NCBI GenBank assembly: GCA_016937345.1
Contig: JAFGWE010000032.1
Span: 62,001-126,000, forward strand
Source: Methanomicrobiaceae archaeon
Lineage (GTDB): Archaea > Halobacteriota > Methanomicrobia > Methanomicrobiales > Methanomicrobiaceae
Length of the DNA: 64,000 nt
Reading direction: 5' to 3'
A program made the translations under genes and the position numbers. Under the pieces are notes generated by a model, which saw only the letters and a program-made list of their open reading frames with translations, was not told the origin of the DNA and did no database searches. Below, piece by piece: positions 1 through 64,000 of the stretch. Within the stretch, counting starts at the first letter, position 1. The number at the start of each line of letters is the position of its first letter.

Positions 1-554
1 TGATAAAAACCGGAAAATCCGAAGAAGCATTCAAATGCTACCGCAGGACGATGGAGATAGACCCTGATTACGGTAACGAATGGCTCAAAAACGGAGTTGA
101 CGCAACCAGTTTCATTGAATTAAAATCTCCTGCACCTGTTTTAAATGGAACTTACAGGGAATTTAAGGAGAAGATCTACAAAAAACCGGCGGAAAAAATT
201 GTAAAAGAACCTGAGGCGCCATCATACACTGACGATGATTTTATAAGACCTGAAAAGAAAACTCCGCAAAAAAGACCAACAGATGATCAGCTTTATGATC
301 CTGAATATCTCTACCAGAAAGGAATGTCACTGGCAAAGCACGGGTATTATGATGCCTCAATAAAATGCTTTGAAAGGGCTTTTTCTCTCAGTCCTGACAA
401 TGCTTTGTATATTTTCTCTCAGGGTGTTGTATATGGAAAGATCAAAAATTATGAGGCTGCAATAAACTGCTTTGATAAAGTCCTTGATATTGAACCCGGT
501 CATGAAGGCGCAATAAAGGGGAAAAAGATGGCATTAAAAGGTCTTTATGGTTAA
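1..554 (+). CDS. TPR-repeat protein, 5' end outside window
   Basis: The open frame runs from position 3 with no stop before the first internal ATG (position 51), and the residues before that ATG (KSEEAFKCYRRTMEIDP) already form the second helix of a tetratricopeptide repeat. The gene therefore starts upstream of the window and the ATG at 51 is not its start. A proline/lysine-rich linker follows, then at least two more TPR units near the C-terminus (YYDASIKCFERAFSLSPDN and NYEAAINCFDKVLDIEPG). TPR units bind partner proteins; no catalytic domain is visible. A second TPR gene lies at 3088-3489 on the other strand. The partner and pathway are unknown. Confidence 0.85.
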   Translation, partial: IKTGKSEEAFKCYRRTMEIDPDYGNEWLKNGVDATSFIELKSPAPVLNGTYREFKEKIYKKPAEKIVKEPEAPSYTDDDFIRPEKKTPQKRPTDDQLYDPEYLYQKGMSLAKHGYYDASIKCFERAFSLSPDNALYIFSQGVVYGKIKNYEAAINCFDKVLDIEPGHEGAIKGKKMALKGLYG

Positions 555-767
555 AAAAATATTCATTATCAGATTATTATGACCTTTCTTTATTTTTAGA
601 CTATGAATAATTTAAGTCAAATATTTTATTTACAGGTTTTTAAAAGGATAAACTGAAGCACGAAGAATTAACATAAAACAGGTTTATTCAGTATTCAATA
701 TGAATTATTGTCTATCAAAAGGCCGATATGGGCAGATATTGTCGGTTAACCAAAAGGATGGTGAAAA

Positions 768-2429
768 TTAGAAATATGATGTCATTTCAAGACTCCATGT
801 TTGAATACCATAATCATCCAAATCAATATTTAAGAAACATTTCCGGTCATCGAAAAATTGATCCGGCGACTCTTTTTTAATTTCAAATACTAAAATAGCC
901 TCATAAGTTTCTTTTCTCTCAAGTTTTTTTTGTTTATATGGGACACCTGAATTCTGCAGATAACCTTTAAATGAGAGCGGATTATATTCTTCGCCTTTGT
1001 AGAAAAGTTTGAATTTGTCTATTGATGGAGTCGTAATCTTGTCAGTAGCCCCACCCCTGTAGCCCAGATGAGTAAAATCAACCGAGATTATTAGAAAATC
1101 CGTATTATATTCGGATTGGATCTCTATTATTTCAGTTGTCTCCAGATCTTTGTGAAGCAGACAATTTTGTATAGTCCGGGCTGTTACTCTTGCAGATATG
1201 TCATTTGCTCTTGTTTTGTCCTGGTAATGAAATGCATCAAATAGTGAATGTGCATTCAATAGCTGATAATCATCTGATTTGACAATATCCTCGGTTTCAA
1301 AAGTATGAATATTTATTTTATCCACAAGATCATTGAACGCTTCAAGATCTTTTCTGGCTTTAACTGATGCACTCTGTAGGGCCTCATTATCTGAAAGTGC
1401 GGCTGAATACCAGTAATCAGATGTAGCAAATGAGATATTATCAATAGTTTTCAAAAATATTTCTTTAATATCCAACATATTCTGTGAGACTTGTATTTTT
1501 TTTGTTTCAGACCTGGCAATGTATAAATGTTCATTCAGGTTGTTGGCTGTTTGTTTTATTTTCTGATAATCACCTTCATTATTGTATTTTTTAATGTTAT
1601 TCAGATCTTCTAATACCAAAAAATATTGTTCTGAAATATAGTCTGCCAGATAATTATCGTTTTTTGATATTACTAAAGAAGTATTTGAACTTTTAGAATC
1701 TGAGTTTATGCAGATTGCATCTTCAATATTTTCATAGAATATTATAGGATAACTGTCATTTAATTTAATTTCAGACCAGCAGCTGCTACTGATATAGGAT
1801 TCATTGTTTTTAAATAATGTTTTGTAATTCTCAGCATCGGCAGCATTTAGAGTTAGGCATATGATATCAGCATTTGTTAATTTATCAATGAATAAAACTG
1901 ATACAAAACCGACATCTTTGCTAAAATGACTATTATAAATCTGGTTTATCAGGTATGTTGCATATTTTTCATATGCCCAGATCGTATTGCCTGTCGGACC
2001 TTTGTTATTATCTGTTGTCAATGAGATCTTGATACCATTTTCACGCGACAAATAATTTGGGTTGCCTATATTTTCGTCAATTATCAGGGGAAAGATTTTG
2101 GCATTAAAACCTTCAATACTATTTCCAAGTCCCGAACAATAAGGAACAGAATAAACAAGAATTATGTAAATCTCTTTTTTAATCCCGTAATTATCTAAAA
2201 AAAGTTCTTCTGATATTGTATTGTTTATTTCATTTTCAAAATAAGACCTTATGTTTTCATTCTCTATTGGCACAGCAGGTCTTAAAAGCTGAATATTTTG
2301 TATTTTGGATAATATATTGGAATCAGTTTCTTCTTTTGGAAATTCATTTTTTTCTTCAGCCACACCGATAAATACAATTATTAATATCAGGCAGATAATT
2401 CCTGGCAGAAAGGCTTTTTTAAGTGTCAA
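768..2429 (-). CDS. Uncharacterised membrane-anchored or secreted protein
   Basis: The 553-residue product opens with a basic N-terminus and one hydrophobic helix (residues 6-24, FLPGIICLILIIVFIGVA), so it is probably anchored or secreted with the rest outside the cell. The middle (about 290-400) is helical and polar. The last 120 residues look like a beta sandwich with alternating hydrophobic residues, somewhat like the DUF4352 type of extracytoplasmic domain; this is a weak impression. The start is TTG at 2429, chosen because it alone keeps the signal anchor; there is no Shine-Dalgarno sequence. The gene is AT-rich compared with its neighbours and stands alone. I do not recognise the family. 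Confidence 0.7.
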   Translation of the reverse strand: MTLKKAFLPGIICLILIIVFIGVAEEKNEFPKEETDSNILSKIQNIQLLRPAVPIENENIRSYFENEINNTISEELFLDNYGIKKEIYIILVYSVPYCSGLGNSIEGFNAKIFPLIIDENIGNPNYLSRENGIKISLTTDNNKGPTGNTIWAYEKYATYLINQIYNSHFSKDVGFVSVLFIDKLTNADIICLTLNAADAENYKTLFKNNESYISSSCWSEIKLNDSYPIIFYENIEDAICINSDSKSSNTSLVISKNDNYLADYISEQYFLVLEDLNNIKKYNNEGDYQKIKQTANNLNEHLYIARSETKKIQVSQNMLDIKEIFLKTIDNISFATSDYWYSAALSDNEALQSASVKARKDLEAFNDLVDKINIHTFETEDIVKSDDYQLLNAHSLFDAFHYQDKTRANDISARVTARTIQNCLLHKDLETTEIIEIQSEYNTDFLIISVDFTHLGYRGGATDKITTPSIDKFKLFYKGEEYNPLSFKGYLQNSGVPYKQKKLERKETYEAILVFEIKKESPDQFFDDRKCFLNIDLDDYGIQTWSLEMTSYF

Positions 2430-2591
2430 TATATCAGATTTTTTGTTCCCAATATATTTTTATTTTTGCCAGTAAATTTCAATTTTTGAGGCTTTGACTG
2501 AATCTGGTCCTGTAATTTTTAATTGTCTGATTAAAATTTAATAAAAATATTATTTGCGAGGTAAGCAAAAAAAAGAAGATTTGTAAAAAAA

Positions 2592-3101
2592 TTATCTCCA
2601 GAATTTCCATTTGGGTTTTTCAACCATGTCAATATCGTTTTTGTCTGATCCCTTTTTTTTGCTGCCATCACCAAGCGAAGGCTTCAGTGCCGACTGAAGT
2701 GCAGCGCTGTGTGCGGCTGCCTGTGCCTGAAGATGCTCTATCATTTTGGTTAAGTCCTTTATTCTTTCATCCTTGGAAGAGGCTATCTGATCTGTTGTTG
2801 TGATGCTGATTGCTTCAATTCTTGAAATGCTCTCTTTCATATCGTCGATACGCTGATCTTTTTCGGATATAAGTTTGGTGTATGTATCCCGAAGCTCTTT
2901 TTGTGTCTCAACGTCCTGTTTTAACCTGAGGTTCTCTTTTCTCAGATTCTCTATTATTTCCTCTGTTTTGCCTGATTTTGATGCACCGAGATACTCTTCA
3001 CATGCTATCTTTACCCAGTCAGCCTCATTAATCCCAAGTTTTTTAGCAGCGGCTTTTATTTTCGCGGCGGTTTCGTCATCAAAATTTTCAGAAATTTGCA
3101 T
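2592..3101 (-). CDS. Coiled-coil protein with small N-terminal helical domain
   Basis: The first 40 residues resemble a short helix-turn-helix or ribbon-helix-helix-like segment (DDETAAKIKAAAKKLGINEA). A long heptad-rich coiled coil follows (about residues 45-130), then a basic and polar tail ending KPKWKFWR. I place the start at the second ATG (3101), since the sequence GGGG lies six bases before it, while the first ATG (3107) directly abuts that motif. The gene overlaps the end of the upstream TPR gene by 14 bases, so the two are probably translationally coupled and may act together, the TPR protein binding the coiled coil. Function unknown. Confidence 0.75.
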   Translation of the reverse strand: MQISENFDDETAAKIKAAAKKLGINEADWVKIACEEYLGASKSGKTEEIIENLRKENLRLKQDVETQKELRDTYTKLISEKDQRIDDMKESISRIEAISITTTDQIASSKDERIKDLTKMIEHLQAQAAAHSAALQSALKPSLGDGSKKKGSDKNDIDMVEKPKWKFWR

Positions 3102-3489
3102 CTTCATCCCCTGTTTGTTTTTTATTATTTTTCATCACATTTACAATCTTTTTGTTGATCTTGACTTCCGGATTTCCGGGATTCATCTCAAGAGCAGTAT
3201 CAAAGCATTCTGCAGCCTCGTCAAACTTTTTCAAAACAGAAAGGGCAATACCCTTATTGTTTAATGCAGCAGAGTCATCGGGATTTATGTCCAGTGCCCG
3301 GTTAAAGCTTAAGACTGCATCATTTGGCTGTTTTGCCTGCATCTGTGCAATGCCCTGCCTGAACCAGATAAGAGAATCTTCCTTCTCCATCGAAAGAGCC
3401 TTGTCAAAGCAGTAAAGCGCTTTTTCATGCATATTGACATCACAAAGTGCAACTCCTTTGTTGTACCAGTAACTGACACCCACTTTCAT
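3088..3489 (-). CDS. Small TPR protein
   Basis: A 133-residue protein made almost wholly of three tetratricopeptide repeats with the usual W/G/Y/A/P pattern (for example SYWYNKGVALCDVNMHEKAL, then DSLIWFRQGIAQMQAKQPNDA, then SAALNNKGIALSVLKKFDEA). It ends in a basic tail. The start is taken at 3489 because GGAGATAGT sits directly before that ATG; an in-frame ATG at 3510 lacks such a site. It is first in a two-gene unit with the coiled-coil gene at 2592-3101. It is likely a cytoplasmic protein-binding adaptor; the partner is not known. Confidence 0.85.
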   Translation of the reverse strand: MKVGVSYWYNKGVALCDVNMHEKALYCFDKALSMEKEDSLIWFRQGIAQMQAKQPNDAVLSFNRALDINPDDSAALNNKGIALSVLKKFDEAAECFDTALEMNPGNPEVKINKKIVNVMKNNKKQTGDEDANF

Positions 3490-3752
3490 ACTATCTCCGG
3501 CCAAGGACATGGCAACAGGATTCCTAATTTAATAATCTTTCAATGTTAAGTCTGATATAAACATCTATTCGGTTCTTTATATTCTTCATATTTTCCCTGT
3601 CTATAAATAACTCACCTTTTGTGGTTATTCTGCATGATTGACTTTTAGAGGTGCAGATTATCAGATGCTTAAATACTTTTATTATTTCTCTAATTAACAA
3701 CATATATTAAAAATATCAGATATCCATTAGTATTCTTAAGCAATTTTGCGAT

Positions 3753-5663
3753 GTGAAAAATATGAGTCTTGAACTGATTAATAAAGTCCTTAACAGGGCC
3801 CTTGAAGGCGACAATTCAGTCAGAGTTGACGAGAAGATAGTATCCCCTGAGATGCGGGGTCTTGCACAGACTGTGAATGCCGCCATCGATAAAATCAAAA
3901 TTGCAGATGATGCACAGAACTTTAAGAGGCGTATGATTGCCTTTGTAAAGTTTAATCCGCAGGCAATAGCTGTTCTTGGTCCTGATAAAAAGAGGATTGA
4001 TTTAAATAAGGAATATCAGAGTATGTGGCGCGGAACCCACAAAGAGCTGATGGCAAAAAATCTCAATGATTTCAATATAAAAATAACCGGAGGAGACGAT
4101 TTTTATGCCTCTTTTATCACTAAAAAGAATTGTACAACCGATATGGAGATCTCATGGCCTGATGGCACAAAAACCAGTGTAAGGCTTTTTCAGACTCCGA
4201 TTCTTGATTCTGAGGGCGAGATTGATGTCAACTACTATATCTATCAGGATTTGACGGCAGAAAAGACTCTTAACACATATATGCACAAAGAGGTCGACAA
4301 AATATCCGGAAATATTGAGAAGATTTCCAGGGGCGATCTTGAACTGGATCTCACTGTAGGTGAGGCCAGTGCATATACAATAGATGCACATGAGATGATG
4401 GTTAAGATCTCTGCAAGTCTTTCAAAAGCAAAGTCCGCTATAGAAAATCTTGTTGCAGATGCAGAGCACCTGACAGATGCGGCAATAAGCGGAAAACTCA
4501 GTGAAAGGGCTGATGTGAACAGGCATGAAGGTCATTTCAAAGGTGTGATGGAGGGTTTTAACCAGACTCTTGATATCATATCCGGGCCGCTAAGTGAATC
4601 AATGAGGGTAATCAGCTGTTATGCCGATAATGACTATTCAGTCCGTTTTTCAGACAAAATCCGGGTTTCCGGTGAATTTGAGGAGTTCAAAGAGACCATA
4701 AACCAGCTTGGGGATAAACTTGTTTTTGTCATAAATGAAGTCAGAAAAGCCGTTGATAATGTCACCGGAGGAACTTCTGAGGTAAGCAAGGGTTCAGATG
4801 AAGTCTCAAAGGCAGCAGAGCAGGTTGCAATGACAAGCCAGAAATGCGCAGATATCAGCAAAAGCGTTCTTGCGAAGATGGAGAATATCCAGAGACAGAT
4901 ATCAGATCTTTCTGCATCAAACCAGGAGATTGCGGCAACCTCACAGGATGTAGTCAGGAATGCTGAGAATATGGCAGCAAAAGGCAACGATGCACAGATT
5001 CTTGGAAATGATGCAAACAAGAAGATGGAGTCTGTGCAGGTTATTACGGCAAGGAGTGTTGAAGAGATAAAAGAGCTGAATGACCAGATAAAAGAGATCA
5101 ACAACATTGTCAAGATGATTCATGACATCACCGGACAGATCAATCTCCTTGCATTAAATGCTGCAATTGAAGCAGCCCGTGCCGGTGAACACGGCCGTGG
5201 ATTTGCCGTTGTTGCGGGTGAAGTTAAAAATCTGGCTGCTGATGCAAGAAGTGCAACAGATCATATCGATAAAGTGATCAGCTCCATTCAGAAGAACAGC
5301 CATGACACTGCCGAAGCAATTCAGTCTGCAAATGAGGGTGTTCACAGCGCCGTTGGCAGTGTAAATGCGACTATAAAAGGCTTAAATGAGATTGTAGCCG
5401 AGTCAAAGCAGGTTACAGCGGATATGGGTGAGATTGCAAAGGCAATTGAGGATCAGGCAAATATTGCAAATGTTGTCGTTCATGCAACTGATGACGGCGC
5501 AAGAGAGACAGAAGAGAACCTGAGAGAGGTTGAGGAGCTCGCAGCCCTTGCAGAGGAGACCAGCGCCTCTGTTGAGGAGATTGGCAGTGCAATTCATGAA
5601 GTAAACCATATGGCCGGTGTTTTAAAGAAGAACATGGGCAGATTCAGGACAGACAACAAATAA
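3753..5663 (+). CDS. Soluble methyl-accepting chemotaxis-type sensor
   Basis: A 636-residue receptor without any membrane segment. The N-terminal part (about 1-60) is helical, residues 60-175 look like a PAS domain, and about 180-340 form HAMP-like linkers. The long helical C-terminus is the receptor signalling domain, with the hairpin tip near residue 462 ([20 protein letters not shown]), which in known receptors contacts CheA and CheW. It probably senses a cytoplasmic signal. The start is GTG 3753 or ATG 3762; neither has a good ribosome site. No che genes are in the window, so a chemotactic role is inferred from the family only; some methanogen homologues may not be motility-linked. Confidence 0.9.
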
Positions 5664-5735
5664 TAAATTCAATATTTCAAACTTTTTCGTCTCCTTTTTG
5701 CATAATCAGATACATACTATTCTGAACAGAATTTC

Positions 5736-7886
5736 ATGCATCAGGAAGGAGATAATCTCATCTTAGAAAATATGCCGGTAAATAAGGCGCTTTCAAAATA
5801 TTTCGGGTACTCATCCCTTTACCCGTATCAGGAAGAAATAATAGCGGCTGTAATGAATGGCGGGGACGTTCTGGCAGTAATTGCAACCGGTGGGGGAAAG
5901 TCTGTCTGTTATCAGCTTCCGGCAATTTTGAGAGATGGTGTGGGGGTTGTCATATCTCCTCTTCTCTCTCTTATGAAAGATCAGGTGGATTCTCTTCTGA
6001 CAGCGGGTGTCTCTGCCGGCTTTTTAAACAGCACCCAGGACTACTCAGAATATTTGAAAATAACAAATTCAATGATAAACGGGACTCTTGATCTCGTCTA
6101 TGTTTCGCCTGAGAGAGCGGTTACGCCTGCTTTTATTGCGACCCTGAAAAGATGCAGGGTGTCTGTTCTTGCGGTTGACGAGGCGCACTGCATCTCACAA
6201 TGGGGTCATGAGTTCAGACCTGAATACAGAAAAATTATAACTCTCAAAAAGGAGCTTTCGGGTGTTCCTGTAATTGCACTTACTGCAACCGCAACCCCTG
6301 TTGTCAGATCTGATATCACAAAACAACTTGGATTAAAAAATCCTCTGGTTTATGTGGGAAGTTTTTTCCGCAAAAATCTGAGGTACAGTGTTCTTCCCAA
6401 AAAAGATGCTCTGGGGCAGATCCTTTCATATATCAAAAAGAGAAGAAGGGATGATTCCGGGATAATATACTGCCAGAGCAGAAAGGGGGCTGAAGAGCTC
6501 TCAAAAAAACTCAATTCCGCGGGGATATATGCTCTGCCATATCATGCAGGACTTTCAAAGCAGGCACGCGAAAAGACGCAGGACAAATTCATAAAAGACA
6601 ATGTGCCTGTAATTGTTGCAACAATCGCCTTTGGTATGGGGATAAACAAACCGGATGTTAGGTATGTAATTCATTATGATCTTCCGGGAAGTCTTGAAAA
6701 TTACTATCAGGAGACAGGAAGGGCCGGTCGTGACGGTCTTCTTTCTGACTGCATACTCTTTTACACAAGGGCGGACAGGAGAAAGACAGAATATTTTATC
6801 TCAAGGATGGAGAGCGCCAGGCAAAAGAAAGTTGCACTGGAAAAGCTTGATGCAATAACTGACTTCTCTGAGAGCCGCAACTGTCGTGTCAGAATATTTC
6901 TTGATTATTTTGGTGAAAATGTGGCGGGGTTTACGTGCGGTGAATGTGATAACTGCTTGAGTCCGCAGGAACAGTTTGACGGGACGGATATTGCAAAAAA
7001 AGTGATAAAATGTATCGAATCTCTTGAGGTTTCATTTGGAATAGGCTATATTGCAGACGTTTTCCGTGGTTCAAAGAGTAAAAAAATAAAGGAGAGAGGG
7101 CATGACAAATCCCCGTATTTTGGTTCGGGAAAAGAATTTTCAAAAGATGTCTGGGATTCATATATAGCTGAAATAATAAGAGGGGGTTTTCTGACAAGAG
7201 AAGGCGCAAAGTACCCTGTAGTCTCCTTAAATGATAAAAGCATGGACGTTTTGTCAGGAAAAACACGTGTAACACTGACAAGGTGTCAGAAAAAGAGCAC
7301 AAAAAAACAGGGGAAATCCGCGGATGAGAAGCCCGGGGCTTATGATGGTGAGCTTTACGAGCGTTTAAAGTCGCTTCGAAAAAGGATTGCGGATGAGAGG
7401 GGGATTCCGCCTTATATGATTCTCTCTATTGCATCACTTGCCGAGATGTCATCGCGTCTTCCAAAAACAAGAGAAGAACTGCTAAAAATAAAAGGTATCG
7501 GAGAGCATAAGGCAAGCGATTTCGGCCCTCTTTTTCTGGACGAAATATCCTGCAAAAAAGAGGGTTCATCCTTAAAGAGTGCTGAAAGCAGCGCTGATAT
7601 TACTTACCGGATGTACTGCTCCGGTCTTACTGTAAACCAGATTGTAAAAGAAAGGGAGCTTACAGCAGATATTGTCGCTGTTCACCTTGAAGAAAAGATT
7701 AGGGATGGTGCAGAGATAGAGATCAGTGATCTTGTTCTGCCGGAAAAACAGGAGTATATAATCCGGATTCTAAGAGAGTATCCTGACATCTCGATAAAGG
7801 ATATCGGAAGACTTGCAGAAGGCAGGGTAACATTTTCTGATATCAGGTTTGTTAAGGCATTTTGGGACAGGGAAAATAAATCCTGA
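5736..7886 (+). CDS. recQ: RecQ-family ATP-dependent DNA helicase
   Basis: RecQ unwinds DNA in the 3'-5' direction during recombination and repair. The Walker A motif (TGGGKS, Lys55), the DEAH box (DEAHCISQWGHEFRPE, Asp148) and the arginine-finger motif VI (QETGRAGRDG) are all present. The RQC zinc site follows (CRVRIFLDYF...CGECDNC), then a winged-helix region, an HRDC domain at about residues 537-610 (containing ELLKIKGIGEHK) and a C-terminal helix-turn-helix at about 625-690. At 716 residues the protein is full length. The ATG at 5736 has no good Shine-Dalgarno sequence; the next in-frame ATG (5772) lies 18 bases after an AGGAGAT, so the start is open. It appears to be a single-gene unit. 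Confidence 0.97.
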   Translation: MHQEGDNLILENMPVNKALSKYFGYSSLYPYQEEIIAAVMNGGDVLAVIATGGGKSVCYQLPAILRDGVGVVISPLLSLMKDQVDSLLTAGVSAGFLNSTQDYSEYLKITNSMINGTLDLVYVSPERAVTPAFIATLKRCRVSVLAVDEAHCISQWGHEFRPEYRKIITLKKELSGVPVIALTATATPVVRSDITKQLGLKNPLVYVGSFFRKNLRYSVLPKKDALGQILSYIKKRRRDDSGIIYCQSRKGAEELSKKLNSAGIYALPYHAGLSKQAREKTQDKFIKDNVPVIVATIAFGMGINKPDVRYVIHYDLPGSLENYYQETGRAGRDGLLSDCILFYTRADRRKTEYFISRMESARQKKVALEKLDAITDFSESRNCRVRIFLDYFGENVAGFTCGECDNCLSPQEQFDGTDIAKKVIKCIESLEVSFGIGYIADVFRGSKSKKIKERGHDKSPYFGSGKEFSKDVWDSYIAEIIRGGFLTREGAKYPVVSLNDKSMDVLSGKTRVTLTRCQKKSTKKQGKSADEKPGAYDGELYERLKSLRKRIADERGIPPYMILSIASLAEMSSRLPKTREELLKIKGIGEHKASDFGPLFLDEISCKKEGSSLKSAESSADITYRMYCSGLTVNQIVKERELTADIVAVHLEEKIRDGAEIEISDLVLPEKQEYIIRILREYPDISIKDIGRLAEGRVTFSDIRFVKAFWDRENKS

Positions 7887-7911
7887 TTAAAGGATTTATT
7901 AAAAATTTATA

Positions 7912-9006
7912 TTATCCAATCAACTGATATTTTGTATTTCTCTGCGAGAGAGTTCTTCCGATATCCTCTGCAATTCTTTTCATCTCTTCCGGATTGAAAA
8001 AGTCTGAATCCTTTCCGCCCGCATCGGTTGAGACCTCATCTGCAAACATTGTTCCGCCAAGGTCATTGCCTCCCGCCATAAGCCCGAGCTGTGTGAATTT
8101 TAAGCCGACTTTTCCCCATGAAATCTGTATATTGTCAAAATTGTCAAGAAACAGGCGAGATACTGCAAAAAATAACAGATCTGTCCTTCCTGTCGCACCG
8201 GCAGGTGCAAGACCTCTCTCATAAAGCCTTGTATTTAAGTGGAGGTACGGAAGAGGCACAAGCTCGGTAAAACCGTGTGTTTCATCCTGTATCTCTCTTA
8301 AAACAGAGAGATGTTCTGCTCTGTCCTTTTCAGTGTCAACTGATCCGTACATAATTGTTGATGTTGATTTAAGGCCCAGGGAGTGAGCCTCTTTTATTAT
8401 TCGTGCCCATTCTGCGGTTGAAACTTTGGACGGGCAGATTACTTTTCTGACATCATCCACAAGTATCTCTGCGCCTGTACCCTGGAGTGTGCCAAGTCCT
8501 GCGGAAATAACTCTTTCAAGGACTTCTTTTGTTGAGATGCCGCTCATTTTTGCTGCATGGGATATTTCATCAGGGCTCATTGTATGGATGTCAACACCGG
8601 GTGCCTCTTCAAGAATCCATCTGAGAATATTCTCGTAGCTTTCAACATCAAAATCCGGATGAACGCCTGAGAGAAGACAGATCTCTGTTACATTTCTCTT
8701 TTTTGCAAGTCTTGCACTCTCTTTTATGGATTCTTTGTTGAAGAGATATGCCTCACTGTCAGAGGGCGGTTTTCCAAAGGCGCAGAAATTGCAGAGATTT
8801 CTGCATATGTTTGTCACATGAATGTTCTGGTTTCTGACATACGTAACAACTTCTCCTGCTCTTCTTTCACGTATCTCATCAGCAGCCGCAGCAATATCCC
8901 ACATTCGCCTGTCTTTTATTTTCATCAGGCTTTCTGCTTCGGCAACTGTCATTCTGTGTCCTGAAAGGATATCATCAAGAAGAATTCCAAGGTCTTTGTC
9001 TTTCAT
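7912..9006 (-). CDS. cofH: FO synthase subunit 2, radical SAM (CofH)
   Basis: CofH joins a tyrosine-derived radical to the ribityl-uracil precursor in making FO, the chromophore of coenzyme F420, which methanogens use as hydride carrier. The radical-SAM cysteines are C68-xxx-C72-xx-C75 (NICRNLCNFC). The SAM-binding GGE-like segment is replaced by SGVHP, as is usual for CofH and menaquinone-pathway relatives. At 364 residues it is full length. The partner cofG is not in the window. The start codon overlaps the stop of the upstream signal peptidase gene by four bases (ATGA), so the two are co-translated. The related MqnC/MqnE enzymes are the main alternative, but methanogens lack that pathway. 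Confidence 0.93.
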   Translation of the reverse strand: MKDKDLGILLDDILSGHRMTVAEAESLMKIKDRRMWDIAAAADEIRERRAGEVVTYVRNQNIHVTNICRNLCNFCAFGKPPSDSEAYLFNKESIKESARLAKKRNVTEICLLSGVHPDFDVESYENILRWILEEAPGVDIHTMSPDEISHAAKMSGISTKEVLERVISAGLGTLQGTGAEILVDDVRKVICPSKVSTAEWARIIKEAHSLGLKSTSTIMYGSVDTEKDRAEHLSVLREIQDETHGFTELVPLPYLHLNTRLYERGLAPAGATGRTDLLFFAVSRLFLDNFDNIQISWGKVGLKFTQLGLMAGGNDLGGTMFADEVSTDAGGKDSDFFNPEEMKRIAEDIGRTLSQRNTKYQLIG

Positions 9007-9677
9007 TTTTTCTTCTCCTCACGCTGTCTGAGGTATAACTCGTGAATTATCATGATTACAATCAGAATTATTGCAAATTCAAAAAGGTGCAGGGGGGCAT
9101 ACCCTATGAACGGTACTGAGAAAAGTGCCTTTCCTATAATCCATTCCTCTTTTACAGGTTTTATTACGCCAACACCGACAATTCCGGAGAGCTGGTCATA
9201 AATCTGATTATTGTCGCCCTTTGTAATGTATCCGCTGTTGATATCAGGAGTTGTGGCGTTTTGTTCATACCATCCGACAGCCCGGTGGATTATCGGGTGA
9301 ATACTCTCATCCCCGTTTGGCTTGTATATTATGACATCGCCGTAAACAGTATTTCCCTGTCTGTCCGGATATTCATTGAATTTTCCGTAGCCTGTTATAA
9401 TCCCGTCTTCCCATGTGCAAAGCTCTCCATACCTGTCAGGTGCAACGACAAAAACAAGGTCTCCCACATTCATGTTCGGAACCATGCTTTCTGATTCAAC
9501 TGCGACAACAGCAGGCCATGTGCCTGAAAATATAATAAGCAGGAGTGCTATTATGCCGACTGCGCATAACACCCATGCAATATCGCGGATTATGGCGGGT
9601 ATAGGTTCACTGCTGTTTAGGAATTTTTTTAGGGGATTTGTCTTATCATTCTGCCCCTTTTTTTTTGAACTTGTCAT
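9003..9677 (-). CDS. Signal peptidase I, archaeal Ser/His type
   Basis: This membrane protease removes signal peptides from exported proteins. One transmembrane helix (about 36-52) precedes the catalytic Ser64 (ESESMVPNMNVGD). The general base is histidine rather than the bacterial lysine, most likely His131 in IIHRAVGW, and Asp155 in TKGDNN completes the archaeal/ER-type active site. A second hydrophobic helix lies at about 198-216 near the C-terminus. The first 30 residues are unusually charged and rich in Lys. Its natural substrates would include the S-layer and lipoprotein-like secreted proteins of this window. It is first in a two-gene unit with cofH, a pairing with no obvious functional logic. 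Confidence 0.93.
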   Translation of the reverse strand: MTSSKKKGQNDKTNPLKKFLNSSEPIPAIIRDIAWVLCAVGIIALLLIIFSGTWPAVVAVESESMVPNMNVGDLVFVVAPDRYGELCTWEDGIITGYGKFNEYPDRQGNTVYGDVIIYKPNGDESIHPIIHRAVGWYEQNATTPDINSGYITKGDNNQIYDQLSGIVGVGVIKPVKEEWIIGKALFSVPFIGYAPLHLFEFAIILIVIMIIHELYLRQREEKKK

Positions 9678-9847
9678 CTTATCGCGATTTTTATGTTTCT
9701 TTTACAGAATAGAAAGGGTTTACAGATTTTAATTATTGCTATTATTGACTGATGAATACAACCGTTAAAATAATATCCCGCTTTTCACCTTTTTTAGGAA
9801 AAGAAACCTGAATACGATGATATATGATGAAGGTTTAAGAAGATATT

Positions 9848-10183
9848 ATGAGTGAAGAAAAAAGAGCGGAACTTAAGGGAAAGATTCTGAATTTAAAGAG
9901 TCTTGTTGAGTATCAGGACGGGACGGTTGCAAGCAGGATGATTGTAAACAGCCATTCCGGAAGCATCACTCTTTTTTCATTTGATGAAAATGAGGGGCTT
10001 TCCGAACATACCGCTCCTTATGATGCTGTTGTAACAATACTTGACGGTGAATGTGAGGTCTGGGTTTCAGGAGAGACTTTTTCAATGAGAGAAGGTGATA
10101 CAATAATCTTTCCTGCAAATGCTCCACATGCTCTCTCTGCTGTTACAAGGTTTAAGATGTCGCTTACTATGATTCGGGGCTGA
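9848..10183 (+). CDS. Small cupin-domain protein
   Basis: A 111-residue single-domain cupin. The double-stranded beta-helix motifs can be seen: the first metal-binding region is weak (LSEHTAPYDAVVTILDGECEV), and the second is clear (DTIIFPANAPHALSA, with a conserved PxxxPH). It may bind a metal and a small ligand; the substrate is unknown. The gene is separated by 14 bases from the small CxxC-protein gene downstream, forming an operon. Cupins of this size in anaerobes are often linked to redox or stress proteins, but nothing here proves that. Confidence 0.88.
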   Translation: MSEEKRAELKGKILNLKSLVEYQDGTVASRMIVNSHSGSITLFSFDENEGLSEHTAPYDAVVTILDGECEVWVSGETFSMREGDTIIFPANAPHALSAVTRFKMSLTMIRG

Positions 10184-10197
10184 ATAAGGAGATATTT

Positions 10198-10464
10198 ATG
10201 GCTGATAAAGATGGTGACTACTGCACAATATGCGGAGGGGTGGTCCCTTCAGGAAATGACATTAAGCGGATAGATGTTGACGGGAAGGCGGTCGGGATTA
10301 ATCAGCTTGATTTCATACTCGGTGAAGTAAAAAAGCTGAATCTTTCATCCGCTGTTGAGATAAAAGAAGAGATAATAAAGCGGACATCCGCCTTAAATTA
10401 TATCCCGTCGAAGAAAAAAGATGTTTATGCCGAATCTCTTTTTAAGGAGTATCTGAAGCTTTGA
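10198..10464 (+). CDS. Small CxxC protein, often labelled 'NAC family' in Methanomicrobiales
   Basis: An 88-residue protein with one CTICGG motif near the N-terminus, which is a half zinc or iron site, followed by a mixed helical domain (QLDFILGEVKKLNLSSAVEI). From memory, close relatives in Methanomicrobiales carry the label 'NAC family transcription factor', but I see no DNA-binding domain, so that label is doubtful. A strong ribosome site (AAGGAGATATTT) precedes the ATG. The gene follows the cupin gene directly and the two probably share a transcript. A metal-dependent dimer is a possible structure because only two cysteines are available per chain. Confidence 0.75.
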   Translation: MADKDGDYCTICGGVVPSGNDIKRIDVDGKAVGINQLDFILGEVKKLNLSSAVEIKEEIIKRTSALNYIPSKKKDVYAESLFKEYLKL

Positions 10465-10563
10465 TCTTTTTATTAAGGGACGGGTATCTTTTAAACCGCA
10501 GTAAAATACCTCTGAATGCGGATCCAGGTAATATTTAATCCTTATATTTTTTTTTAAAATCCT

Positions 10564-12846
10564 TTAATCAACACCATAATGTCTTCTGAGAAATTCTCTT
10601 ATCTTCTGTGATTCCAGCCAGCCTCTGTCAAGCTCAGTTATTATATCATCAATTTCTTTTACCTGCTGCAGGAGTAATCCCGATGTATTTCTATCTTCTT
10701 CAAGCGAGAGGTATCCGGCAATTACTGACAGAGGGTTTCTGATTCTGTCATTTAAGGCAGCCATCTGAAGAAGATTTTTTTCAATCTGCATCAGTGCTTC
10801 TGCTTCTCTTCTCAGTGTTTCTTTCTCCTCTGAGATATCTCTTACAAGGGAAAGGATGTATTTTTTTTCACCAATCTCTATTAGCCTTGCATTGACAGCA
10901 ACAGGAAAAACAGAACCGTCCTTTCTGACATGTTCGCCCTCAAAGCTGAATGTCCCATTCTTCATTACTGTTTCAACCCGTTTACGGTCATTTTTTGAAA
11001 CTTCAGGAGTATTTACGTCGGCAACTGTCATTCTGAGAAGTTCTTCCCTTGTATATCCAAGGCGCCTGCATGCTGTATCGTTTACTTCAATAATATTGCC
11101 TCTGTTTTTGGCATCAATCGGTTCGTGAAGAAAAACTGACTCTGAGACATTGTTGAAAAGCTCCCTGAATTTGGTTTCGCTTTTTAAAATCTCCTCTTCG
11201 GCCAGTTTCCTCTCTGTAATATCTATTGCATTTGCTATCTCAAATTCATCTCCCATATAACTGAGGTAGTATGTATTTACCAAAACCGGGACAGATATGC
11301 CGTCTTTTGTCTTGTGAAGGGTTTCCATCTGTAAGACCTTTTCATATTTAAGTCTCCTCCACAAAGATTCCCTTTCATAAATCGGGTAATTTGGATCGAG
11401 ATCAGATACATTAAGTTTTAAAATCTCTTCTTCAGTGTATCCAAGTTCAGAACATGCAGCTTTATTTACATAATAGAATGACCCGTCAGGTCGTATCCAG
11501 AATATAGATATAGGAGAATTTTCAACTGAAAATCCCGTTAATTTCAGTTTTATCTCTTGTTTTTTTGTTTCTGTTATATCAGTATGGTTTCCAATCATCC
11601 GTATGGCATTTCCTTTGTTATCTCTCTCAACAACTCTGGCGGATGCATGAATCCATTTGTATCCCCCGTCTTTTGTTTTTAAACGGAATTCGTTCTCATA
11701 ATTGTCAGGTCTGGTTTCAAGATATTTTTCAGCTGTTTTTATTGCTTTATTCATGTCTTCAGGATGAATAAGAGAAAGCCATGATTCGTAATTCGCCGGA
11801 AATTCGTCGGGTTCATATCCGAGCATTGTATAGTACCGTGAACTGAACTCCATCTTGTCAGTTGCAAAATTCCATTTCCAGATGCCGTCTGTTGTGGCAT
11901 TAAGGGTTAAAATGAGCTCTTTTTCAAGATTTTTTCGTTCTGAAATATCACGGACGACAGCAAGAGCCACATTCTCCCCTTCCAGAACAAAATTATGGAC
12001 AGATATTTCAACAGGGATTTTATCTCCGTTTTTTGTGATATGGCTCCATTCAAAGACAACATTTTTTTTCTCTTTCAGTTTATCGATAACCTTTAACAGG
12101 TCTCCTTCAAAGTCAGGATCATTTAAGTCAAGGACGCTTTTTTTGAGGAATTCTTCCCGGGTATAACCCATCTTTCTGCATGCCGTTTCATTTACTTCTA
12201 GTATTTTACCAGGCAATCCGTCAGGTTTTGTCTCGTGAAGGTAGATCATGTCGTTTGCAGAGTCGAAGAGTTTCTGATATTTTTTCTCATTCTCCTCAAT
12301 TAAAGCAAATGCCTGTAATCTTTCCCTTTCCTTTTCTATTGATGATATTGCGTATCCGAGATCACCGGCCATCTCGGTGAAAAGATCTATCTCTTCTTCA
12401 ACGGACTCAAAAATTGCAGAAGTTGATACTGTTATTATACCGTAATTTTTTTTGTTATAACTTATGGCGGCGGTCATTGCAGACCGTCCCTTATAATTGC
12501 CTGAGAGAACGCAGTCTCTGCATTCTGATGAGGGATCTTTTATTAAGACTACTTCGCCGGTTTTGATTGCTTTTTTTGCGCAGTTTGATAATTTTTCGCT
12601 TATAATGGACGTTTTTAGTTCATCAAAATCTTTACCCAGACCTTTTTCTGCAAATATATAACTCCCTTTCTCGTCGGGAAAAAGAGCAATCCATGCGCTA
12701 AAGTAGCCCTGATCACGAACAAGGATCCCGCATGCCTTCTCTATGAGTGAGGTGAGATTCTTTTCATGAACTATCAGCTGATTTATATCGCGTATTGATT
12801 TTAAAATCTTATTAAGATGCCTTAATTTTTTATCAGAGTCGTCCAT
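10564..12846 (-). CDS. GAF/multi-PAS sensor protein with degenerate kinase helical domain
   Basis: A 760-residue cytoplasmic sensor. An N-terminal GAF-like domain (about 20-175) has a CRDC pair (SSECRDCVLSG) that could hold a cluster or be redox-active. Four PAS domains follow, each ended by a PAC motif (for example VALAVVRDISERK and FEIANAIDITERK). The last 90 residues form helices resembling a histidine-kinase dimerisation domain, but the usual HExRxP box reads NDRIRNPLSVI, with no phospho-accepting histidine, and no HATPase domain follows. It therefore cannot autophosphorylate in the classical way. It may pass signals by protein contact. No response regulator is nearby. Confidence 0.88.
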   Translation of the reverse strand: MDDSDKKLRHLNKILKSIRDINQLIVHEKNLTSLIEKACGILVRDQGYFSAWIALFPDEKGSYIFAEKGLGKDFDELKTSIISEKLSNCAKKAIKTGEVVLIKDPSSECRDCVLSGNYKGRSAMTAAISYNKKNYGIITVSTSAIFESVEEEIDLFTEMAGDLGYAISSIEKERERLQAFALIEENEKKYQKLFDSANDMIYLHETKPDGLPGKILEVNETACRKMGYTREEFLKKSVLDLNDPDFEGDLLKVIDKLKEKKNVVFEWSHITKNGDKIPVEISVHNFVLEGENVALAVVRDISERKNLEKELILTLNATTDGIWKWNFATDKMEFSSRYYTMLGYEPDEFPANYESWLSLIHPEDMNKAIKTAEKYLETRPDNYENEFRLKTKDGGYKWIHASARVVERDNKGNAIRMIGNHTDITETKKQEIKLKLTGFSVENSPISIFWIRPDGSFYYVNKAACSELGYTEEEILKLNVSDLDPNYPIYERESLWRRLKYEKVLQMETLHKTKDGISVPVLVNTYYLSYMGDEFEIANAIDITERKLAEEEILKSETKFRELFNNVSESVFLHEPIDAKNRGNIIEVNDTACRRLGYTREELLRMTVADVNTPEVSKNDRKRVETVMKNGTFSFEGEHVRKDGSVFPVAVNARLIEIGEKKYILSLVRDISEEKETLRREAEALMQIEKNLLQMAALNDRIRNPLSVIAGYLSLEEDRNTSGLLLQQVKEIDDIITELDRGWLESQKIREFLRRHYGVD

Positions 12847-13153
12847 TTAAGATTTTCACCCGGCCTTTATAGGCATATCAAAAAAAACTGCTTTTTTATG
12901 GTAATTTTTGATTCTCTATAAATATTTTATAGAATTCTCCCTTTATTTTTAAATCCTGATTCTGAATTTAAAAGTTATTTTTTTAATATAAATACATGTC
13001 TGTTCAAAATCTGTGGATTATGTGATATTATTAACCGAAAAAAGGCCGGTTATCTTTCTTATTTGAACCTTCTAAATTTTGTCTGACAGGGTTTTTCCCG
13101 GATTTTTTGAATAAATGCTGATTCTTCGTCTGAATTATTTAAAAAAAGCGTTA
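12847..13153. other. Intergenic stretch without gene
   Basis: An AT-rich stretch between the PAS sensor and tRNA-Gln. I see no coding frame with a ribosome site. The only structure noticed is a weak 6-bp inverted repeat near 13030-13050 (TAACCG / CGGTTA) and several T-runs that could end transcripts. It probably contains the promoter of the PAS sensor. Confidence 0.5.
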
Positions 13154-13226
13154 TACCCCCGGGCGGATTCGAACCGCCGTCACCGGCTCCAAAGGCCGGT
13201 ATGATTGACCACTACACTACGGGAGT
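13154..13226 (-). tRNA. tRNA-Gln (UUG)
   Basis: The reverse complement folds as a cloverleaf of 73 bases. The acceptor ACTCCCG pairs with CGGGGGT (one T-G pair), followed by discriminator A. The anticodon stem CCGGC/GCCGG holds the loop CTTTGGA, giving anticodon UUG for CAA codons. The T arm is GGCGG-TTCGAAT-CCGCC. CCA is not encoded. A second glutamine tRNA, for CAG, is at 48887-48959. Confidence 0.95.
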
Positions 13227-13413
13227 TTAATAATAATCTGGCTTATTAAGCGAAATGAATTTTCCTTGGAAAAATTCTTTTACATTATTTAGTTCTGAAG
13301 ATATTAAAATTAACATCTAACAGCATTTTAATTATGTGAGGAAGTGTGCCTGTGTATTATGTGGATGACCTCCTCTGACCCGCTTAATAACTGCATAATA
13401 AAATATTTTTAGA

Positions 13414-14187
13414 TTATATCTGATTTTTTGGACAATATTCATTAAGATAACATCTGTCGCATCCTGAGAAGTCACCTTTACAATACTCCTTTCCTGTTTC
13501 CCGGATAAGGAATTCTGCAATTTTAGGGTAATCAGGGTAAATTTTTATGATGGCATCAGTTATCTGCCGCTCTGATGCATTTTTAGGAACCAGTCCTGTT
13601 CGTTTTAATACTTTTTCAATACGGGAATCAGACAGTATTTCTATCTCGTCAACGCCTTTTAAAGGCACCTTAAAATCCCTTGCAAGAATATCTGTGGCCA
13701 TTATGGAGATTTTATGGCCGACCCCCGGAAAATTTCCAAATCTTTTCATTACCAGTTTACAGTCAGGCTGAGCTAACTGCCAGATCTCTGCTGCGTTATC
13801 CTTATATTCCGAGTGAATTCTGATGATCGCCTTGTGAAAATAACCGGACATCTTTTCGTTAAATTTGTGTAAATTTTTACGGGCAAAGATTGTATAGATA
13901 TCATCCAGAGTTAAGGCCAGAAAATTCTCAAACTCCGGGCCTCCACATTCCTGTGATATAATATAAGGGATATTCCATGCCCTTTCGGAGGGAATTTGTC
14001 TGTCCATGACACAGGCGAGAACAAAAAAATGGGGATAATTCTCGTTATCATTTAAGAGGGCATCTGACTCCGGAATGCCTGTAAAAGCGACAATTTCACG
14101 GGGCTTCTCATGAAGCTCCTTTGCCTTATTGAATAAAATATTGTTTATTGTTTGTTTGGGATCTGACATAGGGTAATTTCTTTCCAT
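13414..14187 (-). CDS. Endonuclease III-like HhH-GPD DNA repair protein with 4Fe-4S cluster
   Basis: This family removes damaged bases from DNA. The helix-hairpin-helix reads FPGVGHK (153-159), with Lys159 at the position of the catalytic lysine of endonuclease III, and Asp180 (KGVDE) is at the place of the catalytic aspartate. The C-terminal cluster ligands C236-x6-C243-x2-C246-x5-C252 have exactly the spacing of endonuclease III. The N-terminal half is divergent from Nth (no clear similarity before about residue 60), so the substrate may differ, and I avoid calling it nth. The start is ATG 14187 or ATG 14169; no good ribosome site distinguishes them. It is monocistronic, close to tRNA-Gln. 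Confidence 0.88.
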   Translation of the reverse strand: MERNYPMSDPKQTINNILFNKAKELHEKPREIVAFTGIPESDALLNDNENYPHFFVLACVMDRQIPSERAWNIPYIISQECGGPEFENFLALTLDDIYTIFARKNLHKFNEKMSGYFHKAIIRIHSEYKDNAAEIWQLAQPDCKLVMKRFGNFPGVGHKISIMATDILARDFKVPLKGVDEIEILSDSRIEKVLKRTGLVPKNASERQITDAIIKIYPDYPKIAEFLIRETGKEYCKGDFSGCDRCYLNEYCPKNQI

Positions 14188-14285
14188 CTGATTGTATAAA
14201 TCAGGTTGTTTTGTCCGGAGTCTGTTGAAAATAAGAAAAGATTTTTTTTAGTTTTAAATGTGTAAAGATTAACCCGGGAGATATT

Positions 14286-15161
14286 ATGAACAAAATAATG
14301 ATTACAGCGTTTACTGTGATGTTTTCGCTCTGTATTGTGTTCACATGCGGATGCGTCACACAGCCTGCCACAATCGAAAATACCGTTTCCACAGCTGTTT
14401 TTGAGGTCTCATATGAGGACACTCCTGTTCAGTATATGACTGTAAACGGAGTTACTCTTGCATTCCGTGAATTCGGGACAGAAAACACAGAACCCCTGCT
14501 CATGATCATGGGATTCGGTCAGACGATGGATCAGTGGGATACCACGTTTATTGGTATCCTTTCAAAGAATTACCATGTTTATATGTATGATCATCGCGGG
14601 ATGGGGGAGAGTACTGATGTTGATGCACAGTATTCTCTCATGCATTTATCTGATGATGCAGCAGGTCTTATCACATCGCTGGGATATGACAGCATGAACA
14701 TCTACGGTGTCTCGATGGGATCGTCCGTATCCCAGAATCTTTTAATTGACCACCCGGAAAAGGTAAGAAAAGCGATACTTTCATCTGCCTCATACAGCGC
14801 CTCAATTCCTGCGACAGAGAAACTGCACAGTCAGCTTATAGAAAGTGCCCAAAATCCTGATACCCCTGAAGGTGTGAGAAAAGAGGCTGTTGCAAATCTT
14901 GAATGGGATGGCTGCTATGACAATCTTTCAGGGATTAAAAACGATGTAATGTTAATTACAGGAACAGCGGATGACTTAACCCCTCAGTCGGTTGCGGTTG
15001 AGATTGCAGGACAGATTGACGGTTCATGGCTCATAAGATTTAAGGGAATTCCGCATGCAGGCTCATTCTATGCACCTTTGGAATACGGGGAAATTACAAC
15101 GACATTTCTGGAGATGAATGAATCTCCGACAGATCTTTTTTCAATATTCTGGGCTCTTTAG
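14286..15161 (+). CDS. Alpha/beta-hydrolase lipoprotein, copy 1
   Basis: A 291-residue hydrolase exported as a lipoprotein: a basic start, a hydrophobic helix and a lipobox-like FTCGC ending at Cys21 or Cys23. The alpha/beta-hydrolase signature is intact: oxyanion-side YDHRGMGES, nucleophile elbow GVSMG (Ser143), acid in GTADDLTP and His in GIPHAG. The substrate is unknown; a small ester or peptide outside the cell is likely. The GGGAG sequence before the ATG supports the start. It is followed by a paralogue in the same orientation at 15300-16148, with about 60 percent visible identity, so the two arose by tandem duplication. Confidence 0.92.
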   Translation: MNKIMITAFTVMFSLCIVFTCGCVTQPATIENTVSTAVFEVSYEDTPVQYMTVNGVTLAFREFGTENTEPLLMIMGFGQTMDQWDTTFIGILSKNYHVYMYDHRGMGESTDVDAQYSLMHLSDDAAGLITSLGYDSMNIYGVSMGSSVSQNLLIDHPEKVRKAILSSASYSASIPATEKLHSQLIESAQNPDTPEGVRKEAVANLEWDGCYDNLSGIKNDVMLITGTADDLTPQSVAVEIAGQIDGSWLIRFKGIPHAGSFYAPLEYGEITTTFLEMNESPTDLFSIFWAL

Positions 15162-15299
15162 ATAATCCATTCACATTTTTTCAGGCTTATCTGATTTCTG
15201 GTAATATCTTTATACATATTTTTTCCCGGGGAAACAGTAAATAAAGAATAAATGGGATCAAACCAATTAAGAACCTGAAGAAAAATTCTGGAGATAATC

Positions 15300-16148
15300 A
15301 TGAAAAAAACAGCAATTACAGGAGTTTTAATCCTGCTTTTAATCTGCATTGCTTTGACATGCGGATGCACCACACAACCTGCAACAACTGAAAGCACAGT
15401 CTCAGCTGCTCCTCCTGTAATTTCATATAAGGACACACCCGTTCAGTACAAGACTGTAAACGGAGTCAGTCTTGCGTATCGTGAATTCGGAACAGAAAAT
15501 ACAGAACCAATTCTGATGCTCATCGGATTCGGGGGGACAATGGAATCGTGGAATACCACGTTTGTCGGTCTTCTCTCTGAAGATTATCACGTCTATGTTT
15601 ATGATTACCGTGACATGGGAGAGAGTTCAAAAACGGATTCCAATTTTACAATATACCAGCTTTCCGATGAGGCAGCAGGGCTGATTGAAGCGCTCGGCTA
15701 CGACAGTATGAATACCTATAGCGGCTCCATGGGATCAACAGTCACACAGCAGCTTTTAATCTCACACCCGGAGAAGGTAAGAAAGGCTGTCTTATCATCT
15801 GCGACATACAGCGTTTTAATTCCGGAGACCAGAATACTGCATAGCCTTATTGAGGCTGAATTAACAGATCCCGAATCTTCTGAAGGCGTTGTAAAAGAGG
15901 CAAATGCGAATCTGAATTATCCGGGATGCTATGACAATCTTTCATCAATAGAGAATGATGTGATGCTCATTACCGGAACTGCGGATTTTATAACGCCACA
16001 ATCGGTAGCAGTTCAGATTGCAGGTCAGATAAACGGTTCATGGCTTGTAAGGTTCAAAGGTATTCTTCATATGGGATCAAACTATGCACCTTATGAATAC
16101 GCTGAAATTACAAAGACATTTCTGGAGATGGATGAATCTCCTGCATAA
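15300..16148 (+). CDS. Alpha/beta-hydrolase lipoprotein, copy 2 (altered active-site glycines)
   Basis: Paralogue of the upstream gene with the same signal peptide and lipobox (LTCGC). It retains Ser143, the acid (GTADFITP) and His (GILHMG), but two signature glycines differ: the nucleophile elbow is SGSMG instead of GxSxG, and the conserved DHRGMG loop reads DYRDMG. The enzyme may have changed specificity or be weakened. The ribosome site GGAGATAATC precedes the ATG, and a 138-base spacer separates it from copy 1, so it may have its own promoter. The reading frame is intact, so it is not a simple pseudogene. Confidence 0.9.
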   Translation: MKKTAITGVLILLLICIALTCGCTTQPATTESTVSAAPPVISYKDTPVQYKTVNGVSLAYREFGTENTEPILMLIGFGGTMESWNTTFVGLLSEDYHVYVYDYRDMGESSKTDSNFTIYQLSDEAAGLIEALGYDSMNTYSGSMGSTVTQQLLISHPEKVRKAVLSSATYSVLIPETRILHSLIEAELTDPESSEGVVKEANANLNYPGCYDNLSSIENDVMLITGTADFITPQSVAVQIAGQINGSWLVRFKGILHMGSNYAPYEYAEITKTFLEMDESPA

Positions 16149-16291
16149 TTTTTTTTATAATGATTAACTATTCAAATCATTCTTTTATCCCACTTCATTT
16201 GATTAAAAGCTGAAAGGGCAGTGAAAGTTAAAACCGACAATTTACAAAATTTTATTTTAATGTAAATTATATTAAAAAATAAGGAGATAAT

Positions 16292-17203
16292 ATGCCCGTT
16301 CCCGATTATCAAACATTAATGCTCCCTGTCCTGAAGTGCGTTTCGGATGGACAGGAACACGCCTCAAAAGAATTGCGTCAGAAAATATCTAAAACTTTAC
16401 AGCTCTCTGATGAGGATCTGGCAGAAAGGCTCCCAAGTGGCATCCAGTCAACCTTTGATAACCGGGTCGGATGGGCGACGACGTATCTGAAGAAATCCGG
16501 TCTGCTTATAAGTCCAAAACGTGGTGTCATTCTGATCACTGATCGTGGCAGAGATGTCCTGCGACAGAATCCTGAAAGGATAGATACCAAATTCCTTGAA
16601 CAGTTCAAAGAATATCAGGATTTCAAGGTACTTCGTCGTTATAAATCCGGGACAGATAGAAGTAATGATGTCTCTTCAGCTGAACTGACACCGGAGGAGA
16701 TCCTTGAAAACAGCTATCATGACCTTCGTTCCCAGCTTGCCGATGAGATTTTAGAGCGTGTCATGCAGTGTTCACCTGAATTTTTTGAGAATCTTGTTGT
16801 GGATCTGCTTGTTGCAATGGGCTATGGCGGGTCAAGGAGTGATGCAGGAAAAGCGGTCGGTAAAAGCGGAGATGATGGAATTGACGGGATTATCAAGGAA
16901 GACCGGTTGGGCCTGGATGTAGTGAATATTCAGGCGAAAAGGTGGCAGAATACGGTGGGCAGACCTGAGATACAGGCTTTTGTGGGAAGTCTTGCAGGGA
17001 ACCGGGCAAAGAAAGGTGTCTTTATCACAACTTCCAAATTCTCCAAAGAAGCAGATGATTATGTCCGGAGAATTGAGCAGAAAGTAGTGCTCATCGGCGG
17101 TGAACAACTTGCTCAGCTGATGATAGATTATGATATCGGTGTATCTAAAGAAGCACAGTATGTCGTAAAAAAGATTGATTATGACTATTTTGAAAGCAAT
17201 TAA
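16292..17203 (+). CDS. mrr: Mrr-type restriction endonuclease
   Basis: Mrr proteins are type IV-like nucleases that cut modified foreign DNA. Residues 1-100 form the N-terminal winged-helix domain (Mrr_N), and residues 155-290 the Mrr catalytic domain of the PD-(D/E)xK type, with Asp198 in GDDGIDG and the QAK motif Gln214-Lys216 (NIQAKRW). At 303 residues it matches E. coli Mrr in length. A strong AAGGAGATAAT lies before the ATG. No methyltransferase or specificity subunit adjoins it, which fits a modification-dependent nuclease acting alone. It is the only recognisable restriction gene in the window. Confidence 0.93.
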   Translation: MPVPDYQTLMLPVLKCVSDGQEHASKELRQKISKTLQLSDEDLAERLPSGIQSTFDNRVGWATTYLKKSGLLISPKRGVILITDRGRDVLRQNPERIDTKFLEQFKEYQDFKVLRRYKSGTDRSNDVSSAELTPEEILENSYHDLRSQLADEILERVMQCSPEFFENLVVDLLVAMGYGGSRSDAGKAVGKSGDDGIDGIIKEDRLGLDVVNIQAKRWQNTVGRPEIQAFVGSLAGNRAKKGVFITTSKFSKEADDYVRRIEQKVVLIGGEQLAQLMIDYDIGVSKEAQYVVKKIDYDYFESN

Positions 17204-17314
17204 TTCCTAATAATTTTTTTAACTTGTCCTGTTTCAAGCCCTGTCAGGAAGCAATAATAAATATGGCAGATTTTGCCTGATTAATATAAATCCAAAAAAC
17301 ACTGCTATCTATTT

Positions 17315-17869
17315 TTATTGTCCTTTTTCAGGCTCTATTATCTCATCCACAAAAGAGCTCATCTGAGAAAGAAGCATTGGATCAAGTCCGCCGTCGACTG
17401 CAAGAAGTACACCACTTTCCTCTCTCTGTCTCAGTTTGGTTGAGATAAAATGTGTAAACTGAGATATTTTAACAGACGGAAGATAGATGAGCATAGTGCT
17501 GATAGAGTCCATAAGAACAAATATTTTATTTCCCTGTAGTTTCTTCATCATCTCTGTGATTGCGATTCCAAGACTTGTAAGATCGGCAGGATTATTTGTA
17601 TTCATGTGATGCTCGTCGGAAACAGGGTCTGTACCCATTGAATACCTTGTGATAGCATCAATGAAATATACGGATTCTGTTTTTATGCCACTCTTAATGT
17701 AGAGTTTTTCAAGAATTGAAGCAGGAAAATTCGTTGTAACTACTATTGTGATATATCCGGCATCCTGTGCTTCTTTAATGACTGCTGTGTTTGACTCCCT
17801 TATTTTTCTGGGGTCTGAGAGATAAAGGACTATTTTTGATTCTTCAGTATCATCAAGTGAAAAATTCAT
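17315..17869 (-). CDS. RecA/KaiC-fold-like protein lacking Walker A
   Basis: A 184-residue protein with alternating strands and helices typical of the RecA/KaiC core: a strand-like start (KIVLYLSDP), and a Walker B-like strand (KIFVLMDSISTMLIYL). No GxxGxGKT motif is present, so it probably does not hydrolyse ATP. In archaea such P-loop-less domains occur as parts of signalling proteins; that is an inference from fold appearance. It starts 13 bases after the stop of the PAS-protein gene 17883-18908, so the two form an operon and probably a sensor-output pair. The output mechanism is unknown. Confidence 0.65.
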   Translation of the reverse strand: MNFSLDDTEESKIVLYLSDPRKIRESNTAVIKEAQDAGYITIVVTTNFPASILEKLYIKSGIKTESVYFIDAITRYSMGTDPVSDEHHMNTNNPADLTSLGIAITEMMKKLQGNKIFVLMDSISTMLIYLPSVKISQFTHFISTKLRQREESGVLLAVDGGLDPMLLSQMSSFVDEIIEPEKGQ

Positions 17870-17882
17870 CTTTTAAAAGCCC

Positions 17883-18908
17883 CTACTTTTTTAGAAATTC
17901 TGCATAAGCATCAGGTATTGACGTCTGTTTCTTCACAACTGCATTATTAAGCTCTTTTAAATTTTCGAGGATTTTGTCTGCATTTGTTATCTGTATATTC
18001 AATAGAATCTCAGCATCCTCCTTGGATATTTTATCGGAATGAAGAAGATTTTTTATATCCTCTGTGTTGTTTCTGATAATTTCCACCGGCTTTTTAAGCC
18101 TTAAAGCACTCTCTGTAACAAATGATAAAAGCTCACGCTCTGCTTTTCTCTCCTGTGAGAGGTCATGGGCCATAAAGGATATTCCATTGATTATTCCTCT
18201 TTCGTCATACATAGGCTGGACATTTATTGAGATCTCTGCCTCATCTCCGTTCTTTAAGAGAAGTGCGGATTCAAACCTCTCAAAAGTCTCTCCACTGAGA
18301 AGTTTTTTCATTATTTCTTCGTAATGCTCTTTTTTACTCTCTGTAAAGAGAATACGGATATCTTTCCCTGTAATTTCATCTTCAGAGTATCCAAAAAGTT
18401 TTTCGGCACCATAATTCCAGTATTTAACGATTCCATCAGTTTTGATGCTGACTATTGCATCACATGTATTCTCGACTATCTCTGCAAGGTTTGTCTTGTC
18501 TGTGTTTAGTCTGACTATTTCGTTAATATCGGTGATAAAGTGTATAGCGCCGATAACATCCCCGTCGTCGTTTATTAAGGGATCAATTTTCACCATGTAC
18601 CATTTGTCCATAAAAAGCTGATAGCTCTCTCTTTTGTGTGAACCCATTGATTTGACAAAAGGACACCCTTCAATAAAATGGCTGAGTTTATGCACGAGTT
18701 CATAGCAGTGTCTGCCCAAAATGTCCTTTGATGGCATTTCAAGGAACTCTTCAGTGGCCCTGTTGCAGTAAAGTATTTCTCCCTCATTTGAAAGAATAAA
18801 TATCGGCTCTGCCATTGAATTATATATCATCTGCCACATTCTGTCAGGAGACTCTGTCTGTTTATTTGTCCACTCCCTCAGTTCATCGGCATTTATTTTG
18901 TTTTCCAA
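17883..18908 (-). CDS. Two-PAS sensor protein with kinase-like helical end but no kinase
   Basis: A 341-residue cytoplasmic protein. PAS 1 lies at about 20-135 and contains conserved cysteines (CNRAT, RHCYELVH and GCPFVKS) that may bind a metal or heme-like ligand. PAS 2 lies at about 140-255 (VENTCDAIVSIKTDG, GYSEDEITGKDI) and ends in the PAC motif GISFMAHDLSQERK. The last 80 residues are a helical hairpin that resembles a histidine-kinase dimerisation domain, but the phospho-histidine position reads RLKKPVEII and no ATPase domain follows. It is first in a two-gene unit with the RecA-fold protein 17315-17869. Confidence 0.88.
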   Translation of the reverse strand: MENKINADELREWTNKQTESPDRMWQMIYNSMAEPIFILSNEGEILYCNRATEEFLEMPSKDILGRHCYELVHKLSHFIEGCPFVKSMGSHKRESYQLFMDKWYMVKIDPLINDDGDVIGAIHFITDINEIVRLNTDKTNLAEIVENTCDAIVSIKTDGIVKYWNYGAEKLFGYSEDEITGKDIRILFTESKKEHYEEIMKKLLSGETFERFESALLLKNGDEAEISINVQPMYDERGIINGISFMAHDLSQERKAERELLSFVTESALRLKKPVEIIRNNTEDIKNLLHSDKISKEDAEILLNIQITNADKILENLKELNNAVVKKQTSIPDAYAEFLKK

Positions 18909-19120
18909 TTTAATAACCCCCTGAAGATAAAATCTCTATAATTTCCAGATTATTTTAATGTAATCCTTATTGTTGAAATTCTTATGTGTTTTGGAGATTT
19001 TGGAATTTTTTATATTTCTGTGTTAAAATTTAGCGGATTTAAACGGGGAACCTGTTTTTAATCTGAAAGTGAAATTGAAAAAGTATAAAATTGATGCAAT
19101 TATACTTCTTGCAATGAATC

Positions 19121-20425
19121 ATGCCGGGAAAAGGGAATATTTTGCGGATTTTAACGAAGATAAATAATACGGATTTTGTTAAGGCTTATGTTCTGATTGC
19201 ATACTTTATTGTGATCGGAATTCTGGCACTATATGCATTTTCTCCTTTCAGCGGAGAGATGGGATATATACTTGGAAGGCTGACCCCTCATCTTATATAC
19301 ATCCCTCTTGTCCTTACAGCTCTCTGGTATCCGCAGAAGAAATTTGCCCATATTCTGATATTTCTTTTAATTCTGATTCTCTTTGTGGCCGGGTATCTGA
19401 GAGAAGGATGGAGTTCCGATCTCATTTTCACAATATTTACATCGTTTATTTATCTCTGGGTATATTTTGCAATCCTCCTGATACCTTCATGGGATTCACG
19501 TGAAGGCAGGAAAAAAGCCGTTTCTGATGATTTTCCCGGAAAAGATACGGCTTTCAGCGGCCGCACAGCAGTCATCCATGACGGATCTTTAGCAGCCGAA
19601 AGGGATTTTACCACACAAAAAGAGCCTGCAAAACCCTGCACAACACCGCTTCCTGAATATCGATCCGTTCCTTCAGAACAGATACTGCCGCTTATTGAGT
19701 CATTTAAGATAAGAGACAGCGATGTTTTGTCAAATACGTTCCGTGCCATTGAGGCTGTGGGCAGTCCTGCGGAACCATACCTCGTAAATGAGCTTAAAAA
19801 TCCGGATCTTTCCATACGTGAGAATTCTGCCCGGATGCTTGGCATTTTAAAATCATCAGATTCAATATGTTCTCTTATTGAGGCAATGGATGACAATTCA
19901 AACAAAATGCATAATGCGGCCGTTTCGGCACTTGCAAATATCGGTGAGCCTGCAGTTGCACCTCTTATGAAATCCCTTTCTGACGCAAAGCCGAATATAA
20001 GAGCGGGTAGTGCAGCGGCACTGAGGGTTATCGGAGTTAAGGGGGCAATTCCTAATATTGTGCCGCTGCTATCTGATGAGAGTCACTATGTTAGAAAAGA
20101 GGCGGCCAAATCCCTTGGAAGACTAGGGGATGAATCTGTTGCAGATGAGTTATGCAAAGTCATAAATGATGAATCACGCGGGGTTCGTCTGGCAGCTGTT
20201 GCAGCACTTGGGAGAGTAAAAAACAAGGCGTCTGTTCCTTATCTTTTTGAACAGTTAAAGGCAGAGAATGACTGTCAGGTAAGGGAAAGAATTGTGGAGT
20301 CTCTGGGGCAGATCGGCGGGGAAGCTGCAATCGTAGCAATAAAGTATGCAACGCTGGACTCTGATCCTGAGATCAGAATCCTTGCAAAAGAGTATCTTTT
20401 CGGGTATAATTATCTTATAAACTAA
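19121..20425 (+). CDS. Membrane protein with C-terminal HEAT/PBS-lyase repeats
   Basis: Four hydrophobic helices occupy residues 15-125 and place the polar C-terminus probably in the cytoplasm. A linker of about 55 residues follows, then six or so HEAT-like (PBS lyase) repeats of about 31 residues (for example ALANIGEPAVAPLMKSLSD and ALRVIGVKGAIPNIVPLLSD), which usually act as protein-binding scaffolds. The phycobilin-lyase name reflects only the repeat family; methanogens have no phycobilins. Its stop overlaps that of the convergent MFS gene by four bases. Function unknown. Confidence 0.88.
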   Translation: MPGKGNILRILTKINNTDFVKAYVLIAYFIVIGILALYAFSPFSGEMGYILGRLTPHLIYIPLVLTALWYPQKKFAHILIFLLILILFVAGYLREGWSSDLIFTIFTSFIYLWVYFAILLIPSWDSREGRKKAVSDDFPGKDTAFSGRTAVIHDGSLAAERDFTTQKEPAKPCTTPLPEYRSVPSEQILPLIESFKIRDSDVLSNTFRAIEAVGSPAEPYLVNELKNPDLSIRENSARMLGILKSSDSICSLIEAMDDNSNKMHNAAVSALANIGEPAVAPLMKSLSDAKPNIRAGSAAALRVIGVKGAIPNIVPLLSDESHYVRKEAAKSLGRLGDESVADELCKVINDESRGVRLAAVAALGRVKNKASVPYLFEQLKAENDCQVRERIVESLGQIGGEAAIVAIKYATLDSDPEIRILAKEYLFGYNYLIN

Positions 20426-21597
20426 CTTTTTATTTTTCCGGCCTTTTTCCACGGATAGGGAACAAGCATAAAGAGTACCAGTGCCACTATTATCGGGATT
20501 ATAAGGTAGGATAACGCTTCATTTACAGATGATATATCTGCAATGTATCCTGTAATTGCAACGCCAAAACCTCCAGCTCCTACTCCTACTCCAAGAACAA
20601 GGCCTGATACTGTGCCTGCCCCTTTCGGTGCAAGTTCATGAGACATCGCAACTGTTACTGAGAATGTCGACCACAAAAAGTACCCGAATACAATAAGTGA
20701 GATTACAGAAACCCAGCCCTCTGTTGCGAGAAACAGAAGAAATGGCGGGATGGATGCAATCATACCAAACAGGGTGTACTCCTTTCTTCCGTATTTATCA
20801 GAGAGTGTTGCACCAACAATCTGACCAATAACTCCGGCAATAAGCATTCCGGATGTAAGTACGTTTGCAACAATCAGGCTGAATCCCTGTTCATTTAAGA
20901 ATGTCGGGAGATATGCAATTGAGCCGAAGATAACCCATGAACGAAATGCCGAGGCAATTACAAGAAGTGTTATTGGAAGATATGGGATACGGGTTTTTTC
21001 TGTTTCTACTGTATTTTCATTATTTTCTGAATGATTTCTGTTAAAATCCTTCGGGAGGACTTTTGTTAAATAAACTGCCATTAAAAGTCCGGGGATAAAC
21101 AGGAGAACCAGGCCGGAAATGCCATAAAACCCGACTGCAAGACCTGCAAGTAAAGGACCTATTGCAAATCCCAGGTTTCCGCCGACGACAAAAATTGATG
21201 TAAGCCTTCCTCTGCTTGCTCCTTTTGCAAGCCGGCTTACAAGACCGAGAGCGCTTGGGTGAAAGAAGGCATGACCAAGTGCCGCACCTATCCCGAAGAT
21301 TAGAATCATGTAATAATCCTGCTGGACAAATCCCACAAAGGACATGAAAAAGGCACAGAACAGGATTGATACAGGAATTGGCACACTTATATTTTTATTG
21401 TCATACAGCCACCCGATGAAAGGCTGTGTGAAGGATGATGTCAGATTATAAACTGTAATCAAAAGTCCTGCAAGAAAGTATGAATAACCGTTCTGGAGAA
21501 TTAAGAGGGGCAGAATTGCCGGCAGAACCGGTGAATATATATCGTTTACAAGATGGGATGCGGAAAGCCCGAAAATTGAGCGTGTATTATCATCCAT
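20422..21597 (-). CDS. MFS exporter, fosmidomycin-resistance (Fsr)-like
   Basis: A 391-residue transporter with twelve predicted membrane helices. The opening (LSASHLVNDIYSPVLPAILP) is typical of the Fsr branch of the major facilitator superfamily, and the loop motif A (GWLYDNKN and LSDKYGRKE) is present in both halves. It probably exports a small molecule; the substrate cannot be read from sequence. It lies nine bases after the RNA-methylase gene and is last in a minus-strand run that begins at mfnA. Confidence 0.9.
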   Translation of the reverse strand: MDDNTRSIFGLSASHLVNDIYSPVLPAILPLLILQNGYSYFLAGLLITVYNLTSSFTQPFIGWLYDNKNISVPIPVSILFCAFFMSFVGFVQQDYYMILIFGIGAALGHAFFHPSALGLVSRLAKGASRGRLTSIFVVGGNLGFAIGPLLAGLAVGFYGISGLVLLFIPGLLMAVYLTKVLPKDFNRNHSENNENTVETEKTRIPYLPITLLVIASAFRSWVIFGSIAYLPTFLNEQGFSLIVANVLTSGMLIAGVIGQIVGATLSDKYGRKEYTLFGMIASIPPFLLFLATEGWVSVISLIVFGYFLWSTFSVTVAMSHELAPKGAGTVSGLVLGVGVGAGGFGVAITGYIADISSVNEALSYLIIPIIVALVLFMLVPYPWKKAGKIKS

Positions 21598-21605
21598 ATT
21601 ATCAC

Positions 21606-22214
21606 CTATAACTTTGCCATCCGGATTATTTCAACCCTGATGTCAACACACTCCTTTGTATGGTGGGCAAATGTGTGCTTCATGGGCAGATCGCATGCAA
21701 AAGCATCAGTTATCTCCGCTTTTCCTTTTATATATGCCTTAATAAAGCCTGTTGAACGGCTGTTGAATATTCCGTATACGACATCTCCGCATCGTAGTGC
21801 CGCATCAATAAAGGGCCTGTCTGCATGGACATTCTGGGCGCCGAAAGGCGGATTCATGATAACAGTGTCAAATTTTTTGGAACATTCAAAGGAATTGATG
21901 TCAGATGCCAGAAAATCAACACTGACTCCCAGTTTTTCAGCGTTTTTCTCTGCGATCTCTATTGCTTTTTGGTCTATGTCAACTCCAAGGACGTATTCTG
22001 CACCTAAAAGTGCGGCCCCGCATGCCAGAACACCTGTGCCGCATCCCGGGTCAAAGACTCGTAATCCCTCTATGTCACCTTTAAGAGCCGCATTATAAAG
22101 AAATCTGGATGCAACAACTGCGGGGGTTTTATACTGCTCAAGAAAGGCATTTGGTTTTTCAAAACTATCAAGCCCTTCAAGCTTTATTTCAAGGGTTCTA
22201 AGTTTCAAAAACAC
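21606..22214 (-). CDS. Predicted RNA/DNA adenine-type methylase (COG2263 family)
   Basis: A 202-residue SAM-dependent methyltransferase. Motif I is DPGCGTGVLACGAA, the acidic loop is VLGVDIDQKA, and the catalytic motif NPPFGAQ is typical of N6-adenine or related base methylases; the family includes METTL5-like 18S/16S rRNA methylases. The C-terminus has a conserved H-x-rich region (KHTFAHHTKEC). The target RNA is not known. It follows dph2 with a three-base gap, suggesting a shared transcript with other translation-related genes. Confidence 0.9.
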   Translation of the reverse strand: MFLKLRTLEIKLEGLDSFEKPNAFLEQYKTPAVVASRFLYNAALKGDIEGLRVFDPGCGTGVLACGAALLGAEYVLGVDIDQKAIEIAEKNAEKLGVSVDFLASDINSFECSKKFDTVIMNPPFGAQNVHADRPFIDAALRCGDVVYGIFNSRSTGFIKAYIKGKAEITDAFACDLPMKHTFAHHTKECVDIRVEIIRMAKL

Positions 22215-22217
22215 ACC

Positions 22218-23165
22218 TCAGATAATTTCGTCAATTGTATAATCTTCCCAGTCCCGAACCCCGCAGACGATCTCAAATTCCTGAGGTGAGAGCATAGGAA
22301 CGGGATATCTTGCCTGATCATCGTAAGCCAGCCTCGGGCATGATGTATTTACATATGCATCAAATCCGAGATTTAAAAGGGCATCCGGAGTAACTTCGCC
22401 CATAGATATCAGATATGCCTTATCAGAAAGTGAGCAGAGCCTTTCTGCAAGTTCTTCACGTTTCTGCCCGGATTTTTTGCTGAGAATTATCCCTATTTTC
22501 TCAGCCTCTTTTGCCTTCTCTATCTTTGCAAATCTCTGTCTTAAAAGCCGTTCTGGATCGACAACCAGGGCTTTTTTCATATATGGATCAAACGCAACAA
22601 CCCTCGCACCGGTTGCAAGTGACACACCTAGAGGATGAAATACTCCGGTTCCGATGAACAAAATCTCTTTGCATTTTGTATTTTTTGCAGCCTCGTATGT
22701 GCATCCGAGGATCTGACCCCTGTAAGGTGTTCTTGTACTTCCTTCTGAGATTACGGATTCAATTCCCCTTTCTTTTAAAAAGTCTGATACCTTATCAAGC
22801 TCATGGACATGCTGAATTGTTGTAACAAGACCCACTCGTTTGTCTTCGATAATATCCTGAATCTGTTCAAGGGAATTTAAGTCAATATCCTGCCTGATAA
22901 ATTCATAAATGACATTTTGTGTGTCATCGACAGGTGCATGGCCATAGTGAACTAAAATATCGGCAGTGCTTAGAGAAGAGAGATCAAGATCGCATGCCCC
23001 CCAGCACGGATCACCTGATATTATTACAGAGTATCCTTTATTTTTTAGTTCATCGGCAAAAGAATATGCCTCTCTTTTTAAGCCTTCAGGAAACTGGAGG
23101 GCAATTTTTTTTGCACCTGACTCTTTAAGCCTTAAAAAAATGTCAGAATTGTGTATTTTTAACAT
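22218..23165 (-). CDS. dph2: Diphthamide synthesis radical-SAM enzyme Dph2
   Basis: Archaeal Dph2 transfers the 3-amino-3-carboxypropyl group of SAM to a histidine of elongation factor 2, the first step of diphthamide synthesis. The three cluster cysteines of this family are visible: Cys58 in WGACDLD, one in QILGCTYEAA, and one in NTSCPRLAYDD. The 315-residue length is normal. The start overlaps the end of hpt by 23 bases, so the genes are tightly coupled. The ORF covers all conserved regions. Confidence 0.95.
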   Translation of the reverse strand: MLKIHNSDIFLRLKESGAKKIALQFPEGLKREAYSFADELKNKGYSVIISGDPCWGACDLDLSSLSTADILVHYGHAPVDDTQNVIYEFIRQDIDLNSLEQIQDIIEDKRVGLVTTIQHVHELDKVSDFLKERGIESVISEGSTRTPYRGQILGCTYEAAKNTKCKEILFIGTGVFHPLGVSLATGARVVAFDPYMKKALVVDPERLLRQRFAKIEKAKEAEKIGIILSKKSGQKREELAERLCSLSDKAYLISMGEVTPDALLNLGFDAYVNTSCPRLAYDDQARYPVPMLSPQEFEIVCGVRDWEDYTIDEII

Positions 23166-23694
23166 TTACGCCTGATTCCAAGACTTCTATCTCAACAAGG
23201 TATTTGTAGGTTCTTCCTATGTCGCATTCGCCTCTTTTGATTACGACAAGGACATCCGAAACTTCTGCACCTTTATCCGAAAGACCCTTAAGGATAGCTT
23301 TCATTGTGCCGCCGGTTGAGAACACATCGTCTATTACAACAACCCTGTCGCCTTTTTCAATACTGTTTAAGTAAAGTTCACCCTTTGAATATCCTGTTGT
23401 CTGGTGAAGGGCAACCTCTCCCGGCAGCTGGTATTCTCTCTTTCTTATAATTGTTAGGGGAAGATCTGTCATCAGTGAGAGTGCAACACCTATGTGGATT
23501 CCCATTGCCTCTGCAACGACAATCTTGTTTACACCCTCAAGGTCAAGTGCCCTTACCATTAAAACCGCAACCTCTCTTAAAAGTGCAGGCTCAACAATAG
23601 GGACTCCGTCTGATATCGGATGAATAAAATAATTGTATTCTCCTCTTTTTACAATAGGACATGTTTCAAGTGATTTTACAAGTTGTTCAAACAT
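23143..23694 (-). CDS. hpt: Hypoxanthine/guanine phosphoribosyltransferase, archaeal type
   Basis: This enzyme salvages hypoxanthine or guanine by joining it to PRPP. The PRPP loop is RVVVIDDVFSTGGTMKAI, and the archaeal Hpt signature regions are present (GEYNYFIHPISDGVP, VAEAMGIHIGVALSL, HQTTGYSKGELYLN). At 183 residues it matches methanogen Hpt enzymes; the GfcR regulator and orotate-type enzymes of similar fold are less likely because of the N-terminal region. It begins four bases after mfnA and overlaps dph2 by 23 bases, within the same operon. Confidence 0.92.
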   Translation of the reverse strand: MFEQLVKSLETCPIVKRGEYNYFIHPISDGVPIVEPALLREVAVLMVRALDLEGVNKIVVAEAMGIHIGVALSLMTDLPLTIIRKREYQLPGEVALHQTTGYSKGELYLNSIEKGDRVVVIDDVFSTGGTMKAILKGLSDKGAEVSDVLVVIKRGECDIGRTYKYLVEIEVLESGVNVKNTQF

Positions 23695-23697
23695 AAT

Positions 23698-24789
23698 TTA
23701 CATATCTCCTGCGGCTGTTAAAAATTCTTCAATTACTGCTTCTGTTACATGCGGCATGCACACTGTTCTCATATGACCTGCACGTGTCCTTGAGACCTGC
23801 CATCCTTCAGGCGTACTGTCGCATATGAATGAAGCTACATTTACAGACGGGTCTGCTGCAACAGGGTATCCAAGTTCTTTCATACCCAAAATGAGCTTTC
23901 TGTTGTTTTTCATACACCTTTCAACTACCTCTGTCATACCGTCCTCTCCCAGATATTCCAGGACTGCAAAGGCTCCTGCAACCGAGCCTCCCGGCCTTGT
24001 TCCGCAGAGTGTGCACTCTTTTTTTACTGTAAGATAGGGAGTATCAACTTCGGTTGATTTGAATACCGATGCATCACGGACTAAAAGACATCCTGCCGGT
24101 ATAGTTGACATGCCCATCTTGTGCGGATCAACTGATAAGCTTGAAACACCGGGCAGCTTAAAGTCAAAATCAGGTGAGCCTTTTAAGAACGGAAGGACAA
24201 GCCCCCCGAATGCGGCATCGACATGAAGGAAGATGTCTTTGTCTGATGCCAGGTCTGAAAGGTGTGATATAGGATCAACTACTCCATACTCTGTTGTTCC
24301 CGCAACTCCGACAAGACAGACTGTGTCTTTGTCGATGTAATCCTCAATCTTCTCTTCATCCATTCTGAATTTATCGTCGGAAGGGACAGAACGAAGTTCA
24401 ATTGAAAGGATATCACATGCCTTCTCAAAGGAGAAATGGACTGATTCAGGTACCACCACATTTGGTTTTTTTGACCCTCCCATCTCTCTTGCGATTCTTA
24501 GTGCCTGGATATTTGACTCGGTTCCTCCGGTAGTTGCATATCCTCCGGCATCTTTGTGGTGAAGAAGTCCTCCCAGTCTTTCTACAAGGAGTGCTTCAAT
24601 GGAGGCAGTTCCCAGAAAAAGGCCGGGATCTCCCAGATTTGTCTCAATAAACATGTTGTGTGCACGTACAGCAACAGGGTGTGGAATTGTGCACATGGAA
24701 CTCAGGACTTTTTTGTAGGTCCTGTCTTTATTTCTTGCTGAAGAGAGAAAAGAGAAGAGTTCTTCTTCAGAACAACCCTTTTTTTGCAT
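23698..24789 (-). CDS. mfnA: L-tyrosine/L-aspartate decarboxylase MfnA
   Basis: MfnA is a pyridoxal-phosphate enzyme. Its tyramine product feeds methanofuran synthesis, and in some archaea aspartate is decarboxylated to beta-alanine for coenzyme A. The PLP lysine lies in SVDPHKMGMSTIPAGC, with the usual upstream DVDAAFGG-like region (LHVDAAFGGLVLP) and TGGTESN. The 363-residue length is normal. Start ATG 24789 has no clear ribosome site. It heads the run mfnA-hpt-dph2-methylase-MFS, all within a few bases of each other. Confidence 0.95.
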   Translation of the reverse strand: MQKKGCSEEELFSFLSSARNKDRTYKKVLSSMCTIPHPVAVRAHNMFIETNLGDPGLFLGTASIEALLVERLGGLLHHKDAGGYATTGGTESNIQALRIAREMGGSKKPNVVVPESVHFSFEKACDILSIELRSVPSDDKFRMDEEKIEDYIDKDTVCLVGVAGTTEYGVVDPISHLSDLASDKDIFLHVDAAFGGLVLPFLKGSPDFDFKLPGVSSLSVDPHKMGMSTIPAGCLLVRDASVFKSTEVDTPYLTVKKECTLCGTRPGGSVAGAFAVLEYLGEDGMTEVVERCMKNNRKLILGMKELGYPVAADPSVNVASFICDSTPEGWQVSRTRAGHMRTVCMPHVTEAVIEEFLTAAGDM

Positions 24790-24810
24790 GATTTTAAGAT
24801 GATTTACAGA

Positions 24811-27075
24811 TTATTTTCTTGCGGCATCCAGAATAATTTTCTGTTCTGTTCTTGCTGCTGTCGCACGAATATTCTGGACTGCATCAATGTTTGCAGAGAC
24901 GCTTGCAATTCCTGTCTCAACAAGCCATTTTACCATTTCAGGATCGGATCCCGCCTGACCGCATATTGAGCATTCAACACCTGCTTTTCTGCAGCGGTCT
25001 ATTGCATATTTTATGAGCTTTAATACGGCAGGATGCTTGGGTTTGTACATGTCTGCAACATTCTGGTTGTTTCTGTCAATTGCAAGAGTGTACTGAATGA
25101 GATCGTTTGTTCCAAAGGAAGCAAAGTTGATTCCTGCGGCTATGAAATCTTCAATTAAAATTGCACTGCTTGGGATTTCAACCATTATACCGAGAGTTCT
25201 GTTGTCGACATCAACACCGAACTCCTTCATAAGGTTTTTAGCAGCGATGAATTCATCAGGGTGACCAACAAGCGGGAACATTATTCCGAGGTTGTCATAT
25301 CCCTCATTCCAGAGTTTTTTGAATGCCTCTACCTGAAGTCTGAACTGATCGCGGCTCTGAAGATCGCGGCGTATTCCTCTCCATCCGAGCATCGGGTTGT
25401 GCTCTTCAGGCTCATCCTCTCCGCCTTTCATGTTTCTGAATTCATCAGTCGGTGCATCAAGGGTTCTTACCCATACTGATTTCCCGTTGAATTCATCCAT
25501 TACAGCTTTTATGCCGGTATAAAGCTCGGTTATGAATTCATCTTCCTGTTTGTTTCTGATATACCACCCGGGTGTCTTCCCGAGTCCGAGAATAAGGTGC
25601 TCGATTCTTAAAAGTCCGACTCCGTCCGCACCTGTTGCTGCGGCACGTTTTGCTGCCTCAGGGAGTGAGACATTAACCTTAATGCTTGTAGCGGTGATTA
25701 TAGGTGCTGAAGCAACAGTGACAGCCTGTGCAGGTGCCTCTGGTTCTCTTGCAACGTTTCCTTCAAAGACCAGGCCTTTTTCACCATCTATTGTAACAAT
25801 CTGTCCGTTCTTTAAAACCTGTGTGGCTTTTTTTGTCCCGACTGCTGCAGGTGTTCCGAGTTCTCTGCTGACAATTGCCGCATGACAGGTCATTCCTCCC
25901 TCGTCTGTGATGATTGCCGCAGCCTTTCTCATTGCAGGCACCATGTCGGGGTTGGTCATCTTTGCGACCATAATGTCGCCTTCCTTAACCTTTGCGAGAT
26001 CTTTTACCGAGTTTACAATAACTACCGCACCGGTTGCGATTCCCGGGGATGCCCCCTGTCCTTCAAGAAGAATATTGCCTTCGCCTTCCATTTTTGCTCC
26101 CTTTTTAGAGGATTTATTGCCATTTATTGTTGTTATCGGGCGTGACTGGAGAATATATATCATATCGCCTACAATTCCCCACTCAACATCCTGTGGATTT
26201 TCATAGTGATCTTCTGCAATCTTTGCAAATTTGGCCAGCTTTTTTATCTCTTCATCAGAGAGAACTGTTGCGTCCTGTCTTTCCTTTGAGACCGGAACCT
26301 CTTTTGTCCCGTTGTCACCGTCAGGAAGTATCTCGACCAGCTTGTTTGCGATATAGCGGTCAACAATGCGTTTTGCATTCTGATCAAACACATAGTTGTC
26401 AGGTGATACAATTCCGGATACAACTGACTCTCCAAGTCCCCATGATGCTTCGATTATTGTTGTGGACTCTCCTGTGACAGGATGTGAGGAGAACATTACG
26501 CCTGCCTTTTCTGAGTAGACAAGTTTCTGAACAACTACTGCTATATCCACGCTCCTGTCGTCAAAGCCCTGTTTTGCACGGTAGTAAATTGCGCGTGCAC
26601 CATAAAGTGAGGCCCAGCACTTCTGAATAGCCACAAAGAGGTCTTTTTCTCCTTTAATGTTCAGGAACGTCTCCTGCTGGCCGGCAAAACTTGCATCCGG
26701 AAGGTCTTCTGCGGTCGCGCTTGAGCGGACTGCAACAACAACATTCTCTCCCATGCGGATATATGAGTCTGTGATGCTCTTTTTGAGTTTTTCAGGCATC
26801 TTAACACTCATAACAAGCTTCATCACGTCCTGTGCTGTTGCCTCAAGTGTTTCTGCCTCCTCAACATCGAGTCCTTCGAGTTTATTGAAGAGTTCTGACT
26901 CTATACCGGTTTCGATAAGAAAACGGCGGAAAGCCTGTGCAGTTACAACAAATGCCGGGGGGACAGGAAGTCCTACCGCTGTCATCTCGCCAAGCGATGC
27001 CCCTTTTCCTCCGACTGACGGGATATCCTCTTTTTTTATTTCTGCAAGCCACAGTATGTCTGGCATATTTCTCAT
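24811..27075 (-). CDS. ppsA: Phosphoenolpyruvate synthase
   Basis: PpsA converts pyruvate and ATP to phosphoenolpyruvate, AMP and phosphate, the entry to gluconeogenesis in methanogens. Domains in order: ATP-grasp-like N-terminal domain (GGKGASLGEM, then AVRSSATAEDLPDASFAGQQET), the phosphohistidine swivel with catalytic His in GGMTCHAAIVSRELG, and the C-terminal PEP/pyruvate barrel ending with the acid/base Cys in CSICGQAGSD. At 754 residues it is full length. AGGTGG lies 11 bases before the ATG. It is divergent from serA with a 198-base spacer. Confidence 0.97.
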   Translation of the reverse strand: MRNMPDILWLAEIKKEDIPSVGGKGASLGEMTAVGLPVPPAFVVTAQAFRRFLIETGIESELFNKLEGLDVEEAETLEATAQDVMKLVMSVKMPEKLKKSITDSYIRMGENVVVAVRSSATAEDLPDASFAGQQETFLNIKGEKDLFVAIQKCWASLYGARAIYYRAKQGFDDRSVDIAVVVQKLVYSEKAGVMFSSHPVTGESTTIIEASWGLGESVVSGIVSPDNYVFDQNAKRIVDRYIANKLVEILPDGDNGTKEVPVSKERQDATVLSDEEIKKLAKFAKIAEDHYENPQDVEWGIVGDMIYILQSRPITTINGNKSSKKGAKMEGEGNILLEGQGASPGIATGAVVIVNSVKDLAKVKEGDIMVAKMTNPDMVPAMRKAAAIITDEGGMTCHAAIVSRELGTPAAVGTKKATQVLKNGQIVTIDGEKGLVFEGNVAREPEAPAQAVTVASAPIITATSIKVNVSLPEAAKRAAATGADGVGLLRIEHLILGLGKTPGWYIRNKQEDEFITELYTGIKAVMDEFNGKSVWVRTLDAPTDEFRNMKGGEDEPEEHNPMLGWRGIRRDLQSRDQFRLQVEAFKKLWNEGYDNLGIMFPLVGHPDEFIAAKNLMKEFGVDVDNRTLGIMVEIPSSAILIEDFIAAGINFASFGTNDLIQYTLAIDRNNQNVADMYKPKHPAVLKLIKYAIDRCRKAGVECSICGQAGSDPEMVKWLVETGIASVSANIDAVQNIRATAARTEQKIILDAARK

Positions 27076-27273
27076 GCTAAAAAAACCACCTGTCGTTATT
27101 GGTTATGTATTAACTATTACTATGAGGCTAAATTATGTTTGCCAAAAAAATGCGTTTTATGATATTTCATAATTTTTTTTCAGGCCGGAGGAATCATGTT
27201 TCCGGCACATAAACCCGCATGGTATAAAAACAATCAATATACCTTATGCGTAAATAATTACGGGGACTTTTAA

Positions 27274-28860
27274 GTGAGCTATAAAGTGCTTGTCAGCGAC
27301 CCTCTTGCAGATGAGGGAGTGGAATTACTTCGCAATTTTTGTGAAGTAGATGTGAATACCGGACTTTCCGAAGATGAACTTGTCAAGATAATAGGTGAAT
27401 ATGACGGTCTGTTAGTAAGAAGCGGTACACAGGTAACGGAAAAGGTAATAAACGCAGCAGAGAAGCTGAAATTCATCGGCCGTGCAGGTGCGGGTGTTGA
27501 TAACATTGAGCTTGAACCTGCAACAAAGCGCGGAATAATTGTTGCAAACGCGCCGGCGGGAAACACCCTTGCGGCATGTGAACACACCCTTGCAATGATG
27601 GCATCTCTTGCAAGAAATATTCCTGCAGCGACGGCATCTGTTAAAAAGGGCGAGTGGAAGCGCTCCGCGTTTATGGGCGTTGAATTAAACGAAAAGGTCC
27701 TTGGAATTGTTGGTTTTGGAAGAATCGGCCAGGAGCTTGCAAAGCGTGCTAATGCGCTTGAGATGAAGGTCGTTGCATATGATCCTTACATCAACACTGA
27801 GAGGGCAAAAGAGCTTGGTGTTGAGGTAATGACCCTTGCCCAGCTCTTCCCTGTCGCAGATTTCATCACAGTTCATACTCCTTTAATCAAGGAGACAAAA
27901 CATCTGATAAACAAAGACACCATTGCAACAATGAAGGACGGCGTCCGCATCATAAACTGTGCACGAGGCGGTATCATTGATGAGAATGCGTTATATGATG
28001 CAATTGTTTCCGGAAAGGTTGCAGGTGCGGCACTTGATGTCTATGAGGAAGAGCCTCCAAAAGACTCAAAGATAATTACACTTGATCAGGTTGTTGCAAC
28101 ACCTCATCTTGGTGCATCAACTGTTGAAGCCCAGCAGAATGTTGCAGTTTCGGTTGCAAAGCAGTGCATTGAGGTCTTAAAGGGCGGGTCTGCCAAATTT
28201 GTTGTAAACGCACCTATGGTTCCCCCTGACCAGCAGGAGAGAATCGAGCCTTATGCAATACTTGCACAGAAGATGGGCAAACTTTTAATCCAGCTTGTTG
28301 AGGGAAGAATCGAGTCTGTTGATATAGAATACGGCGGAAAAGCGGCTGACTTTGGTCAGAGTGCAAAGTACGTAACACGCCTTGCATTAAAGGGCATTTT
28401 AGATCCGATTCTTCAGACCCCTGTGAATATTGTCAACGCTGAATTTGCCGCAAAAGAGCGTGGTATCAAAGTATCAGAGACAATTGCAAAGGAATCTTTG
28501 GGCTTTACCAATCTGATCACAATAACTGTCAAAACAGATCTTATGACGGAGACTGTGAGTGGCAATGTATCTTCACCTGAGAAGCTTAGAATTGTAAAGA
28601 TTGGTGAGTACATGACCGACATGACTCCGGGCGGCGATGTAATAATCTCACGTCATCATGATGTCCCGGGTGTCATCGGAAAGTTTGCGACAATCACCGG
28701 AAAGCACAATATTAACATTGCAGGCATGCAGGTTGGAAGAAACAAACCCGGAGAAGAAGCAGTAATGGTTTTAAATGTCGATTCTGCTGTTCCACAGGAT
28801 GCAATGGATGAAATATTAAAAATAGACGGCGTTTTTACAGCTAAATACGCTCACATATAA
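27274..28860 (+). CDS. serA: D-3-phosphoglycerate dehydrogenase
   Basis: SerA oxidises 3-phosphoglycerate in the first step of serine synthesis. The NAD-binding motif is GIVGFGRIGQELAKR, and the catalytic Arg, Glu and His lie in INCARGGIIDE, DVYEEEPP and TPHLGAST. The 528-residue form has the extra intervening domain (about 320-450) and a C-terminal ACT domain (ISRHHDVPGVIGKFATITG) that can bind serine for feedback control. The start is GTG at 27274. A TATA-like tract (TATAAAAACA) about 50 bases upstream is the probable promoter. It lies back-to-back with ppsA. Confidence 0.97.
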   Translation: MSYKVLVSDPLADEGVELLRNFCEVDVNTGLSEDELVKIIGEYDGLLVRSGTQVTEKVINAAEKLKFIGRAGAGVDNIELEPATKRGIIVANAPAGNTLAACEHTLAMMASLARNIPAATASVKKGEWKRSAFMGVELNEKVLGIVGFGRIGQELAKRANALEMKVVAYDPYINTERAKELGVEVMTLAQLFPVADFITVHTPLIKETKHLINKDTIATMKDGVRIINCARGGIIDENALYDAIVSGKVAGAALDVYEEEPPKDSKIITLDQVVATPHLGASTVEAQQNVAVSVAKQCIEVLKGGSAKFVVNAPMVPPDQQERIEPYAILAQKMGKLLIQLVEGRIESVDIEYGGKAADFGQSAKYVTRLALKGILDPILQTPVNIVNAEFAAKERGIKVSETIAKESLGFTNLITITVKTDLMTETVSGNVSSPEKLRIVKIGEYMTDMTPGGDVIISRHHDVPGVIGKFATITGKHNINIAGMQVGRNKPGEEAVMVLNVDSAVPQDAMDEILKIDGVFTAKYAHI

Positions 28861-29049
28861 TTCAGTAAAGATGGATTTCCGGCATTTTCTGCCAGAGAGA
28901 TCCCTGTTTTATTTTTTAGCCGTTTGTCCGGTTGTTTAATTTTTACCGGAAAATTTGGAATATTACCTGAATCTGAATAATTCTCGGGTACTCTTTATTC
29001 AACCCTAATAAGAGACTGTTTTTCTGCATAAAGCAGGGGGTGATAGTTT

Positions 29050-29139
29050 ATGAAAGAAGAAAGTTATGTTTGCCGTTTATCAGACGATGAATATGAAAGA
29101 ATTGTTCAGATGTTTCGATACCGAAAGGTAAGATTCTGA
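29050..29139 (+). CDS. Possible 29-residue microprotein
   Basis: A short frame of 29 codons starting at ATG 29050 and ending TGA 29139. It is preceded by GGGGGTGAT with a five-base spacer, a near-perfect match to the archaeal anti-Shine-Dalgarno complement, better than most annotated genes here. The product is charged (MKEESYVCRLSDDEYERIVQ then a basic tail KVRF) and resembles no family I know. It could instead be a leader peptide or the start of a decayed gene. The rest of the 390-base spacer between serA and the DHA2 exporter shows T-rich termination-like tracts only. Confidence 0.4.
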   Translation: MKEESYVCRLSDDEYERIVQMFRYRKVRF

Positions 29140-29220
29140 TATAATTTTGTTTAATCCTGTTTTTTGCATATTTTGAGAGGTTCTTTAAGTGTTTTTTATT
29201 ATGTCGCATTAATATGAAAG

Positions 29221-29230
29221 ATTTAATTAT
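29221..29230 (+). promoter_or_regulatory. TATA-like box, probably leaderless transcript
   Basis: ATTTAATTAT is centred about 25 bases before the ATG of the DHA2 exporter at 29251. That is the normal archaeal distance from TATA box to transcription start, so the mRNA probably has almost no leader. This agrees with the lack of a Shine-Dalgarno sequence there. Confidence 0.45.
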
Positions 29231-29250
29231 CGGAAATTCCAGTAAATATC

Positions 29251-30741
29251 ATGAATATTTCAAAGGATAACGCCAAAAAGAGTGGTTTTTTTCTTCTGGT
29301 TTTGTCCATTTCACTTGCAACGTTTATGTCGTCTCTGGACGGCACAATTGTCAATATTGCACTTCCGACAATATCGGAATCATTCGGAGTTTCTACAAGC
29401 GCGGTGAGCTGGGTTGCGACATCCTACCTTCTTGTAATGGCCGGATGCCTTCTGATATTCGGGAAAATCTCCGATGCAATCGGTTTTAAGAGAGTTTTTA
29501 TCTCCGGTTTTATTGTTTTTACAATTGGATCGTTTGCATGCGGTTTTGTCCCTGATTTTCTCAATTCATTCTATTCGCTTGTAGGCTTTAGGGCCTTTCA
29601 GGGAGTGGGCGGTGCAATGATAACCGCAATCGGGCCTGCCATGATTGCCGCTTTAATCCCGATGGAGCAGAAAGGCAAGGCCATGGGAATAATTATGACC
29701 TTTGCAGCTCTTGGTATGGCACTCGGTCCTACAATCGGCGGTATTCTGACACAGTATATATCATGGCACTGGATATTTTACATAAACGTGCCCGTCGGAA
29801 TCTTTGCAGTTGTCCTTGGAAGCAGGGTTATTCCACATATGAAGTCCAATGGAAATCTCAGCGGCTTTGATAAATACGGCGCAGCTCTGATATTCGGCGG
29901 TCTTGCAGCACTTCTGTTTGGTGTATCGGAGGGACAGGTGCTTGGCTGGACAAATCCTATAATAATTGTTTCGTTTGCAGCCGCATTACTCCTTCTTGGA
30001 GCATTTTTGTGGTATGAAATCAGACATAAAGATCCCCTTCTTGAGTTAAGACTCTTTAAAAACAGAAACTTTTTGCTCACAAATCTGGTTGTGACCCTGT
30101 CGTTTTTCAGTTTTGCAGGAATAAGCTATCTTCTTCCTTTTTATCTGGAGTATGTCCTGGGATATGACACCTCAACTGCAGGTCTTATTTTAACAACGCT
30201 TTCGTTTTCGATGATGATAGCAGGTCTTATCGCCGGAATTTTGTTTAACAGGACCGGCGGGAGATTACTTTGCATGGCAGCCGCATTTGTAATAGCTGTT
30301 GGCTATTATCTGATGAGCAATCTCCATTCAGACACAACTCTTGCCTATGTAATTTTATGTCTGATTTTAATCGGATTTGGAGTGGGTCTCATGGTTACGC
30401 CGGCATTTAACATGATTATGAATTCTGTCTCAAAAAAGCACCAGGGGATGGTTTCAAGCTTAACCAGTCTGGAGAGATTTGCACCGATGACGATAGGAAT
30501 TGCAGTCTATAATCTTGTATTCACACAGGGAGTAATCTATATTGCGAAGCATAGCGGAATTACGCAGGAGGCTCCGGCATCCATAAAAACCGGGATATTA
30601 TCGGCAGGTTTTGATCTCGCATTCTTCTTTGCAATGATCTTTGGCATAATAATTCTCATCATTACAATCTTTGCGAAAGAGGAGATTCATCCTGATTATC
30701 TTGAAAAGAGTGATGATGAAGTGATTGCAACCGGTATATAA
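29251..30741 (+). CDS. MFS drug exporter, DHA2 (EmrB/QacA) type, 14 membrane helices
   Basis: A 496-residue antiporter with about 14 hydrophobic segments. The DHA2 signature in helix 1 (TFMSSLDGTIVNIALPTI), motif A (GKISDAIGFKRVF) and the motif C-like GPTIGG are present. It probably exports a hydrophobic toxic compound with proton or sodium exchange. It stands alone; no TetR-type regulator adjoins it, the nearest being at 32408-33001, which more likely serves the aldo-keto reductase. Confidence 0.93.
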   Translation: MNISKDNAKKSGFFLLVLSISLATFMSSLDGTIVNIALPTISESFGVSTSAVSWVATSYLLVMAGCLLIFGKISDAIGFKRVFISGFIVFTIGSFACGFVPDFLNSFYSLVGFRAFQGVGGAMITAIGPAMIAALIPMEQKGKAMGIIMTFAALGMALGPTIGGILTQYISWHWIFYINVPVGIFAVVLGSRVIPHMKSNGNLSGFDKYGAALIFGGLAALLFGVSEGQVLGWTNPIIIVSFAAALLLLGAFLWYEIRHKDPLLELRLFKNRNFLLTNLVVTLSFFSFAGISYLLPFYLEYVLGYDTSTAGLILTTLSFSMMIAGLIAGILFNRTGGRLLCMAAAFVIAVGYYLMSNLHSDTTLAYVILCLILIGFGVGLMVTPAFNMIMNSVSKKHQGMVSSLTSLERFAPMTIGIAVYNLVFTQGVIYIAKHSGITQEAPASIKTGILSAGFDLAFFFAMIFGIIILIITIFAKEEIHPDYLEKSDDEVIATGI

Positions 30742-30790
30742 AAAATCAGTTCTTATTCTTTTTTTGGTTTTTTTTCCGACCATTTCATTT

Positions 30791-31093
30791 TCAATCTGTT
30801 GAGAATTTCCCGACTGCGTGAATAATTGTCATGTTGTCATGAATTGTCAATAATGCATTGTAACTGCCTAATTTGAGGGAATATATAGCGGCATTTTCAT
30901 TCTTATTAATATCAGGCATTATGGTTTTATTTTCATTCTTATTAGATTCCAGGGGAAGAATAAATTTTTCAGGTTCTGTCTTTACTTTCTGATGGAAATT
31001 TTTAAACTCTTTAAAAAATTCCTCTTTTACTTTATCCGGGAGGTTTGACATGCTCTTTTTTGCATATGTTGTTAGAAACACCCGCTGATTCAT
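30791..31093 (-). CDS. RelE/ParE-fold toxin-like protein, orphan
   Basis: A 100-residue basic protein whose N-terminal helices (AKKSMSNLPDKVKEEFFKEF) and C-terminal strands (YSLKLGSYNALLTIHDNMTI, then HAVGKFSTD) match the layout of RelE/ParE-type toxins, in which the final strand usually reads vGhR. Key catalytic arginines are replaced, so it may be inactive or have a different role. No antitoxin gene can be seen on either side. The Shine-Dalgarno region contains a run of nine G residues (31099-31107 read on this strand) just before the ATG; slippage in this run could change the spacing and thus expression. Confidence 0.65.
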   Translation of the reverse strand: MNQRVFLTTYAKKSMSNLPDKVKEEFFKEFKNFHQKVKTEPEKFILPLESNKNENKTIMPDINKNENAAIYSLKLGSYNALLTIHDNMTIIHAVGKFSTD

Positions 31094-31244
31094 TTTCTCC
31101 CCCCCCCGTTTTTTTATTATATTAATTAGTATAAGCTCCTCTCTAACCGGTTATGATTAATAATTTTCTATGAAAAAAAGTATCTTTAATAGTCAATCAG
31201 AACTGCCTTGATTAATTTTTGTGGCAGTTTTTAAAAAAGTAATA

Positions 31245-31358
31245 TTATTTTCCGCAGCAGGACTCTTTGCAATTATCTGTATCCTTTTCACCGGATGAGA
31301 AGTCTGCATTGCTTCCTCCACATTCGATGCAGATGCAAAGTGGTTGGGCTGGTGAATT
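31245..31358 (-). pseudogene. Cysteine-rich coding remnant without start codon
   Basis: On the minus strand this stop-to-stop frame encodes CICIECGGSNADFSSGEKD and then NCKESCCGK before a TAA. Six cysteines in 37 residues is far above chance, and the pattern suggests a small metal-binding domain. There is no ATG, GTG or TTG in frame. It may be the surviving end of a lost gene, or the start lies in another frame after a frameshift. Confidence 0.35.
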
Positions 31359-31602
31359 TTAACGGCAGAATAAAAATAATCGCACGGCAGGATTAAAAAT
31401 TTTGATTATTGCCATTAAAATCGGATATCATATAGATAATAACCCCTGCATTTTGATCTTCTTTTCATCTTTTTCCTCTCAGTATTCAGCATATCCTGTC
31501 ATACTATGAGAAGTAAAAATTTCAATTATTTTTGAGTATATCTCTTTATCTGCGATTTATGTCGTCTTTTTTAGAATTGCTGAAAAAGCTGTGGAAAATC
31601 TT

Positions 31603-31623
31603 ATAAACCGTATATGGGTTTAT
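31603..31623 (+). other. Hairpin upstream of unknown gene
   Basis: The 7-bp arms ATAAACC and GGTTTAT enclose a seven-base loop. The element and the bases after it resemble the third stem of the RNA candidate at 38608-38730. It lies about 80 bases before the ATG of the gene at 31704 and could be a leader structure or a protein-binding site. Confidence 0.4.
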
Positions 31624-31703
31624 GATGCGGGTGTTGCCTTTTCATAAATGTCTTGCATGACCCTGTATTATAACGGGACAGTTTGGGGTTTAATTAGAAA
31701 TAC

Positions 31704-32399
31704 ATGATTTTTTGGATAAATTTAAACCTGAATGAGTCCACAATAGATGTTAAGATGAGAATAATCTCCTTTCTTTCAATAATTGCCGCTCTCCCTTCTT
31801 TTTTTGGGATGGTTCATGAGAAGCTATACGGACCGGGGCAGAATTTAGCTCCGGATGACTCTATTTTTGCTCTTTTGTCCAAAACGGAAAGATCGTTTGA
31901 CAATTTTCTGAAAAACCTGACTCTTCTTACTGGGACATCACTACTTGGTATCATAGCAGACCCTCCTGATGCTGAAGAGAAGGCAGAAAGGCTCTTTTGT
32001 GAGTTCAAAGAGAGCTATCAGGTCTTTGTATCTGATTTTAAAGCCCTCATAAACTGCATATCCTCACATAAATCAACAGTTCAGGAATCCTTCGGGAGTG
32101 ACTGGTTCCGCATTGAAAATCTTAAAAATGCACTTGAAAATCCTGGTGTGGACTGGGATTATATTTCGGCGAAGAGATCACTTATTTATGACAATTCTAT
32201 TTTAAGAAATGAGAGGCGTTTTAATTCCAGTCTTGCTATGAAAATGAAGGATTTTGTCACAAAGGAACTGGGGGCAGATGGATTTGAGCCCTTCTCTTTA
32301 GTATCGGAGTTTCTTGAAAACTCAACAGCACTTAATCCTGCAACAAATTATCTTATGAATCTGGTGACCTATTCTGAAAATCATAAAGAAGATGAGTAA
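31704..32399 (+). CDS. Uncharacterised helical protein
   Basis: A 231-residue protein I do not recognise. Residues 18-40 form a moderately hydrophobic helix (MRIISFLSIIAALPSFFGMV); the rest is charged and helical (for example ERSFDNFLKNLTLLTGTS and KAERLFCEFKESYQVFVSDF). There is no signal peptide of normal shape and no conserved catalytic motif. The true start may be ATG 31704 or the later ATG at 31755, since neither has a good ribosome site. It is convergent with the TetR gene, eight bases apart. Confidence 0.6.
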   Translation: MIFWINLNLNESTIDVKMRIISFLSIIAALPSFFGMVHEKLYGPGQNLAPDDSIFALLSKTERSFDNFLKNLTLLTGTSLLGIIADPPDAEEKAERLFCEFKESYQVFVSDFKALINCISSHKSTVQESFGSDWFRIENLKNALENPGVDWDYISAKRSLIYDNSILRNERRFNSSLAMKMKDFVTKELGADGFEPFSLVSEFLENSTALNPATNYLMNLVTYSENHKEDE

Positions 32400-32407
32400 T
32401 ATTCTTT

Positions 32408-33001
32408 TTAATTTATGCCTTTTTTTGCGATTCCGTCCCATATAAGATTAAATACAGTTTCTGATATGGCCTCACTTTTATCCTGCAATCCATTCTCAAT
32501 GATATAATCGCAGGCGCCGTTTATTGAGGATATGCAGAATATAAAATGGAGGCGGGGATCAGCATCAGTAAATATTTCTGATTCGGAGGCTTCACTGAAT
32601 AAATCGTCAATAAAGGTAAATCTTTTTTCCACATCTTCCCGTATTTCTCCGGATATTACAGGCGATGAGCAGAAAAGACGGATAAACATGTGTTTTTCAG
32701 GATTTTTAACCGCCCATCTGATGCTGTTTTTGCAGAGTGTTCTCATCTTCTCTTTAATTGTTGAGGACTCATAAAAGCCCTTTATGAGTGCTTCTTTGTA
32801 CTCCTTTTTTGAGATCGCATAAATGCTGTCGATTAACTCTTCTTTTGTCTTAAAATAGTGGAACAGCGTGCCTGTCGCAACCTTTGCCTCTTTACTTATG
32901 AGGGATGTGGGCGTCTGGTAAAAACCCCTTTTTGTAAACAGCAGAAGCGCTGCATTCATTATTGCCTCTTTTTTATCCGGCAGAATGTCTGTTTTATCCA
33001 T
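32408..33001 (-). CDS. TetR-family transcription regulator
   Basis: A 197-residue repressor. The N-terminal helix-turn-helix is clear (TSLISKEAKVATGTLFHYF, then KTKEELIDSIY), followed by a helical ligand-binding domain. The start is taken at ATG 33001, which lies inside the last codons of the aldo-keto reductase gene (8-base overlap); a longer frame to 33127 only adds residues antisense-like in composition. It probably represses its own operon by binding the palindrome at 34276-34293 just before the aldo-keto reductase gene. The ligand is unknown. Confidence 0.92.
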   Translation of the reverse strand: MDKTDILPDKKEAIMNAALLLFTKRGFYQTPTSLISKEAKVATGTLFHYFKTKEELIDSIYAISKKEYKEALIKGFYESSTIKEKMRTLCKNSIRWAVKNPEKHMFIRLFCSSPVISGEIREDVEKRFTFIDDLFSEASESEIFTDADPRLHFIFCISSINGACDYIIENGLQDKSEAISETVFNLIWDGIAKKGIN

Positions 33002-34256
33002 GATTTTCAAAATTTTCCGTATTCTCTTTTTCAGGTGCGTTTTTTCCTTTTCTTGCAGAGATTCTTCCCTGAAGGGATGCAAGTGCTTTGAAGAGTGCCA
33101 GTTTGAATCCAAAGGTTCTCCCCTCAAAAGTTTTGGATACGTCCTTTAAAAGTACCGGGATATCAAGATTCTGCGGACAGGCTTTTTTGCATTTCCCACA
33201 GTTTCTGCATAGTCCTGCATACCCCTGATCTCCTAAAATGCCGCCGAGACGTATTATATAGTGAAATTTTTCCATTGGTTTTTTGCCGAACATGTAGTAG
33301 TTGTTGTAATTTGAAAAGCACTCCGGGATGTCAACTCCGAAGGGGCATGGCATACAGTACCTGCATCCTGTGCACCCTACTTTCATTATCTTTTCATATC
33401 TCTCTTTTACCTTTTCGACAAGCAAAAGCTCATTTTCTGTCATTGAATCCGGATAAGCCTCTTTTGCTGTTTTTACATTTTCATCTATCTGGGAGATTTC
33501 ATTCATCCCTGATAATACAACTGTTACCTCAGGTTTGTTTAGTATCCAGCGCAATGACCATTCCGCAGGAGTTCTTTTTACCTCCGCCTCATTCCAGACT
33601 TTTGATATCTCATCAGGAATTTCTCCGGCAAGATTGCCTCCGCGTAATGGCTCCATAATAATGACTGCGATGTCCTTTCCGGCAGCGTAAAGCAGCCCCT
33701 CTGTTCCTGCCTGATTCTTTTCATCAAGGAAATTGTATTGTATCTGGCAGAAATCCCAGGGGTATTCATCGATTATTTTCTTAAATGCCTCTATATTCCC
33801 GTGAAATGAAAATCCTGCATTAATTATTCTTTTTTCTTTCTTTGCGGAGTTGAGAAATTCTGCTACGCCAAGCTTCTTCATACTCTCCCAGGATTCGCCT
33901 GCAAGGCTGTGGACAAGATAATAATCTATATGGTCTGTCTGTAGTTTGTCCAGCTGCGATGAGAGGATTTTGTCCATATCCTCTCTTTTTTTAACTGACC
34001 AGTGGGGCAGTTTTGTTGCAATTTTTACCTTCTCACGGTATCCGTCTGATAGTGCACGGCCAAGGAATGGTTCGCTTGCGCCCATGTGGTAGGGGACAGC
34101 GGTGTCAAAGTAGTTTATACCAAGATCGATTGCGTATCTTATCTGTTTTGTCGCTTCTTCCTCGTTGATACGCCCGTTTTTCTGCGGAAGACGCATGCAC
34201 CCGAAACCGAGGACTGATAATTCATCCCCGTTTTTCGGAACTTTTCTGTATTGCAA
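32994..34256 (-). CDS. Aldo/keto reductase with C-terminal ferredoxin domain
   Basis: A 420-residue oxidoreductase. Residues 1-280 form the aldo/keto reductase barrel with the catalytic Asp, Tyr, Lys and His positions (NYFDTAVPYH, KIATKLP, DYYLVHSL). The C-terminal part has two cysteine clusters (CTGCRYCMPCPFGVD and CRNCGKCKKACPQNLD), which can carry two 4Fe-4S centres, so electrons could pass from ferredoxin to a carbonyl substrate. This fused form is common in anaerobes. It forms an operon with the TetR gene, and a palindromic operator lies 20 bases before its start. Confidence 0.95.
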   Translation of the reverse strand: MQYRKVPKNGDELSVLGFGCMRLPQKNGRINEEEATKQIRYAIDLGINYFDTAVPYHMGASEPFLGRALSDGYREKVKIATKLPHWSVKKREDMDKILSSQLDKLQTDHIDYYLVHSLAGESWESMKKLGVAEFLNSAKKEKRIINAGFSFHGNIEAFKKIIDEYPWDFCQIQYNFLDEKNQAGTEGLLYAAGKDIAVIIMEPLRGGNLAGEIPDEISKVWNEAEVKRTPAEWSLRWILNKPEVTVVLSGMNEISQIDENVKTAKEAYPDSMTENELLLVEKVKERYEKIMKVGCTGCRYCMPCPFGVDIPECFSNYNNYYMFGKKPMEKFHYIIRLGGILGDQGYAGLCRNCGKCKKACPQNLDIPVLLKDVSKTFEGRTFGFKLALFKALASLQGRISARKGKNAPEKENTENFENHG

Positions 34257-34275
34257 TTAAAAACCTCTTATATTG

Positions 34276-34293
34276 ATTGACTACTCAGTCAAT
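34276..34293 (-). promoter_or_regulatory. Palindromic operator, probable TetR site
   Basis: ATTGACT and AGTCAAT form an inverted repeat of 7-bp arms around a 4-base centre, similar in shape to many TetR operators. It lies 20-37 bases before the aldo-keto reductase ATG. A TATA-like palindrome (GCAATATATATTGC, 34302-34315) lies upstream of it, so the operator covers the expected transcription start. Confidence 0.7.
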
Positions 34294-34374
34294 TTGATTT
34301 TGCAATATATATTGCTTGCTGTGTGAAGAAAATAGTCTGAAAAGCTAATGACTGGGTAAAATGGAAAAAAGTTT

Positions 34375-35637
34375 TCAGATGCCGTCTCTTAAAAGCGGGC
34401 ATGTCATGCAGTGGGTTCCTCCCCTGCCGCGACCAAGTTCTGCTCCTTTTATCTCAATAACATCAATTCCTGCTTCTCTCATATTATTGTTAGTACAGGT
34501 GTTTCTCTCGTATGCCACAACAACGCCAGGACGGAGTGCCAGAACATTATTCCCGTCGTCCCACTGCTCTCTCTGTACCTCATATCTGTCTCCTCCGGTT
34601 GGAATAAGATTCAGGGAATCAATATCCAGTGCGTCGGAAACCGCCTTAAAAAGACTTTTTTCCATTTCTATGTCAAATATGTCTTCTTTTTCAGACGGCC
34701 TTATGCTGAATGTGTCGGCCTCTTTTAAAACTCTCTCGTAAATTGTTGCTGTGTCCTCATTTAACATTGTAAATACGGTGTCAAGATGCATATGAGCTCT
34801 TTCGGGAGTAATCCGGCAGACAATTACTCTTTCTGCCGATTTTTTTTCGAAAAGAGCTTTTGCAATATATTCTATCATAGTTCCAGTCGTTCTTTCACTC
34901 ATTCCAATCAGGACTGCCCCTTTACCAAGCGGCATCACATCACCGCCCTCAAGAGATGCCATTCCAAAATTTTCAGGACCGCATCTGCATTTATTGTCCT
35001 CCGGCGGGTACCAGTATTCAAATTCTGCATCTGTAAAAGACGGATGATATTTGTATATCGCTGCGATATTTACTGTTTCACGCCGTCTTACGGCTCCTGA
35101 CATCTGGTTTATTGAGACCCCGTTGTATATCCATGATGAGGAGTCGCGGGTGTAAAGGCTGTTTGGAAGAGGCGGAATTATAAAGTCATCAGGAGTTGAG
35201 GATGCAGCGAAAAGCGAGTGCTTTTTGTGCCTTTTTATATCAAAAGCCTCTGCCTCAGAGACTGTAAGTCCGCCTGTAAGGTGTACTGCCAGCCTTTCCG
35301 GCTCCATATCATAGAGATATTCATAAATTTTGTCTGCAATGGAAACGCCTGTTGAGTTTTCTGTGACAAGCTCATTTAGGATTCTTGTTTTTACTTCCGG
35401 TTTTGATGAAATGGCTTCTTTTAGGAGTTCTTCAAGATAATAAACGGATATTCCCTGCTCTTTTAGTATCTTTGTAAAGTCGTCATGCTCTTTTTGAGCT
35501 TCATCTACCCACAGGATATCATCGAAGAGGAGTTCATCATGGTTTTTGGGTGTAAGTCTCCTTAAACCCAGACCTGGTCTGTGAACAAGGACTTTTCTTA
35601 ATCTTCCTGCCTCTGAATATACTCCGAATTTATCCAT
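34375..35637 (-). CDS. arcA: Arginine deiminase
   Basis: ArcA hydrolyses arginine to citrulline and ammonia. The nucleophile Cys410 lies in [10 protein letters not shown] near the C-terminus, with Asp and His residues in [11 protein letters not shown] and [12 protein letters not shown]. At 420 residues it is the full ADI length. I chose ATG 35637 because GGAG lies at 10 bases upstream; the TTG at 35646 is too close to that site. It lies five bases after arcC, so both form an operon. Ornithine carbamoyltransferase and an arginine-ornithine antiporter, needed for the complete pathway, are not next to it. Confidence 0.95.
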
Positions 35638-35642
35638 TTTAA

Positions 35643-36560
35643 TCAATCTCCGGCTATAATTGATGTTCCTGCAGTGCCATTTACGATGGCCTCTATATCC
35701 TCAAGTGATCCGATTGCACAACGCTTTTTTGTAATTTCAACAAATCTGCATGCTGCTTCTATCTTTGGTCCCATAGATCCCTCTGGAAAAACATGATTTT
35801 TAAGTTCTTCTGGTGTTGTCCTGCTTATTAATCCGGCATTATTTTCGCCGTAATTTTGGTATACTCCTTTGACATCTGTTGCCATAACAAAGAGATCAGC
35901 ACCTGTCTGTACTGCAAGCAGACCTGCGGCAAGATCTTTGTCGATTACTGCTTCGGTGCCTTTCAGGGTCTTCTCTGCAGAATCCTCAAAAACGGTTGGG
36001 ATTCCCCCTCCGCCTGTGCAAATCACAACTGTACCTTTTTCTATGAGCCATTTTACAGGTCTTATCTCAAATATACGCAGAGGTTTTGGTGACGGAACAA
36101 CCCTTCTGAGATAAGAGCCGTCCTTTTTAAATGTCCAGCCTTTTTCTTTTGAAATCCTTTCTGCCTCTTTATCCGAATATACGGGACCTATGAATTTTGA
36201 AGGGTTTTTAAAGGCCGGATCATCAGGGCTTACTTCTACCATTGTGAGAATTGTTGCAATAGGAGTTTCCGGCGGGAGCAGATTTCCAAGCTCCTGTTCA
36301 ATCATATAGCCGATCATTCCTTCACTTTCGGCACCAAGAACGTCCAGGGGATAGGCCTCTTTTTCATTGTAGCAGGACGACTGAAGAGCTAAAAGACCGA
36401 CCTGGGGGCCGTTTCCGTGTGAGAGTATCAGCTCATGTCTCTCTGCAAGAGGGGCAAGTGACTTTGCCGCAACCCTGATATTTCTTCTCTGATTTTCAAC
36501 AGAAAGGGGTTCTTTTCTTCGTAGAATGGCATTTCCGCCAAGTGCAACAACAATTCTCAT
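35643..36560 (-). CDS. arcC: Carbamate kinase
   Basis: ArcC makes ATP from carbamoyl phosphate and ADP in the last step of the arginine deiminase route. The fold signature is [11 protein letters not shown] at the N-terminus with [14 protein letters not shown], and the nucleotide region [12 protein letters not shown]. The start is taken at ATG 36560, preceded by AAGGAGTATT; a longer frame to 36584 has no such site. It is first in the operon with arcA. In methanogens this pair could provide energy or remove arginine; the route of citrulline to carbamoyl phosphate would need a carbamoyltransferase elsewhere. Confidence 0.95.
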
Positions 36561-36712
36561 AATACTCCTTTTGTTTGTCTGCAAGGATCATTTAACCGTC
36601 ATTTAAAGAGCACTTTAACCTCTTATCGGCAATAAGCTTTTTACTTATATTTTGTGGCCTGTAAATAGGAAATTAATTTTTTTTTACAGGACTTAAATTA
36701 AAAACTGTGCCT

Positions 36713-36746
36713 GGGTGAGACTTAATAAAAAAAGAGTCTCCAACCC
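36713..36746 (+). other. Strong hairpin upstream of DUF2179 gene
   Basis: GGGTGAGACT pairs with AGTCTC-CA-ACCC, a 10-bp stem with a two-base bulge and an A-rich loop of 12. It lies 60 bases before the ATG at 36806, and could be an mRNA leader structure or a terminator of a short transcript. A T9 run lies upstream at 36677-36685. Confidence 0.45.
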
Positions 36747-36805
36747 AAATCATTTTTAGTGATGCTGACTGAAAGTAAGAAAACCATAATGCCCCGGGAA
36801 CTTTT

Positions 36806-37384
36806 ATGATCGACCCTGTTCTGCTAAATTACCTGATTCTTCCGCTGCTGATATTTTTTGCAAGGGTTGCGGATGTCTCTTTTGGGACCCTTAGAATCAT
36901 CTTTATTTCAAGGGGACTTAAATATCTGGCGCCGATAGTCGGTTTTTTTGAGATATCAATATGGCTTGTTGCAATAAGTCAGGTCTTAAAGGACGGAAGT
37001 CCGGGGGCTGCATTTCTCGCTTATGCACTCGGTTTTGCCTGCGGAAATTATGTTGGGATTATAATCGAGGAGAGGATGGCTATGGGCATTTCCATGATTC
37101 GGATTATAACCCAGTTTGAGGCCACCGATCTTATAGATAATCTGAAATCATCCGGATTTCGGACTACATCCGTTGATGCACGCGGGCAGTACGGGGAAGT
37201 CAGCCTGATATTTACTGTGGTTAAAAGAAAGGATATTCCTGTTGTATTAAATACAGTAAATAAGTATAATCCGCATGCATTCTATACGATAGAGGATGTC
37301 AGAACTGCCGGGGGATCTGTGTTTGTACCTGCTGCAGGCCGTCCTAAAAGAGGTTTTGGAAGGTTTTCAAGGAAGGGAAAATAG
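36806..37384 (+). CDS. UPF0316 membrane protein with DUF2179 domain
   Basis: Three or four hydrophobic helices occupy residues 5-90; the region RVADVSFGTLRIIFISRG is the UPF0316 signature. A soluble DUF2179 domain follows (about 105-180, YGEVSLIFTVVKRKDIPVVL). The DUF2179 fold resembles nucleotide-binding domains and may sense a small ligand; this is known structure without known function. The tail is Arg/Lys-rich. The S24e-like gene starts 12 bases after it, so both share a transcript. Confidence 0.9.
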   Translation: MIDPVLLNYLILPLLIFFARVADVSFGTLRIIFISRGLKYLAPIVGFFEISIWLVAISQVLKDGSPGAAFLAYALGFACGNYVGIIIEERMAMGISMIRIITQFEATDLIDNLKSSGFRTTSVDARGQYGEVSLIFTVVKRKDIPVVLNTVNKYNPHAFYTIEDVRTAGGSVFVPAAGRPKRGFGRFSRKGK

Positions 37385-37396
37385 GTAGGATTCAGT

Positions 37397-37645
37397 ATGG
37401 ATATAATGTTTGAACGATATGAGGAGAATACCGGGGTACCGAGAAAGGAGATTGATTTCACACTTAATTTTGACGGTGCAATTCCCTCTAAGGAGAGTAT
37501 AAAGGATGAAATATCGCTCTGCTACGGTAGCAGCAATGAACTGATCGCACTTGATAAACTCCGGACGATAAAAGGAAAAAAAAAGGCGAACGGAAAGGCG
37601 AGAATTTATTCAGATCTGGCAACTTTAAAAAAATATGAGAGATAA
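37397..37645 (+). CDS. Ribosomal protein S24e-like, short divergent form
   Basis: The 82-residue product aligns by eye with archaeal S24e: the MDI start, then RKEIDFTLNFDGAIPSKESI against the usual REVxFxVxHEGATPSRxxV, and NELIALDKLRTIKGKKKANG against ELVVVxxIxTxFGxxxAxG, ending KARIYSDLATLKKYE. Normal archaeal S24e is about 100 residues and is usually next to S27ae and spt4. This copy is shorter, cysteine-containing and sits with a membrane-protein gene, so it may be a paralogue rather than the main ribosomal protein. If no other copy exists it is the ribosomal one. Confidence 0.75.
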   Translation: MDIMFERYEENTGVPRKEIDFTLNFDGAIPSKESIKDEISLCYGSSNELIALDKLRTIKGKKKANGKARIYSDLATLKKYER

Positions 37646-37749
37646 CGGCTTATAATTTTAATATTGTCTGAAATATCCGGGTATTGCCCGGTTGAGGAAA
37701 ACCTTAATCTTTTCTCTCACCTTTTTACTTTTTTAATGAAGGTGTTACT

Positions 37750-38553
37750 CTGGTTTTAAAGTCTGTTCCTCAGGTTATTGGATTTCTGTATGGGATTATT
37801 GCATTAATTCTGGTAATTGTTCTCTGGAAAACCAAAAGGATGTCCCGCAGGAAGGGTTTTTTCTTTCTCATTCTGTCAGCACTCTTTGGATTTTTTGTCT
37901 TTGCCCCTGTTGCGCCTTATCAGTTTCAGCTTCTTTTCATTAGAAATTTATCTTCCCCCGGTATGCCGGTTGCGGGTATGATATCCGGCCTGCTATTAAT
38001 TATTGTGATTAGTTTTCTTTTTGGTCGTGTGTTCTGCGGAAATATCTGCCCGATTGGAGCTTTGCAGGAGATTTTATCAATAATACCTGTCCATAAAACA
38101 GGGAGTTCTATAAAAAAGTATTCTGTTCCTTTCAGAGCGGCGGTATTTGCCGTTTTTCTGGCAGCCGGCCTCCTTTTTTCTATAAGTCTTTTTGACATTA
38201 TGGGCGTTAAGGATTTTTTCCATCTTAATTTTGCCTCATTTTCGGTTCTGATATTCTCTGCATTTCTTGCAGCATCGGTATTTATCTACAGGCCTTTCTG
38301 CAGGTTTATATGCCCTTATGGTCTTTTATTATCGCTTGTATCGGCTCCCGGAATCTATAAATTCAGGCGGACTGACAAATGCATCGAATGCGGGAAATGC
38401 GAGAAGGTATGTCCGGTTGATGAGGCAAAAAGAGATGACAACAAGTCGGAGTGCTATATGTGCGGACGATGCATGGAGGTATGTCCGGTTTCGGGGGCTC
38501 TTGTGTATTCCCGTAAAAAAGAGGGCTTTATTAGTCCTGAAAAAAAGAATTAG
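37750..38553 (+). CDS. Membrane 4Fe-4S protein of the NapH/YccM type
   Basis: A polytopic membrane protein with two CxxxCP motifs in the membrane region (CGNICPIGALQEI and CRFICPYGLLLSL) and two ferredoxin clusters at the C-terminus (CIECGKCEKVCPVD and CYMCGRCMEVCPVSG). Such proteins pass electrons between quinone-like or ferredoxin donors and periplasmic partners; methanogens have many, usually unassigned. The usual ATG (37840) would omit a clear first membrane helix (VIGFLYGIIALILVIVLW) encoded in frame upstream; no ATG, GTG or TTG precedes it, but CTG at 37750 has GGTG five bases before it. I give that as the likely start. Confidence 0.8.
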   Translation: MVLKSVPQVIGFLYGIIALILVIVLWKTKRMSRRKGFFFLILSALFGFFVFAPVAPYQFQLLFIRNLSSPGMPVAGMISGLLLIIVISFLFGRVFCGNICPIGALQEILSIIPVHKTGSSIKKYSVPFRAAVFAVFLAAGLLFSISLFDIMGVKDFFHLNFASFSVLIFSAFLAASVFIYRPFCRFICPYGLLLSLVSAPGIYKFRRTDKCIECGKCEKVCPVDEAKRDDNKSECYMCGRCMEVCPVSGALVYSRKKEGFISPEKKN

Positions 38554-38607
38554 CAATAATATCTGAAAAACCCTTTATTTTTGTAAATTTACTTTAGACG
38601 ATTTCCG

Positions 38608-38730
38608 GCAGGCATGAATAACCTTGTCTGTTAAGGAGGGGTAAAATCTCCACACAGCCCCCTATAAACTCATATATGGTTTATGGGCGTGCTGCCTGCA
38701 CAATATTAAGGCAATATTTTAATTTTTTTC
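38608..38730 (+). ncRNA. Candidate structured RNA with three-way junction
   Basis: On the plus strand, GCAGGCA (38608-38614) pairs with TGCCTGC (38693-38699) as an outer stem. Inside, CTGT-taa-GGAG (38628-38638) pairs with CTCC-ac-ACAG (38648-38657), and CCC-t-ATAAAC (38660-38669) pairs with GTTTATGGG (38679-38687). This makes a three-way junction. An AATATT inverted repeat and a T-rich tract end it near 38727. It lies between the iron-sulfur membrane gene and the small basic-protein gene. A riboswitch, small RNA or attenuator are possible; I recognise no known class. Confidence 0.45.
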
Positions 38731-38797
38731 TTTCATTTTTGACATAACCTTTATATTCATTCAGTATGCTTTGAGTTAGATTAAAGGGGTTGATAAC

Positions 38798-39034
38798 ATG
38801 AAAGAGAGCAGGGAGACGAGAAGTCAGGGGATAATCTTCAAAAAACAGAAGATAATCGGACAGGTTTATAAGGCGCAGATGGACTGGAATCTTATAGAAA
38901 AGCATAACCTTGAGGATTTAGGGCACCGTCAGGCGGAGGAAGAGGATCATATCTGGCACAGAATGCAGAATGCTAGAAGAAAGAGAAAAAAGATTGCAAA
39001 ACACATTAAGGCATCAAAAAAGAAAAATCCATGA
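38798..39034 (+). CDS. Small basic protein, unknown
   Basis: A 78-residue, strongly basic and helical product (for example HRQAEEEDHIWHRMQNARRK, then RKKIAKHIKASKKKNP). No domain is recognised. GGGGTTGAT precedes the ATG with a short spacer, and a TATA-like TTTATATTC lies about 45 bases upstream, so the gene is probably real. The C-terminal basic patch suggests nucleic-acid binding. The candidate RNA 38608-38730 lies just before its promoter. Confidence 0.65.
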   Translation: MKESRETRSQGIIFKKQKIIGQVYKAQMDWNLIEKHNLEDLGHRQAEEEDHIWHRMQNARRKRKKIAKHIKASKKKNP

Positions 39035-39291
39035 TTCCTTTTTTTGATTTTTCTCAAAATTCATTCATTTTTTCTGATCATTAAAAGACGGATTGAAAAT
39101 TTCTTATATCTGTATTGAAAAGCAGATAAAAAAAGGCATAACAAATTTAGAATCTCTATTCTCTTAAGCAGTTAATTCCTGCCTGTTAATCGGAGATAAA
39201 CTGTTTTCTATCAGCAATAAAATTTTTTCGGCAGGAGTTTTTCTCCTCTAAAAAATTGAAAAAAATATTAAAAAGTACAGTCCGGAATATA

Positions 39292-40896
39292 TCAGAGATA
39301 CTGATACATCAGGACTGATATGTCGGTTACGTCAGTTACAATGCCTGATAAATCGTTGATTGATTTAATTCCCGGTACATTGTTAACATAAATTACGAAT
39401 GTGATATCGTTTCCATTCTCTGTTTTCATATATCCAAGGAGTCCGCGGGCATAAGCGAAAATTTCGCCTTTCATATCGCTTGAAAGTGATGTTCCTGTCT
39501 TTGCATAAATTTCTCCGTATCCGGGATCACCTTTTTTTGCACCTGATGCAAGTGTCCCGTCAACCCCGAGAACTGGCATTGAATCCTTTAAAATCTGATA
39601 ATTGTCAGTTCCTGCGATGTATTTGGTAAGCGTTGTTGCGGCTAAGGGACTTATTCTGTTTGCACTGCTTCCTTCTCCGTCTGCAAGGAAGAGACTGTTT
39701 AGGTTTACGCCTGCGGATTTCAAAAAGTCCCCTTCGATATAGAGGCCTGCATCAATGATGTCATATCCTTCGTGTGCGGCGATTAATCCGAGCATACAGT
39801 TTGCATAGAGATTCTGGCTGACCTTCAGCGTTACTTTTACATACTCTGAAAATGGCGGTGATATGAGCTCTGCGGCTTTTTTGTAATCGCTGTATGCATC
39901 TTTTGCAGGAAGGATATCTTCTGGATTTTTGCCGCCGGAATCCGATTTAACTGACACTCCTGCATTTTTTAGTGCGTCGATGAAAAGACTTCTTGCGAAC
40001 TCTTCAGGAACCAGTACAAGTGATACCAGGGTTATAGGTTTTGAATCTGCGGGAATTTCTCCTGTTATCTCAATTACGGTCTGTCCTGTATAATCCGGAA
40101 CCACGACTGACATTTCCGTTCCGGCTTTTCCTGTTACAATACTGTTTTTGACCGTGTATGCGGATGATTTCGGCCGCCAGTCAATATCCGGTGCAGCGCC
40201 CTCCTTTGCCGGGGTGATTGTTACATCAATCAGATTATCGTTGATTACAATCGGGGTTAAAAAAGCAGAATCTTCAAGCTTTGTTTTTTCAAAGAGACGT
40301 GCATCGATTGCGACATCTGTTACTGTTGTGATTCCTGCGTCATGCACCTGCTTTGCAAGAGAGTTAAGGCCTGAGAGGGGATCGGATTCTACAATTATGC
40401 AGTCTCCAAACCCTTTTGCATCGACATGATCTTCTGTTGTGTATTCAAGGACACCGGTATCAGCACCGCGGCCTCCCATTGCGAGATCGCCGGATGCGAC
40501 AAGAACCAGATTATCATCCTTGTAATAGACAGGAGTCTTAAATCTGTAGTCCTTTCCTAAAATTTCAAGTGCTGATGAGGATGTGAAAACTTTTGTTGTC
40601 GAACCGGGTGTAAAGAGTTTATCCTCATCCAGTGAGAGCAGGACTTTTCCTGAATTTGTGTCAACAGCCATCATCCCCCATGACGAAAATTCGTAATCAT
40701 CCTTTGATATTATCTGGTCAATTTTAAATTTGAACTCCTCTGAAGGCAGAATGTTGGTATCTGTCGGGGTGTTCTCTGTGTTCTTTTGACCTGTGCATCC
40801 TGAGAGTGCGACTGCTGTCAGGAGGATTAAAATGAGTCCTGCTGTCAGGACTATTTTTTTCCTGTTTTTGGTTATATTTTTGCGATAAAGTGCCAT
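39292..40896 (-). CDS. dacB: D-Ala-D-Ala carboxypeptidase, S13/PBP4 family lipoprotein
   Basis: A 534-residue protein with a basic start, hydrophobic helix and lipobox LSGC (Cys34), so it is membrane-tethered outside. The penicillin-binding active site is complete: SxxK (Ser99-TT-Lys102 in PGSTTKVFTSS), SxN (SSANRISP) and KTG (YAKTGTSLSS). The S13 insertion domain is present. These enzymes trim peptidoglycan in bacteria, but Methanomicrobiales have no murein, so the substrate here is unknown; a peptide or surface-glycan amide is possible. The gene was probably acquired from bacteria. The symbol only reflects the family. Confidence 0.92.
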   Translation of the reverse strand: MALYRKNITKNRKKIVLTAGLILILLTAVALSGCTGQKNTENTPTDTNILPSEEFKFKIDQIISKDDYEFSSWGMMAVDTNSGKVLLSLDEDKLFTPGSTTKVFTSSSALEILGKDYRFKTPVYYKDDNLVLVASGDLAMGGRGADTGVLEYTTEDHVDAKGFGDCIIVESDPLSGLNSLAKQVHDAGITTVTDVAIDARLFEKTKLEDSAFLTPIVINDNLIDVTITPAKEGAAPDIDWRPKSSAYTVKNSIVTGKAGTEMSVVVPDYTGQTVIEITGEIPADSKPITLVSLVLVPEEFARSLFIDALKNAGVSVKSDSGGKNPEDILPAKDAYSDYKKAAELISPPFSEYVKVTLKVSQNLYANCMLGLIAAHEGYDIIDAGLYIEGDFLKSAGVNLNSLFLADGEGSSANRISPLAATTLTKYIAGTDNYQILKDSMPVLGVDGTLASGAKKGDPGYGEIYAKTGTSLSSDMKGEIFAYARGLLGYMKTENGNDITFVIYVNNVPGIKSINDLSGIVTDVTDISVLMYQYL

Positions 40897-40984
40897 TGGG
40901 TTTATTTAAGGGTGGGGGGTATATTGACGTTTTGGTTTTTGGAAGTCCGGACCTTGCGGTCTTAAAAATTCATAATTTGAAATG

Positions 40985-41070
40985 CGCTGAGGGGGAGATT
41001 TGAACTCCCGAGGGGCGTGAGCCCCACAGGCTTTCCAGGCCTGCGCCCTACCAGACTAGACTACCTCAGC
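40985..41070 (-). tRNA. tRNA-Ser (GGA)
   Basis: 86 bases on the minus strand. The acceptor GCTGAGG pairs with CCTCAGC and discriminator G follows. The anticodon stem CAGGC/GCCTG has loop CTGGAAA, anticodon GGA for UCC/UCU. The long variable arm (GGGGCTCACGCCCC) is a hairpin, as in class II tRNAs. It lies between dacB and cbf5; the rest of this 303-base gap shows no other gene. Confidence 0.96.
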
Positions 41071-41199
41071 AAAAGATAAGCCAGTGCCTTATTCAATTAA
41101 ACTGTAAATTTATTAATTCTATCCTTTTGACGCTATGAGAAAAACTGCAGCCGGATATTTAGTATCATATGTAATCCTGGTCTTATTTTTTAAAAAAGA

Positions 41200-43269
41200 T
41201 TATTTCCGGGTTTTTCCGGTTTTTTCATATGGCTGAAAACCGGTACGGCCTTTGGGAGTGCTTTCCCTGTCATGTGTCCGTTCCTGCTTTCTCTTTTGAC
41301 TGCCTGTTGGTTTTCTCTCGGTTTTTTTGTCTGTCCTTACAGGTCTTTCAGATCTTTCCGGTTTGGAGTATTCTGTCTTTCTTCCGGAATTATATGGCCT
41401 GTCAGTTTGTCCCGGGGCTCTTTCAGTTCTTCTTTGTGCTCCGGCAGGTCTTTCAGCTCTCTGGTACTCGGATTTCCTCTCGGCTGAGTATGGTCTTTCT
41501 GTTCTTCCTGTTGTTCTGGGTCTTTCCGATTTCTGGTATTCGGATTTCCTCTCGGCTGAGTATGGCCTGTCTGTTCTTCCTGTAGTTCTGGGTCTGTCTG
41601 ATTTCTGGAATTCTGACTTTCTCTCAGCTGAATATGGCCTATCTGTTCTTCCTGTAGTTCTGGGTCTGTCTGATTTCTGGAATTCTGACTTTCTCTCAGC
41701 TGAGTATGGCCTATCTGTTCTTCCTGTTGTTCTGGGTCTGTCTGATTTCTGGTATTCGGATTTCCTCTCAGCTGAATATGGCCTATCTGTTCTTCCCTGT
41801 GTTCTTGGTGGTCTGTCTGATCTCTGGAATTCTGACTTTTTCTCAGCTGAATATGGCCTATCTGTTCTTCCCTGTGTTCTTGGTGGTCTGTCTGATCTCT
41901 GGAATTCTGACTTTCTCTCAGCTGAATATGGCCTATCTGTTCTTCCCTGTGTTCTTGGTGGTCTGTCTGATCTCTGGAATTCTGACTTTCTCTCCGAAGA
42001 ATACGGTCTGTCAGATTGTCCTGCAGGTCTTAACGATCTTTCGGGTTTGTATGATCTGTCCCTGTTCTCTCCGTATTTAGGCCCTTTAGATTGTCCTGCC
42101 GGCCTTAATGATCTCTCCGGTTTGTATGACCTGTCCCTGTTCTCTCCGTATTTGGGCCCTTCAGATTGTTTTGTGGTTCTGCCCGGTCTCTCTGCCTTAT
42201 GGGATTCTCTTTTTTTCCCTGTATATTCCCGCTTTTCTCCTTTTTTTGAGGATTTAGCAGGTCTGTCTGATTTATGGTAATTCGCCATTTCCTCTGCCTC
42301 TTTTGGTTTTTCTTCCTTTTCTTCTGTCTCTAACTGTTTTTTTTCCCTGTAGTCGTGCTTTGTCCAGCCTTTTTCATATGTGCCCCTCTTCATCACAACA
42401 GCCTGAGGTGCGACAACGAATCCGGTATCACCGGGCTTATACTCTTCAGATGATATGAGTGCCTTTCCTATGCAGACAAGCTCTCCCTTTTCGGTTACGA
42501 CAGCAACCCTTGAATCCCGTTTGCAGCTCTCTTTTGAGACCACTCCGACGCCTGCAAGAAGTGCACCGCTGCATACTGCCTCAACCGCAGAATCGCGGAT
42601 CATTACAACCGGAATCTCGGACACGAGTCTTTCAACCGGAAGAATCATCTTTTTGAGCTCTTCCGGGTTTCCTTCCCCTGCAAAGACATAAGCGTCCTTT
42701 AAATCCTGGAGTGTGCAGGTATCAGGCAGTCCCAGTGAGCCGGACCGTGAACGCCGAAGCTCCTCCATCTGGCCGCCGACACCCATTGCAAGGGCAAGAT
42801 GGGTGCACAAAGAGCGTATATATGACCCTGCCTCACAGGCTACTTTTAAGAGAACAAGCCTGTCTTTAAAGTCCAGAATTTCGATATCATATATTGTCCT
42901 TATTCTGAGCTGGCGGCGGACAGCGCTTTTCCGGGGAGGTCTCTGGTAAACACGGCCGCGAAATTCCTCTGCAACCCTGTAAACCTCGTCTTTGTCAACA
43001 TCGCCGTGAAGCCTTAAAACCGCGATATACTCTTTTCTGTGCTTTAGAATTACAGGTGCAAGTCTGACGGCACGTCCGAGCATTACTATAAGAACGCCGG
43101 AGACCATCGGGTCAAGTGTTCCTCCGTGGCCTATTCTTTGCTCTCCGCCTAAAATCTCCTTGACCCAGGCTGTAACCTGATGGCTTGAAGGCCCCTGCGG
43201 TTTGTCAACCGCTATTATGCCGCACTCCAAAAGCTCTTTTAATTCCGGATCTTCTATTGACTGACTCAT
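41200..43269 (-). CDS. cbf5: tRNA/rRNA pseudouridine synthase Cbf5 with giant repetitive tail
   Basis: Cbf5 is the catalytic subunit of H/ACA RNPs and also makes pseudouridine 55 in archaeal tRNA. The TruB-type domain (about 15-205) has the catalytic Asp53 in HGGTLDPMVSG; the PUA domain spans about 212-296. Archaeal Cbf5 usually ends near residue 330. Here about 390 more residues follow: a Lys/Glu stretch (about 310-345), two 25-residue repeats (369-418), eight related 24-25-residue repeats (419-614) and a basic end. The tail is very rich in Arg, Lys, Ser, Asp, Pro and Tyr and surely disordered. The frame is intact, and the ORF is in phase with the conserved core. Confidence 0.95.
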   Translation of the reverse strand: MSQSIEDPELKELLECGIIAVDKPQGPSSHQVTAWVKEILGGEQRIGHGGTLDPMVSGVLIVMLGRAVRLAPVILKHRKEYIAVLRLHGDVDKDEVYRVAEEFRGRVYQRPPRKSAVRRQLRIRTIYDIEILDFKDRLVLLKVACEAGSYIRSLCTHLALAMGVGGQMEELRRSRSGSLGLPDTCTLQDLKDAYVFAGEGNPEELKKMILPVERLVSEIPVVMIRDSAVEAVCSGALLAGVGVVSKESCKRDSRVAVVTEKGELVCIGKALISSEEYKPGDTGFVVAPQAVVMKRGTYEKGWTKHDYREKKQLETEEKEEKPKEAEEMANYHKSDRPAKSSKKGEKREYTGKKRESHKAERPGRTTKQSEGPKYGENRDRSYKPERSLRPAGQSKGPKYGENRDRSYKPERSLRPAGQSDRPYSSERKSEFQRSDRPPRTQGRTDRPYSAERKSEFQRSDRPPRTQGRTDRPYSAEKKSEFQRSDRPPRTQGRTDRPYSAERKSEYQKSDRPRTTGRTDRPYSAERKSEFQKSDRPRTTGRTDRPYSAERKSEFQKSDRPRTTGRTDRPYSAERKSEYQKSERPRTTGRTERPYSAERKSEYQRAERPAGAQRRTERAPGQTDRPYNSGRKTEYSKPERSERPVRTDKKTERKPTGSQKRKQERTHDRESTPKGRTGFQPYEKTGKTRK
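41428..42015 (-). repeat. Coding tandem repeat, eight 72/75-bp units
   Basis: Eight copies encode units such as TDRPYSAERKSEFQ followed by SDRPPRTQGR or SDRPRTTGR. Copies 1-3 are 25 codons with PPRTQGR, copies 4-7 are 24 codons with PRTTGR, and copy 8 is diverged (AERPAGAQRR). Neighbouring copies are more alike than distant ones, as expected from recent unequal crossing-over. The period is a multiple of three, so copy changes keep the frame. It lies within the cbf5 tail (residues 419-614). Confidence 0.95.
42016..42165 (-). repeat. Coding tandem repeat, two 75-bp units
   Basis: Two almost identical 25-codon units (GPKYGENRDRSYKPERSLRP followed by AGQ) directly before the eight-copy array, in cbf5 residues 369-418. 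They share the R-x-Y-x-x-E-R spacing with the larger array and may be its older relative. Confidence 0.92.
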
Positions 43270-43275
43270 ATCAAT

Positions 43276-43956
43276 TCATTTTTTTTTCAGGTATTCGTTT
43301 AAGGCCAAAAGCGTGCCTTCAAGGGAGCCGTCCCCTGTTACAAGCGGTCGAACCCCGCTTTCTATCATCCTCTGTGCTGTGACATCCCCGATTGCAGCGG
43401 GAATTATATTTTGATTTTTGTCCCACACAGAATATGTAAATGAATTGGCGCTGGTAAACAATATAACATCACACCCGCCAAGCTGAAGTTTCTCATCTGT
43501 GGGTTCAAGCGAGTAGATGGAAAACTCGTGTGCAATCCCTCCGTTATCCTCAATTGCGCTGATAAGGCCGGGATTAGGAACCTCTGCCCTTGGGATTCCT
43601 ATATTTTTTCCGTATATCCATTCACCAAGATAAGGGACAAAATCGCGTGAATAAAATGTCGGAAGTGTTTCGCATTTTATACCAAAATTATTGAGGGTTT
43701 TTGCAGTCTGGGGGCCGATTGCAATAACTCTGGGCCATTTTTCAAGAAGAGGCCCTATTGACTGTGCAGGAAGGGCACTTGTAAAAAATATGCAGTCAAA
43801 TTCATTTCTGTTGACCCTTGCAGCAAAATCCAGAACCCTCTCTGTATATATTTTTGCCTCCATTGGGGATACTGCCCTGCACTCATGGCCGTATTTTTTG
43901 CAGAGCTCTGTATCCTTTCCTGCCTTCTCCTTAAGGCGGGTTACTGCAATCATCAT
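43276..43956 (-). CDS. hemD: Uroporphyrinogen-III synthase
   Basis: HemD closes and inverts hydroxymethylbilane to uroporphyrinogen III, the precursor of coenzyme F430, siroheme and cobamides in methanogens. The family is poorly conserved; recognised parts are the N-terminal AVTRLKEKAG, the central IFFTSALPAQ (FTS motif), AIGPQTAKTLNNFG and DVILFTSANSF. The length of 226 residues is normal. It lies six bases before cbf5 on the same strand, so both probably share a transcript. No other tetrapyrrole gene is in the window. Confidence 0.88.
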   Translation of the reverse strand: MMIAVTRLKEKAGKDTELCKKYGHECRAVSPMEAKIYTERVLDFAARVNRNEFDCIFFTSALPAQSIGPLLEKWPRVIAIGPQTAKTLNNFGIKCETLPTFYSRDFVPYLGEWIYGKNIGIPRAEVPNPGLISAIEDNGGIAHEFSIYSLEPTDEKLQLGGCDVILFTSANSFTYSVWDKNQNIIPAAIGDVTAQRMIESGVRPLVTGDGSLEGTLLALNEYLKKK

Positions 43957-44154
43957 CGGGAGATGAATATGTCGCGAATTTAGATAAACATGTATGAACC
44001 TTTTTGCTTTGTCAATGGCAGCAGAAAAAAATCACTGAGTGAATAAAAGCTCAAAAAAATGTGATTTACATTGATTTTTTAAGCAAAAAAATAAAAAAAA
44101 ACATTTTGAAAACTGCTATATCTCTGTTAAAATATAACGGAATATGTTCAGACA

Positions 44155-45363
44155 ATGATTGAGATTATAATCTGCCTGCTTGCCGGAATTTTCCTTGGCA
44201 CAATAAGCGGCCTCATTCCGGGTATTCATTCAAACACAATGGCAGGTTTGCTTCTCTCAGTCCAGACCGGGTTTCTTGCTCTTTTTGGCGAAACTGCAAT
44301 GGCTGTATCGCTTGTTGCAGCATTAATTGTACATACCTTCCTTGATATTGTTCCCGGCACATTCTTTGGAATTCCTGATGCTGACACTGCTCTATCTGTA
44401 CTTCCTGCACACAGGCTTTGCCTTGAAGGTCACGGAGAAGAGGCAGTCAGGCTCTCGGCACTGGGAAGCGCCTGGGGATCAGTATTCAGCCTTTTTGTAT
44501 TTACGGCATTTATACTGCTTCTGCCCTCTGTTCAGTCATATATTGACTGGTGGGTAGGAATCATCCTGATTATAGTTGCAGGAGTTCTCATAGTCTTTTC
44601 TGAATCTCCGGAATGGTCATTTGGAATCTTTATAATCTCAGGAATCCTTGGAATTTTTGCGTTTGAGTATTCATGGCTGGCATCCGGTATTTCAGGGAGC
44701 TCTTCTGTTCTGATGCCACTTTTAACAGGTCTTTTCGGGATATCTGTTCTTATGGTGTCATCAGAAGGAGTAATGCCGGAGCAGATATCAGGGAGTGTTA
44801 ATACCGGCAGAAAAGAGATTATTAAATGCAGTATTGCAGGAACTCTTGCAGGTTCTGCTGTCGGATGGCTTCCGGGCCTTTCAAATGCCTCCGCAAACGC
44901 TGTACTTGCATCCGCAATCAGAATTGATCGGGAAGGCAGGGGCTTTATAATTGCAACAAGTGCTGCAAACACGGCTAATGCATTTATCTCCATTGCGGCA
45001 TTTTATGCAATATTAAGGATGAGAAATGGTGTAATGGTAGCTTTCTCCCACCTGCAAAGCCTTCCTCCAATAACGCTTGTTCTTTCAGCAGGATTCTGTG
45101 CTGCCATTGCAGGATATATTCTGACACTTTTCTTCTCCTGTTCAGGAAATTTTTTTGCAGGCATGAATGTGAGAAAACTGAGCATATTTATAATAATATT
45201 TATGGTATTTCTGACACTTCTTCTCACAGGGCCGTTTGGAATCCTGATACTGATTCTTGCAATAATGATTGGATATGTGCCTTATCTTGTGAATATCAGA
45301 AGAATTCCCTGCATGGGCGCTGTGATGCTTCCTGTGATCCTCTGGTCATTTGAGATAATCTGA
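44155..45363 (+). CDS. TctA-like permease, archaeal DUF112 family
   Basis: A 402-residue membrane protein with about ten hydrophobic segments and the family's inverted motifs (GTISGLIPGIHSNTMAGLL near the start and GSAVGWLPGLSNASANAVL in the second half). It resembles the large subunit of tripartite tricarboxylate transporters, but no solute-binding protein or small subunit is adjacent, as is normal for the archaeal members. The substrate is unknown. Confidence 0.9.
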   Translation: MIEIIICLLAGIFLGTISGLIPGIHSNTMAGLLLSVQTGFLALFGETAMAVSLVAALIVHTFLDIVPGTFFGIPDADTALSVLPAHRLCLEGHGEEAVRLSALGSAWGSVFSLFVFTAFILLLPSVQSYIDWWVGIILIIVAGVLIVFSESPEWSFGIFIISGILGIFAFEYSWLASGISGSSSVLMPLLTGLFGISVLMVSSEGVMPEQISGSVNTGRKEIIKCSIAGTLAGSAVGWLPGLSNASANAVLASAIRIDREGRGFIIATSAANTANAFISIAAFYAILRMRNGVMVAFSHLQSLPPITLVLSAGFCAAIAGYILTLFFSCSGNFFAGMNVRKLSIFIIIFMVFLTLLLTGPFGILILILAIMIGYVPYLVNIRRIPCMGAVMLPVILWSFEII

Positions 45364-45450
45364 AAAAAAGTCTTCAGCCTCTTATAATTTTATTTCCGAC
45401 TTAAAAAAACCAAAAAAAGAATTTTTTTTTGGGATTAAAAAATTCTTAAA

Positions 45451-46368
45451 TCAGAGGAATAAATATGCCATATAGACAAAGTAGCCTGTAAGAAGGACAA
45501 CTGCCCATATTCTTGTAAATTTCTCTCCTCTGCAGAAGAGGACAAGGCCGCCTGCAGTAAACCCGCACATTATCAAAACATCAGAATAGGAGGGGATTAT
45601 AACCGGTGTTAAGACTGCACCTATACCCATTACAAAAAGAAGGTTGAATATGTTGCTTCCAAACAGGTTTCCGATTGAAATTCCGCCCTGATTTTTAATA
45701 ATTGCCACAAGCGATGTCATAAGTTCGGGAAGTGATGTTCCTACAGCAACCATTGACATTCCGATTACAAACGAAGGTATGCCTAAATATTCGGCAATTG
45801 AAACAGAACTGCTTAAAAGGAGCTGTGAACCGATTACAACACCCAAAAGGCCGCCGACAATTAACAAATAATCCATTTTACCGTGGGATTCGACCTTTTC
45901 CTCTTCTACAGCGCCGCTTTTCCAGAGATATATCATTATTGCCGCAAATGCAAACAGAAAAATAATTCCGCCGATTAAACTGATTGTTCCAAGTAATGCA
46001 AATGAAGCAAAGATGATTGTTGCCGCAACCATCAGGTATGCATCGTTTCCCAAAAAGCATTTTTCTTTTATTGTTTCGTGAATAGCGGCAGGTTTAATCA
46101 GTGCACACAATGCAAGAACAAGTGCAATATTTGCGATATTGCTGCCTAAAATGTTTCCTGTGGCAATTCCCTGGTCCCCTGATAAAAGAGCATTTATACT
46201 CACCCCGAATTCCGGAAGCGAAGTTCCGAATGCAATTACGGTAAGACCTATTGTGGTCGGGGATACGCCGTATCTTGCAGCAAGGCCGCCTCCGCCTTCA
46301 ACAAAATAATCAGCACCTTTTACAAGAAACAAGAGGCCTGCTATAAAGATCAGAATTGTTATTATCAT
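45451..46368 (-). CDS. Calcium/sodium antiporter, CaCA family (YrbG-like)
   Basis: A 305-residue exchanger with ten predicted helices. The two alpha repeats are clear (AFGTSLPEFGVSINAL with GNILGSNIANI, and AVGTSLPELMTSLVAI with GNLFGSNIFNL); the acidic Glu in each binds the cation. It exports calcium in exchange for sodium or protons. It is monocistronic and divergent from nop5. Confidence 0.95.
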   Translation of the reverse strand: MIITILIFIAGLLFLVKGADYFVEGGGGLAARYGVSPTTIGLTVIAFGTSLPEFGVSINALLSGDQGIATGNILGSNIANIALVLALCALIKPAAIHETIKEKCFLGNDAYLMVAATIIFASFALLGTISLIGGIIFLFAFAAIMIYLWKSGAVEEEKVESHGKMDYLLIVGGLLGVVIGSQLLLSSSVSIAEYLGIPSFVIGMSMVAVGTSLPELMTSLVAIIKNQGGISIGNLFGSNIFNLLFVMGIGAVLTPVIIPSYSDVLIMCGFTAGGLVLFCRGEKFTRIWAVVLLTGYFVYMAYLFL

Positions 46369-46508
46369 AAACTTATCCGGATATTTTTGCCAGAACCGGC
46401 TGGTTCTTACAAATTGTGGTGATCTCGTATATTATTTTTCCGGCGTGATTTATGTGGGCATTTTTATGAACATTTAATGCCGGATTGCAGACAGATAAGA
46501 TAACAATT

Positions 46509-47378
46509 ATGCAGTACTGGTTTGGGGATATAAATCCTGACGGGAGCTGTGTCCCGGTAAAAGGAGAAATAAAAGAATTTGCTGCACATTACCGCGATAC
46601 AGACTTTGATATGGATAATTTCGTGCCGCTCTCACCTGAAGATGCGGTAAATTGCGGTGCCGTAAAAGACCAAGATGAATACCTCGAAAAACTTCGCCTG
46701 CTCTGCATTGCTCTTGCTGAAGAGAAGATTCGTGCACATTATACTAAAGGCGACATTGAGCTTGTCCAGATGGTGAGGATGCTTGATGAGATGGACCATG
46801 TCATAAACCTCTTAATTGAGCGTGCAACCGAGTGGTATCTCGTTTTAAACCCAAAATTTTCAAGAAAATACAAATCAGTCAGTGCAAAGCAGATGGTTGC
46901 GATAATAAGGCGTGAGAAGACTTCTCTTGGCAGACTCGGGTATGAGATTGACAGGATGTCATCTGAAAGAACACGTCTTATGAAGGAGATTTCATCCCGT
47001 ACAGATATTATTGCGCCAAACTGCAGTGCTCTTGTAGGCGGGCTTGTTGCAGCAAGACTCATTTCCAAAGCCGGAAGCCTCGCCCAGATGTCAAGGATGC
47101 CTGCGTCTGCTATACAGGTTTTAGGAGCCGAAAGCGCTCTTTTTACCCACTTAAAAGGAAATACACCCTCGCCAAAACACGGGATTATCTTCCAGCACAG
47201 AAGGGTTCACAATTCAAAGGCGAAAGTCCGTGGCAGGGTATCAAGGGTTCTTGGAGGAAAGCTTGCAATTGCCGCAAAACTTGATTATTTCAGGGGGGAA
47301 CTAGTTCCTGAGTTTATTGACCCGGCGCAAAAGAGGATCGATTATGTATTCTCACTTGGAGAGGAGAATAAAAAATGA
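46509..47378 (+). CDS. nop5: C/D-box RNP scaffold protein Nop5 (short form)
   Basis: Nop5 bridges the C/D guide RNA-L7Ae complex and fibrillarin in 2'-O-methylation of rRNA and tRNA. The N-terminal fibrillarin-binding domain starts MQYWFGD, and the C-terminal NOP domain is strong (APNCSALVGGLVAARLIS, then QVLGAESALFTHL and KHGIIF). The middle coiled coil looks much shorter than usual: about 40 residues (130-175) instead of about 100, and the total is 289 residues versus about 380-410 in Pyrococcus or Methanocaldococcus. I use ATG 46509, since family members start there; a TTG at 46485 is possible. The stop overlaps the flpA start (ATGA). Confidence 0.93.
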   Translation: MQYWFGDINPDGSCVPVKGEIKEFAAHYRDTDFDMDNFVPLSPEDAVNCGAVKDQDEYLEKLRLLCIALAEEKIRAHYTKGDIELVQMVRMLDEMDHVINLLIERATEWYLVLNPKFSRKYKSVSAKQMVAIIRREKTSLGRLGYEIDRMSSERTRLMKEISSRTDIIAPNCSALVGGLVAARLISKAGSLAQMSRMPASAIQVLGAESALFTHLKGNTPSPKHGIIFQHRRVHNSKAKVRGRVSRVLGGKLAIAAKLDYFRGELVPEFIDPAQKRIDYVFSLGEENKK

Positions 47379-47980
47379 TAATTATTGACGGTGTTTTGGT
47401 TTCAAAAGGGCAGGGGGGAGTTTACGGCGAAAAGATGATGAAAGGGTACAGGGTCTGGTCCCCCAACAGAAGCAAGTTTGCCGCTCTTGCAATGATTCGC
47501 CCGGGTACTGATCTTAACCCTGATTTGAAGGTATTATATCTGGGAGCTGCAAATGGAACCACGGTTTCCCATTTTGCAGATTATGTGAACTGTGTATATG
47601 CGGTTGAGTTTGCACCGCGTCCCATGCAGGATTTAATTGAGGTCTCAAGGAGAAGAACAAACATTATACCCATAATGGCTGATGCCGGAAATCCCCGTGA
47701 ATATGCTCCTTTTGTAGAATCCGTTGATATGGTTTACCAGGATGTGGCACAGCCAAACCAGGCTGAAATTGCTATAATGAATCTTCCCTTCCTGAAAAAA
47801 GGCGGCATCCTCATACTTATGCTTAAGACCAGAAGTGTTGATGTAACAGTAAGCCCGAAGACTGTCTTTTTAGATACCTTAAAAGAGCTTGAAGAGTCCG
47901 GACTTGAAATTGAAGATGCATGCTGGCTTGAACCTTATCATCATGATCATGCATGCATCATCTGCCGGAAAAATTCATAA
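47375..47980 (+). CDS. flpA: Fibrillarin-like rRNA/tRNA 2'-O-methyltransferase
   Basis: FlpA is the methyltransferase subunit of the C/D RNP and uses SAM. Conserved parts are VYGEKMM, the SAM-binding VLYLGAANGTTVSH, AVEFAPR, DVAQPNQAEI and the Lys in MLKTRSVD. The 201-residue length is slightly below the 225-230 of other archaea because the N-terminus is short. It is co-translated with nop5, the standard archaeal arrangement. Confidence 0.95.
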   Translation: MIIIDGVLVSKGQGGVYGEKMMKGYRVWSPNRSKFAALAMIRPGTDLNPDLKVLYLGAANGTTVSHFADYVNCVYAVEFAPRPMQDLIEVSRRRTNIIPIMADAGNPREYAPFVESVDMVYQDVAQPNQAEIAIMNLPFLKKGGILILMLKTRSVDVTVSPKTVFLDTLKELEESGLEIEDACWLEPYHHDHACIICRKNS

Positions 47981-48042
47981 TTCAATATTCTCATAAGAAT
48001 CATTCCTTTTAGCGTATCCTGAAAGCGTATCATTAAAATCAG

Positions 48043-48765
48043 ATGAGCTCAGAAATTTATCTGATGGCAAGATACTTTTTCAGCCCTTTTTCTGTAATTC
48101 TGCTAATTTTTATTGTAATAGTTTTAATTCTTCTTCTCCCGCTTTTATTCCTTGGAATAATCGGTGCAGCGCTTTTCAAACTCGGATTTGGCATCTGGCA
48201 GGTGATTCTTCTTGTAATTGCAATGGTCATCGGGAGTTTTGTAAATATTCCGATAACCAAAGTAAAATCCGAACAGGATTTTGTACGTGTTCCCCATGGC
48301 CGGCTGCAGAACAGCCTCTATAGAGTACAGGAATTTTCAACCGAAACCACAATTGCGGCAAATCTCGGGGGCTGCATAATTCCGGTTTTAATCTCGGGAT
48401 ATCTCCTGTATCAGGCATTTTTCATAATGGAAATGCAGATTATGTTTTCAGTTCTGGCCGGTGTTTTGATTGTCGCATTAATAACAAATCGAACTTCAAA
48501 ACCAATGCCCGGTGTCGGCATTACAACGCCTTTTTTCATCCCGCCTCTTTGTGCACTTATCTGTGGAATAATATTCTCGGGCGGAATACTTTATGCAGCA
48601 CCGGTGATTGCCTATGTAAGCGGAACAATCGGTACTCTTATTGGAGCAGATTTGTTAAATCTTAAAAGAATGGGTTCTTTGGGTGTTTCTGTTGCGTCAA
48701 TCGGTGGTGCCGGAACATTTGACGGGATTTTTTTAAGCGGTATAATTGCGGCATTTTTACTTTGA
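48043..48765 (+). CDS. DUF1614 membrane protein
   Basis: A 240-residue protein with about seven hydrophobic helices. It matches the DUF1614 pattern (FVNIPITKVK after helix 2, then ANLGGCIIPVLISGYLLY and GTIGTLIGADLLNL, GGAGTFDGIFLSGI). Methanogens commonly have several copies; the function is unknown. It starts 62 bases after flpA on the same strand and could share its transcript. Confidence 0.88.
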   Translation: MSSEIYLMARYFFSPFSVILLIFIVIVLILLLPLLFLGIIGAALFKLGFGIWQVILLVIAMVIGSFVNIPITKVKSEQDFVRVPHGRLQNSLYRVQEFSTETTIAANLGGCIIPVLISGYLLYQAFFIMEMQIMFSVLAGVLIVALITNRTSKPMPGVGITTPFFIPPLCALICGIIFSGGILYAAPVIAYVSGTIGTLIGADLLNLKRMGSLGVSVASIGGAGTFDGIFLSGIIAAFLL

Positions 48766-48886
48766 TGCAGGATATATTCTGCCTTAATATCTTTCAACCA
48801 TTTTAATAATCTTTAAAGTTGCAGAATAATAATCTGAATTATTTATTTTTAATTTCGTAAAAAAACTTAAACGCCTAAAAAAGTAA

Positions 48887-48959
48887 TAGTCCGGAGCAGA
48901 TTCGAACTGCTGTCGCAAGATCCAGAGTCTCACATGATTGACCGCTACACTACCGGACT
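48887..48959 (-). tRNA. tRNA-Gln (CUG)
   Basis: 73 bases on the minus strand; acceptor AGTCCGG pairs with CCGGACT, then discriminator A. The anticodon stem TGAGA/TCTTG (with G-U pairs) holds loop CTCTGGA, anticodon CUG for CAG. The T arm is AGCAG-TTCGAAT-CTGCT. With the UUG isoacceptor at 13154-13226, the window carries both glutamine tRNAs. Confidence 0.95.
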
Positions 48960-49145
48960 AAGTGTTTATTCTTACTGTTGAATGTAAGTTGCACTACATA
49001 CTTTGTTTGTTGTGACTAATTAAAGTGACGAAATATGTTTTGAATGTACCGGGAATCTGTAGAATGTCATCAGTAAATTAATGCCCTGCTGTCTCTAATA
49101 AAATAATAAGGGGCTGTATCTGAATGCAGGAATATGTGTAATTGG

Positions 49146-49180
49146 GCCTTTTTAAGGGAATTTTGATGATTTAAAAAGGC
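49146..49180 (+). other. Perfect 10-bp hairpin
   Basis: GCCTTTTTAA and TTAAAAAGGC enclose a 15-base loop. It is symmetric enough to act on either strand. It could be a terminator or part of a small RNA upstream of the S-layer promoter; no ORF covers it. Confidence 0.5.
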
Positions 49181-49396
49181 GCATTTATTAGCAGGCCGAG
49201 ACGCGCTCATAATCCTGATTCAAAGACTTATTGCTGTAATTGTCGATTGATTATTATTATCTCATATATTGATATGCAGACTAACCTTTCAGGCAGTCTT
49301 TTAATGATATCTCTGTTCATTATCAAAATAAGGATAATCCTCCGTCCGTTAAAAGCCTCTTTATAATTATCCTCCCTTTCTTTCAACCACAAAGGA

Positions 49397-49403
49397 TATA
49401 TTA
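49397..49403 (+). promoter_or_regulatory. Probable TATA box of the S-layer gene
   Basis: TATATTA with purine-rich CACAAAGG just before it, as expected for a BRE. The predicted transcription start is about 49424-49428, exactly at the first hairpin of the leader. A second, weaker candidate is TTTATAATTAT near 49360. Confidence 0.55.
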
Positions 49404-49425
49404 GGTGTTCTACAAATAATGCTCT

Positions 49426-49481
49426 ATATTCCGTCGTTCGGAGTATGGGGCAAGGTGAATCCGTTTTCGACGTGTGTCGAA
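49426..49481 (+). promoter_or_regulatory. Two hairpins in the S-layer mRNA leader
   Basis: Hairpin 1 (49426-49446) pairs ATATTCCG with CGGAGTAT over a five-base loop, with one G-U pair. Hairpin 2 (49466-49481) pairs TTCGAC with GTCGAA over GTGT. Together with the ribosome site AAGGAGG at 49515-49522 they form a leader of about 100 bases. Structured leaders that stabilise S-layer mRNA are a known pattern in prokaryotes; here the role is inferred. Confidence 0.6.
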
Positions 49482-49527
49482 TTCGTTTGATTGCCTGATC
49501 CTTAAATCGTATGTTAAGGAGGTTTAA

Positions 49528-52104
49528 ATGACGAGTAAAAAATTTGGAATAGCACTGTTATCTCTGTTAGTGCTTGCATTATTATTCCTGGCGACACCTG
49601 TATCAGCTAAAACAGTGTCTGATGGACTTACTAATATATCAGCCGGAGATACAGTATTTCTTGGGGAAGCAGGCCTCAATGTATCATCTGCAGTGCCAAA
49701 TGCTGCAGGAACAATCTGCTGGTATTCGTATGCGGATGCAGCACCTGATGTATTAACAATCAGTGATAAAAATTCATTCTCTATCACTGGAGCAAGCTTT
49801 GCAGGAAAACTTGGTACATGGTACAATGGTTCTACTAAAGACAGTGGGAATCTCGCACCAGCAAACAATGTTGCATTTGTTGTAGCAGATCCAAGCCTCA
49901 GCAATGTTCTTATTACTGATGTCACTGCAGCCAATGCAGATGTCACAGGAAAATCAGTAATTGCAGGTGATGTTTTAAAGATTACATACCAGACAAATCT
50001 GCAGACACTTATTACACAGCGTAATCTTACAGGTCCAATGGACTTGAATGATGACCACATTGCAGCAGGTACTGGTTCAGGTTTAATTTGTAAGGTTAAG
50101 ACCCCTGACGGAGCAATTCTTAATGGGTTATATGGTGATAACAAATTAAACGGACCTGGAATAACAATTCCTTTGTCAAACCTTACGCCAGTAAACAGCG
50201 TATATTCAATCCTGAACACGACCAACAATATGCTGTCAGTCTGGAACACTTCTTACAGTGCATATCCGTCAGGTACATATGAGGTCTGGTTTGAATCATC
50301 AATCAACGATATGGACACATATTATGGTTCAATCACTGGAAAGACCATATCCTCGGTTGCAACTGTTACAATCGCAAAAGAGACTGTAACAATAACCGCA
50401 GACAAAGAAACAGTTATCCGCAACAACCCGTTCTCAGTAACTATCGAAGGTAAACCTAAGACAGATTACTTCGTGTGGATTAAAGGAATCAGCACCTATA
50501 ACAACAAGACCGGCTTTGCTGATATGGCACCATACTTCACACAAAACCAGAAAGATGTCAATCCTGTAAACTACCAGGCAGCTAAGCTTATTGTTTATTC
50601 AGGTACAACAACAACAATCGGATCTGATGTTCCTGTTGAAAACGGAACTATCTTCTGGGTTGTAAATGCTACAACAAGTTCTTCCGGTACAGCTACAATT
50701 TCCCTCTCAACCGATGGAAATACAAAGGCAGCTGTTTACACAATCCGTGCAGCAAAGAGAACATCTGACTCAGCAGCTAACGATCAGCTCTATGACACTG
50801 TAAAGGTAAAAGTCGAGAAGGGAGCAGTAACTATAACAGCATCCGGAGACGGTTCCTACTATCTTGGTGAGGAAATAACTATCTCAGGTACTGACACAGA
50901 TACAGATAATGTCTATCTCTTTATTACAGGACCAAACCTTCCGGTTAATGGAGGACAGATAACAGCTCCTGCAACAGCAGGCACCACAATGGTTAATGTT
51001 AAGACAGACGACACCTGGGAATACAAATGGAGTACTTCCGGTGTAACTCTTGACGCAGGTACATACACAATCTATGCTTCATCAAAGAACGTCCAGAAAG
51101 ACGGACTTTCAGAAGCTAAGTATGACACAGTTTCAATTGTTATCAAAAAGCCGTTTGTAACAGCAACCACATCTGCATCAACAGTAGCAAAGGGTGACAA
51201 GCTCTACATCCGCGGAACAGCAGAAGGCAACCCAACACAGGGTGTAGCAATCTGGGTACTCGGAAAGAACTACTGGAATGGTAAGACTGACTTAATTGCT
51301 GTTACAGAGACCGTTAACGATGACGGTTCATTCGAGTACGAAATGGGAACAGCAGATACAAAGGATCTTGCATCAGGACAGTACTTCGTAGTTGTCCAGC
51401 ACCCGATGTACAATGACAGATTTGATGTTTATTCTGATGCAGCAACCCCAACCAGAATATTGACTCAACTTGCCGGAGCAGCAGCACAAAACTCAGAATT
51501 CATTATCTGGGGAGCAGGAAAACTCCAGGGATCTGACGCTGCACAGGCACTTACAGACTCAATCGATTCAGCCGACATTGATGATACCTACACCAAGCTC
51601 ACATTCTTAGTTGAAGAGCCATGGATCAGGATCAATTCAGTCGGTGACCACTATGTGGGTGACGTATTCAAAGTCTCAGGTACAACAAACCTCGCTGTCG
51701 ACGATGACCTGATTGTTGAAGTTACATCTTCATCATTCCAGCCAACACAGAAGACACAGAGCGGAGAGTTCTCCGGTGTATCTCAGACTGTAAAGGTCAC
51801 ATCAGGCGATTCATACAATGAATGGGCAATGGACGTAGATGCATCAACCTTCAAGCCAGACGAGTACATAGTAAACGTTGAGGCAATTGAAGCAGACTGC
51901 ACTGCAACCACAACATTCAATGTCCTTAAGGGTGCAGCACCAACAACTTCACCTGGAACACCAACAACCGGTCCAACAACCGCACCAACAACCGGTCCAA
52001 CAACCGCACCAACACCTGAGCCAACAGCATCACCAGGATTTGGAGCATTTGTTGCACTCATCGGCCTTGGCGCAGTAGCTGCACTGGTTATGAGAAAGGA
52101 CTAA
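49528..52104 (+). CDS. Major S-layer protein candidate, PGF-CTERM anchored
   Basis: An 858-residue exported protein with a signal peptide (FGIALLSLLVLALLFLATPVSA). The N-terminal domain resembles DUF3821 of Methanomicrobiales surface proteins. Four Ig-like repeats of about 110 residues follow (openings include VTITADKETVIRNN, VTITASGDGSYYLGE and VTATTSASTVAKGD). A Thr/Pro-rich stalk (TTGPTTAPTTGPTTAPTPEP) ends in PGF and a final membrane helix with MRKD, the archaeosortase-processed PGF-CTERM signal. Many NxS/T sites allow glycosylation. Codon use is biased to GCA, ACA and AAG, the ribosome site AAGGAGG is near ideal, and the leader is structured, all fitting a highly made protein. Confidence 0.9.
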   Translation: MTSKKFGIALLSLLVLALLFLATPVSAKTVSDGLTNISAGDTVFLGEAGLNVSSAVPNAAGTICWYSYADAAPDVLTISDKNSFSITGASFAGKLGTWYNGSTKDSGNLAPANNVAFVVADPSLSNVLITDVTAANADVTGKSVIAGDVLKITYQTNLQTLITQRNLTGPMDLNDDHIAAGTGSGLICKVKTPDGAILNGLYGDNKLNGPGITIPLSNLTPVNSVYSILNTTNNMLSVWNTSYSAYPSGTYEVWFESSINDMDTYYGSITGKTISSVATVTIAKETVTITADKETVIRNNPFSVTIEGKPKTDYFVWIKGISTYNNKTGFADMAPYFTQNQKDVNPVNYQAAKLIVYSGTTTTIGSDVPVENGTIFWVVNATTSSSGTATISLSTDGNTKAAVYTIRAAKRTSDSAANDQLYDTVKVKVEKGAVTITASGDGSYYLGEEITISGTDTDTDNVYLFITGPNLPVNGGQITAPATAGTTMVNVKTDDTWEYKWSTSGVTLDAGTYTIYASSKNVQKDGLSEAKYDTVSIVIKKPFVTATTSASTVAKGDKLYIRGTAEGNPTQGVAIWVLGKNYWNGKTDLIAVTETVNDDGSFEYEMGTADTKDLASGQYFVVVQHPMYNDRFDVYSDAATPTRILTQLAGAAAQNSEFIIWGAGKLQGSDAAQALTDSIDSADIDDTYTKLTFLVEEPWIRINSVGDHYVGDVFKVSGTTNLAVDDDLIVEVTSSSFQPTQKTQSGEFSGVSQTVKVTSGDSYNEWAMDVDASTFKPDEYIVNVEAIEADCTATTTFNVLKGAAPTTSPGTPTTGPTTAPTTGPTTAPTPEPTASPGFGAFVALIGLGAVAALVMRKD

Positions 52105-52517
52105 AATCCAAATTCAAAACTTTTTTTTGAAATATTTATCTTAAATTATCTAATCACACCAAATTCCGTGTGAAATTTTGTTTTAACAGATAACTTTTGC
52201 AAAATTGTTAATCCTGAGTTGTTCTGCTAGCTTTTATTTTTAGATATTTTCGATTTAAAAGATTTTTTTTAATCAAATGATTAGATTATTTATTTTTATG
52301 TAGCATATAAGAAAATTCAGTTTTTTTCGCATATTTCAAAAAAAAAATAATAATTTATTATTATCACATCAGATTTTTTTCTAATCTCTGTATTTTTCAC
52401 ATTAGTAAAAATCTAATCAGATATTTTTTTCAGATGAAAAAGGATTAATTGTCTGACATCTCTAAATAAAGGATTTTTACAGATTTTTGTATTATTCATC
52501 CGCATAATATAAGGACA
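52105..52517. other. Very AT-rich intergenic region
   Basis: About 410 bases between the S-layer gene and the repeat protein. It begins with the terminator tract at 52121-52128 and has many A and T runs, and several copies of CTAATC/GATTAG near 52260-52430. No gene or stable GC-rich structure is visible; a promoter for the next gene should lie near its end. Confidence 0.6.
52121..52128 (+). terminator. T8 terminator tract after S-layer gene
   Basis: Eight T residues 17 bases after the S-layer stop codon. Runs of T are the usual intrinsic termination signal in archaea. A stable hairpin is not needed there and none is seen. Confidence 0.55.
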
Positions 52518-53963
52518 ATGAAAATTAATAATAAAATCATGAATATTCGTCGCTTTCTGACATTCATTCTATTACTGGGAGCGATATGCTGCACGGTTCA
52601 GGCAACGACCCTTGCTATAACTGTAAGGGATGAAATTGATAATACTCCTGTATCCGGAGCATCTTTGTATATTGACGGGAATTATGTTGGAAGCACAAAC
52701 AGTGAAGGTGCTTTTACATATTCACACTCCCTCTCCTCAAGTTTCAGACTGGGGATAAATAAGGACGGCTATAAATACTGGAGCGATCAGTTAACTGCCG
52801 GACAGACGGCTGTTGTAGCTGACCTCATACGCGGTACGGGGATTCTTCAGATCAATGTCATGGACTCAGAAACACTCCTGCCGGTAGAGGATGCACTTGT
52901 AAAAATCTCAGGGGCAGATGCAACTGACAGTGAATCAACAAATTCAGAAGGGCTGGCACAGTTTGAGGTTTATCTTGGAACAACATATATCGTTGAAGTT
53001 CAGATGACCAGCTATGAAACTCTTTCAAAGTCGGTTGATGTTGGGGATTCATCGAAGAAAGTGGATTATCTTCTACAGAGAAATGATCTTGTGATATTCC
53101 AGATACTTGACGGTGAATCTGAAGGGACAAAAAAATCCCCGCTTGCAGATGCACAGATTTATATCAATGGCAATTTAGCCGGGGAGACCGAATCCGATGG
53201 CAGGGTGACACTTTATCTTGAACATGAAAAATCGTATGAGATAGGTGTGCAAAAAGATCAGTATGAATCATTTGAAGAGGATCACTATCTGGCAAGCGAC
53301 GAAATTTTATACACAGTTACACTCTCAAAAAGTCTTTATCCTGTAACTGTTTCTGTCTATGATATTGAAAAACGACCTGTTTCTGATGCAGAAATCTACA
53401 TCGACGGAAACCTTTTCGGAAAATCCGATTCCTATGGAAGAAGTTCGGTGACAAAGTTATCCTCCGGAAATCACGTCTTTTTAATAAGAAAAGCAGGCTA
53501 TGATGACTATGAGGTTTCGATTGACATCAATGGTAGCAATGATAATGTGATTGCTGATCTTTCGTATTCAAAAGCTGCTGTTACAGTAATCGTGCAGGAT
53601 AATGACAACAAACTGGTCCCTGGTGCCGTTGTCTATGCAAACGGGAATAATCTGGGGATAACGGATGTAAATGGGAAAATTACAACAGAACTTCTGACAA
53701 ATAATGATTATAATTTTGTTGTGACTGCCAGTGATTATAAGGAGTTTGAGGAAGTACGGCAGATTCCTCTTGGAAGTACAGAAATTACAATAACCCTTGT
53801 TCTGGAAAAGGAATTAAACCTAATTTTATTAGGGGCTGTTCTTGCAGCAGTTATTGTCCTTCTTGCAGCAGGTTTCTACAGGTTTAAATCAAATGGCAGA
53901 AGCGGCGGCCGGGGCGGAAATAAAAAACGGCCTCCAAGAAGATATGATGACGGGGGTCTATAG
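52518..53963 (+). CDS. Surface protein of repeated PEGA/carboxypeptidase-regulatory-like domains with C-terminal anchor
   Basis: A 481-residue protein with a signal peptide (RRFLTFILLLGAICCTVQA) and five beta-sandwich repeats of about 80 residues, each with a P-V-x-D/G-A-x-x-Y-I-D/N-G-x-x-x-G core (for example VSGASLYIDGNYVGSTN, LADAQIYINGNLAGET, VSDAEIYIDGNLFGKS). One membrane helix (about 433-453) follows, and a short cytoplasmic tail rich in Arg and Gly (NGRSGGRGGNKKRPPRR). PEGA-type domains bind surface partners. The start is ATG 52518 or 52539. It lies in the cell-surface block beside the S-layer gene. Confidence 0.88.
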   Translation: MKINNKIMNIRRFLTFILLLGAICCTVQATTLAITVRDEIDNTPVSGASLYIDGNYVGSTNSEGAFTYSHSLSSSFRLGINKDGYKYWSDQLTAGQTAVVADLIRGTGILQINVMDSETLLPVEDALVKISGADATDSESTNSEGLAQFEVYLGTTYIVEVQMTSYETLSKSVDVGDSSKKVDYLLQRNDLVIFQILDGESEGTKKSPLADAQIYINGNLAGETESDGRVTLYLEHEKSYEIGVQKDQYESFEEDHYLASDEILYTVTLSKSLYPVTVSVYDIEKRPVSDAEIYIDGNLFGKSDSYGRSSVTKLSSGNHVFLIRKAGYDDYEVSIDINGSNDNVIADLSYSKAAVTVIVQDNDNKLVPGAVVYANGNNLGITDVNGKITTELLTNNDYNFVVTASDYKEFEEVRQIPLGSTEITITLVLEKELNLILLGAVLAAVIVLLAAGFYRFKSNGRSGGRGGNKKRPPRRYDDGGL

Positions 53964-54162
53964 ACTGCCCGGCCTTTTATTAATAATTTAATATTTTTTT
54001 TAAAAATTTCTATAGTTATTCTGGCAATACCAAATTTTTATTATGTTTTTTAGATGAGGGAACTGTGCTAAATAGCGTGATCTTAGTATATTTTAGTAAA
54101 TATTATTTGAATATGTGGTGTAAAATGAAATAAAATTTCTTTTCTCTAAGTGATTATGAATC

Positions 54163-54173
54163 TATATATATAT
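54163..54173 (+). promoter_or_regulatory. TATA box of VWA gene
   Basis: TATATATATAT centred about 80 bases before the ATG at 54249; the transcript start is expected near 54195, giving a leader of about 50 bases. The ribosome site is GGGTGAT directly before the ATG. Confidence 0.45.
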
Positions 54174-54248
54174 TTCAGCTCACAAATATCCTGTAATATA
54201 TACAATATCTGGCTGAATATTGGTTAGAATGCTGTTTAGGGTGATTTT

Positions 54249-57200
54249 ATGAGAAAATCTACAACGATTATTCTGTTAATGATGCTTTCGACTCTGTTCT
54301 TAGTGAATACCACGTCTGCACTTGAGGACTCTGAAGTTATACTGCAGACTGACAATGACTGGATTGTTGCAGGAGGTGCTTCTGCGACAATATCTGTTTC
54401 TGAGACTAATATGTCATGTACTATAGACAGTGTTGATTTTGAGTGCCTGCAGTCTGGTATCTATGGTGACGTAAATGCAAAAACAGTAAGTTCGTCTCCG
54501 TTTGCAACATCATTTTCATCCACAAAGAGCGGTACTGCTGATATTCAGGCAACAGTTGCATACTCTGATGACAATGGAAATGCCGGAATTGTTGTAAAAA
54601 CTATTCAGCAGAAGATTGATCATGCAGCCCCCGACTCGATTCAAAGTGTAAGCTACACAAATGAGGTCACAGTCGGAGGTGTAACCCCTATTGCAGTCAG
54701 GATGGTGGATATTTATAATAACCCTGTAGAGAGCAGATATGAGGATGAAATGAGTGAAACTCCCGAATATCTTGATCTGTACTGCAGCCCTGCCGATTCA
54801 TATCTCTATGACGGGGCTGGCTACACTCTTAATTATGACAGAATATATGTTGACTCTGAAGGTGTTTTGGAGACCGGTTATATGGTTTCAACAATATCCG
54901 GAACAAATACCTTTACGATTACTTCTCCCTACGGATTCAGGTCACAGTACAAAACAGTAACAGGAGTTGCAGATTCAGAACCGGTTTCAATAATTGCAGC
55001 CGTCAACCCTCTGAATGGCGATCCACCCTATCTCCCGGCAGACGGGGAGAGCAAATTCTACATAACATACTATCTTAAAGACGAATATGGCAATCCGGCG
55101 GGCAGCAGGAACCTTAACATAGTCAGTTCAGATCCTGAGTATCTGATTGGTGTGAGAACATCAAATTCGTATGGTGTAATCAATATATCGTACGGGCCGG
55201 TATACCAGAAAGGAGTGTACACAGTTACAGCATATTCTCTTGACAATGAATCAGTACGGGTTGAAACGGACATTCAGTTTGATAGTACAGACCCTGTCAA
55301 TATGCTTTTAACAGCAAACCCTGAGGTCATGCCGAGCAATGAGGTGGCACCTCTGAGAACATCGGCAATTCGTGCGAAGGTAATTGATGAAAGAGGAAAT
55401 CCCGTAGAGAATGAGGTTGTTTCATTTTCAATAATACATGGCTCATATCCGGTTTACCAGACTGATGATCCTTTTCTTTCTGATGCAACTGCAATAACTG
55501 ATGAAGACGGCCAGGCAATTGTCTATTTCACTTCAGGGACTTTTATTTCAGATGTATTTGATCCGGATTATGAGAATATGGGATCTGCAAGCTGTACCGT
55601 TGAGGCAGAGTGGGATACAGTTTACAAAACAATTTTAATTGAATGGAAAAATTATCCGTATCTTTCTGTTGAGACAGAGGTGAGTCCTGAAACTGTTGCT
55701 GTAAACAGGACTATTGATGTAACTGTGAGGCTTATTGGCGACGGCTGGGCTCTTCAGCCGGACCCTATTGATGTAATGCTTGCTGCTGACAGGTCGGGCA
55801 GTATGCTTACTGATTATCCTGACAGAATGGTTTCTGTAATGGATGCTATGCAGGAGTTTAACTCAGGGATGTCTGAGATGCGTGACCGGGTTGGCCTGAC
55901 GAGCTTTGGCAATGACGGAACAACGGACATTACAACCTATAGCTCCAGTTACCTGGCAGGATATGACGGCCGCCGCTATGTCTGGTTTACAGGGTGGGTC
56001 TCAGATCCGGATGATGATGATGAATATATCAGTAATCATTATCAGGCAAACGGCAGGGAGTATGATGATTATGCAACCCTGGATCTTTCACTCACATCAG
56101 ATCATATCTCGGTTGAAAGCGAAATTGATGATCTGGTTCCAATGGGTGGAACACCTATGAGAAAAGGGCTTTATCTTGCCATAAAGGAGATTGTTGATAA
56201 CGGGAGGGATGCTGCGGTAAAGGCTGTCATTTTGCTTTCCGACGGTGAATATAATACCGGCGGGGATCCTCTGGCAGAATCAAGCGGTTATGAAGAATAC
56301 GATGGTCTCACCAGTGAAGAACAAAATCTTGCCATATATGCGAAAAATAATGATATCAAAATCTACACCATAGCATATGCATTGGCTGGTTCTGAGGTAC
56401 TGGAAGAACTTGCAGATCAAAGTGGCGGGGAATACTACATTGCAGATTCTACAAATATTAATGACGTTTATCTGGAGATTGCAGGCGACCTGAGAACAGA
56501 AGCCGGTGTAAATACGCAGATGAGTCTTGATTTCAGTAATCTTGAACTGAATAATGTTTCCACACCTAATAGTGACAGTTCAATACTGCAGTATGTTTAT
56601 GAATATGATGTTTCAACAACGATTGAGAAATGGAATGAGACAAGTACTGTGATTCCGAGGTACACGATTGATGACACTGATGACTGGAGTGAGGATCAGG
56701 CACTTGAATTTGACGTAGGAACTGTGAAGCTTCTGGAAACCTGGGAGACAACATTCAGACTTAGAATCATGAGGGGGGGGAATATCAATATATTTGGCCC
56801 GGGGTCTACAATTACATTTAATAACGGGACAGATTCGCTTTCTCTTCCGGATACTTATGTGACCGCTGTTTACAATATAACCGTAACAGGAACAGAATTT
56901 AAGGACCTTTCTGTATCAGATCTTCACTCAACAAATACAGGAGAGATTACGGGCACTCTTAACCTTGAATGGACACTTTTTTACTCGGGTGAGAGTTCAG
57001 CACAGCAGAGTATGTACTACTTAAAAGAGGGTGATGGCGTGTGGATTCCCTTTAAGACAATGAGTGGTGTTTCAGGTCCCATGTCAGACAGTGTTATACA
57101 GAAAGCAACTCTTCCTGTTGGAGACCTTCCGTCAGGCGAATATAGAATCAGAGTCTATGCAAGTTCTTTAGACACCGCGGATTCGGTTTCTGAAATGACA

Positions 57201-57251
57201 CAGACTATCGGTTCCGGCAGCAGCGGTATCTCCTACATCAAAATTGAGTAA
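54249..57251 (+). CDS. Large secreted VWA-domain protein with Ig-like domains
   Basis: A 1000-residue exported protein with signal peptide (TTIILLMMLSTLFLVNTTSA). Residues 25-500 hold Ig-like or invasin-like (Big_1) domains, for example VIDERGNPVENEVVSFSI and YYLKDEYGNPAGSRNL. A von Willebrand A domain runs from about 505 to 755 with a complete MIDAS site: Asp514, Ser516, Ser518 (DRSGS), Thr635 (GGTPMRKG) and Asp665 (LSDGEYNTGG). This binds a divalent metal and a partner's acidic group. The C-terminus is another beta domain, without a PGF-CTERM or membrane helix, so anchoring must be by other contacts. It may bind the S-layer or neighbouring cells. Confidence 0.92.
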   Translation: MRKSTTIILLMMLSTLFLVNTTSALEDSEVILQTDNDWIVAGGASATISVSETNMSCTIDSVDFECLQSGIYGDVNAKTVSSSPFATSFSSTKSGTADIQATVAYSDDNGNAGIVVKTIQQKIDHAAPDSIQSVSYTNEVTVGGVTPIAVRMVDIYNNPVESRYEDEMSETPEYLDLYCSPADSYLYDGAGYTLNYDRIYVDSEGVLETGYMVSTISGTNTFTITSPYGFRSQYKTVTGVADSEPVSIIAAVNPLNGDPPYLPADGESKFYITYYLKDEYGNPAGSRNLNIVSSDPEYLIGVRTSNSYGVINISYGPVYQKGVYTVTAYSLDNESVRVETDIQFDSTDPVNMLLTANPEVMPSNEVAPLRTSAIRAKVIDERGNPVENEVVSFSIIHGSYPVYQTDDPFLSDATAITDEDGQAIVYFTSGTFISDVFDPDYENMGSASCTVEAEWDTVYKTILIEWKNYPYLSVETEVSPETVAVNRTIDVTVRLIGDGWALQPDPIDVMLAADRSGSMLTDYPDRMVSVMDAMQEFNSGMSEMRDRVGLTSFGNDGTTDITTYSSSYLAGYDGRRYVWFTGWVSDPDDDDEYISNHYQANGREYDDYATLDLSLTSDHISVESEIDDLVPMGGTPMRKGLYLAIKEIVDNGRDAAVKAVILLSDGEYNTGGDPLAESSGYEEYDGLTSEEQNLAIYAKNNDIKIYTIAYALAGSEVLEELADQSGGEYYIADSTNINDVYLEIAGDLRTEAGVNTQMSLDFSNLELNNVSTPNSDSSILQYVYEYDVSTTIEKWNETSTVIPRYTIDDTDDWSEDQALEFDVGTVKLLETWETTFRLRIMRGGNINIFGPGSTITFNNGTDSLSLPDTYVTAVYNITVTGTEFKDLSVSDLHSTNTGEITGTLNLEWTLFYSGESSAQQSMYYLKEGDGVWIPFKTMSGVSGPMSDSVIQKATLPVGDLPSGEYRIRVYASSLDTADSVSEMTQTIGSGSSGISYIKIE

Positions 57252-57308
57252 AATATAATATAACTTCTTTTCCCGGAATTATTATCCCGGCAGGATTAAA
57301 ATTAAAAG

Positions 57309-57380
57309 CGGATCCAGCGGGAATTGAACCCGCGTCTTTGGGTTCGAAGCCCAAAAGGATATCCTCTACCCTATGGATCC
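57309..57380 (-). tRNA. tRNA-Arg (UCG)
   Basis: 72 bases on the minus strand; acceptor GGATCCA pairs with TGGATCC, discriminator G. Anticodon stem TTGGG/CCCAA with loop CTTCGAA, anticodon UCG for CGA. T arm GCGGG-TTCAATT-CCCGC. It lies between the VWA gene and the ACT-domain gene. Confidence 0.95.
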
Positions 57381-57441
57381 TGTCTTAGTACATTGACTGG
57401 TCTATATAAAAAAAGTTGGTATTCCTGTATGGATATATGTC

Positions 57442-57876
57442 TTACTTAAACATCTCTGCTTTTAGTAGTTCTCCGCCGCTCTTTCTGATTCCGCGTATTG
57501 CCTCATCAACCTGATCCACGCGTAATATCAAAACTGCGGCGTCCTTTCCTGAATATGCGTATGCATATTCAATATTTATTTCTGAATTTCCAAGAATTTT
57601 TGCTGTCTCATAAAGACCTCCGGGCTCATCTTTCATATTAACTGCGATTACATCAGTAAAAGAGACCATGAAACCAAGATGTGCAAGTTTTTCAAGTGCA
57701 GGTGCAGGTTTATCCACTAAAAGACGCACAACACCAAATCCTTTTGACTCTGCTATTGAAAAGGCGAAGATGTTTATCTTCTCCTCTTCAAGTGCCTTTG
57801 CAATCGCTGCAAGACGTCCCGGTTTATTCTCTGAAAAGACCGAGATCTGTTTTATAATGAAATCCTTTGTGTCCAT
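57442..57876 (-). CDS. Tandem ACT-domain regulatory protein
   Basis: A 144-residue protein made of two ACT domains (IKQISVFSENKPGRLAAIAK and VIAVNMKDEPGGLYETAKIL). ACT domains bind amino acids. Its ATG directly follows the stop of the ligase gene 57877-59181, so the three genes form one unit. In this context it probably senses an aromatic or branched amino acid and controls the ligases or the aromatic-acid pathway; that link is inferred from gene order. Confidence 0.9.
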   Translation of the reverse strand: MDTKDFIIKQISVFSENKPGRLAAIAKALEEEKINIFAFSIAESKGFGVVRLLVDKPAPALEKLAHLGFMVSFTDVIAVNMKDEPGGLYETAKILGNSEINIEYAYAYSGKDAAVLILRVDQVDEAIRGIRKSGGELLKAEMFK

Positions 57877-59181
57877 TTAGATATTCCTCCTGTCAATTAC
57901 CCTCTTTGCCTTGCCCTCAAATCTCGGGAGTGAATTCGGTGCCATTATCTCGACACCGCAACTTACGTTGAGGGAATTTTTGAGTATATGAGATACTTTT
58001 CTCTTTATGTCCATTAAATCATTGATCTTATCGGAGAATGACTCCTGCTTTAATTCAACCTGAACAGTCATATTATCAAGAGTGCCTTCTCTTTCAACGA
58101 TAATCATAAAATGCTGGCCGGAAACCTCTGAAATTCCTAAAAGTGCATGCTCAACCTGTGAGGGGAATACATTGATTCCTCTTATAATCAGCATATCATC
58201 CACTCTTCCACTTAAACGGTCGATTCTTGGATGAGTCCTTCCACACGGGCATACAGATTCATCAAGACATGTGATATCTCCGATACGGTACCTTATCATC
58301 GGAAGTGCTTCTTTCTGAAGAATTGTCATCACAAGCTCTCCCTTCTCGCCGGCAGGAAGGTTTTCTCCTGTTTCAGGGTCTATAATCTCTGTATATGCTA
58401 TATCTCCCCAGATATGGATTCCATTCTGCTCCAAACATTCGGTAAACATAGGCCCGGAGATTTCTGATGTGCCGAATATGTTGTATGCCGAAATTCCCAT
58501 CTCCTTTTGCAGATACTCTCTCATCTGCTCAGACCATGGTTCTGCACCCAGAATTGCAGTTTTGAGTTCTGTATCATTTTTGATTGAGATTCCCATCTTC
58601 TCTGCAACATCACCCATATGGTTTAAGTAGGAAGGTGTGCAGGCGATTGCTGTCACATTTAAGTCCTGCATCAGTTCAATCTGCCTTTCAGTGTTTCCGA
58701 CACTTGTGGGAACTACTGTTGCGCCTATCTTTTCTGCACCGTAATGAAGGCCGAGACCGCCTGTAAAAAGGCCGTATCCGTACGACACCTGCATGACGTC
58801 CCCTCTTCCCAGACCGCATGCTGTTAGGGAGCGGGCTAAAGACTGTGTCCAGAGGTCAAGATCTTTCTGTGTATACCCGACAACAGTGGGTTTTCCTGTT
58901 GTTCCCGAGGAGACATGATATCTGACAAGCTCCTCTGTTGATGATGTGAAGATCTTGTTTGGATAGTTGTCCCTAAGGTCGGTTTTGTACATGAAGGGCA
59001 GTTTTTTTACGTCTTCAAGTGATTTTATGTCATCCGGATGAACATTCTGCTCTTTCATCCTTCTGTGATAAAAATCCGAAAAGCTGTAAAGTCTGTACAC
59101 AAGTGTTTTTAAATATCTGTACTGGAGTTTCTTTAACTCCAAAACAGGCATCTCCTCAATTCTTGGATCCCAGGCTCTCAA
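57877..59181 (-). CDS. paaK: Phenylacetate-CoA ligase-like enzyme, copy 1
   Basis: An adenylate-forming CoA ligase of 434 residues. The ATP motif is YHVSSGTTGKPTVVGYT, the acid-binding FGTSEISGP follows, and the C-terminal hinge lysine region is present (LPRFEGKAKRVIDRR). In methanogens these enzymes usually activate aryl acids, linked to indolepyruvate ferredoxin oxidoreductase and aromatic amino-acid synthesis or breakdown. The product overlaps the upstream ligase by four bases (ATGA). Substrate specificity is not readable from sequence. Confidence 0.93.
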   Translation of the reverse strand: MRAWDPRIEEMPVLELKKLQYRYLKTLVYRLYSFSDFYHRRMKEQNVHPDDIKSLEDVKKLPFMYKTDLRDNYPNKIFTSSTEELVRYHVSSGTTGKPTVVGYTQKDLDLWTQSLARSLTACGLGRGDVMQVSYGYGLFTGGLGLHYGAEKIGATVVPTSVGNTERQIELMQDLNVTAIACTPSYLNHMGDVAEKMGISIKNDTELKTAILGAEPWSEQMREYLQKEMGISAYNIFGTSEISGPMFTECLEQNGIHIWGDIAYTEIIDPETGENLPAGEKGELVMTILQKEALPMIRYRIGDITCLDESVCPCGRTHPRIDRLSGRVDDMLIIRGINVFPSQVEHALLGISEVSGQHFMIIVEREGTLDNMTVQVELKQESFSDKINDLMDIKRKVSHILKNSLNVSCGVEIMAPNSLPRFEGKAKRVIDRRNI

Positions 59182-60470
59182 AATTTATCGCCTCTTTTGT
59201 CAATTACTCGCTTTGCTTTCCCCTCAAATCTCGGAAGAGATTCAGGTTCCACAAGTGAAACCTTTGTTCTGAGGTTTAAAAGCTCTTTTAGAGAGTGAAT
59301 TATTTTTTTCTGTATTCTTTCAAGGTCTGATAATTCGCCTTTGAAAAATTCTCTTTTTATCTCGACATCAATTGTCATCTCATCCAGATGATTTATCCTG
59401 TCGACATAGACCATAAACTGATCACCCACTTCAGGTATCGAGCGTAAAACATGCTCTATCTGTGAGGGAAATACATTAATACCCCTTATTACAAGCATGT
59501 CGTCGCTTCTTCCGGTGAGTCTTGCAATTTTTGGTCCGCGTCCGCAGGGGCATTCATCCTCAAGAATCATTGTGATATCGCCTGTTCTGTATCGCAGAAG
59601 AGGCATTGCCTCTTTTACAAGCGGTGTAACAACAAGTTCACCTTTCTGTCCCGGTTCAAGGACTTCTTCTGTATCAGGATCAATTATCTCAATAAAGTAT
59701 GAATCATGCCAGAAATGAAGTCCGTTTCTCTCTTTACATTCAAATGCCGCACCGGGACCGTACATCTCGCTCATTCCGTATGAATCGTATGCAGTAACGC
59801 CCAGTTTCTCCTCAAGAATTCCCCTCATGTTATCAGACCAGGGTTCTGCACCAAACATTCCGGTTCTTAATGATTCAAGCTCTGTGCCCATTGCCTCTGC
59901 AACCTCTGAAAGGTGCATCGCATAACTGGGTGTGCAGTGAAGTGCGGTGACGCCAAAGTCGTCTATCATCTCTATCTGACGCTTTGTATTTCCTGTTCCG
60001 CTTGGAATTACAGTCATGCCAATTTTTTCAGCGCCGTAATGAAATCCGAGGCCGCCTGTAAAAAGGCCGTAATTAACTGCGTTTTGAAAGGTATCATCGG
60101 CAGTAAGACCTACCATTGTCAAATTTCTTGCAATGAGTTCAGACCAGTTGTCAAGATCCTGCCTTGTATATCCGACAACGGTGGGCTTTCCGGTCGTTCC
60201 TGATGTTGTGTGAATTCTTACAATCTCTTTTTTGGGAACAGCGAGAAATCCAAAAGGATACCCCCCCTGAAGGTCGGTCTTTTTTGTTAAAGGAAGTTTA
60301 TGTATATCTTCCGTTTTTCTGATATCGTCTGAAGAGATGTTTGAATTATTCAGCAGTTTTTTATAGAAAGGTATTTTTTCTGCCTGTGTTATTGTCCACT
60401 TAAGGCGCTTTATCTGGAGTTTCTCCAGTTTATCCCCTTTAAGCGTCTCTGTTTCTTTGTTCCAGAACAT
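59178..60470 (-). CDS. paaK: Phenylacetate-CoA ligase-like enzyme, copy 2
   Basis: 430 residues, paralogue of copy 1 by tandem duplication: IHTTSGTTGKPTVVGYT, YDSYGMSEMYGPG and LPRFEGKAKRVIDKR are shared, and the two align over their length. Differences near the substrate pocket (YGMSEMYGPG against FGTSEISGP) suggest different aryl acids. It is first in the unit paaK-paaK-ACT. A perfect small palindrome-like tract lies just before it (ATAGTATGTTATGCTATAGC). Confidence 0.93.
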   Translation of the reverse strand: MFWNKETETLKGDKLEKLQIKRLKWTITQAEKIPFYKKLLNNSNISSDDIRKTEDIHKLPLTKKTDLQGGYPFGFLAVPKKEIVRIHTTSGTTGKPTVVGYTRQDLDNWSELIARNLTMVGLTADDTFQNAVNYGLFTGGLGFHYGAEKIGMTVIPSGTGNTKRQIEMIDDFGVTALHCTPSYAMHLSEVAEAMGTELESLRTGMFGAEPWSDNMRGILEEKLGVTAYDSYGMSEMYGPGAAFECKERNGLHFWHDSYFIEIIDPDTEEVLEPGQKGELVVTPLVKEAMPLLRYRTGDITMILEDECPCGRGPKIARLTGRSDDMLVIRGINVFPSQIEHVLRSIPEVGDQFMVYVDRINHLDEMTIDVEIKREFFKGELSDLERIQKKIIHSLKELLNLRTKVSLVEPESLPRFEGKAKRVIDKRGDKF

Positions 60471-60616
60471 GAAAGCTCATAGTATGTTATGCTATAGCAT
60501 GGCATGAAGGTTGTGGTATTGTTAAAAAGAAGCAATATTTTAAGCTGTAATCAGAAAAACCTGTTTGTTCTTCTTATTTTTCCAAATCAGCAATATCTGG
60601 TTTTTTTCAGAAGTTC

Positions 60617-60626
60617 TTTATATTAA
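60617..60626 (+). promoter_or_regulatory. TATA box, leaderless ABC-binding-protein transcript
   Basis: TTTATATTAA centred about 26 bases before the ATG at 60647, so transcription probably starts at or next to the start codon. No Shine-Dalgarno sequence precedes this ATG. Confidence 0.55.
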
Positions 60627-60646
60627 TTTAACCCAAAATTGTCTGT

Positions 60647-61456
60647 ATGGACAAAAAGATTCTGGCTGCATTTCTTCTGATTGTAGCTGTTTTTGCAGTC
60701 GCATTTGCAGGCTGTACCGGCGCAGATAAATCTGCTCCTGCTGATGAGACGGTTGATGTTATTGTTGTTGAAGAAAAACCCCTTTATATTGTAGGTATTG
60801 ACGGAGAGTATCCTCCATATTCATATATTGACAGTGACGGCAATGCACAGGGTTTTGACGTTGATTCTGTAAAGTGGATAGCTGACAAGATGGGCTTTGA
60901 GGTTAAGGTTCAGGCTATGGCATGGGATGGTATTATTCCTTCACTTAACGCCGGCAAAATTGACATGGTCTACTCAGGTATGACAATTACAGATGAGCGT
61001 TTAGAAAAGGTCAATTTCTCAACACCTTACTGGGTTGCAAATCAGGGTGTTGCTGTAAGGAACGGCTCCACTGTTACAATGGATGATTTAAAGGCAGGAA
61101 AAGTTGTTATTGGCACACAGAGAGGATGCACTGCGGCAGACTGGATCACAGCAAATCTTATTGATACAGGTCTTATGACTAAAGACAACCTCAAGCTTTA
61201 TGATAATTTTGCTCTTGCAATTTCAGATCTTGAAAATGAACGTGTGGATGCTGCTATGTATGACACACCTGTTGTAATTGAGTCAATCGAGGGTAAGGAT
61301 ATTGTAAAACTCGGTACAATTGAGACCAATGAAGAGTACGGTATTGCAATCAGAAAGGCTGATGTCGAGCTCTTAAACACAATGAACGAGGGTCTTGACG
61401 CATTAATGGCAGATCCTTACTGGCAGGAATTAATTGTAAAATACAAACTTGCCTGA
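60647..61456 (+). CDS. Polar amino-acid ABC transporter substrate-binding lipoprotein
   Basis: A 269-residue solute-binding protein of the SBP_bac_3 family. The signal peptide ends in lipobox FAGC (Cys23). The amino-acid-binding signature is VGIDGEYPPYSYIDSDG, followed by GFDVDSVKWIADKMGF and the hinge TGTQRGC-like region (VVIGTQRGCTAADW). It binds a polar amino acid outside the cell and delivers it to the permease. The matching permease (62951) and ATPase (63620) are on the other strand beyond a propeller gene. It appears leaderless. Confidence 0.94.
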   Translation: MDKKILAAFLLIVAVFAVAFAGCTGADKSAPADETVDVIVVEEKPLYIVGIDGEYPPYSYIDSDGNAQGFDVDSVKWIADKMGFEVKVQAMAWDGIIPSLNAGKIDMVYSGMTITDERLEKVNFSTPYWVANQGVAVRNGSTVTMDDLKAGKVVIGTQRGCTAADWITANLIDTGLMTKDNLKLYDNFALAISDLENERVDAAMYDTPVVIESIEGKDIVKLGTIETNEEYGIAIRKADVELLNTMNEGLDALMADPYWQELIVKYKLA

Positions 61457-61608
61457 ATTCCACAATTATTTTTTTTGTTTAATTTTTAATTTTCTTGAGG
61501 TAATCAGAGATATATCTGAAAATTGTTTTTTGAATCTTTACAGAACTGCCTACATCAATGATAAAACACTGAAATGAAATAGTGTAATGAATTTAAAAAA
61601 AATTAGGC

Positions 61609-62820
61609 TTATTCTTTAATTTTCTTCATAAGAATAACTGAAAGTGATATTCCAAGGATTCCAATAATAACTGAAAAACCGGGTGATGATTCAGATGAAT
61701 TATTGCCGGCGGTTTGATTCTCCTCTGCAAAGTAAAGTGTTTCCTTAAATGACGGGAAAACGGATTTTGTCCAGATAATTTTTTCTCCGTCAATACATGC
61801 TTTTGATAATGAATCTGCAACTTTAATCACTGATGCATCTTCAGTAAGCGGGTCTAGAAGAATAATATCAGATTCTGTTTCGCTCTTTAAATATCCCCAT
61901 CCGACATTTTCACCGTCTGTAAAAGGTGATATTATTGAAGCCTTCTTTTCATCCTTTGTGAGAGTGTCTGTAAAATTACCGGTTATCGGGTTTATTAGCC
62001 TTGTTTCACCACTGGAGATTGTATAAAGATATGGTTCAGTATATATTCCCTTATCATCTCCCTCAAAAATCCCCAGATGCTTGAAATATATAAGGTAATC
62101 TCCTGACAGATCAAAATCCATTACATTTGATCCAGATTCATTTCCATATTCTGATTTAAAAATGAGGGTGTCTTTTCCTGAATAAATGTTGTATATGTGA
62201 ACTCCGTCTGAGTTACTATATCCTATATTTTCGTTATCATAATCGATATCTGCCGGATCTTCAGGAGAAATATTTAAAATCCGTGTGTTCTCTTCTGTTT
62301 TGATATTATATATACTGAAATTCGTTTCAAATGAATCTGAAGGTGTTTCGGACCATAATATTGTATCGCCTGAAATTTTAGGCCAATCTGCATTTTCAGG
62401 AAGATTGAGCGCTGTAATAATGTTTTCCCGGATATTCATCAGATATAAGGTATTGGGCTTTGATTTTGCCTCTAATTCACCGAAACCAGATGTCTGTGTT
62501 TCAACCCATACTGCATAATCTCCTGATATGTCACTGCCCGTCATTGTCATCCCGGGTGAAGGAATGCCTGCGGTTTTCAGACTGCCTGACTGTGTGTCAT
62601 AAAGATGCACCCTGTTTGATGACTGATCCATGGAGAGCTCTGATGATGTCAGAAATAAAATATAATCTCCGGAGATATCTATACTGATTACCGAGCTGTT
62701 ATCCGGAGAATAGATCTCTTTCTGATCCCAGTTTGTTTCTGCTGCTGCCGGTGAAACCGTCAGAAAAAGGCTGATTATTAAAAATGATGTGAATAAATAT
62801 TTGCTGTATTTATTTTTCAT
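61609..62820 (-). CDS. Surface beta-propeller protein with PGF-CTERM anchor
   Basis: A 403-residue exported protein with signal peptide (LFTSFLIISLFLTVSPAAA). The body has repeated TolB/WD-like blades with the pattern I-S/D-G-D-Y-x-V/I-W/Y (ISGDYILFLTSSE, ISGDYAVWVETQ, ISGDTILWSETP, LSGDYLIYFKHL). The tail SSPGFSVIIGILGI and a basic end form a PGF-CTERM sorting signal. It lies between the solute-binding protein and the permease genes of the ABC transporter. The ligand is unknown. Confidence 0.9.
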   Translation of the reverse strand: MKNKYSKYLFTSFLIISLFLTVSPAAAETNWDQKEIYSPDNSSVISIDISGDYILFLTSSELSMDQSSNRVHLYDTQSGSLKTAGIPSPGMTMTGSDISGDYAVWVETQTSGFGELEAKSKPNTLYLMNIRENIITALNLPENADWPKISGDTILWSETPSDSFETNFSIYNIKTEENTRILNISPEDPADIDYDNENIGYSNSDGVHIYNIYSGKDTLIFKSEYGNESGSNVMDFDLSGDYLIYFKHLGIFEGDDKGIYTEPYLYTISSGETRLINPITGNFTDTLTKDEKKASIISPFTDGENVGWGYLKSETESDIILLDPLTEDASVIKVADSLSKACIDGEKIIWTKSVFPSFKETLYFAEENQTAGNNSSESSPGFSVIIGILGISLSVILMKKIKE

Positions 62821-62950
62821 ATCAAAGTATCAATCACAAAGCTATAAAAAACCTAAACTTTTCTTTTTAATATTGCTCGATTGAGCAGTTTTGTTCTGAT
62901 TAAGCCTGAAATATCTGAAAGGGCAAAAAAACTTTTTTTATATTCTGTTT

Positions 62951-63613
62951 TTATCTTCCCTGTGTTCCGGGGATTGCAAGTTTCTTTTCAAGTGCATTTG
63001 CACCAACTGTTGTAATTGTGACAAGAGCAAGATAGATAATTCCTATCATTATGAATACGTCCGGCTCAAAATATTTTGAAAATATAAGTTTTCCTGCACC
63101 AGTAAGCTCTATTAATGTAATCATGTATGCAAGTGAGGAGTATTTTATCAGATAAATAAACTCATTTGAAAGTCCGGGAATTGCCCGTCTCATCGCCTGA
63201 GGAAGAACTACATGGCGTATTGCCTGAATTCTTGTCATTCCAAGTGCACTTGCTGCAATCATCTGCCCCTCTTTTACTGAAAGAATGGCTCCCCGTATGT
63301 ATTCTGAGTTATAGGCGCTGTTGCAGCAGATAAATCCTATGACCGATGCCAGGAGGGCGGATAAGTAGATACCAACCGAAGGAAGACCGAAATAGAGGAT
63401 AAACAGGAGAAGTATAAGTGGGCATCCTTTGATGAACCCTACAAAGAACCTGCAGAACAGATTAACAAAAAAACCTCCGTAAACTCTGCCGACTGCAAGA
63501 AGCGTGCCAAATAAAAGACCAAATGGTGCGGAAAGAATTATCAGCTTAAGGGTTACCAGAAGGCCTTCCCACAGCGCCGGAAGAAGTATGTTAATTAAAA
63601 AATCCGCATCCAT
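62951..63613 (-). CDS. Polar amino-acid ABC transporter permease (HisM-like)
   Basis: A 220-residue permease with five membrane helices. The EAA loop of amino-acid permeases reads AASALGMTRIQAIRHVVLPQAMRRAIPGL (shown in parts: ALGMTRIQAIRHVV and PQAMRRAIPG). It pairs with the ATPase encoded six bases upstream. Together with the binding protein at 60647 it makes an importer. The opening DADFLINILLPALWEGLLVT is normal. Confidence 0.95.
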   Translation of the reverse strand: MDADFLINILLPALWEGLLVTLKLIILSAPFGLLFGTLLAVGRVYGGFFVNLFCRFFVGFIKGCPLILLLFILYFGLPSVGIYLSALLASVIGFICCNSAYNSEYIRGAILSVKEGQMIAASALGMTRIQAIRHVVLPQAMRRAIPGLSNEFIYLIKYSSLAYMITLIELTGAGKLIFSKYFEPDVFIMIGIIYLALVTITTVGANALEKKLAIPGTQGR

Positions 63614-63619
63614 TTATTA

Positions 63620-64000
63620 TTAATCTCCCAAATTACCTGAAAACTGTCCGATAAAGCTCTTTGTCCTTTCACTACCCGGATTTTTGATTATATCTTCCGG
63701 AGTTCCGGCCTCAAGAATCTTTCCGCCCTCCATGAAAATAATCTCTGTTGCAACTGACCTTGCAAATCCCATCTCGTGGGTTACAACAAGCATTGTCATT
63801 CCTTCAAGGGCAAGCTTCTTCATGACCTCCAAAACCTCTCTTGTAAGCTCCGGGTCAAGGGCTGATGTTGGTTCGTCAAAAAGAATTACGTCCGGCTCCA
63901 TTGCAAGTGCACGTGCAATTGATACACGCTGTGCCTGTCCTCCGGAAAGCTCAGCAGGGTAATGATCTGCCCATTCCTCCATTCCGACCTGTCTCAGTTC
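63620..64000 (-). CDS. Polar amino-acid ABC transporter ATPase, 5' part outside window
   Basis: The C-terminal part of a GlnQ-type ATPase. The frame continues past the window end (ELRQVG precedes the first internal Met), so the ATG at 63982 is not the start. The signature [16 protein letters not shown], Walker [15 protein letters not shown] and the H-loop [10 protein letters not shown] are present; Walker A lies outside the window. It is followed by the permease at six bases. Confidence 0.95.

Follow-up and report, generated by a model that had tools for sequence, protein, structure and literature searches.

Yeast Cbf5 possesses an IDR of about 90 residues (residues 392–483) that is based on Lys-Lys-Glu/Asp and is known as the KKE/D tail (PMC11528048). 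Reconstituted yeast particles are active without this tail, whereas association with the rDNA and the modification of part of the sites require it; mixed with RNA, the tail peptide forms coacervates in vitro (PMC11528048). The range of kappa reported for eukaryotic Cbf5 tails is 0.1–0.4, and the 2024 description of the yeast protein states such extensions to be absent from archaeal snoRNPs (PMC11528048). The archaeal Cbf5 proteins of known structure (2HVY, 3LWO, 2APO) end at the PUA domain and comprise 327–357 residues; the protein investigated here agrees with them in its full core, catalytic motif, PUA domain and family, but continues for 382 residues. These structures are those of Pyrococcus and Methanocaldococcus Cbf5. 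The gene in question, cbf5, encodes an H/ACA pseudouridine synthase with a C-terminal tail (689-aa ORF; 41200–43269, reverse strand) and is located in a stretch of 64,000 nucleotides of a Methanomicrobiaceae archaeon (contig JAFGWE010000032.1, positions 62,001–126,000; referred to as the window, to which all coordinates refer). Papers on the Cbf5 of Methanomicrobium were not found in a literature search.

The window protein is a member of the archaeal Cbf5 family, as documented by family models, catalytic motif, PUA domain and the presence of Nop10 and Gar1 in the genome. Its residues 7–305 matched the NCBIfam model NF003280 with 375 bits (E = 2e-112), and TIGR00425 matched the same 689-aa protein with 337 bits (E = 1e-100); both scores exceed the curated cut-offs (242 and 238 bits, respectively) over the core and bear out the gene assignment of an earlier, sequence-only reading, while the TruB model stayed below its own cut-off. 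The enzyme core (residues 1–307; 42349–43269, reverse strand) is complete and consists of the Pfam domains DKCLD, TruB_N with the catalytic GTLDP motif, TruB_C_2 and PUA, the last (E = 1e-12) ending near residue 290. The catalytic Asp of this motif, D53, was invariant across the sequences of 37 relatives; the nearest solved structures for the core were 3LWO and 2HVY (E = 2e-79), both of Pyrococcus Cbf5, and in the AlphaFold2 model the pLDDT of the core was mostly above 90. The activity of the window protein is presumably the same as that of archaeal Cbf5. Nop10 scored above cut-off in all six Methanomicrobium genomes, and Gar1 was found in all six (above cut-off in three, just below it in the window's genome); since both partners are present throughout, the H/ACA particle is otherwise ordinary. 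Pus10 was likewise present in 6/6 genomes, so that tRNA Psi55 has its own enzyme and should not depend on Cbf5: a takeover of this position by Cbf5 is unlikely.

The neighborhood of cbf5 includes the box C/D proteins Nop5 and fibrillarin, which are encoded at a distance of 3–5 kb (46485–47980, forward strand) and lack a charged tail; such tails were sought on Gar1, Nop5 and fibrillarin, and none was seen. The Rfam search over the window returned four tRNAs only and no H/ACA guide RNA. Upstream of cbf5, hemD (uroporphyrinogen-III synthase; 43276–43956, reverse strand) lies in the same frame, separated by the stop and two codons (43269–43278). No stop codon separates hemD from cbf5 in several genera of Methanomicrobiales, where the two make up one HemD-Cbf5 frame (L025, L027 and L057 of genus g23; L043 and L044 of genus g6; L040 and L049 of genus g34); Pfam HEM4 and TruB/PUA were detected in a single frame of L057 and L044, and there is no Met between the HemD and Cbf5 domains of L025 and L057. 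No paper mentioning HemD and Cbf5 together was found in a literature search. A further gene of the window (49528–52104, forward strand) encodes a protein of 858 aa, which has a Thr/Pro-rich stretch towards its end (PTTSPGTPTTGPTTAPTTGP...), is hydrophobic at the C-terminus and looks like a surface-layer protein anchored to the cell surface.

The tail comprises residues 308–689 (41203–42348, reverse strand) and, as the sequence-only reading had it, is longer than the enzyme (382 versus 307 residues). Its proximal part (residues 308–368; 42166–42348, reverse strand) is Lys/Glu-rich and non-repetitive, with a short predicted helix at 307–319. It is followed by two type-B repeats of 25 residues each (S[EK]GPKYGENRDRSYKPERSLRPAGQ; consensus SxGPKYGENRDRSYKPERSLRPAGQ; 42016–42165, reverse strand) and by eight main repeats of 24–25 residues, of type TDRPYSAERKSEFQRSDRPPRTQGR ([ST][DE]RPYS[AS]E[RK]KSE[FY]Q[RK][SA][DE]RP...; 41428–42015, reverse strand). 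TRF resolved a 72-bp array (7.1 copies, 93% matches, score 739) and a second array with a period of 75 bp (2.1 copies). Several earlier statements on this array proved accurate: the number of eight units plus two related ones, now located, the loss of one codon in copies 4–7 (24 residues, compared with 25 in copies 1–3 and 8), and the expansion and contraction in frame, the changes comprising whole codons; that adjacent copies are most alike was mostly the case, copies 2/3 and 5/6 being one base apart. Through the array, the aromatic residues alternate between spacings of 8 and 16–17. The distal tail (residues 615–689; 41203–41427, reverse strand) consists of degenerate repeats and a Lys/Arg-rich end and terminates in GFQPYEKTGKTRK, inside which the C-terminal motif FQPY (residues 678–681; 41227–41238, reverse strand) is common to two other Methanomicrobium species. 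As the window's genome is a draft of 52 contigs, the exact copy number is uncertain.

The whole tail contains 11% Lys and 18% Arg. In the AlphaFold2 model, everything beyond about residue 340 lacks secondary structure and has a pLDDT mostly below 50, and the disorder suspected beforehand is thus predicted; the Pfam search of this tail and of that of M. mobile gave no domain match. Among the low-complexity segments in 1.10 of the 2.10 Mb of the genome, the Cbf5 tail was the longest (score 251; next independent frame 59), so that a disordered tail is not a proteome-wide habit. Elsewhere in the same genome (G000), tandem arrays occur with periods of 177 (6.8 copies; L137:17994-19185) and 462 (4.1 copies; L095:11548-13476). 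Perfect tandem repeats with units of 11 or 12 bp occupy exactly the first 87 bp (positions 1–87) of the contigs L089, L090 and L105; they have the look of an artefact introduced by the assembler at the ends of contigs.

The repeats themselves carry a record of selection. Over all pairs of the eight main copies, pS was 0.404 and pN 0.088 (pN/pS 0.22); these pairs are not independent of each other, but the direction of pN < pS is clear. Variable columns among the main repeats were distributed 8/4/17 over codon positions 1/2/3, and the 8 base differences between the two type-B copies 1/0/7. A 317-aa frame on the opposite strand of the array (41327–42280, forward strand) was rejected as a gene, given that the variation falls at third codon positions when read in the Cbf5 frame; such a frame arises because the repeat period is divisible by three. 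Between M. mobile (L060) and the MAG of a sister species, RGIG1551 (L062), dN/dS amounted to 0.056 for the core and 0.196 for the tail, and all 24 gap columns of the tail alignment were in frame; the comparison with RGIG7908 gave tail values of 0.25–0.32. These patterns indicate a coding tail under purifying selection at the protein level that is weaker than that on the core. Because pN/pS and dN/dS are low, the tail is probably translated, its sequence mattering less than that of the core.

Tails were found in 6/6 available Methanomicrobium species, each represented by one genome (including the isolate M. mobile BP, RGIG1551 and RGIG7908). After the PUA domain, the protein extends for 382 residues in the window species, 113 in G114, 139 in G118, 318 in G116, 328 in M. 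mobile and at least 175 in G117, where the contig ends. In the tree, the six tailed species constitute one clade (support 100/96), and the sister G103 has 3 residues. The C-termini of Cbf5 were read directly in 76 genomes of Methanomicrobiales and compared with those of about 75 non-Asgard archaea from outside the order; the latter set comprised 15 archaea of other groups, 30 phylum members from a profile search and 30 more, which include lineages taken by us for haloarchaea and whose larger raw values stem from alignments that had stopped inside the protein. Apart from one further genus, the other Methanomicrobiales read directly have tails of 1–52 residues, and short basic low-complexity ends of 12–52 residues occur in several genera; outside the order, no Cbf5 tail of more than 25 residues was seen among the about 75 archaea. 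The long tail as a common archaeal feature is ruled out by this census. The earlier statement that archaeal H/ACA proteins lack such tails therefore holds insofar as the tail is very unusual, but not strictly, since basic tails of 12–52 and of about 100 residues exist elsewhere.

The exception is a second Methanomicrobiaceae genus (g6) with tails of 93 and 112 residues (L043/G110 and L044/G106, respectively). These are Lys/Gly/Pro-rich with the common stretch KSL[RH]PGPKRRP..SK.YL.TSKNG.RRG, and the tail of a third genome of this genus (L144) measures only 6 residues. Sequence and tree position suggest a separate gain. Long Cbf5 frames in other genera (480–980 aa) were discarded as upstream reading or in-frame HemD, genus g6 excepted. 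On this distribution, the tail is ancestral to Methanomicrobium as a whole, explained most simply by a single gain at its base. Being genus-wide and under purifying selection, it is not an accident of one genome.

The tails could not be aligned between Methanomicrobium sub-clades. The repeats are confined to the window species; its sister species are without these units, and the sequences of the relatives differ while their charge is similar: All Methanomicrobium tails have a pI of 9.8–10.6, an NCPR of +0.06 to +0.20 and an FCR of 0.38–0.46. The net charge of the M. mobile tail is +21 over 328 residues, and Asp and Glu make up 17–20% of the two long tails, which are thus strongly polyampholytic and not simply cationic. 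Kappa was 0.055 for the window tail and 0.14–0.16 for G114, G118 and M. mobile, absolute values being approximate because an own approximation of the maximum was used; none of 500 shuffles reached the evenness with which the charges of the window tail are mixed. Two species have Lys-rich tails and four Arg-rich ones: Those of G114 and G118, which are shorter, contain 21% Lys and are aromatic-poor, and the M. mobile tail is of an R/G/D/Y type with 20 RG/GR pairs and 37 close Arg-aromatic pairs. FQPY together with basic residues is situated within the last 20 residues of the G000, G114 and G118 tails, and in a shuffling control a 4-mer was common to the three tail ends in 4/200000 shuffles; the motif VIKPN, common to G118 and M. 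mobile, was dismissed as not significant (172/2000 shuffles). The stretch around VLSKAAAYKPRKAYETG.KSYASELLDRQYKREIIRGTTAEGIDASEYSLSEDFVSNKNRRES hardly differs between M. mobile and RGIG1551 (dN/dS of 0.086 in that quarter of the tail) and contains a predicted 16-residue helix (model residues 533–548). The Cbf5 proteins of the M. mobile group (L060, L062) also have an N-terminal extension of roughly 30–50 residues.

The favored reading, to which we assign a probability of about 0.5, is that the tail acts as a multivalent RNA-contact tether of low specificity that would hold the H/ACA particle near rRNA; RNA contact and tethering are inferred from the yeast KKE/D tail. In the Methanomicrobium ancestor, a normal archaeal Cbf5 gene would have gained a disordered, basic, polyampholytic C-terminal arm, which in the window species may have been lengthened by in-frame duplication of the 72/75-bp unit. 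Its Arg/Lys and Tyr/Phe side chains, placed at regular intervals, could then contact rRNA precursors or neighboring guide RNAs and raise the local concentration of H/ACA particles at the substrate, while catalysis and guide binding would remain in the folded core. Such a tether is supported by the complete core with its invariant D53 and by Gar1, Nop10 and Pus10 in all six genomes; by a tail that is apparently selected, retained in every species, always net positive and predicted to be disordered; and by the precedent of a yeast tail that is dispensable in vitro and needed at the rDNA. What speaks against a simple tether is the polyampholytic nature of the tail and a composition rich in Arg/Ser/Lys/Pro/Tyr, whereas yeast KKE/D tails are Lys-rich; moreover, the FQPY end and the M. 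mobile helix suggest protein docking as well. The sequence-only reading had named RNA binding, the tethering of many guide RNPs and condensate formation as possible roles.

Docking is indeed the strongest rival to an RNA-contact arm, although unlikely on balance: The tail would be a platform on which conserved motifs bind a ribosome-assembly factor, an RNA helicase or RNA polymerase, the low-complexity parts serving as spacers. The motifs in question would be the terminal FQPYxK and, in the M. mobile group, the conserved helical segment and the C-terminal block. The persistence of FQPY at the very end of three otherwise unalignable tails fits this explanation, as do the low dN/dS of the VLSKAAAYKPRKAYETG.KSYASELLDRQYKREIIRGTTAEGIDASEYSLSEDFVSNKNRRES segment and its predicted helix; but the motifs vary between sub-clades, the known-domain search gave no match, and the sequence of the window array is maintained with no folded element in it. 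The same conservation of the end motif, together with retention in 6/6 species, a tail dN/dS of about 0.2–0.3 and the pN/pS among the copies, makes a nearly neutral elaboration improbable, in which a stop codon was lost, slippage lengthened the tail, and selection acted on solubility or disorder only, with no specific work for the tail. The more than threefold range of length within the genus (113–382), the fast turnover of sequence, the species-specific repeats and the ready expansion of low-complexity DNA would be accounted for in this way, but not that half of the same genome contains no comparable tail.

Still less probable is a condensate scaffold, in which the Arg/Tyr repeats would phase-separate Cbf5 or the H/ACA particle with RNA into a nucleolus-like focus. 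Arg-Tyr contacts in the window tail are possible, and the strict aromatic spacing of 8/16–17 with Arg nearby, the RG/GR and Arg-aromatic pairs of the M. mobile tail and the coacervates of the yeast peptide with RNA (PMC11528048) point in this direction. Condensation is nevertheless the weaker supported, because the charges are evenly mixed, the aromatics modest (7–10%) and the GAR-domain partners absent on the side of Gar1 and fibrillarin: Charge mixing beyond all shuffles in evenness, with a kappa of 0.055 versus 0.1–0.4 in eukaryotes, disfavors block-charge self-association as a driver, and the tails of G114 and G118 are short and aromatic-poor. An artefact of assembly or annotation, with the array or the tail absent from the real protein, is scarcely conceivable. 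Near-identical 72-bp copies in a draft are prone to collapse, but five other genomes, among them that of the isolate M. mobile BP and the single-contig G114, have long tails of their own, by which an assembly artefact is ruled out, and selection has maintained the open frame. The wider proposition that archaeal H/ACA independently evolved a disordered, repeat-built Cbf5 arm, by which its components would be gathered at nascent rRNA or within a condensate in the manner of the eukaryotic nucleolar tails, is tentative; if true, the reasons for the evolution of snoRNP tails could be examined in a prokaryote that acquired one by convergence.

Compared with known systems, the closest functional analogue of the Methanomicrobium tail appears to be the yeast KKE/D tail. 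Like the Lys-rich tails of yeast Cbf5 and human dyskerin, it is placed on the same enzyme and at the same end, and it is highly charged, net positive, repetitive and predicted to be disordered; the window tail has the disordered extension (pLDDT < 50), the high FCR (0.46) and the positive NCPR (+0.126) of the KKE/D type. In contrast, it is longer (382 versus about 90 residues), of Arg/Ser/Lys/Pro/Tyr rather than Lys-Lys-Glu/Asp composition without the Lys doublets, and its charges are evenly mixed (kappa 0.055, approximate) instead of blocky (0.1–0.4); the tails of G114 and G118 share the Lys-rich composition and the blockiness. Many RG and Arg-aromatic pairs liken the M. mobile tail to the GAR/RGG domains of eukaryotic Gar1 and fibrillarin, but it is located on Cbf5, has many Asp/Glu mixed in and contains no RGG repeats. 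The short basic ends of other Methanomicrobiales have the same position, basic character and low complexity at lesser length, and the tails of G106 and G110 are unrelated in sequence. Common descent with the KKE/D tail is contradicted by the sister genus and the about 75 archaea without a long tail: Because the archaeal relatives outside the genus lack it, the Methanomicrobium tail probably arose separately and is to be regarded as convergent with, not homologous to, the eukaryotic Cbf5 tails. Methanomicrobium thus represents an exception to the general picture of Cbf5, a whole genus with long, charged, apparently disordered and selected tails in nucleus-free cells, so that what a tail does for RNA modification can be studied there independently of localisation to the nucleus and of nucleolar structure; with its short and long tails and a sister that has none, the genus offers a natural series of lengths. 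What is new is the tail as a variant of archaeal Cbf5 that resembles the eukaryotic tail in position and electrostatics.
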